From: a bacterium
GTDB lineage: Bacteria; CSSED10-310; JAJRTK01
Length of the DNA: 27,908 nt
Direction of reading: 5' to 3'
NCBI GenBank assembly: GCA_024278345.1
Contig: JAJRTK010000313.1
Span: 1-27,908, forward strand
Shown here: positions 1 through 27,908 of the stretch, piece after piece
How the letters are laid out: every line of letters begins with the position of its first letter
Numbering within the stretch: position 1 is the stretch's first letter
Position numbers and translations under genes: made by a program
The notes under the pieces: model-generated
Seen by the model: only the letters and a program-made list of their open reading frames with translations
Told to the model about the DNA's origin: nothing
The model's database searches: none

Positions 1-27
1 AGAGAGGGTGGCGTGGGAAGCTGGGAG

Positions 28-228
28 GGCCTCGGTCATGGTACCGGCCACGGTGCAGATTTCAGACGCCGCTCCAGGGCTTCCAGCCCTGGAACCCGGC
101 GGAGGCACTGCCTCCGGACCTCCGCTGGGAGCGCCGCTCCCAGACCAACGCCAGGGAGCCAGCTCCCTCGACCCACATCTTTGTGCGCTGCGTGCTTTTT
201 TCGGGTGGCCGGTACCATGACCGAGGCC
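28..228 (+). repeat. Palindrome-rich dispersed repeat, copy R1
   Basis: The unit is bounded by a perfect 24-bp inverted repeat (arms 28-51 and 205-228, inner core CCGGCCAC/GTGGCCGG). Between the arms lie consecutive short palindromes, for example CCAGGGCTTCCAGCCCTGG, GGAGCGCCGCTCC and CAGGGAGCCAGCTCCCT, then a GACCCACAT block. The same order of blocks occurs, reversed, at 23417-23648, and related versions occur at 921-1153 and 26586-26826. No direct target duplication is visible at the ends. The right arm abuts an IS1380-type transposase fragment. Confidence 0.8.
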
Positions 229-561
229 GAAAACCGCATCAAGGAGCAGCAGCTCGATCTTTTCGGGGACCGCCTTTCCAGTACAAGCTTCAATGGCAAT
301 CAATTCCGGGTTTATCTCTCGGCTCTGGCCCATTTATGCATGGTCGATATCAGAGAAGCCCTTCTTCAGGGCACGAAGCTGGCCAAAGCCACAGCCGGAA
401 CCATCCGCCAAAAGCTCATTTCCGTAGCGGGTCAAGTCCGTATATCGTGCCGTCGCATCTTTCTTGCTTTGGACTCCACCTACACCCGCAAGGGCATCTT
501 TTTCACCGTCTACGAACGCCTCATCGACCGCAGCCAACCGGGACCGCTGCTCGTGCGTTGA
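217..561 (+). pseudogene. C-terminal fragment of an IS1380-type transposase
   Basis: The 114 codons from the ATG at 217 encode the C-terminal end of a DDE transposase. The segment TEAENRIKEQQLDLFGDRLS matches the ENRIKE-x-x-LDLFADR motif that I know from the IS1380 family. It is followed by the usual N-Q-F-R, LAKATAGTIRQKL and V-R-I-S-C-R-R motifs. Full transposases of this family are about 400-470 residues, so the catalytic front part is missing. The fragment begins exactly where the palindromic repeat R1 ends, so the ATG at 217 lies in the repeat arm and is probably not a natural start. It is a decayed mobile element and not a functional gene. The family assignment is from memory of motifs; a search against ISfinder would settle it. 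Confidence 0.75.
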
Positions 562-760
562 GAGATACACATACGGATGTCCGGAAGGTAGGTTCATCCC
601 GACTGTCCCACTTTTGGTGTGTCAAAAATCGCTCAATTTGAGCCCAATTTACCCGTTTTTTACCCATTTTTTCGCTACCCTTCCTTTCAACCTATCCTCC
701 ACTCTCCGCACTTCATTTTTCCACCACTGAATCCCGTTCATGAGATATTCGGGCTAAACT
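562..760 (+). mobile_element. Probable 3' non-coding end of the IS1380-type remnant
   Basis: This AT-richer stretch follows the transposase stop and holds no convincing gene. The segment TTCATGAGATATTCGGGCTA at 737-756 resembles the TCATGAATAATGCGGGCTA-like right ends I know from IS1380 elements, so the IS probably ended near 757. Just beyond, GCGCAAT (763-769) and ATTGCGC (777-783) form a small hairpin. From about 784 to 920 I see nothing assignable. Confidence 0.4.
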
Positions 761-920
761 CCGCGCAATGCGATAAATTGCGCTTAAATATACTTAAACA
801 GCGAAATATGTGGCGATTTGGATTTACCGATAAAGTCTAATACTGAAGATATAAGAAGTTGCAATCTCCAGAAGGGTGTAGATGCTCTTAGTTGGGAAGG
901 AGGGATCGGGGAAGGAAGGG

Positions 921-1153
921 GGCATCCACGCAACGCGGGACAATTCCAGGACTGTGGAACCGCAAGCGCCAACGCCTCGCTATCGCTCGGCGGGTCACGC
1001 CGTGCGTTACCCGAAGGTGGTCCGGGGCCTCCGGCCCCGGTCCCCGGCAGGGCTTTGCCCTGCACCCACCAGGGAGCTCGCTCCCTGGACCCACATTCAT
1101 GTACGACGCGTTGCGTCTTGGTTTTGGCGGGTGTCCCGGCTTACGTTGATACC
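921..1153 (+). repeat. Palindrome-rich dispersed repeat, copy R2
   Basis: The copy starts with GGCATCCACGCAACGCGGGA (921-940) and ends with an imperfect inverted version at 1132-1153 (about 17 of 22 positions pair). Inside are CGGGGCCTCCGGCCCCG, GCAGGGCTTTGCCCTGC and CCAGGGAGCTCGCTCCCTGG palindromes followed by GACCCACAT and TTTTGGCGGGTG. Both the left part and the palindromic core match 26586-26740. The remaining stretch, 1154-1401, contains no gene I can support. Confidence 0.75.
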
Positions 1154-1401
1154 CACTTAAGTGCCAGCGGATCATCCTGCCGGGCATTCTCGGTTCCAAA
1201 CCGGCGACCCTTGGCATCGAACAGAGTCTCGTGGCGAAGGGGGTTGACCTCGGTAGCTTCTTCTGCCACGGTCGATGGCGGGCCGGTGACAAGAGGCAAA
1301 TCTCTTACGGCTTGGCTAAGGACCGGTCCGTACATGGGAACGAGCAATGGGCCGCGGCTTGGCGGGCCAACGGCCTTCTCCTTCGGCTGGAGAACAGCAG
1401 C

Positions 1402-1905
1402 CTATAAAGCGGAGGCCGCACTCCGATCCCGGTAGTGCTTCCAATGGCGCTGGTCATCGCTGGGAGCTCTTTCTCCGGCCAGGATGAGGCGGCTTTCCAG
1501 GGAGTGCCCCGCCGGCACGATAGCCACCAAGGGCGATTGAGGAGTGCCGTTGATGATCACTTCAAGCCGAAGTTCGGCGTGGGAGGCAGAAAGTTCCTGA
1601 AGGGAGCCATAGAGCTCCGGTGATGAGCCGTCTTCGAACTTGCCCGCTCCAAGCTCGACACCAAATTTTCCCCTGGCAATGTTGACCGACCGAGGGGCCT
1701 CCCGACCAAGTTCCTTGTTCCCCACTTCATCGAGATACCGAAAACCGAGGGAAAACTGGCCGTGGAGAGGGACGCCCTGGGCATTCTCCGCCATGCCGGA
1801 ATAATGGATCGTGTTGGGATAGGGAGAAGTCTCACTCCAGGCCGGTAAAGGAAGGCACAAAGCCAAGACCGTGGTCGTGACAAAAGAAATGGCGATTTTT
1901 TTCAC
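1402..1905 (-). CDS. Short exported protein of the 'I-x-Y-S/Q-G-x-L' phage-tail/collagen-associated N-domain type
   Basis: The predicted 167-residue protein starts at a GTG (1905) that opens a classic signal peptide: KK, a hydrophobic stretch to about residue 20, then PAWS before the likely cleavage near residue 24. An earlier ATG at 1950 is possible, but it would put charged sequence in front of the signal and would lie on the putative -10 box. The mature part begins with NTIHYSGMAENAQGVPLHGQ and continues with FSLGFRYLDEVGNKELG. In my experience this pattern (IxYxG-L-x-x-x-G-x-P-x-x-G-x-x-x-x-x-F-x-L-Y-D) is common in secreted proteins of Deltaproteobacteria and Acidobacteria, often in front of adhesin or trimerisation domains. 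Here nothing follows it, so the protein may be truncated. Function unknown. Confidence 0.6.
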   Translation of the reverse strand: MKKIAISFVTTTVLALCLPLPAWSETSPYPNTIHYSGMAENAQGVPLHGQFSLGFRYLDEVGNKELGREAPRSVNIARGKFGVELGAGKFEDGSSPELYGSLQELSASHAELRLEVIINGTPQSPLVAIVPAGHSLESRLILAGERAPSDDQRHWKHYRDRSAASAL

Positions 1906-1948
1906 TTGGCGATTCCCGGGAAAGCTGTTACGTGGAGAATAAAATCCC

Positions 1949-1954
1949 ATTATA
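1949..1954 (-). promoter_or_regulatory. Putative -10 box (TATAAT) for the exported protein
   Basis: The minus strand reads GGGAGTATAATGGG, with a perfect TATAAT 44 bases upstream of the GTG start at 1905. The only -35-like hexamer, TTGTCA (1980-1975), is 20 bases away, which is longer than optimal. Support comes from the match alone. Confidence 0.35.
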
Positions 1955-2166
1955 CTCCCAAAGCTCAAGCCTCTTGACAACTCTTTGCGGGGCATGTTCT
2001 TCTCGGGAGCCGGAATTCTACGGTTTTCCGAAGGAAATCGGGCAAGATCCCGATCCATCGTGCCGCGCCGGGCGCGAGTTCCCCCCGTCCGCCGCTATTC
2101 GCCATTGTCGCCGCTCTCGCTATCCACTGCCCTCAGACCGAAGCCCCACCCCCGAATCTCCCCCTG

Positions 2167-2271
2167 TAGCCAACCACCCTGCTGAAACTTACGATGACTG
2201 CCCAGCCGATTGAGCCAAACCTAAATTTGTAGAACTATAGCCAACCACCCTGCTGAAACTTACGATGACTG
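2167..2271 (+). repeat. 34-bp direct repeat duplicating the start of the ABC ATPase gene
   Basis: Identical 34-base copies lie at 2167-2200 and 2238-2271, each ending in ACTTACGATGACTG. The second contains the ATG of the ATPase gene. The first supplies an ATG at 2194 that opens a 12-codon reading frame (MTAQPIEPNLNL, stop TAG at 2230-2232). The start of this peptide resembles the ATPase start MTVAIECRQL, so the segment looks like a decayed tandem duplication of about 71 bases. No strong Shine-Dalgarno precedes either ATG. The rest of 1955-2166 shows no gene. Confidence 0.8.
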
Positions 2272-3266
2272 TAGCCATTGAGTGCCGTCAACTTGCCAAG
2301 AACTTCCGCACCTATCTCAAGAAGCCGGGTTTTTGGGGATCTCTTCGCTCATTCGCCAAGCGGGAGTACCGGATCAACCCCGCGGTGAGTTCGTTCGATC
2401 TGGTGCTCCAAAAAGGCGAATTTGTGGGGCTCCTTGGCCCCAACGGTGCCGGGAAGACAACTCTCATCAAGATGCTGACGGGCATCATTATGCCTTCGGG
2501 CGGCGAGGCCCGTGTCCTGGGTTACGAACCCTTCCGGCGCCACCGATCCTTCCGAAAGCGGATCGCCTTGGTGATGGGCCAGAAGTCCCAACTGTGGTGG
2601 GATATTCCGGCCATGGATTCCCTGCTTCTGCTCCAAAAGTATTACGAAGTCCAGGAGGCTCCTTTCCGAAGGCGAGTCTCCGAGTTGAGCGAGCTTCTTG
2701 GCGTCCGCGATCAACTTGAGGTCCACGTCCGGAAACTCTCCTTGGGCGAACGGATGAAAATGGAGCTTATGGCCTGTTTACTCCACGAACCGGACGTGAT
2801 CTTCCTGGACGAGCCCACCATTGGCCTTGACCTTGTGGCTCAAGAAAACATCCGGACTTTTTTGGCCCGCTACCAGCAGCGGCGGGGCACAACCATCGTG
2901 CTGACCTCCCACTACATGGCGGACGTGGAAGCTCTTTGCGAAAGGATCGTCCTGATTTTAGAGGGCAGGAAGCGGTTCGACGGGTCCAAATCGGAATTTG
3001 AGGGCCTGCTGGGCAAAGAGAAGTTCGTCACTTTCCGCTTCAAGGAACCGCCCGATCAATCCAACGCCCTGTGGAGCAGCCTCGATGCCCACTGGCAAGA
3101 AGGGGGAACCAAGGTGGAGCTTCGGATCGCCGAGGAAGAGCTTCGCTCCGCCACCATCGAGATCTTGACCCGATTCCCCGTGGTAGACTTTCAGACCGAA
3201 AAACTTCCCGTGGAGCGGGTCATGGGAACGCTTCTCCACCGCCCCGAGCTCTTGCCGGAGGGTTGA
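2265..3266 (+). CDS. ABC exporter ATP-binding subunit (COG4586 type)
   Basis: This 333-residue ATPase drives an ABC-2 type exporter with the next two genes. Visible motifs are Walker A GPNGAGKTT (58-66), the Q-loop at VMGQKSQLWW (Q106), the signature LSLGERMK (158-165), Walker B VIFLDEP (178-184) and the switch histidine in LTSHYMAD (H216). The QLWWDIP segment after the Q-loop and the EPTIGLDLVAQENIR segment are characteristic, to my knowledge, of the COG4586 subgroup that pairs with COG4587 and COG3694 permeases; cyanobacterial members export viologens. The residues after about 235 form a short accessory domain. The stop is 1 base before the next start, indicating an operon. The start at 2265 lies inside a duplicated 34-bp segment and lacks a clear ribosome site. 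The substrate is unknown. Confidence 0.93.
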   Translation: MTVAIECRQLAKNFRTYLKKPGFWGSLRSFAKREYRINPAVSSFDLVLQKGEFVGLLGPNGAGKTTLIKMLTGIIMPSGGEARVLGYEPFRRHRSFRKRIALVMGQKSQLWWDIPAMDSLLLLQKYYEVQEAPFRRRVSELSELLGVRDQLEVHVRKLSLGERMKMELMACLLHEPDVIFLDEPTIGLDLVAQENIRTFLARYQQRRGTTIVLTSHYMADVEALCERIVLILEGRKRFDGSKSEFEGLLGKEKFVTFRFKEPPDQSNALWSSLDAHWQEGGTKVELRIAEEELRSATIEILTRFPVVDFQTEKLPVERVMGTLLHRPELLPEG

Positions 3267-3267
3267 C

Positions 3268-4083
3268 ATGCTCCGCCGACTTCGAACAGAAGGGGCCAAG
3301 TGGAAGCAGACCCTGGAGATCTCCTGGTCGAACCTCATGGCCTACAAGATGAACTTCCTTTTGCTCATCGTCGGCCCCACCATCGTCTTTTTCTTCGTCA
3401 AGTACAACGTCTGGACCTCTATCTACGCCATGGACGGCGTCGATGACATTCGCGGCTACAATCTGGAGCGGATGCTGGGCTACCAGGTCTGGGTCATGAT
3501 CGTGGGCTTTCTGGCCCAGGGCTACATGGGAACGCGGCTGGCCGAGGACATCCGCCTTGGCCGCATCTCCTCCTATCTGCTCTATCCCTTCGAGTTCTGG
3601 AAGTTCCATACGGCGAAGTTTCTGGCTTTCCAGGTTCTTGAAATCCTTGTGGCGGCTGTGACACTCGGGGCGACTCTTCTCTTGGGGTTGGTGAAGTTAC
3701 CAGAATGGGAGATGCTGGCTGCGGGAGCTCTTTTCAGCTTGCTGGTGGGATTTTTCTGGTTCGCCGTCTCCTACGCAATCGGGCTGGCGGCCTTTTGGCT
3801 GGAGGAAACCTGGGTCTTGCGGGTTCTGTTCATGACGGTGAGCAATTTTCTGTCCGGCGCGGTTCTTCCCTTGGAGATCTTCCCGAGGTGGATACGCACA
3901 TTGCTGGATTACACGCCTTTTCCCTACGTCACCTTCGTGCCGGTGAAGATATTTATGGGCCAAGCCACGGGAAGCCTTTGGGCGGCCAGCGCTAATGTCC
4001 TTCTCTGGACCTTGCTGGCGGGCCTCTTGGCGGGAGCAATCTGGAAGAGGGGAATCACTCTTTACACTGCCGCGGGAATGTGA
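3268..4083 (+). CDS. ABC-2 type permease, COG4587/DUF990-like
   Basis: The 271-residue protein has five to six predicted membrane segments (for example near 30-47, 75-90, 120-142, 148-175, 185-200 and 235-258) and a short basic N terminus. Family landmarks are the cytoplasmic loop EDIRLGRISSYLLYPFEFWK and the segment YTPFPYVTFVPVKIFMGQ, both typical of this permease family (from memory). It starts 1 base after the ATPase stop and should form one half of the membrane channel, with the gene at 4298 as the other half. The start is fixed by the close spacing and by the GGAGGGTTGAC just upstream. Confidence 0.9.
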   Translation: MLRRLRTEGAKWKQTLEISWSNLMAYKMNFLLLIVGPTIVFFFVKYNVWTSIYAMDGVDDIRGYNLERMLGYQVWVMIVGFLAQGYMGTRLAEDIRLGRISSYLLYPFEFWKFHTAKFLAFQVLEILVAAVTLGATLLLGLVKLPEWEMLAAGALFSLLVGFFWFAVSYAIGLAAFWLEETWVLRVLFMTVSNFLSGAVLPLEIFPRWIRTLLDYTPFPYVTFVPVKIFMGQATGSLWAASANVLLWTLLAGLLAGAIWKRGITLYTAAGM

Positions 4084-4149
4084 CCACCTCAAGCTATCCG
4101 AGCGGTGCATCGAAGGGTATGGGGCTCAAAAACCTTTTCCAGGCAAGAA

Positions 4150-4211
4150 TGGGCGAGTGGCGGCGGACGGACTGCCGCCGACGCGAGCGGAAGGCAACCC
4201 AAAGAAAAGAA
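4150..4211 (+). repeat. Dispersed stem-loop repeat between permease genes, copy 1
   Basis: The sequence contains the stem CGGCGG...CCGCCG, then GCGAGCGGAAG and CCAAAGAAAAGAA. The same arrangement recurs at 18101-18152. It splits an otherwise tight ABC operon by a 214-base gap (4084-4297), in which I see no other feature. Confidence 0.65.
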
Positions 4212-4297
4212 CCGCCTTGTACTGGAGTCCCGACCCACAAAAGAAAAACGACTGCCCGTGGAGCCAATCCCTGCTCCCCAAAAACCGAGCCACCGAC

Positions 4298-5086
4298 ATG
4301 AGAATCCTACACTACTTGAGAGTCTACCGGGAGTTCGTGAACACCTCCTTCTCCGAGGCAATGACCTATCGGCTGCATTTCATGCTGCTCATCCTCATGG
4401 ATCTGGCCTTCTACGCGGCAACTCTTGGCAGCGTGAGCTTCATCTATGATCAGGTGGAAACCATCGGCCTTTGGAAGCGGGAAGAGTTTCTTTTTTTCGT
4501 CTCTTTCGTGCTGGCCATCGACCATCTCCACATGACCTTCGTGAGCCCCAACTTTTGGCAGTTTTCCTTCGATCTACGAACGGGGAAGCTGGATTTCGTT
4601 CTGCTCCGGCCCATCGGCGCGATATTCAGCATCTTCTTCCGCACGGTCCGGCCCGCAAGCCTTGTGAACATCGTGGTGCCCTGGGGCTGTATGATTCACT
4701 ATGGAATGGAAGCCGGACTCCCCTCCTGGGGCTGGGTTGCGCTCCCCGCCCTTGTCCTTGCCGGACTCTGCTTGTACGTGAGTCTGGAAATTCTTCTCTC
4801 CATGAGCATGTTCTGGTTTGTGGAGTCCATGGGGATCAACTTCGTCCGGATCCAGTTCCAGCGGATCGCCAGGTGGCCCGATTTCGTGTACGGCTATTAT
4901 GGGCGAAAGCTGTTTACGTTCGTCTTTCCCGTACTTCTTGTGGGAAGCGCGCCCGTGAGGTTTCTTTTCGATCCCACGGATTATTGGCCTCTTGTGGGAC
5001 TGGCGGCGGCCGTGGGAGCGACGTGGCTGCTCACTGGAGTTTTCTTCCGGCTGGGCCTTCGGGCTTACGAGTCGGCATCAAGTTGA
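4298..5086 (+). CDS. ABC-2 type permease, COG3694-like
   Basis: From the ATG at 4298 the protein has 262 residues and about six membrane segments. The open frame extends upstream to 3995, but those codons overlap the previous gene and a repeat and read as non-coding sequence, so the start MRILHYLRVYREFV is preferred; its ribosome site is weak. The loop FDLRTGKLDFVLLRPIGAIF is a landmark of COG3694 permeases and corresponds to the EDIRLGRISSYLLYP loop of its partner. It ends 7 bases from the stop of the convergent kinase gene. With the two preceding genes it forms a complete exporter with an ATPase dimer and a permease heterodimer. Substrate unknown; drug or viologen efflux is known for relatives. 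Confidence 0.88.
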   Translation: MRILHYLRVYREFVNTSFSEAMTYRLHFMLLILMDLAFYAATLGSVSFIYDQVETIGLWKREEFLFFVSFVLAIDHLHMTFVSPNFWQFSFDLRTGKLDFVLLRPIGAIFSIFFRTVRPASLVNIVVPWGCMIHYGMEAGLPSWGWVALPALVLAGLCLYVSLEILLSMSMFWFVESMGINFVRIQFQRIARWPDFVYGYYGRKLFTFVFPVLLVGSAPVRFLFDPTDYWPLVGLAAAVGATWLLTGVFFRLGLRAYESASS

Positions 5087-5093
5087 GAGGGGA

Positions 5094-7946
5094 TCACTCC
5101 AGGAAAGGCGCGTCCATGGCCTCGAGCTCCTGGCTCAGCGCGGCTACGGTCTGGGGCCGCTCCTCCGGGTTCTTGGCGATGCAACGCAGGATCAGCCGAT
5201 CCAATGCCAAAGAGATACTCGCATCAAATTGGCTTGGCGGCGCCGGCTCTTGGAACATGTGCCCGCCGATGACGCTGTCACCGGTGAAGGGAACCTTGCC
5301 ACCTGTAGCCGCCTGATAGATGACAATTCCCAGGGAATAGATGTCAGCCCTGTGATCGACGGGGTTTCCCATGATCTGCTCTGGAGCCATGTAGAGCGGA
5401 GTCCCCTTGATGACCGACGTGCGCGTGGAGCTGGAAGCAAGTTTCGCGATGCCGAAATCCATGATCTTCACCTGGCTCCGCTTGCTCAGCATGATGTTCT
5501 GGGGCTTGATATCCCGGTGGATCAGGCCCTCGTTGTGGGCGTCCTGAAGACCGGCTCCGATCTGGCGAAAAATCGCCTTGAAGTAGCGGCGGATCACTGT
5601 TTGGCGCCGTTTGATAAACCAATCGAGTGTTTCCCCCTCGACATATTCCATGACGATATAAGCATTCTTGCCGCTACTCCCGAAATCGTAAACGGCGACA
5701 ATGTTCGGGTGGTTGAGTTTCGCCGCCAGACGCGCCTCCCGGCGAAAGGCCCGAAGCCCATCGTGAAAATCGGGCATGTCCGCCGGCAACAGCTTGAAGG
5801 CCACCAAACGGTCAAGGGTCAAGTCCTTGGCCAAGTAGACAACCCCCATGCCTCCCCGGCCGATCTCTCTCTCCAAGCGGTATCTCTCACCCGCCACGGC
5901 GCTTGCGGACTCGGAAAGTCCCGGCATGGAAACTCGAGCAGCGTCCGGAGTCGATTCCTTCGATGCAAGAGCAGCCGTCACTTCCTGGAGGTTGCGAAGA
6001 CGCTGAACGGCATCTTTGTAGGCATAGTCCCAGTGGATTACTTTTTTGTAGTACGTAGCCGCCAACGCAGGCTCTCCGATCTCCTCCAGCAAGGTGGCAA
6101 GCTCGTAGCAAGGAGGCGTATTCTCCGGACCTGGCACCCGCTCCGCCAAGAGGCGCTGGTAGCAGGAAACCGCCTCGGTAAGATCGCCCGCACTCCGGTG
6201 AGCAGTCGCTGCAAGCTCCAAGCTCGCCTGGAACCCATCGTCCTCTGGTGAAATAGTCTTAAGAAGCCGCAATGCCTCTTTTGGCCGGCCAGCCTCCTGG
6301 CAGAGTCGAGCCGCCTCCAACAGGTCTCCCGCCGCCTCGTAGCACCGCGCGGCCGCCGCCAGATCTCGGGAAATCTGGTATTGGGCCGCCGCCTCTGTAT
6401 ACCGGCCATCAGCCTCCAGGATGCCAGCGGCTCTTCCCGAATCGCCGGCTTGGAGCGCCAGATCGACGGCTCGCCGGTGTTCTCCGGCCAATTCCAAGAG
6501 ACGCATCGCCTCGTCGGCGCAATCGAGGCCGATCCAGATTTCCGCCGCCTCCACCGGTTTGCCTGCTCTTTCCAGCTCTCTTGCCGCGGCCGCACGGTCT
6601 CCGGACTCCAAAAACTGTTTTGCCCGAAACTCCGCGGCTTCGGAAACGAAGCCCACTCTCTCGTAAGCAGCGGCGGCCTCCCGGCTCAAACCTCCTTCGG
6701 CATAGGTCTGTGCGGCCTCTTCCATGAGCCCCTGTTCCTGGAAAAGATCGCCGGCTTCCCGGTGAAAACCTCCAAGAAGGTAGATCACAGCCGCCTTGTT
6801 CGGCTGGCCCAGCTCCTTGTGGAGTGCGGCCGCCCGGGCGGCTGTAGCTTTGAACTTGGGAAAACTAGAATCCTCTCCCCGAGCCACCATGAGCTTGAGG
6901 CCGAGCTCTAACGCCTCGGCGGCTTGGTCTTTTCGGCCACACCGAAGAAAACTCCGCGCCGCCTCCTGGAAACGCTTCCCGCCTTTGGCGAACTCGCCGG
7001 CCTTGCGGAAGAAGAAAGCCGCTCGCTCGTTTTGGCCCATTTTTTCGTAGATCTCAGCAGCCTGGAACGCTCCTTCCCCGCCAGCTCGCAGAAAAGCCTT
7101 CAATGCCCGCCGCCGCTGGCCTTTTTGGAGATAGTAATCCCCCATCTCTTTCTGGCGATCCGCGACGTGAAGAATTCTGAGCCCCCGAAGATCGGCTCCT
7201 CGCTCGAACCAGATCCTGGCCGCGGCCGCGGTACGACCCGCCGCCAATAGCTTTTGGCTCCGAAGTTGATCGCCCGGATTGATTGCCTCCCCAAACCACC
7301 TTCCCGGGACACCCCAACGAAACCTGAGCCAAACCGCCCGCACCACAATCCCAAAGAAAAAGAGGCCCACAACCGCCACAGCCATCCAGAGCCAGGGAAG
7401 ACCCGCCGCCTCCCCCGGCAACTGCTCCATCCAGGACCTGACCCAGGCCAACCGCTCCGGAGAAGTTCCGAAATCGTAGAGTGCCAGACCGAACAAGAGC
7501 GGGGCCGTCAACAAAACCAAGGTCGATCCGAGGTTCGATCGCCGGCGAGGGCGAACCGACAATGGCTGAGACGCAGGCCATGATCCGCTTCTCGGCTCGC
7601 TCTCCCGCGACCCAGTGTCGGAGCCTGCCGGCCGGGGTTTACCCACGCTAATGGAGCGAGGCCTTTTCCGGGAACGATCCACCGCGACGGGTGGCGGTTG
7701 GCTAGAGACCCGGATTCTGTCGCGAAAATAGACAAAAAAGATCGCCATGAGTCCCAGCCAAACCAGGCCGTCGATGCGATAGTCGCGATAGGCGCGAAGC
7801 AGCTCTGGCAGGGGCCCCCACAGAAGGAGTCTTGCCAAGGGCCCCGACTCCAACAGCCGTTTGGCAGGGGGCAAAGCCGCCAAAATCTCCACCAACTTCA
7901 TTCCAGCCAGGAAGGGAAAAAGGGAACGGAGCGAATCTTTACTCAT
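5094..7946 (-). CDS. Membrane-anchored TPR Ser/Thr protein kinase with C-terminal kinase domain
   Basis: The ATG at 7946 has a good AAGGAG site 11 bases upstream and gives 950 residues; an upstream in-frame ATG (8078) would read through 16-bp non-coding repeats and is rejected. Three membrane segments are seen near 59-76, 139-158 and 183-205, with a basic, proline-rich linker between the first two. Residues about 225-660 are a long array of Ala-rich TPR-like helical hairpins. The Hanks-type kinase occupies about 686-945: glycine loop GRGGMGVVYLAKD from 696, lysine in VAFKLL (718), HRDIKPQN (from 810), DFG (from 830), APEQ. All catalytic residues are intact. The order is the reverse of the common kinase-first/TPR-last layout. 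Signals and substrates are unknown; the FHA protein at 20423 is a possible downstream reader. Confidence 0.93.
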   Translation of the reverse strand: MSKDSLRSLFPFLAGMKLVEILAALPPAKRLLESGPLARLLLWGPLPELLRAYRDYRIDGLVWLGLMAIFFVYFRDRIRVSSQPPPVAVDRSRKRPRSISVGKPRPAGSDTGSRESEPRSGSWPASQPLSVRPRRRSNLGSTLVLLTAPLLFGLALYDFGTSPERLAWVRSWMEQLPGEAAGLPWLWMAVAVVGLFFFGIVVRAVWLRFRWGVPGRWFGEAINPGDQLRSQKLLAAGRTAAAARIWFERGADLRGLRILHVADRQKEMGDYYLQKGQRRRALKAFLRAGGEGAFQAAEIYEKMGQNERAAFFFRKAGEFAKGGKRFQEAARSFLRCGRKDQAAEALELGLKLMVARGEDSSFPKFKATAARAAALHKELGQPNKAAVIYLLGGFHREAGDLFQEQGLMEEAAQTYAEGGLSREAAAAYERVGFVSEAAEFRAKQFLESGDRAAAARELERAGKPVEAAEIWIGLDCADEAMRLLELAGEHRRAVDLALQAGDSGRAAGILEADGRYTEAAAQYQISRDLAAAARCYEAAGDLLEAARLCQEAGRPKEALRLLKTISPEDDGFQASLELAATAHRSAGDLTEAVSCYQRLLAERVPGPENTPPCYELATLLEEIGEPALAATYYKKVIHWDYAYKDAVQRLRNLQEVTAALASKESTPDAARVSMPGLSESASAVAGERYRLEREIGRGGMGVVYLAKDLTLDRLVAFKLLPADMPDFHDGLRAFRREARLAAKLNHPNIVAVYDFGSSGKNAYIVMEYVEGETLDWFIKRRQTVIRRYFKAIFRQIGAGLQDAHNEGLIHRDIKPQNIMLSKRSQVKIMDFGIAKLASSSTRTSVIKGTPLYMAPEQIMGNPVDHRADIYSLGIVIYQAATGGKVPFTGDSVIGGHMFQEPAPPSQFDASISLALDRLILRCIAKNPEERPQTVAALSQELEAMDAPFLE

Positions 7947-7964
7947 TTGCGCCGATACTCCTTC

Positions 7965-8012
7965 CCAAAAATAATAGGTCCCAAAAATAATAGGTCCCAA
8001 AAATAATAGGTC
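7965..8012. repeat. Three exact tandem copies of a 16-bp unit upstream of the kinase gene
   Basis: CCAAAAATAATAGGTC is repeated three times without error (7965-7980, 7981-7996, 7997-8012) and followed by a partial unit. The unit length is not a multiple of three and it lies between the kinase ribosome site and the rest of the intergenic region, so it should be leader or promoter DNA. On the minus strand each unit contains GGGACCTATTAT, which shares GGGACCTAT with the ends of the short transposon at 9818 and 23114. Confidence 0.9.
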
Positions 8013-8204
8013 CCAAAAACTCCACAAACCGGCGGCCTCCACGCCGAACACCGGGAAGACTCCGCGCCTGGCTCCCAAAAGATGATATCATATAGCTCCT
8101 TTTTCATCCCAACGGCCACTTCCAAACCTCGAGCTTGGACCCACCCGGGCAAACCGTGGACAAGCTGCTCCCAAAAAAACCTGGATCTGTTATACTCTTT
8201 GTTT

Positions 8205-8630
8205 ATGAACGCCTCCGACGCCCATGACCACCTCGGACCCTTGACTCGGGAGCACGGATGCCTGGGCAATTTCCAGTGGCGATGCCGGCTCAGTGGAACC
8301 GTGAATGCCCAGGCTCTGGCCAGGGCCCTTGCAAACCGTGGTTACGCGCGGCGAACCTGCCTCCCCTTCCTCCAGGTGCTCCGTCTGCCATCCGGTCACG
8401 AGATCGTCATCGTTCCAGCCACTGGCCGCGTTCAGCTCCGGGTGGGCTACCTGACGCCAGAAACCCAGCGAACCGCGGCAGCGTTGGATCTGTTTCAAGA
8501 TCTCCTGCAATCCGTCCAACAAATCTCGGACATCAAGTCGCCTCTCTCTTTCGCCGGGAAATGTCGCGAAACCACGGTCCAGGACGCAACTGTCGCTTCT
8601 CCCGCGCCGGCTGGATCGCCTCCACCTTGA
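8205..8630 (+). CDS. Hypothetical protein, 141 residues
   Basis: The ATG at 8205 (MNASDAHDHLGPL) is preferred over an upstream in-frame ATG at 8082, because the intervening codons look non-coding. Codon use is regular, with C or G favoured at third positions. The core (RCRLSGTVNAQALARALANR, then LPSGHEIVIVPATGRVQLRV) predicts an alpha-beta fold of about 90 residues, followed by a disordered Ala/Pro-rich tail. I do not recognise the family. There is no signal peptide. A TATACT box lies just upstream at about 8192-8197, but without a good -35. It is 16 bases from the lipoprotein gene and probably co-transcribed with it; it diverges from the kinase gene. Confidence 0.6.
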   Translation: MNASDAHDHLGPLTREHGCLGNFQWRCRLSGTVNAQALARALANRGYARRTCLPFLQVLRLPSGHEIVIVPATGRVQLRVGYLTPETQRTAAALDLFQDLLQSVQQISDIKSPLSFAGKCRETTVQDATVASPAPAGSPPP

Positions 8631-8646
8631 CGAGGAACTCAACGAC

Positions 8647-9147
8647 ATGAAAACAAGCTCCATCCTGCTCTTCACAACCGCCACGATGGCTGTGGCTATC
8701 ACGGCATGCAACCAAATCACCACCGATCTCGACCTTGCCGGCGCTTGGAGCGCAACCTTCGTCGTCGAAAAGAGTCTCCGCGACGACTGCCCCTTTCCAG
8801 CTCCCGCCCCGTTTGACAATGCCTTTCCCGTCACCATCACGCAAACCGATCACCGTTTCGTCGTTTCCGCTGAAGATCAGCAGGGAACCCTCTTGTTCCT
8901 CGGATCCGTCGATGAAAAAGGAGAGTTCACCTTCGGTGGAAATCAATTCATCACATCCCTCCCTACCATCGGTTTCAGGGGCACTTGTCCCATCGACCTA
9001 ACTTGGGAAAATGCCTGGGGCACGGCAACGGACAATCTTATCGAAGGAGTCGGGATCGTCGATGGCCAGATTCAAGGCCAGAGCTGTTACCCCTACAACC
9101 GCCTTTTCTGCCGATTCGACATCAGCTTGCAGATTCGACGACAATAG
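8647..9147 (+). CDS. Putative lipoprotein, 166 residues
   Basis: The protein begins MKTSSILLFTTATMAVAITA followed by C21. This is a lipoprotein signal with lipobox I-T-A-C, so the mature protein should be lipid-anchored to a membrane facing the periplasm or outside. A GAGGAA ribosome site lies upstream. The mature part has four further cysteines (near DDCPF, RGTCP, QSCYP, LFCRF), which could form two disulfides. Its alternating hydrophobic pattern suggests a small beta-barrel or lipocalin-like fold (AWSATF at the start, TITQTDHRFVVSAEDQQGTL next), but I cannot assign a family. It probably forms a transcription unit with the genes at 8205 and perhaps 9259. Confidence 0.75.
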   Translation: MKTSSILLFTTATMAVAITACNQITTDLDLAGAWSATFVVEKSLRDDCPFPAPAPFDNAFPVTITQTDHRFVVSAEDQQGTLLFLGSVDEKGEFTFGGNQFITSLPTIGFRGTCPIDLTWENAWGTATDNLIEGVGIVDGQIQGQSCYPYNRLFCRFDISLQIRRQ

Positions 9148-9258
9148 CTCTCAAAGTTGACTTCCGCTCCCATCAGTCGCATCCGCTCCCGCTGCTCGCC
9201 TTTTATCACCGCTCTTGCACACCACCCCGCGGAACAAGATCCACCGAGAATCAGCCTC

Positions 9259-9753
9259 ATGGAAACTCCCCAAAATTCCGATGTCCCGGCCAAGCCGAAG
9301 CCAGACAAACAGCTCCGCGACCACCCGCCCCACTCCATGGGCGCAGCCATTGCCCGCGAAGGAGGAAGTTTTTTCAAGGGCGAGTCACTGGTTCCCCAAA
9401 CTACCCGGGCCACCGCTCAGATTTTGCTTTTTCTTCGAGACCACCTAAGAGATCCCTCCAATGCGCTCCGGGCAACAGTTGAGACCCATATAAAAGCCAG
9501 TCCCGCCAAGGTCGCCCGCCACCTTGAAAACCCTCTTGACGCTCTAAAATTGTTCCTGGAAACTGTTTTGGAAAGCGAAACTTCTTTGGCCGGGTTCGTC
9601 CGCCAGGTCGATGCCGAATGGGGACGGCGCTTCGGAGAACGCCCCCATTTTCAGCGCGGGGGGCAAGCTCCGCATCCCCAAGACGAATATACCCACGAGT
9701 CAGTCCGAGAAGACCTTCTGAGCTTGCTGCGAGCCCTCTCCAAGGACCGCTGA
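9259..9753 (+). CDS. Hypothetical helical protein, 164 residues
   Basis: The start METPQNSDVPAKP at 9259 is chosen because upstream in-frame codons (from 9157) look non-coding; the ribosome site (GAGAA) is weak. After a polar, proline-rich N terminus of about 40 residues the protein is predicted mostly helical, with TRATAQILLFLRDHLRDPSN and DALKLFLETVLESETSLAGF as amphipathic segments. No signal peptide, no membrane segment and no motif that I recognise. It lies 111 bases after the lipoprotein gene in the same direction. Confidence 0.55.
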   Translation: METPQNSDVPAKPKPDKQLRDHPPHSMGAAIAREGGSFFKGESLVPQTTRATAQILLFLRDHLRDPSNALRATVETHIKASPAKVARHLENPLDALKLFLETVLESETSLAGFVRQVDAEWGRRFGERPHFQRGGQAPHPQDEYTHESVREDLLSLLRALSKDR

Positions 9754-9817
9754 ACTTCCCAAAAACTCCCAGGGGAAAAATGCCGGGCCAGAACCAGGCT
9801 CCTTGAAAGCCTACGGT

Positions 9818-9972
9818 GGGGCCTATCAAATTGTCGTGTTTTTGCTTTACAATTTTCTTCGCCGAAACGGTGGCACCGGCATCTTGCCGGTGTAGCGCCC
9901 TCCGGGCTACACGGAGCCGGGAAGGAGACCGGCCCCAGCGGTGATGTTGTCAAGCCGGATCTGATAGGTCCC
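9818..9972 (+). mobile_element. Miniature inverted-repeat transposon (MITE), copy A
   Basis: The element is 155 bases with terminal inverted repeats (GGGGCCTATCAAAT at the left, ATCTGATAGGTCCC at the right). It is flanked by a perfect 8-bp direct repeat, CCTACGGT, at 9810-9817 and 9973-9980, the mark of a transposition event. Its sequence is about 95% identical to the reverse complement of 23114-23267 (seven differences by my count). It contains the internal hairpin ACCGGCATCTTGCCGGT and no coding region. It must have been moved by a transposase supplied elsewhere. It sits about 75 bases in front of the gene at 10047. Confidence 0.9.
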
Positions 9973-10046
9973 CCTACGGTTGCCAATGAAGAAAAGGTCA
10001 AGTAGCTGATAGGGGGAACCCACTAACCTAAGGAAGGATCCTACCA

Positions 10047-10685
10047 TTGAAGAACACTCTCCACATATCCGCAGCGATTCTTTTTCTTTTGGGCGCCTTT
10101 TTCCTTGGAGTAACGAACTCGGATCGGGCCTACGCCGACGACCTCTCCGACGCGATGGCCAGTGCCGGAAACGCTGCTAGCGAGCAAGCCATGGGAGCAG
10201 CTAGTGAGGCCTCTGGAAATGCGACGCAGGCTGCCCTGGACGCCGCCAACGCCGTGGGAAATGCCCAGGAGACACTCTCCGCCCTTGGCCTGGGAGCGCC
10301 TGCGCACTCGACCACCGCGGGTATTGACCGGAACGACCCGGAAGTCCAGTGGATCGAGACCGTGGGGAGCAAGGACGTCGTTATGACAGAGATTGACAAG
10401 AAGACCGTCGTGATCAGTATCAAGGGATCTGGAGACGTGGTGGTGGCGGGACAATGCCAATTGCTCCTCATCGACACCATGGGCTCCGGCGATATCGATG
10501 CCAAGAATCTCCACTCAGGGGACGTAAAAATCAGTTCCATGGGGTCGGGCGATTCCATGGTCCGAGCCGCCGGAAGCCTCGAAATCAACATCATGGGCTC
10601 CGGAGATGTCGTCTATTTCGGAACACCAGAGAAGATCGCCAAGCGGGTCGCCGGTACAGGCAGCGTGGTCAGAGGCAGCGACTGA
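10047..10685 (+). CDS. Exported protein with GIN-type (DUF2807-like) beta repeats
   Basis: The start is a TTG at 10047 with a good AGGAAGGA site about 9 bases upstream, and it opens a signal peptide (KNTLHISAAILFLLGAFFLG ... AYA, cleavage after about residue 30). Residues 31-90 are Ala-rich and helical. From about 100 to 208 the protein has repeated strands with the pattern GSGD (IKGSGDVVVAG, DTMGSGDIDAK, SSMGSGDSM, NIMGSGDVVYFG), the hallmark of the GIN/DUF2807 putative auto-transporter adhesin domain that forms a right-handed beta solenoid. Length is 212 residues. Likely periplasmic or surface-exposed; molecular role unknown. The MITE just upstream may influence its expression. Confidence 0.85.
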   Translation: MKNTLHISAAILFLLGAFFLGVTNSDRAYADDLSDAMASAGNAASEQAMGAASEASGNATQAALDAANAVGNAQETLSALGLGAPAHSTTAGIDRNDPEVQWIETVGSKDVVMTEIDKKTVVISIKGSGDVVVAGQCQLLLIDTMGSGDIDAKNLHSGDVKISSMGSGDSMVRAAGSLEINIMGSGDVVYFGTPEKIAKRVAGTGSVVRGSD

Positions 10686-10810
10686 TCCATTCCATGAATG
10701 GAGACTGGGCCTTGGTCATCGCGCTGACCATGAACCGGGCAAGGAGGGCGCAGCCGAGGCGCTGTGCCCCATCAATTGGCCGTATTAAAAAGGAAAAACA
10801 TCAAGTCCCA

Positions 10811-12457
10811 TCAACCATCAGTCATGCCCAGCAAGGCATCCTTTTGAGCTTCCAGACTCTGAACAAGGAGGTCCATGAGGTCCTTTTTCCTGGTCTCCAT
10901 GGCGTTTATCAGCGTTTGTCGCTCAGCCTGGAGCTTTTCCTCCAGTTTGCTCGCAGCCTCCTCTTCCCGGTTCAGGCCAGCTTGTGCCATCGCCTCTTTT
11001 TCCGACTCCAACCTGTTCTCCACCAAGAGCAAAAGTCTTGCCTCGGATTGACTCAACCGCTCCTCTACCTGCTCCACAAAGTCGCGACACAGCTCATCGA
11101 CCTTAGTGTTCGCCCCTGTCTCAAACTGGCCCAATTTCTCCTGGAAGAGTGCCAGCAGTTCATGGCGATGTTCCACAAGCCGCGACGTGAGTTGCTCTCG
11201 CTCCTCTTCCAGTTGTTGACGCACCGCTGAAGCCGTGGTTCCTTTCAACTCGGCCAGCTCGCTTTCAAGTTTATCCTGAACCTTTTGTTCCAGTTTGGTT
11301 CCATGCTCATCAAGCCGCCGCGAAACCGAGGCCTTCTCTTCTTCCAGGCAGTCCCGAAACATCGTTTCTAAGAACGCCGAGTTCTCCCGCAACTGTTCCG
11401 ACAACTCTTGCCGCCACTCGTTCAGGCACTGCTCGCCGCTTGCCGAAAGAAGGGTCAGCCGTTCTTCCAAATCCTGACACCGCTGGCCGAGACTCAAAGC
11501 CGTGGTTTCGGCCTTTTCGCCCATTTGGATCGCACGTTCTTCCAAATCCTGACACCGCTGGCCGAGACTCAAAGCCGTGGTTTCGGCCTTTTCGCCCATT
11601 TGGATCGCGCGTTCTTCCAAATCCTGACACCGCTGGCCGAGACTCAAAGCCGTGGTTTCGGCCTTTTCGCCCATTTGGACAAGCTTTCCATCTAGAGCAT
11701 CTAGTCGCTCCGTCGCATGATGCTCGGCGGCTCTTACACGGTTGTCCTGGCGTGCTTCCGAGAGTTTCACGAGATCCTTCACGTTGGCGGTCAGCTCCGC
11801 ACCCGACTCAAGCATCCGCGCTTCAATGGTCGATCCATGCTCGCCCAGCCGACGCTCCACGGAGCGGAAATATTCTCCGAATTTTTCTTCCACCAAGCCG
11901 ATCTGGTGGCCGGACCACTCCTCAAAGCGCGTCGCCGCACCTTCATCGATGGTCCGCGCGTGGTTGGAAAGAAACTCTTCTATCGTCCGCCGCTGCCCAA
12001 CGAGATTTGAACGGACCTTCTCCTCGACCTCTCCCAGAAGATCCCCATGCTCCTTGGCCACTCTGGCCATCTGTCTTTCCAATGCTTGACGGGTCTTGGT
12101 TTCTAGCTTCTTTCGAGCTTCCTCCCCCTCGCGCATCACGTTGGCCCGCTGCTCCTCCATCCGGCGCTCGGCCTCGGCCAAGAATTCTCCGCGCCGAATC
12201 TCAAAGGCAGCGTCGTAGTTTCGTAGCTTCTCCTCCAGATCGCGCCCCAGTCTCTGGCGGAAAACCTCCAAATCCTCCTGACCGCGATCCAAGCGCTCTT
12301 CGAATCGACGGCGTAGATAATCCTCTGATCGCGCCTCGGAACTCACCACCTGCTCGGATAACCACGATTTCAGACCGCGGATTAACACAAGGGGCAACAC
12401 TACGGCCAATACAGCCGTCACGCCGACACCAACTGAAAGCCAATCGACGAAAGACAC
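10811..12457 (-). CDS. Membrane-anchored long coiled-coil protein
   Basis: The GTG start at 12457 has a GGAGG site 8 bases upstream. The 548-residue protein has one membrane helix at about 9-27 and is otherwise a continuous run of Glu/Lys/Arg/Leu-rich heptads, so it should form a rod reaching into the cytoplasm or periplasm. Near residues 260-333 lie three nearly identical 25-residue units (QMGEKAETTALSLGQRCQDL plus LEERAI-type residues). The overall look (EEKLRNYDAAFEIRRGEFLA) is like DNA-recombination RmuC or apolipoprotein-like rods, but no catalytic domain is present. It follows the Sel1 gene by 68 bases on the same strand. Function is unknown; scaffold is a guess. Confidence 0.85.
   Translation of the reverse strand: MSFVDWLSVGVGVTAVLAVVLPLVLIRGLKSWLSEQVVSSEARSEDYLRRRFEERLDRGQEDLEVFRQRLGRDLEEKLRNYDAAFEIRRGEFLAEAERRMEEQRANVMREGEEARKKLETKTRQALERQMARVAKEHGDLLGEVEEKVRSNLVGQRRTIEEFLSNHARTIDEGAATRFEEWSGHQIGLVEEKFGEYFRSVERRLGEHGSTIEARMLESGAELTANVKDLVKLSEARQDNRVRAAEHHATERLDALDGKLVQMGEKAETTALSLGQRCQDLEERAIQMGEKAETTALSLGQRCQDLEERAIQMGEKAETTALSLGQRCQDLEERLTLLSASGEQCLNEWRQELSEQLRENSAFLETMFRDCLEEEKASVSRRLDEHGTKLEQKVQDKLESELAELKGTTASAVRQQLEEEREQLTSRLVEHRHELLALFQEKLGQFETGANTKVDELCRDFVEQVEERLSQSEARLLLLVENRLESEKEAMAQAGLNREEEAASKLEEKLQAERQTLINAMETRKKDLMDLLVQSLEAQKDALLGMTDG
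11461..11679 (-). repeat. 75-bp tandem repeat (about 3 copies) inside the coiled-coil gene
   Basis: Copies begin at 11461, 11536 and 11611. The first two full copies differ at one base (GCAC versus GCGC); the third departs from the others only after 11679. The period of 75 bases is 25 codons, so the reading frame is kept. Confidence 0.92.
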
Positions 12458-12525
12458 CCGACACCTCCATCCTCGATCAAGCCATTATAGAACTCTCCTC
12501 GATCCCGAAGAAAGCAGGTCCTTCT

Positions 12526-14301
12526 CTACCCGCCATCGGAACTCTCCTGTTTCTTGTTCTCCGCCGATGACCCGCCATCCGAGCCCGCGCGTTCCTTGTT
12601 CTCCGCCGATGACCCACCATCCGAACCCTCGGCTCTCTGGAGTTCCGCTGCATCGATTTCCGCGCAAGCTCTCTCATACCCTCCCTCGCAAGCCCGCAAG
12701 AGAAACAACGCAGACAGCTTGGCATCCTCTTCGACTTCCGTCCCTTTCTTATAGAGTTTCGCCAACTCGTAACATTTCCAGGCATACCCCCAGTCTTTGC
12801 AGGCCTTTCGATAATGTCCCGCCGCCAAAAGGTGGTAGCGCCGTGCAAGCTGGTGGCAACCAAAACCGCCACCGCCATCACACGCACGGCGGTAATAGTC
12901 CACCGCTTTGGCCATGTCCGGTTCTACTCCGTAGCCCTTTTCGTAGATCCAGCCAAGATTCTGGCAACCGACGCTGTCCCCTTTGCCACACGCGGATTCC
13001 GACAGCTTCAGCGCCTTTGCGTCATCACGCTTTAGACCTCCATCCTTGAAATAAAGTCGTGCGCCATTGGCACACCCCCTGGGATTCCCGTTTTCACAGG
13101 CCTTTTCGTAGAGTCTTGCAGCTTCTCCGATCTCTTTGGCGACGCCAGATCCATGCTCGAACATCTCCCCCAAAATGGTGCAGGCGGCAAATTCACCGCC
13201 ATCACAGGCTCTTTCATAAAACTCCCCCGCCTTCACGATATCGTGGACCTGGGCCTCGCCACTGGCATACATCGCCGCCAAATTGATGCAGCCACGGGCA
13301 TCCCCAGCCTCACAACCCCGGAGATAAAAGCTGGCTGCCAACGCTGAATCCTGCTCAACTCCGGTCCCACCGTGGTACATGATTCCCAAGTTAGTACAAC
13401 CCCGCACCTCGCCGCCATCACAAGCCTTCCCATAAAAATCCGCGGCTTTGGCCGCATCTTGGGCAACGCTCTCTCCACTTGCGTACATGAGGCCAAGACT
13501 GATACAGCCCTGAACCTCCCCGCTATCACAAGCACGGCGATAATAGTCCATGGCTAGAAGTACATCCCTCTTGACGCGCCGGCCCCGAGCGTACATGGTG
13601 GCCAAGCTGATACAGCCCCGAGCATAACCTCCGTCACAAGCCCGAGTGAACAGTTCCGCCGCCAGAGACGAATCCCGTGACACTCCAACCCCAAGGTAGT
13701 GGAGAGCGCCCAGACTGGCGCACCCAAATGTCTCTCCCCCATCGCAGGCCCTCCCATAGAACCTCGCGGCCTGGGCGGAAGAGCGTTCCAGCCCCTCTCC
13801 TCGTGAGTAGAGCAATCCTAACGAGGAGCAGCCTCTGGCGTCTCCGCCGTCACAGGCTTTCAAAAATAGTTTCGCAGCCAAGGACGGTCGCCGATCTGCC
13901 GCCTCCCCCTGGAGTGCCATCTTGGCCCGATCAAAACAACTTGCCACGTCCCCTAAATCGCAACCTTTCCCATAAAGCTTGGCCGCACGAGACAGATTCT
14001 TCTCCAGGTGTTGGCCCACCCGATACAGCCAAGCCAGGCTCCCGCAGCCTCTGCCATCTCCCAGCTCGCAAGCCTTGCCAAAAAACCTGGCGGCGGTCTC
14101 AACGTCTTTCGCGACTCCAATACCGTCGCGATAGGAACCCCCTAGCTTCGCACAATCGGCGGCGGCTCCGCCTTCGCACTGCGCTACCAAAGCAGAAATT
14201 ACCTTTGCACCGACATTCTCCTCCGTCTGAGCCAAGACCGCGGAACCGGCGGCAATCCAAAATATGATAGCGGCCCACCGGAACGACCAACAACAGCGCA
14301 T
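12526..14301 (-). CDS. Exported cysteine-rich Sel1-repeat protein (Hcp-like)
   Basis: The start MRCCWSFRWAAIIFW at 14301 has a GGAG site 8 bases upstream and opens a signal peptide cleaved after AVLA (about residue 24); an upstream in-frame ATG is rejected. Nearly all of the 591 residues are Sel1-like repeats of about 36 residues, with the consensus A-x-x-Y-x-[KR]-A-C-D-x-G-x-x-x-G-C-x-x-L-G-x-x-Y-x-x-G-x-G-V-x-x-D. Each repeat carries two cysteines seven or eight residues apart, as in Helicobacter Hcp proteins, where they form a disulfide within each repeat; this fits a periplasmic or secreted location. I count about 13-14 repeats. The C-terminal tail is polar, with two copies of the 14-residue unit GSDGGSSAENKERA. 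Probably a protein-interaction scaffold. Confidence 0.9.
   Translation of the reverse strand: MRCCWSFRWAAIIFWIAAGSAVLAQTEENVGAKVISALVAQCEGGAAADCAKLGGSYRDGIGVAKDVETAARFFGKACELGDGRGCGSLAWLYRVGQHLEKNLSRAAKLYGKGCDLGDVASCFDRAKMALQGEAADRRPSLAAKLFLKACDGGDARGCSSLGLLYSRGEGLERSSAQAARFYGRACDGGETFGCASLGALHYLGVGVSRDSSLAAELFTRACDGGYARGCISLATMYARGRRVKRDVLLAMDYYRRACDSGEVQGCISLGLMYASGESVAQDAAKAADFYGKACDGGEVRGCTNLGIMYHGGTGVEQDSALAASFYLRGCEAGDARGCINLAAMYASGEAQVHDIVKAGEFYERACDGGEFAACTILGEMFEHGSGVAKEIGEAARLYEKACENGNPRGCANGARLYFKDGGLKRDDAKALKLSESACGKGDSVGCQNLGWIYEKGYGVEPDMAKAVDYYRRACDGGGGFGCHQLARRYHLLAAGHYRKACKDWGYAWKCYELAKLYKKGTEVEEDAKLSALFLLRACEGGYERACAEIDAAELQRAEGSDGGSSAENKERAGSDGGSSAENKKQESSDGG
12554..12637 (-). 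repeat. 42-bp tandem repeat in the tail of the Sel1 gene
   Basis: CTTGTTCTCCGCCGATGACC begins at 12554 and again at 12596, a period of 42 bases or 14 codons. It gives the two GSDGGSSAENK units of the protein tail. Confidence 0.8.
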
Positions 14302-14323
14302 CTCGTCATCTCCAGAGCTGGGT

Positions 14324-14464
14324 TCAGCCAAAATCACTCCCCCACCGCCGCCAGCGCGAGAAAGAGTAGCCCCAAAGCGCCCCAACGATCCCGCCGACAG
14401 CCAACCCTATCCAATCATCATTTGAAGGACCGGGCAACTGAACGCAAACCTCGACGCGACTCAC
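14324..14464 (-). CDS. Possible 46-residue membrane protein
   Basis: From a GTG at 14464 the frame reads VSRVEVCVQLPGPSNDDWIG, then LAVGGIVGALWGYSFSRWRR and a short tail. It has one glycine-rich membrane helix followed by an arginine-rich end, the layout of a small inner-membrane protein. It ends 22 bases before the Sel1 start on the same strand. There is no convincing ribosome site and the frame is open further upstream, so it could be chance or the end of a decayed gene. The rest of 14465-14745 shows no clear gene. Confidence 0.25.
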   Translation of the reverse strand: MSRVEVCVQLPGPSNDDWIGLAVGGIVGALWGYSFSRWRRWGSDFG

Positions 14465-14745
14465 CCATCGGGATGGAAGCGCCAGGCCCGGGGTTGTCGG
14501 CACGGTCTTCCTTCCGCTTTTTTCCCCGCCTCACGCGGAATCCGGCGGTGCTCCGGACTGAGGGCGGGGGAGGATGGCCGAAACGATGACCGGCACCATA
14601 AAGCCGTCATGAAAACTTCGGGTGAAAAGCTCCGGCGGGCAGAAGTCTGAGCCGGACGTTTTTCACACTCCCTCCACGGAGTTCGGTATATCGTTTGCGT
14701 AAGACATTGAAACATCTTTGACCAACTGGAAACCAAGGAAGCCCC

Positions 14746-14970
14746 ATGCAGATTCTCGCTCTTGAACGGAAGCTCCGGCTTGTGGAGAAAAACCCCGATC
14801 ATTTACAGGAAGACGCGGTTCTTGAAGCCTATCGCCGATATCGCGCCCACGGAGAACGAGGGGAATACAACGGGATCATCGTCACCGGTAGGCTTGTAGC
14901 AAAGGCCAAGTCCAGGGCACGGACGCGGCTTAGAGCCGCCATGGAGGTGCCTCGCCAGTCTTTTGTCTAG
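14746..14970 (+). CDS. Small hypothetical protein, 74 residues
   Basis: An AAGGAAG site six bases in front of the ATG supports this start. The product MQILALERKLRLVEKNPDHL and onward is soluble, very rich in Arg and Lys, with two predicted helices separated by GEYNGIIVTGRLVAKAKSRA. It could bind nucleic acid or another acidic partner, but I recognise no family. It is flanked by genes on the opposite strand and stands alone. Confidence 0.5.
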   Translation: MQILALERKLRLVEKNPDHLQEDAVLEAYRRYRAHGERGEYNGIIVTGRLVAKAKSRARTRLRAAMEVPRQSFV

Positions 14971-15034
14971 CCTGCGGTTGGAGCCTCAAAATCTGGAAGT
15001 CACCTTGCCGGGCCTCTCCGTGGCTTCCGCCGTA

Positions 15035-17923
15035 TCAAGTTGCGATATCGCGGATGAAGTTCACGAAATCGACCTCATTGGAAGTGAGTCCGTAGCGATA
15101 GACAAAACGGCTGGCCACATAAGAGGCAAACATGGCGCGCAAATAGTTGTCGGGGACCCGTTTGAGAATGGCATCAAGTCCGATGGCATCGATGAGAGCC
15201 TCCGGACAACACCGACCGATGACCGCTCGCCTGAGACGGTCGTCGTCCCACAGGGCCGAGGGGCGGATGGCGTCGGCGACTTGGTTAATTTTGGTGCTCA
15301 GCAGATCGGTAAGCACGCTGCGCGGCTGTCCTGACCGCGCATTTTCAGCCCAGATCCGATGAAACTCCAGACGTGCGTTGTGGCAAATCCGGTCCATGAT
15401 GGCTGAAACATACCGCTGGCGGAACGGAGGGACACCGCCATCCTTCTCGCACATCCAGTCGTTGTATTGGCCATCGTCAAGACTCAAGGCCGCCAGAACT
15501 TCCAGCGACGAGCTTGTGACCCCGCCCTTGTTGGCGGAGGCATCTTTGAAAAGGACGACCCCCTGCTTTTCCAGCTCCAAGCGAGCAGCCTGAGTCAGAA
15601 AGAGGTTCGCCCCTTCCACAATAATCTTGTATTTGGGGGTGCCGTCGGCCTTAAGAAGCTTACGCCAGTTATTGATGTGTATGGACCGTGGCCGACCGCC
15701 GCAGGGAACAAACATATCGGCAACCGCGTAGTCGCTGAGATGAAAACCATTCCGGAAATCGGTTCCGTTGGCCACGAAGCGACCGTCGGGCAAAGTCACT
15801 GACATATCGCTCACCAGAACCAAGAAACCATCCTTCGAAAGTCTGGATCGGTCAAATTGACTCACCATCTTCCGTTCCTTGGCCAGATGGGTGAGCTCAG
15901 TTCGATCGATACCTTCGGGGTCGTATAGGACGCCGCTCCCGTCGATGATCGCCAAAGTTCGATCCTTGGAAATGAGAATCTCGTTGGAACCGAGATCACC
16001 GTCGGGGCCGCCCGTCTGGATCTTGGTGACTTGAGACTCTTCCAGGCCCAGCTTCTCCAGGCTTTGCAACACGTATTCGTGGACTCCGCGGGTCGTCATG
16101 CCATAGACGTCGTGGGGAATGCCCCCCTTGGAGCGGCTTCTACCGGTGGTAAACGCCTTCCAAAACGGGTAACCCCGCTTGCGGGCGATCTCCGAAGCCA
16201 CATCCATGAGCTCCGCCGTCCCCTCGTCCGGGCCAAGAAAGAGGATCTCATCCCGCTGGAGATAGTTCCGCACTTCTTCGTTGGGCAGCATGAGGTCCAT
16301 CAGCCCGTGAACATATTTCCGGAAGGCGATATTGGCGTTCTTTTGGGCGCGGGGTGTCAAGAGAATGACGCCTTTGGAACCGCCTTCGGGAATATCTTTG
16401 TTTTTGTGCTGCTGAGTGTGAGCCAGGTTGTAGTTTTCATCGAAGGCGGATTCGGCATTATTCGCATAGATTTGCGGAGTCGCCGAGCGAACTAGCCGGA
16501 TACCGCCTCTGGCCACGTCTCGAAATCGGACGTGAAAAGCACGAAATTCAGGACTGACGATAAAATAGAGTCCGTAGGGGTCATCGGCATAGTCTGCTCG
16601 CTCCAAGAATCCGCCGCTGAGCCGGAATGCAAGAGACACTTTTTCATTCTTGTAAAAGTTTGTCCGGAGAACAAGCTGGTTGAAATCAAGGAAAAAGCTG
16701 AGGATACGCCGATCATTTTCGTTGTCGATGGAGATCCGGATCTCGTGCCGGAGCTCCGCGAGGAGTTGGACGGGATCGGGGCTGCTTCCAGTCAATTGGT
16801 TGTCGGCGCTGGCATGCCGGACCAGAAAGTGCTCGTAGATCTTTTGCACGAGAGCGACATTTCGGCTCACAGCCAGGCGGATTCGTTCTTCGGAGAAACT
16901 ATTTTTTACGAGCCTCGTGCGGAGGGATTGGAGCGTGCCCATGAGCTCGGGCCTGTCCTTGAGAGCTGCGGCAATGGACAGGTATTCGTCGCCAAAACCG
17001 GTGAGAAACTGGTGGGAAAAAGCGCTGGCGGCAAAGGCGTAGGTCACTGCCTGAGCCGTGAGCTGACCGCGCTGGAAGAATTCGGTCAAGGTGGTCAACG
17101 GCACGTTGTAGAGCAAGCTCAAGTCGTCTTCGAGATTCGCCAGAACATGCTCGTCTTCCACGGAATCCATATAGACGGTAAAAACGGTGATCCCGTTGGC
17201 GAATGGCTCGCGGTATTTTCGGTTGGAATGGAGCCCGTAGGACTGGAGCACGTCGGAGACAGCAGTGAAGAAAGCCGGGCTGGAGGCGACAGGCACCGCC
17301 ACCATCAGCCGAGTCTCGTTGGTCTCCCGCTTGGCCGAGATCTCGATTGCCGGACCGATGGAACCAGGCGCCTTGTCCAGGAGGCGCTGGTATCGTTCGA
17401 TGGTTTCCGGAACCGCTCCGTCCAGGAAAGAGTGGGCCGCAATCCGGTGGATATCCGTCACATGGCACGGCAGTTTCTTCCCCTTAAAGTCCTGCTCCGT
17501 AACGAAGTAAAGCCGCAACTCTTCCCCATCTCCTCTGCCGGGAGTGCAGAAGGACTGAATGCGGGTTCCCGGGTACTTTCGCTCAATCCGTCGCTCGATC
17601 TTCACGGCGGCAGCATGCGCCTCCCGGACGACATACATGGCGTGCTCGGGCTGTTCCTGCACAAGCTGAACGTCCACCGCTTGGCCCCGTTCGCGGTTCA
17701 AGATTCTCGATGCCTTCAGAGCCGCTACGTGATGCGCGATGAGGGGCAAAGGCGTCCTTTGGAAGTAATGGGGATTCAACCCCATTCCATGGACGAACCA
17801 CTCAAGCTCCTCCCGAATGGTTCGAGGCTGAAACTCACCCATCTCCAGTAGAAGATTTTCGATCTCGCTGTATTGTGAGGGACTCAGCGGCGAGGGCCGC
17901 GAGCCCGAATGAGAATCCTGCAT
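15035..17923 (-). CDS. NAD-dependent glutamate dehydrogenase, GDH2-like (about 115-kDa class)
   Basis: The enzyme oxidatively deaminates glutamate to 2-oxoglutarate and ammonium with NAD. The ATG at 17923 is preferred (GGGAG six bases upstream), giving 962 residues; an ATG at 17959 (MLFDFDAYREHK) is a real alternative. Longer starts overlap the radical SAM gene and are rejected. The N-terminal half (to about 440) is the large regulatory region found in this class. Catalytic motifs follow: RFRDVARGGIRLV, IPEGGSKGVILL with lysine 517, the dinucleotide segment GGPDGDLGSNEI near 640, and VEGANLFLTQAARLELEKQG followed by FKDASANKGGVTSSSLEVLA near 767-810. The last block is typical of yeast Gdh2-like enzymes rather than of the 180-kDa L-GDHs. 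Likely used to degrade glutamate for carbon. Confidence 0.92.
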   Translation of the reverse strand: MQDSHSGSRPSPLSPSQYSEIENLLLEMGEFQPRTIREELEWFVHGMGLNPHYFQRTPLPLIAHHVAALKASRILNRERGQAVDVQLVQEQPEHAMYVVREAHAAAVKIERRIERKYPGTRIQSFCTPGRGDGEELRLYFVTEQDFKGKKLPCHVTDIHRIAAHSFLDGAVPETIERYQRLLDKAPGSIGPAIEISAKRETNETRLMVAVPVASSPAFFTAVSDVLQSYGLHSNRKYREPFANGITVFTVYMDSVEDEHVLANLEDDLSLLYNVPLTTLTEFFQRGQLTAQAVTYAFAASAFSHQFLTGFGDEYLSIAAALKDRPELMGTLQSLRTRLVKNSFSEERIRLAVSRNVALVQKIYEHFLVRHASADNQLTGSSPDPVQLLAELRHEIRISIDNENDRRILSFFLDFNQLVLRTNFYKNEKVSLAFRLSGGFLERADYADDPYGLYFIVSPEFRAFHVRFRDVARGGIRLVRSATPQIYANNAESAFDENYNLAHTQQHKNKDIPEGGSKGVILLTPRAQKNANIAFRKYVHGLMDLMLPNEEVRNYLQRDEILFLGPDEGTAELMDVASEIARKRGYPFWKAFTTGRSRSKGGIPHDVYGMTTRGVHEYVLQSLEKLGLEESQVTKIQTGGPDGDLGSNEILISKDRTLAIIDGSGVLYDPEGIDRTELTHLAKERKMVSQFDRSRLSKDGFLVLVSDMSVTLPDGRFVANGTDFRNGFHLSDYAVADMFVPCGGRPRSIHINNWRKLLKADGTPKYKIIVEGANLFLTQAARLELEKQGVVLFKDASANKGGVTSSSLEVLAALSLDDGQYNDWMCEKDGGVPPFRQRYVSAIMDRICHNARLEFHRIWAENARSGQPRSVLTDLLSTKINQVADAIRPSALWDDDRLRRAVIGRCCPEALIDAIGLDAILKRVPDNYLRAMFASYVASRFVYRYGLTSNEVDFVNFIRDIAT

Positions 17924-18100
17924 CTTATGCTCCCGGTAAGCATCGAAGTCAAAAAGCATTTTGCAGTCTAAACCCAGGGCCTCAGCTATGCAACCCGTTG
18001 GGCACTGGAACTGGGTTGTCAGGCGCTGGGAAATCAACCTGCAGCGGCTGTAGCCTGCCATCCAAGTCGGTGAACTCGTGCTTGTCGGGCAGAGAGAGGG

Positions 18101-18152
18101 GAGAGGGGCGGATTGCCGCCGCCGGGAGCGGAAGATAAGCCAAAGAAAAGAA
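18101..18152 (+). repeat. Dispersed stem-loop repeat, copy 2
   Basis: GAGAGGGGCGGATTGCCGCC, then GGGAGCGGAAG and CCAAAGAAAAGAA match the layout of 4150-4211. It fills part of the 356-base gap between the radical SAM gene and the GDH gene (17924-18279), where I see no further gene. Confidence 0.65.
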
Positions 18153-18279
18153 AGCGATTTTCTTGGATTGTACCCTGTAGGCGCTCCACAAGCGAAAAAG
18201 AGGCTGTTGAGCTGGTGGCTCGGCTTGGGAAAGGTGAGGCGGTGACCGCGCCGCGACAACCACCTTGTGGATTCTCCGT

Positions 18280-19896
18280 TCAGGCTTCCGCCGAAACCAG
18301 AGCCGGAGCTGGCTGCTTGGATTTTGCCAGCAACTTCAGTGTGAGCAGGCGATAGTGCATCCCGTAGGCAGCCCATCGCAAGGCAAATGGCAGCTTTGTC
18401 GGGTGCCGAAACAGGGCCGTCAAAACGTATTTCCAGAACTTTCCCCGGTGAGAGCTTGAGAGCCCCTCGTGACGAAAAAGCCGGAACATTCCAAAGAACT
18501 CGTCCAGCTTGAAGGGAAAGCGGCTGGCTTGCACATGCCGGAGACTCGACAAACATCGAGCATAAAAGCCATCCATATTGAGGTAAACATCCCGGAGAAC
18601 CTGGCAATACCCGTCGATAAGCTCATCCAATCCGAGGTTTCTGGGCTGAAACGCGACCTCGATGGCCGTAGCAACCGCCCCCGAGGCCTTTCCGAAAAGG
18701 CGGCCCTCCCGTTCAAGACGTTCCATCAGCTTGGTTTCTGGCAGTGGCGAAAGGAGTGCAAACATCGGCGTTGGAATACGAATCTCCTCGATGAAATCGA
18801 CCTGCCGCTGAAAAATATCCGAGCCATCACTATCGAACCCAAGAATAAAACCGCCGAGAATCAGAAGTTTCCCCACCTCTTGAATCCGATGGATCTTCTC
18901 TACCAACGTCATTCCAGGCTTGAGGTTGTGGAGCTTATTCGTTTCCCGCAAACTTTCCTCGCTGGGCGATTCAATGCCCAGAAAAACCATGGAGAAACCA
19001 GCGGGATCGAAGGCTTTGAGGAGCTCCTCGTTCCGTTTTTCCGCCAGCAATACCGTGGCCTGCGTGAACAACTCAAACGGGTAGCCATGCTCCTTTTGCC
19101 AGTGGGCCAACCCCTTCAAAAGGGTCAGCGCGTCCTTGGGCTTCCCAATGAAATTGTCGTCGATAATAAAAAGCTGGCCGCGCCAGCCAAGATCGTAAAG
19201 CTTGTCGAGGTCGGTCAAAAACTCCCCGGAGTCCCGGGTCCTCATTTTCCGGCCATAGCGTGAGGTGATGTCACAAAACTCGCAATCGTGAGGACAACCT
19301 CGGGAGAATTGGACAGCCATGGAGGAATAGTCCCGAAAATCGAGGTCTGAGTAGTCGGGAATAAGGAATTCCCCGGCTTCCGGTTTGTGCCCTTGATAGA
19401 CCTTCGACGCCCCGCCTTCAAAAAACTCGTCCAGGAATGTGCCCAACGTTGTCTCGCATTCGTTGATGAAAGCGTGGTCGAGGTTCGGGGTCGTTTCGTT
19501 AACGTAGGGGCCGCCGCCGATGACCCTCTTGCCCATGGCCCTCGCTCGACGGGCAACCGTATCGAAGGACTCTGACTGCGTGAGCATGGCGCTCAAATAA
19601 AGGTCGTCCGCCCATTCCAAATCCATATCGGTCAAAGGCCGAACGTTCATATCGATGAATCGGACGTTTTCACGCCCGTAGCGCTCACGAATGGGCCCAA
19701 TAATGCAAAGCAGACCCAAAGGCGGCATCATCGCCTTGGGATAGCCCCAGCGATTCTCGCCCAGCAGAATCCGGTGCATCTCCCGAAAATTCCAGTAAGA
19801 CTCCATCGGGAACTCGGGATAAACAAGAAGCGCTGTGCGATTGCCGTCACTCCTCAAGCCCGCGGGGGATTCTTCCACTTTCATCGCTTCGGACAT
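18280..19896 (-). CDS. B12-binding radical SAM protein (DUF4070-type)
   Basis: The start MSEAMKVEES at 19896 is chosen because GGGAG lies six bases upstream; it gives 538 residues. Residues about 21-165 form a B12-binding Rossmann domain (TALLVYPEFP at the start, VIGGGPYVNE near 125); the usual DxHxxG motif is not seen, only IDMNVRPL. The radical SAM domain follows, with the cluster motif RGCPHDCEFCDI (C201, C205, C208), GWRGQLFIIDDNFIGKPKDA and the GIESPSEESL segment. The C-terminal third fits the DUF4070 domain that accompanies this class, which includes the hopanoid C-2 methylase HpnP among other members; I cannot tell whether this one methylates hopanoids. It should bind a 4Fe-4S cluster and S-adenosylmethionine in the cytoplasm. 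It lies upstream of the GDH gene. Confidence 0.9.
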   Translation of the reverse strand: MSEAMKVEESPAGLRSDGNRTALLVYPEFPMESYWNFREMHRILLGENRWGYPKAMMPPLGLLCIIGPIRERYGRENVRFIDMNVRPLTDMDLEWADDLYLSAMLTQSESFDTVARRARAMGKRVIGGGPYVNETTPNLDHAFINECETTLGTFLDEFFEGGASKVYQGHKPEAGEFLIPDYSDLDFRDYSSMAVQFSRGCPHDCEFCDITSRYGRKMRTRDSGEFLTDLDKLYDLGWRGQLFIIDDNFIGKPKDALTLLKGLAHWQKEHGYPFELFTQATVLLAEKRNEELLKAFDPAGFSMVFLGIESPSEESLRETNKLHNLKPGMTLVEKIHRIQEVGKLLILGGFILGFDSDGSDIFQRQVDFIEEIRIPTPMFALLSPLPETKLMERLEREGRLFGKASGAVATAIEVAFQPRNLGLDELIDGYCQVLRDVYLNMDGFYARCLSSLRHVQASRFPFKLDEFFGMFRLFRHEGLSSSHRGKFWKYVLTALFRHPTKLPFALRWAAYGMHYRLLTLKLLAKSKQPAPALVSAEA

Positions 19897-20101
19897 CGAA
19901 CACTCCCGGCTCGCTAGCCGTCTCGCCCCATGGCCACGCCACTCTCTTCCCAGAAGCACGCGGCAAAAGCGGGGCGCCCGTCAATAAAACCGATTGACCT
20001 GTGATCCCCGTACCAAACTGGTGATGCTGTCCCACAAAAGGGATCTTGCACCATCGCCCATTGATCGCAGACCGCTCACATCACTTTGGGAAAGATTGAG
20101 G

Positions 20102-20131
20102 ATGATACACCCGACTCGGTACAACAGACAA
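20102..20131 (-). promoter_or_regulatory. Possible promoter for the radical SAM gene
   Basis: On the minus strand TTGTCT (20131-20126) and TATCAT (20107-20102) are separated by 18 bases, about 205 bases upstream of the ATG at 19896. It lies just downstream, in minus-strand sense, of a terminator-like hairpin. Sequence match only. Confidence 0.35.
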
Positions 20132-20143
20132 GAAGTGTGCGTC

Positions 20144-20183
20144 CGGGAAAAAAACACTGACCAAGCAGGTCAGTATTTTCCCG
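20144..20183. terminator. Bidirectional terminator-like hairpin
   Basis: ACTGACC (20156-20162) pairs with GGTCAGT (20168-20174) around a 5-base loop, and CGGGAAAA outside pairs with TTTTCCCG. On the minus strand the stem is followed by seven T; on the plus strand by TTTT. It sits between the divergent radical SAM and FHA genes and could insulate them. No gene is visible in the rest of 19897-20422. Confidence 0.5.
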
Positions 20184-20333
20184 AGCACGGCAGGCAAAAG
20201 CATGTTCTGACATGATGGTTCGGCCCCGTTCCAGATCGATGGAGAACAACACCGATCAGCCCAAAAACGTCGCCCTTCTGGGCGTAGAACCACTTTGGCG
20301 GAAAAACCGAGACACGATTTCTCATCCCTCGGC

Positions 20334-20362
20334 TTGACTTGAGCTGAATCCCCGCCTATAGA
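20334..20362 (+). promoter_or_regulatory. Sigma70-like promoter of the FHA gene
   Basis: TTGACT (20334-20339) and TATAGA (20357-20362) are separated by exactly 17 bases, about 60 bases upstream of the ATG at 20423. It is the best promoter match in the window. Confidence 0.65.
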
Positions 20363-20422
20363 ATCACGTTGAAAGTGCGGTGAAAAGCGCAAGGACAACG
20401 ACTCGAACATGGAGCCAAAACG

Positions 20423-22003
20423 ATGGATCAGCAGAAGCTGGAGGCAACCTCCTTAGAGAGCCCAACGGTTCATCGCTACCTGGAACTGGCAAAAGAGCAT
20501 GAAACCTATGAGGTTCGACTTCAGAAAGCCCTGGAGCATCGGGAGCGGTTTAGCGAGAAAATTCTGCTCAAGGTGACCTCTGATTATCGGCTCCGAATGG
20601 ATGAATTGACCTCGGAGATGAATAGCCTAGCCGGAGATCTCCAGGGCGAGACACGGACCCTGGAAGAGCGGCTGAGCAAGCTGCGAACGGAACAGGCCCA
20701 GTACACCGAGCGTTTTGAAGAGCTTGAGCTCAGGCACCTCACTGGCGAGCTGAGTCAAGACGAGTACACCAAGAACAAAGAGGCCCTTGAAGCCGAACAT
20801 CCCTCCCAAACAGACGAAGCCGACCTCCTTGAGCGCCAAGTCCAGATGATTAGGGATCTGCTTGCCGAACAAACGCCAGAGCAACCAGAGAAAGAACCCG
20901 AGCCGGAACCGGCGGTACCCACGCCTCCTCCGGAAGAACCCCCACGACCTGTTGCCGCACCGCCGCCGCTTCCGGCAACGGTTGCGGTCGGCCCCGACGC
21001 CGACACGGTTTCCACTGCTGCTCCAGCCCAGTGCCAGCCAGCGGCGGTGTCGGTGGCGGTGGAAGTCTACGACGAAGAACTGGAGACAGCCGACGCGGGC
21101 CACGATAGCTGGGATGCAGAGCTCGCTGGAATGGTCGATGAAATGGACGAGTCAGAGGACTTTGACGAAGAGGCTCTCCTGGAACCGAAGAGCGAAGAGT
21201 ATGAAGAGGAAGAATACGAGGAAGAAGATGGCTCGTGGGACCGCGACGAGCTTATGCCGGATGAATGGGAGGAAGAATCCTTCGGTGAAGCGGAAGATAG
21301 TGACAGCATGGGCGCTCCCGTCTTTGTGCCCACCGTGGATCCCGAGCCCGCACCAAACGACGGTCTGGCAGACGGTGACTTGAAGTTCGATGTCCCCCCT
21401 TTGAAGCAGGACGAAAGCTGGCCCACGGAAGAGAGCGAAGCGGACTACGCGGCCGTAAGTGACGGCGCTCTCGATGATGCTCTCGACGATTTCGAAGACT
21501 ATTCCGAAGACTATCTTGACTCTGAGGTCGATATCCCCGAAGAGCTCTTGCTCGATGAAGATGACGACTTCCTTGAAACTGAAGCGGACGTGGACGAGGA
21601 CTCAGGGTTACTTGAATCTTCTGAGGCTCTATTGGAAGATGAGAACCTCGTGGGGACCTATGAGGACGAAGCTCCCGCTGATCGAGGAGTCGTCAAGCGC
21701 CCGAGGCGGTTGCAACCTGTGGTGATCTTCAGGGAAAACCAGGCCGACGAGAAAGTGTTCTACATCACCGGCGATTCCATGAGCATCGGTCGAGGACCGG
21801 ATAACGACATCCAGCTTGCCACGGATACATCGGTCTCTAGACACCATTCCCGGATTACTTTCGAAGGCGACGAATACTGGATTTCCGATCTGGGAAGTTC
21901 TAACGGGACCATCGTGAATGGTGAGCTCATCACCAAGACGGTGCTCACAGGAGATGACGAAGTCTCCATCGGCCAGACAGTCTTGAAGTTCAAGTTTCGG
22001 TAG
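20423..22003 (+). CDS. Coiled-coil, acidic-linker, FHA-domain protein
   Basis: The 526-residue protein starts at 20423 (GGAG eight bases upstream). Residues about 20-150 are a coiled coil (ELTSEMNSLAGDLQGETRTL). A Pro/Glu-rich segment (EQPEKEPEPEPAVPTPPPEE) follows, then about 200 very acidic residues. The C-terminal FHA domain covers about 434-526: SMSIGRGPDNDIQL with the peptide-binding arginine (457), SVSRHHSRI (S472, H474) and DLGSSNGTIVNG (N494) are all present, so phospho-threonine binding should be intact. A cytoplasmic adaptor for Ser/Thr kinase signalling is likely, possibly for the kinase at 5094-7946; that link is inference. The gene is alone in its transcription unit and has the promoter at 20334-20362. 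Confidence 0.92.
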   Translation: MDQQKLEATSLESPTVHRYLELAKEHETYEVRLQKALEHRERFSEKILLKVTSDYRLRMDELTSEMNSLAGDLQGETRTLEERLSKLRTEQAQYTERFEELELRHLTGELSQDEYTKNKEALEAEHPSQTDEADLLERQVQMIRDLLAEQTPEQPEKEPEPEPAVPTPPPEEPPRPVAAPPPLPATVAVGPDADTVSTAAPAQCQPAAVSVAVEVYDEELETADAGHDSWDAELAGMVDEMDESEDFDEEALLEPKSEEYEEEEYEEEDGSWDRDELMPDEWEEESFGEAEDSDSMGAPVFVPTVDPEPAPNDGLADGDLKFDVPPLKQDESWPTEESEADYAAVSDGALDDALDDFEDYSEDYLDSEVDIPEELLLDEDDDFLETEADVDEDSGLLESSEALLEDENLVGTYEDEAPADRGVVKRPRRLQPVVIFRENQADEKVFYITGDSMSIGRGPDNDIQLATDTSVSRHHSRITFEGDEYWISDLGSSNGTIVNGELITKTVLTGDDEVSIGQTVLKFKFR

Positions 22004-22097
22004 TCCCCACTTTCTCCCTGGAGTACACGGCTCGATCTTGCGGCTTCTTCGTTGGCCCGAAACCCTCACCGCGAGGCTGCCGCACAGGAAATCGAGC

Positions 22098-22607
22098 CTA
22101 CAAAAAGAACAACTGCTGGAGGAGCCAAAGGACGAGGACTAGACTTCCAATGCGAATCGCGGTACGAGGGAAGCTACCCCTTGTATAGGTTGTGTCCAGG
22201 AAATCAACGCCTCTTAGAACCCCGGTCTCCGCATCGAGAAGCAAGACTGGAAACGGCAAGACAGCCCAGTATTCTCTTAGTTGGCGCCGCGTGTGGCGAT
22301 TCAGTGGATCTGGAGCACTTCTTCCCGACTTTACTTCCACAATAAACCGCCGACCGCGGCGCCGAACCAAGAAATCGGGGCGAATACTCGCACGGTGCTC
22401 CTGCCATCCAACTTGAAGCCGTACCTGGTATTCGGGCTGAGACTCGAGAACTTTGAAACCCGCTCTCTCCAAAAGCTCTTCAGCTCTCTCTTCCGCCAGC
22501 TTGGCACGGCGAAAGCGCCGCTTCATACGCCGCCGATGGCAAGCACGGCGAAACCAAAGCGTTCCCGCGACGGACACGATACTTACAGCGAGCAGCCACA
22601 GCTTCAT
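22098..22607 (-). CDS. Membrane-anchored PD-(D/E)XK nuclease-like protein
   Basis: The 169-residue protein has an N-terminal membrane helix (about 2-18), a basic segment and helix (RRAKLAEERAEELLERAGFK), then a restriction-endonuclease-like core. Its signature is RPDFLVRRRGRRFIVEVKSG: D78, then E91-x-K93, followed by QLREYWAVLPFPVLLLDAET, which includes the conserved helix with Q109. These are the catalytic residues of PD-(D/E)XK nucleases, and all are present. A second hydrophobic segment (about 151-168, SLVLVLWLLQQLFFL) ends the protein. Small nucleases of this fold are normally soluble, so membrane anchoring is unusual. It has no partner gene next to it: FHA converges on one side, and a repeat-filled gap lies on the other. 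Biological role unknown. Confidence 0.7.
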   Translation of the reverse strand: MKLWLLAVSIVSVAGTLWFRRACHRRRMKRRFRRAKLAEERAEELLERAGFKVLESQPEYQVRLQVGWQEHRASIRPDFLVRRRGRRFIVEVKSGRSAPDPLNRHTRRQLREYWAVLPFPVLLLDAETGVLRGVDFLDTTYTRGSFPRTAIRIGSLVLVLWLLQQLFFL

Positions 22608-22623
22608 TTCCTTACCGCCTTAT

Positions 22624-22798
22624 CCCGGATTTCTCATCAAATCCCGTCACGAGGCGGCGCAGGCGTGCAGCCAGCGAGTCCGACGACAGGCAGGCACCGG
22701 AGGCGTAGTAGAACTACGTTGAAGACGCCTGACCGGAGAGGACGCTGTTGGCTGCGATGATTGCGTTGACGCAGCAGGGATTTGATGAGATTTCCGGG
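22624..22798. repeat. Inverted-repeat element with 22-bp arms
   Basis: CCCGGATTTCTCATCAAATC (from 22624) and GGGATTTGATGAGATTTCCG (from 22777) form 22-bp arms with three mismatches, enclosing about 130 GC-rich bases. The inside contains GGCGTAGTAGAACTACG and other small stems. No target duplication is visible. It lies in the 22608-23774 gap, which holds no gene I can support. Confidence 0.7.
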
Positions 22799-22917
22799 CT
22801 TCTCTCAGTTTCAACTGTTGAGCCCTTGTCACGGGTTGTCGTGAGATCAACTAGAATATCGGGCCGCCGTGGAGAAACAACACTGGAACCGGATGCATGA
22901 CCCCGGAAATCTCATCA
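22783..22917. repeat. Second inverted pair sharing an arm with the 22624 element
   Basis: TGATGAGATTTCCGGG (22783-22798) has a perfect 16-base inverted partner CCCGGAAATCTCATCA at 22902-22917. The arm sequence is thus present three times in 300 bases, in alternating orientation. Confidence 0.75.
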
Positions 22918-22998
22918 CCAATCTGCTACGGCGTCTGATCCATCGTCTCCACCGGCGTCCTCGTCGGGCGGCTCCTTGACGTAGTGCGTGCCTACGCC

Positions 22999-23062
22999 GG
23001 GTAACCGTTCACCTGGCCTGAACCCCGAACCATAGGGTCCGATTCCCCGTGAACGGTTACCC
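22999..23062. repeat. Perfect 14-bp inverted repeat, possible IS end remnant
   Basis: GGGTAACCGTTCAC (22999-23012) and GTGAACGGTTACCC (23049-23062) enclose 36 bases. Ends beginning with GTAA are known for the IS66 family, so this could be a collapsed IS or a minimal derivative, but no target duplication is seen. Confidence 0.6.
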
Positions 23063-23113
23063 TCCGGTGTCCGCCTCTCCTCCTCCTTGGTGGAAACGCG
23101 CCTCGGACTACCT

Positions 23114-23267
23114 GGGACCTATCAGATCCGGTTGACAACATCACCGCAGGGGCAGGCCTCCTTCCCGGCTCCATGCAGCCCGGAGGGCGCTACACCGGCA
23201 AGATGCCGGTGCCACCGTTTCGGCGAAGAAAATTGTAAAGCAAAAACACGACAATTTGATAGGTCCC
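23114..23267 (-). mobile_element. Miniature inverted-repeat transposon (MITE), copy B
   Basis: This 154-base copy has ends GGGACCTATCAGAT and ATTTGATAGGTCCC and is flanked by a perfect 8-bp direct repeat GACTACCT at 23106-23113 and 23268-23275. It is the reverse complement of copy A (9818-9972) at about 95% identity, so both are members of one family at different target sites. It carries no gene. Confidence 0.9.
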
Positions 23268-23416
23268 GACTACCTCGCTACGATCCGTGATGAGAATTCC
23301 GGGATAACCGTGCCAAACGGGAACAAACACCAGCGTTCTTTCGTTCTTGAGAGGACAAAGCGGAACGGGACTCAGTCATCGGTGGTGCCTTCGGCAGCTC
23401 TCGCTGTCGCTCGGAC

Positions 23417-23648
23417 CCGGCCACCCCCCCAAAAACGCGTAGCGAAAAAAAATGTGGGTCCAGGGAGCTAGCTCCCTGGCGAGGTCCTGAACCGGAGCGT
23501 AGCGTGAGCGAAGCGGAGATCATGACCGCAGGTCCATAACCAGCGCTCCTGGCGGAGGTCCGGAGGCCGCCTCCGGCGGGTTCCAGGGCTGGAAGCCCTG
23601 GCGCTGGGCCGGAGATTCACTGAGTGGCCGGAAACGACGGACGAGGCC
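23417..23648 (-). repeat. Palindrome-rich dispersed repeat, copy R3
   Basis: On the minus strand the order of blocks matches R1: GGCCTCG...CCGGCCAC, then CCAGGGCTTCCAGCCCTGG, GGAGGCGGCCTCC, CCAGGGAGCTAGCTCCCTGG, GACCCACAT and GGGTGGCCGG. An extra inner segment with GGAGCGTAGCGTGAGCGAAG (plus strand) is present. It lies upstream of the thioredoxin promoter. Confidence 0.75.
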
Positions 23649-23713
23649 GCAGGGCACCACCGATAACCGGCCCAGGCGGAACGCCAGGATTTCCCCAGGC
23701 CGGCGAGATACAT

Positions 23714-23742
23714 TTGACAAATAAAAGGCCGTGAGGTCTTAT
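23714..23742 (+). promoter_or_regulatory. Putative thioredoxin promoter
   Basis: A perfect TTGACA (23714-23719) is followed after 17 bases by TCTTAT (23737-23742); TATTAT at 23740 would be 20 bases away. The start codon follows about 32 bases later. The -35 is strong and the -10 moderate. Confidence 0.45.
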
Positions 23743-23774
23743 TATTTTCCTGAATCCATAGGAGTAGAGAGGAA

Positions 23775-24104
23775 ATGAGCAACAACGTGGTGCATTTCAC
23801 AGATGGTAACTTCGAGCAGGAAGTTTTGAAATCCGACATCCCGGTCCTCGTTGATTTCTGGGCGCCGTGGTGTGGTCCTTGCCGTCAAATCTCGCCACTT
23901 ATAGACAAATTGGCGGATTCCCATGCGGGCCGAGTTAAGGTGGGAAAAGTCAATGTCGATGACAGCCCGGATGTTGCCATGCGATACGGGGTCCGGTCGA
24001 TCCCCATGCTCCTGATCTTCTCCGATGGTCAGGTGGCTGCTCAGCAAGTGGGCGCCCTCCCGATGGCAGGTTTAGAAAAGATGTTGGAGGGAGTCCTCGA
24101 GTAA
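23775..24104 (+). CDS. trxA: Thioredoxin
   Basis: This is a typical one-domain thioredoxin of 109 residues. The redox motif WCGPC is at 32-36, preceded by LVDFWAP, and the cis-proline is P77 in RSIPMLLIF. AGAGGAA just upstream supports the start. It reduces protein disulfides in the cytoplasm using thioredoxin reductase, which is not in this window. It is followed by a strong hairpin, so it is probably a unit separate from the ATP synthase genes downstream. Confidence 0.95.
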   Translation: MSNNVVHFTDGNFEQEVLKSDIPVLVDFWAPWCGPCRQISPLIDKLADSHAGRVKVGKVNVDDSPDVAMRYGVRSIPMLLIFSDGQVAAQQVGALPMAGLEKMLEGVLE

Positions 24105-24164
24105 AAGCTGCAAGGCGTGGAAAAAGTTCGAACTGGCTGCTGGATGGTCTTATCCCGCGACACC

Positions 24165-24203
24165 AAGCCGGCGGTCGGAGGTTAGCTCCGAGGCCGCCGG
24201 CTT
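24165..24203. terminator. Strong hairpin downstream of thioredoxin
   Basis: AAGCCGGCGG (24165-24174) pairs perfectly with CCGCCGGCTT (24194-24203), and an inner CGGAG/CTCCG stem extends it. No T-run follows, so it may act as an mRNA-stabilising or Rho-assisted terminator. The rest of 24105-24367 is the leader of the atp genes; a TTGACG at 24282 is the only promoter hint. Confidence 0.5.
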
Positions 24204-24367
24204 CCAAAACAGCCTCGCGATCCAATGCCTATGTTTGCTGGCCCGATGGGAGATACCCAAGGATGCACGACTGAGTGCTCATTGACGGGGCATGAGGCGT
24301 GTGATACGGGTTTGTGAAATTTTTAACAAGTTTCGCATGAAGGCAACATCAAGCGGCAGGTGGATTC

Positions 24368-24583
24368 GTGGATCGAGATGCCCGGAAGATGTGGAAAAAA
24401 CTCGGGGGAGTGGGTTCTCTAGGCTTTTCGATGCCCTTGTCTATTGCTCTTGGCGTACTGCTGGGAACCTGGTTGGATGGCCTTTTTTCCACGAATCCGG
24501 TGCTCACACTGGTCTTTTTGCTCCTGGGAATTGCCGCGGCATTCCTCACTCTTTACCGCGAAGTGACACGAGACCAAGATTGA
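24368..24583 (+). CDS. atpZ: F0F1-ATP synthase assembly protein AtpZ-like
   Basis: The 71-residue protein has two membrane helices (about 18-35 and 42-62) with a short loop, the layout of the AtpZ/AtpI small-protein family (ATPase_gene1). The sequence LGFSMPLSIALGVLLGTWLD fits its conserved first helix. A GTG at 24368 is taken as start with AGGTGG upstream; ATG at 24389 is an alternative. Its stop overlaps the TTG start of the next gene, indicating translational coupling. Relatives are thought to help c-ring assembly or bring in divalent cations. Confidence 0.85.
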   Translation: MDRDARKMWKKLGGVGSLGFSMPLSIALGVLLGTWLDGLFSTNPVLTLVFLLLGIAAAFLTLYREVTRDQD

Positions 24584-24978
24584 AGGCTTCTAGGATCTGG
24601 AAAACCCTGCTCGTCCTGAGTAGCGGCATATTGGTTGTGTGCCTGATTTTCTGTTGGCTATTTTGGAACACTCAAGTCGCTCTGGGAGTGCTGCTGGGAG
24701 GAGTTTTGACAATCGGTAATTTCTATCTCTTGGGCCAAGCCTTGAAACACGTTCTAACTCCTGAGGCGAGCCGGAAAACCCCCAAGCGTTTTATTCTCTT
24801 TTTCCTATTGAAATTTGGACTGTTTTTTGCGGTTTTTTCCGTGGCACTGAGATCGGGACAAGTTGATCTTTTGGGGCTTTTTCTTGGCTGTTCAGTGGTC
24901 GTGGCTTCGATTTTCGTCATTGTGCCCGTGACGAGTCTGTTTGGATATCAAGACGACGAGGATTTCGTTCATGGCTGA
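24580..24978 (+). CDS. atpI: ATP synthase subunit I-like protein (AtpI)
   Basis: The frame begins at a TTG at 24580 inside the stop of atpZ (TTGA overlap) and gives 132 residues; the open frame upstream of this belongs to other reading. Four membrane helices are seen, with ALGVLLGGVLTIGNFYLLGQ and FFLLKFGLFFAVFSVAL characteristic of the ATP-synt_I family. It overlaps the atpB start by 8 bases. AtpI assists assembly of the F0 c-ring in the membrane. Confidence 0.85.
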   Translation: MKASRIWKTLLVLSSGILVVCLIFCWLFWNTQVALGVLLGGVLTIGNFYLLGQALKHVLTPEASRKTPKRFILFFLLKFGLFFAVFSVALRSGQVDLLGLFLGCSVVVASIFVIVPVTSLFGYQDDEDFVHG

Positions 24979-25723
24979 GCATATTTTGCCCTGGACTAGC
25001 TTGTTGAACTGGCTCATCGGGAAACCGATTGCGGCGCTACTCGATCTGCTGGGCTTGCCTTACCCCCAAGAAATGCCTATCGCCAATCATCTGGTGGTGA
25101 CAGGTATTCTGGTGGCCGGGCTCTTGTGGTTCGCTTCCTGGCTGAGAAACCGCCTCGAAGAAGTCCCCAACCACTGGAGCCAGCATCTGGTGTAGCTCAT
25201 CGTTGGTGGCCTTGAGGGTCTACTCGATGAAATGATCGGGCCAAAAGGGAAGAAGTACCTTGGCTTGGTGGGCACGCTCGCGCTCTACATCGCCCTGGCA
25301 AACCTGGTGGGGCTGCTCCCGACATTGTCGTCTCCAACGGCCAGTCCCAACACAACTTTAGCTCTATCGCTGACGGTGTTTTTCTACTACCATTGGGAGG
25401 GGCTCCGATCACAAGGGGTTCTCAAGTATCTGCGACATTTCGCGGGACCGCATCTGGAGTGGTATATGGCCCCGCTCAATGCCTTGTTCTTCGTCATTGA
25501 GATTCTAAGTCATACCTCCCGCATCATGTCTTTGGCCGTTCGGTTGTTCGGCAACATCTTCGGGGAGGATATGGTCATCATCATCTTGTTTATGCTCCTT
25601 CCCTATTTTGCGCCGATCCCGATCATGGGGCTTGCGATAATCACAAGCCTCGTCCAGTCGTTCATCTTCGTAGCTCTCACGATGGTCTATCTTGCGGGCG
25701 CCGTCGCCGTGGAAGAACATTGA
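24971..25723 (+). CDS. atpB: ATP synthase subunit a, interrupted by an in-frame TAG
   Basis: From the ATG at 24971 the first 74 codons encode the N terminus of subunit a (MAEHILPWTS to VPNHWSQHLV), then comes TAG at 25193-25195. The same frame continues without shift for 175 codons, to 25723. The rest is normal: GLEGLLDEMIGPKGKKYLGL, helices of the proton path, and SRIMSLAVRLFGN with the essential arginine (codon 191). The TAG falls where relatives have glutamate (E. coli AIELVIGF), so a single G-to-T change would explain it. Other genes here use TAG as a true stop. Options are a nonsense mutation, a sequencing error, readthrough, or re-initiation at ATG 25232 to make a split subunit. Confidence 0.9.
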
Positions 25724-25765
25724 TTTGCAATGATTCTCATGTTGCTGTGTAAGGAGGAATCTCTG

Positions 25766-26140
25766 ATGAAGAAAGTGATGTACTTTTTCCTAGCTCTTGG
25801 AGCTATTGCCTTGTTCGCGGACCCTGCCCTGGCCCAGGAAATGGTGACGGAAGCGTCTGGAGCGGCCGGGGGAGCAACTAAGGTCTGGTATTTTGTCGCC
25901 ATCGTGGTGACTTGTGGCTTTTCCATGGGCATCGCCGCCTCTTTTTGCGCCCTCGGCCAATCCAAGGCCATCGTGGCTGCTCTTGAGGGGATAGCACGCC
26001 AGCCGAGCGCCGCAAACAAACTGTTCAACCCGATGATTATCGGCCTCGCGCTCATTGAGTCGCTGGCGATTTATGTGCTGCTCATAGCCCTCATCCTGTT
26101 CTTCATGAAACCGTTCGATCCAACGGTCATCGGCCTTTAG
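25766..26140 (+). CDS. atpE: ATP synthase subunit c with N-terminal leader
   Basis: An excellent AAGGAGG site eight bases upstream fixes the start at 25766. The 124-residue protein has a signal-like leader (MKKVMYFFLALGAIALFADP, ALAQ), followed by the two c-subunit helices. The polar loop is ARQP (77-80) and the ion-binding glutamate is E98 in LIESLAIY. Q65, S99 and Y103 lie at the spacings of Q32, S66 and Y70 of the sodium-binding Ilyobacter c-ring, but the position of its T67 is leucine here. Leader-bearing c subunits occur in several deltaproteobacteria. It forms the rotating ring in the membrane. A strong terminator follows. Confidence 0.93.
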   Translation: MKKVMYFFLALGAIALFADPALAQEMVTEASGAAGGATKVWYFVAIVVTCGFSMGIAASFCALGQSKAIVAALEGIARQPSAANKLFNPMIIGLALIESLAIYVLLIALILFFMKPFDPTVIGL

Positions 26141-26159
26141 CCTTTGAAGGCAAACCAAG

Positions 26160-26194
26160 GCGGGGCCGGTTTGATAACCGGCCCCGCAGTTTTG
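26160..26194 (+). terminator. Rho-independent terminator after atpE
   Basis: GCGGGGCCGGTT (26160-26171) and AACCGGCCCCGC (26176-26187) form a perfect 12-bp stem with loop TGAT, followed by AGTTTTG. It ends the atpZ-I-B-E unit. Confidence 0.85.
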
Positions 26195-26235
26195 TACCGA
26201 TCCCGATAAATCCTGCCGGCACGAGGAACCTCATC

Positions 26236-26577
26236 ATGGCTCACTGCAGAGAGTGTAAGAAAAGCTTGCCCAAAGGAGCCAAGTTCTGCGGACACTGCGG
26301 GGCAAAAGCCGTCATTCTTTGCCCCAGTTGCGGCGCAACCGATCTGCCCGGGCCCAACTTCTGTGTCAAGTGCGGCGCCAATCTCCGAACCGGAGCCAAA
26401 CCTCGCGACCCGGAAGAAGCCATCGAAGACGAGCTCAAGATCTACAAAGCGGGTTGGACAGAAGGCTACCAAGTCGTCACGTGCGTCCAATGCGGTGCCA
26501 AAAACCGGATTCCAAAGACCAAGATGGAGCGCGGCCCATCGTGCGGGCGCTGCAAAGCCCCACTCTCTTTGGGCTAG
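26236..26577 (+). CDS. Triple zinc-ribbon protein
   Basis: The 113-residue protein has six CxxC pairs: C4/C7 with C18/C21, C29/C32 with C43/C46, and C83/C86 with C103/C106. The first two form a double zinc ribbon (CRECKKSLPKGAKFCGHCGA), the third a separate ribbon after an acidic helix (DPEEAIEDELKIY). Three bound zinc ions are expected. GAGGAA upstream supports the start. Such ribbons usually mediate protein or nucleic-acid contacts; a specific role cannot be read from the sequence. It stands between the atpE terminator and repeat R4. Confidence 0.85.
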   Translation: MAHCRECKKSLPKGAKFCGHCGAKAVILCPSCGATDLPGPNFCVKCGANLRTGAKPRDPEEAIEDELKIYKAGWTEGYQVVTCVQCGAKNRIPKTKMERGPSCGRCKAPLSLG

Positions 26578-26585
26578 CTTCCGGT

Positions 26586-26826
26586 GCCATCCGCGTAAGG
26601 CGGGACATTTCGAGGATTGTGGAATTGCGAGCGTCCGGGCAGCGCCTCGCGCTGCTCGACGGGCGTCCGGGGACTCTCCCCGGTCCCCAGGCAGGGCTTT
26701 GCCCCGCACCCACCAGGGAGTTCACTCCCTGGACCCACATCATTGTAAGGTGGGCGTCGCTTATGCTCGGCATCTCGCTGCGCTCGGCACCGCGCTTTTG
26801 GCGGGTGGCCGAAAGATGACCAAGTC
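26586..26826 (+). repeat. Palindrome-rich dispersed repeat, copy R4
   Basis: The left part, CATCCGCGTAAGGCGGGACA and onward, matches R2; the right end, GGTGGCCG then ATGACC, matches R1. The core has GCAGGGCTTTGCCCCGC, CCAGGGAGTTCACTCCCTGG and GACCCACAT, with an added GCTCGGCATCTCGCTGCGCT block. It fills the gap between two convergent genes. Confidence 0.75.
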
Positions 26827-26834
26827 ACTTGGCT

Positions 26835-27908
26835 CTAGAATTGGATAGACAAACCAGCGAAAAGATCCTCGCGGCCACCGGCAAGTAACTCCACAGCCAT
26901 TTGGCGAAAAATAGGCTGACTCAATAGTTCAGGCGAAACTGAAATCTTGTAGTGATTTGCGCCGCGAAGCAGGTCTTCCTCCAGGAGTTGAGTCAAGCTA
27001 CCTCTCGCAATGCCTATCTTAATCTTGTCCTGGTTGTACAACTTGATGTCCTGAAGGATCAATCGAGCCAGCTTCTTGGCATCCGCATGAGGATCGGCAG
27101 CTTTTTTCTCTGCCTCGTTCCCCGCTTCCTCCGGTGACCAAACATGATCGTCAAGATCGTTTTCCGAAACCACGGCGCCGGATTCAAACTCCCAGACAAG
27201 CCCGCCGTCAGAAGAAACTGACAAGGAAGTAGCTTCCTGAGGTTCTTCCTCAGATGGAGCGGGTACTTCGAAGACCGGTGGTTCCCCTTCGGCCTCAGGT
27301 TCCACCATGAAATCCGCAGGATATCGCTCCGCCGCCAGTGTGGGAAGGGATTTCTCGACCGCTTCCGGGCCCGGTCCAAAGGTTATCTGTTGGTCATCCT
27401 CCGCGGAACTGACTGGCATTCCCAGCGGTGAATCGAAGTCGATGTGATCATCCTCCGCGGAACTGACTGGCATTCCCAGCGGTGAATCGAAGTCGATGGA
27501 GACCTCATCATCGGACGAGGAAGTGAAAGATGGGGCGCGATCCCATCCTCCGTTGTCTTGACCCTCCGCCGCTTCAAGCTCGGCAAGAGCACTGAGAGAA
27601 AAAGATACGTCTTTCGGCTCGGAAGTGTCCTCCGTGCCAAAGGACGGGGTCGGCAAACTCGATGCCGGCATGCCAAAATCAATCACATCCTCCAAGCTCG
27701 GACTAGCGGATGGATCTTGAGGGGTTTCCTCGAACTCGATGATATCCTCAACCGCCAAAGTCGCTTCTGAGCTCGGACTAGCGGATGGATCTTGAGGGGT
27801 TTCCTCGAACTCGATGATATCCTCAACCGCCAAAGTCGCTTCTGAGCTCGGACTAGCGGATGGATCTTGAGGGGTTTCCTCGAACTCGATGATATCCTCA
27901 ACCGCCAA
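26835..27908 (-). CDS. Acidic repeat protein, C-terminal part (gene continues beyond the window)
   Basis: The frame is open to the right edge, so the N terminus and start are missing; 357 residues are visible. From the edge inward come copies of a 25-residue acidic unit (DIIEFEETPQDPSASP core), two copies of an 18-residue unit (DFDSPLGMPVSSAEDD), a Pro/Glu-rich segment, and a folded C-terminal domain of about 95 residues (DPHADAKKLARLILQDIKLY, then a helical end). That domain, with its AKKLARLIL-x-DIKLYN start, is familiar from the ends of Deltaproteobacteria and Acidobacteria proteins that carry zinc-ribbon or other interaction domains, but I know no function. The long acidic part is probably disordered. 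The stop at 26835 is TAG. Confidence 0.8.
   Translation of the reverse strand: MAVEDIIEFEETPQDPSASPSSEATLAVEDIIEFEETPQDPSASPSSEATLAVEDIIEFEETPQDPSASPSLEDVIDFGMPASSLPTPSFGTEDTSEPKDVSFSLSALAELEAAEGQDNGGWDRAPSFTSSSDDEVSIDFDSPLGMPVSSAEDDHIDFDSPLGMPVSSAEDDQQITFGPGPEAVEKSLPTLAAERYPADFMVEPEAEGEPPVFEVPAPSEEEPQEATSLSVSSDGGLVWEFESGAVVSENDLDDHVWSPEEAGNEAEKKAADPHADAKKLARLILQDIKLYNQDKIKIGIARGSLTQLLEEDLLRGANHYKISVSPELLSQPIFRQMAVELLAGGREDLFAGLSIQF
27394..27498 (-). repeat. 54-bp tandem duplication in the acidic repeat gene
   Basis: TCATCCTCCGCGGAACTGAC starts at 27394 and 27448; the copies agree over at least 51 bases. The period is 18 codons. Confidence 0.9.
27696..27908 (-). repeat. 75-bp exact tandem repeat reaching the window edge
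   Basis: Units begin at 27696, 27771 and 27846 (GCTCGGACTAGCGGATGGAT). The first two are identical over all 75 bases, and the third is identical as far as it is visible. The period is 25 codons and more units may lie outside the window. Confidence 0.95.

Follow-up and report, generated by a model that had tools for sequence, protein, structure and literature searches.

F-type ATP synthase subunit a (AtpB, PF00119) is the family against which the gene considered here is best compared, and the two share the entire domain, the arginine-containing RLFGN segment and the atpI-atpB-atpE gene order. The present gene differs by one in-frame TAG, found at a conserved glutamate. Systems in which UAG has been reassigned or directs the insertion of pyrrolysine also share a feature with it, namely, a UAG within the frame of a critical gene; in the genome considered here, by contrast, UAG still terminates translation, RF1 is present, and neither a decoding tRNA nor PylS was found. 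Finally, when more than 250,000 genomes were screened for alternative codes, some apparent stop codon reassignments that lacked a suppressor tRNA were traced to contamination or to pseudogenes containing in-frame stops (PMC8629427). Of the literature sought on stop codons in binned genomes, naturally split atpB genes and uncB amber alleles, only this report proved useful. Lone stops arising from pseudogenes or imperfect assemblies resemble those described below in being scattered, one base away from a sense codon, of mixed types and unaccompanied by a suppressor tRNA, with the difference that here, a housekeeping gene is affected.

The window, namely, the whole stretch of DNA analyzed (27,908 nucleotides), corresponds to contig C239 of a metagenome-type bin comprising 550 contigs and 6.06 Mb, with an estimated completeness of 87.9%. 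On its forward strand, the atpB frame runs from an ATG at position 24971 to a TGA at positions 25721-25723 (24971-25723; 250 codons and the TGA) and is interrupted once, by a TAG at positions 25193-25195. As such, subunit a is not encoded by a single uninterrupted frame. The initial annotation had placed an amber codon at codon 75 of atpB and had described the frame as being conserved on both sides, including the essential arginine, and examination of the sequence bore out each of these points. The TAG is in frame and is the sole internal stop, as compared to nine and five stops in the other two forward frames across the same stretch. When atpB was read through the TAG, a single match to ATP-synt_A (PF00119) was obtained that spans the stop (residues 43-241; E-value 3e-44), the NCBIfam model TIGR01131 scored above its cut-off, and the sequence SLAVRLFGN could be aligned to the RLFGN segment in chains of solved structure, such that the essential arginine is present. 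Taken alone, the 74-residue N-terminal piece (24971-25195, forward strand) did not match any NCBIfam family. The ATG at position 25232, previously suggested as a point of restart, is indeed in frame, corresponds to codon 88 and is the first such codon past the stop; the 163-codon remainder that it opens (25232-25723, forward strand) contains the arginine helix.

The neighboring genes were considered next to those encoding the remainder of the enzyme. Upstream on the same strand lies an atpI-like gene encoding an ATP-synt_I domain (24292-24978), the true start of which may be further downstream, while atpE, encoding subunit c (25766-26140, forward strand), is intact, preceded by AAGGAGG and ends in TAG. 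The genes encoding the F1 beta and gamma subunits are likewise intact; for alpha, the frame remains open over the stretch examined on contig C180. The second atpB that the initial annotation had raised as a possibility did not appear in a search of the assembly, which contains neither another DNA copy nor a strain variant of the gene; atpB is thus present in a single copy. Since no V-type ATPase was detected in the genome, a true atpB null would cost the cell the only ATP synthase found. Were the TAG both real and absolute, the sole ATP synthase detected would be without a proton channel.

The identity of the residue replaced by the stop was addressed by aligning AtpB with 55 relatives, taken both from contigs of named genomes and from whole genomes within and outside the phylum. 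At the column corresponding to codon 75, glutamate was found in 51 sequences (encoded by GAG in 34 and by GAA in 17), aspartate in three and methionine in one. TAG is one base away from a glutamate codon. Among the matches listed from 46 of 60 relatives, only the present genome contains an internal stop in atpB. The nearest named relatives, namely, Candidatus Aminicenantes and other Acidobacteriota bins, share no more than 55% identity, meaning that the comparison includes no very close relative. The codons lying between the TAG and the ATG at position 25232 still encode the conserved stretch of the family, as would be expected of a gene that was whole until very recently or that is still whole.

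General reassignment of TAG is not supported. TAG was already known to end the FHA, atpE and zinc-ribbon genes, which was confirmed, and in a 1.32 Mb sample, the 591 long frames considered ended in TGA (336), TAG (164) or TAA (91), making TAG, at 28%, an ordinary terminator rather than an absent or rare one. RF1 is encoded without an internal stop and scored over the cut-off (491.7 bits), such that the UAG termination machinery is normal. In the search for an amber suppressor or pyrrolysine tRNA, no CUA or UUA anticodon was found among the tRNAs called at 49 matches, with the proviso that in a bin that is 87.9% complete, one may be missing; some ordinary anticodons were also absent from this set, as expected of an incomplete bin. 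Pyrrolysine decoding is similarly unsupported, as PylS had no match over the cut-off in the genome, with the two weak matches obtained probably corresponding to other synthetases. The earlier view that general reassignment is unlikely is thus sustained by TAG terminator use, RF1, the tRNA set and the absence of PylS. It is, moreover, highly improbable that the lineage tolerates UAG and UAA within the frames of a set of conserved genes, its only atpB included, with full-length proteins being made through inefficient RF1-dependent termination or a suppressor tRNA.

That the sequence comes from a bin matters greatly to the interpretation of a lone stop. The genome was scanned for stops flanked in the same frame by coding-like sequence on both sides, with candidates being checked against Pfam with X in place of the stop. 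This placed stops within a kinase on contig C306 (TAA), a kinase on contig C57 (TAG), a NUDIX protein (TAA) and an APH-type phosphotransferase (TAG), with a further TAG, near the domain edge, being found in a YbjN protein. Comparison of paralogues added one more lone TAG, on contig C94; most of the matches obtained in this manner were discarded, as they derived from an interspersed non-coding repeat. When genome-wide searches were performed that read through stops, four of 129 Pkinase matches proved to be interrupted, each by one stop (two TAG and two TAA; contigs C57, C306, C179, and C414), two of these four kinases having already been counted in the scan, as did one of 65 ABC_tran matches (TAG). 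In all, about ten conserved genes in the bin, atpB included, contain a lone in-frame stop (seven TAG, three TAA, and no TGA); those other than atpB lie on contigs C57, C306, C101, C5, C64, C94, C179, C414 and C262. Lone stops are thus limited neither to TAG nor to atpB. Random one-base changes from the codons of this genome would be predicted to yield TAG in 50%, TAA in 27% and TGA in 23% of cases, a mix to which that observed is close, with the lack of TGA among ten stops falling slightly below expectation (P = 0.08).

As controls, the Pkinase and ABC_tran matches listed in searches over six and seven genomes of the same phylum were considered, with each list ending at an estimated 150 or so rows, and no stops were found in the rows from relatives. 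For the kinases, stops were present in two of the 38 matches listed from this bin and in none of approximately 112 from relatives (Fisher P = 0.06); pooling the listed kinase, ABC and atpB matches yielded a Fisher P of 0.004, a value to be read loosely, as it includes atpB, the gene that prompted the comparison. The excess of lone stops over relatives rests on few events. Its direction fits a bin in which sequence errors, or else real lesions, are more numerous than in its relatives. Genes such as those encoding kinases and ABC proteins can be true pseudogenes, such that the other lone stops need not all be errors.

Because the sequence is the consensus of a fragmented bin with similar lone stops elsewhere, TAG is most likely not the working reading of codon 75. 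The TAG is a single-base nonsense difference at the conserved-glutamate codon of an otherwise intact atpB, with the working gene in the living population most likely reading otherwise. We infer that an error, either of the consensus or from low coverage, or a base from a minority strain would be the cause, rather than a fixed null allele; that is, a lone nonsense base probably entered the consensus sequence of the bin by one of these routes. That the gene affected is a housekeeping one favors error over a true pseudogene. Of the explanations offered by the initial annotation, assembly error and recent mutation offer the best fit, given the lone TAA and TAG stops in other conserved genes of the bin, while readthrough, suppression and a split subunit gained no positive support.

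A true nonsense mutation, recently fixed in the sampled strain, would leave subunit a lost or present in traces, and the cell would live without Fo-driven ATP synthesis. The T is, after all, present in the assembled sequence, and relaxed selection in the strain would give other lone stops of the sort seen in the bin. Still, the remainder of atpB shows no decay, nor do atpI, atpE or the F1 genes, and the ATP synthase affected is the only one found, making such an allele rather unlikely. Suppression, or leaky readthrough of the UAG by a near-cognate tRNA, would instead provide some full-length subunit a. The C following the UAG is consistent with this, as is a hairpin directly 3' of the stop in an 80-base fold (z = -2.6 relative to shuffled sequences), although the hairpin is gone from a 101-base fold (z = -0.3). 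The restriction of the lone stops in the bin to TAG and TAA also points this way, albeit weakly (P = 0.08). Readthrough must, however, be reconciled with the lack of CUA and UUA anticodons among the tRNAs called, the intact RF1, the absence of PylS, the share of long frames ending in TAG, and a stop kept in no relative among the matches listed, and is accordingly considered quite improbable. Were the TAG real and read through in this essential subunit of the proton channel, a housekeeping gene would offer a striking example of nonsense being tolerated.

Division of subunit a into two pieces that assemble together, one of 74 residues containing the first membrane helix and one of 163 residues starting at the ATG at position 25232, is very improbable. 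That ATG lies in frame 36 bases beyond the stop, and the piece it would initiate retains the conserved helices and the arginine. Yet the sole Shine-Dalgarno-like 4-mer, GAGG, is found at a spacing of 14 from the ATG, and a signal as good occurs by chance at 18% of internal in-frame ATGs. Moreover, the codons between the TAG and the ATG continue to encode conserved family sequence, and no split relative was seen among the matches listed. As for the preferred reading, namely, a lone nonsense base in the consensus, it carries the caution that recoding should not be invoked for a lone stop in a fragmented bin until the background of lone stops in that bin has been considered.

Several other features were noted in the course of these efforts. 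On the minus strand of contig C257 (stretch L153, 2588-2944), a cluster was found in which a circularly permuted tRNA-like sequence lies between a Met(cat)-like tRNA and a tRNA-like sequence with a two-base anticodon. The last was considered as a suppressor and rejected, as its loop does not read UAG. The permuted sequence is ordered T-arm, 3' acceptor (CGCGTCC), 5' acceptor (GGACGCG), D-arm and anticodon arm, weakly matches the Rfam family YrlA (29 bits, under the gathering score) and is found near a 753-amino-acid ORF on the same strand, the product of which we take to be slipin-like. Within the window, an interspersed non-coding repeat is found at about 26640-26830, 1-300, 888-1160, and 23278-23523; it comprises CCAGGGAG...CTCCCTGG together with GGGCAAAGCCCTG-like palindromes, and numerous other contigs of the bin contain related copies. 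At positions 11310-11700, within a minus-strand gene encoding a coiled-coil protein (10811-12457), AIQMGEKAETTALSLGQRCQDLEER is repeated in tandem, in about three nearly identical copies, while AVEDIIEFEETPQDPSASPSSEATL units recur at 27600-27908 on the minus strand, in a gene cut off by the end of the contig.
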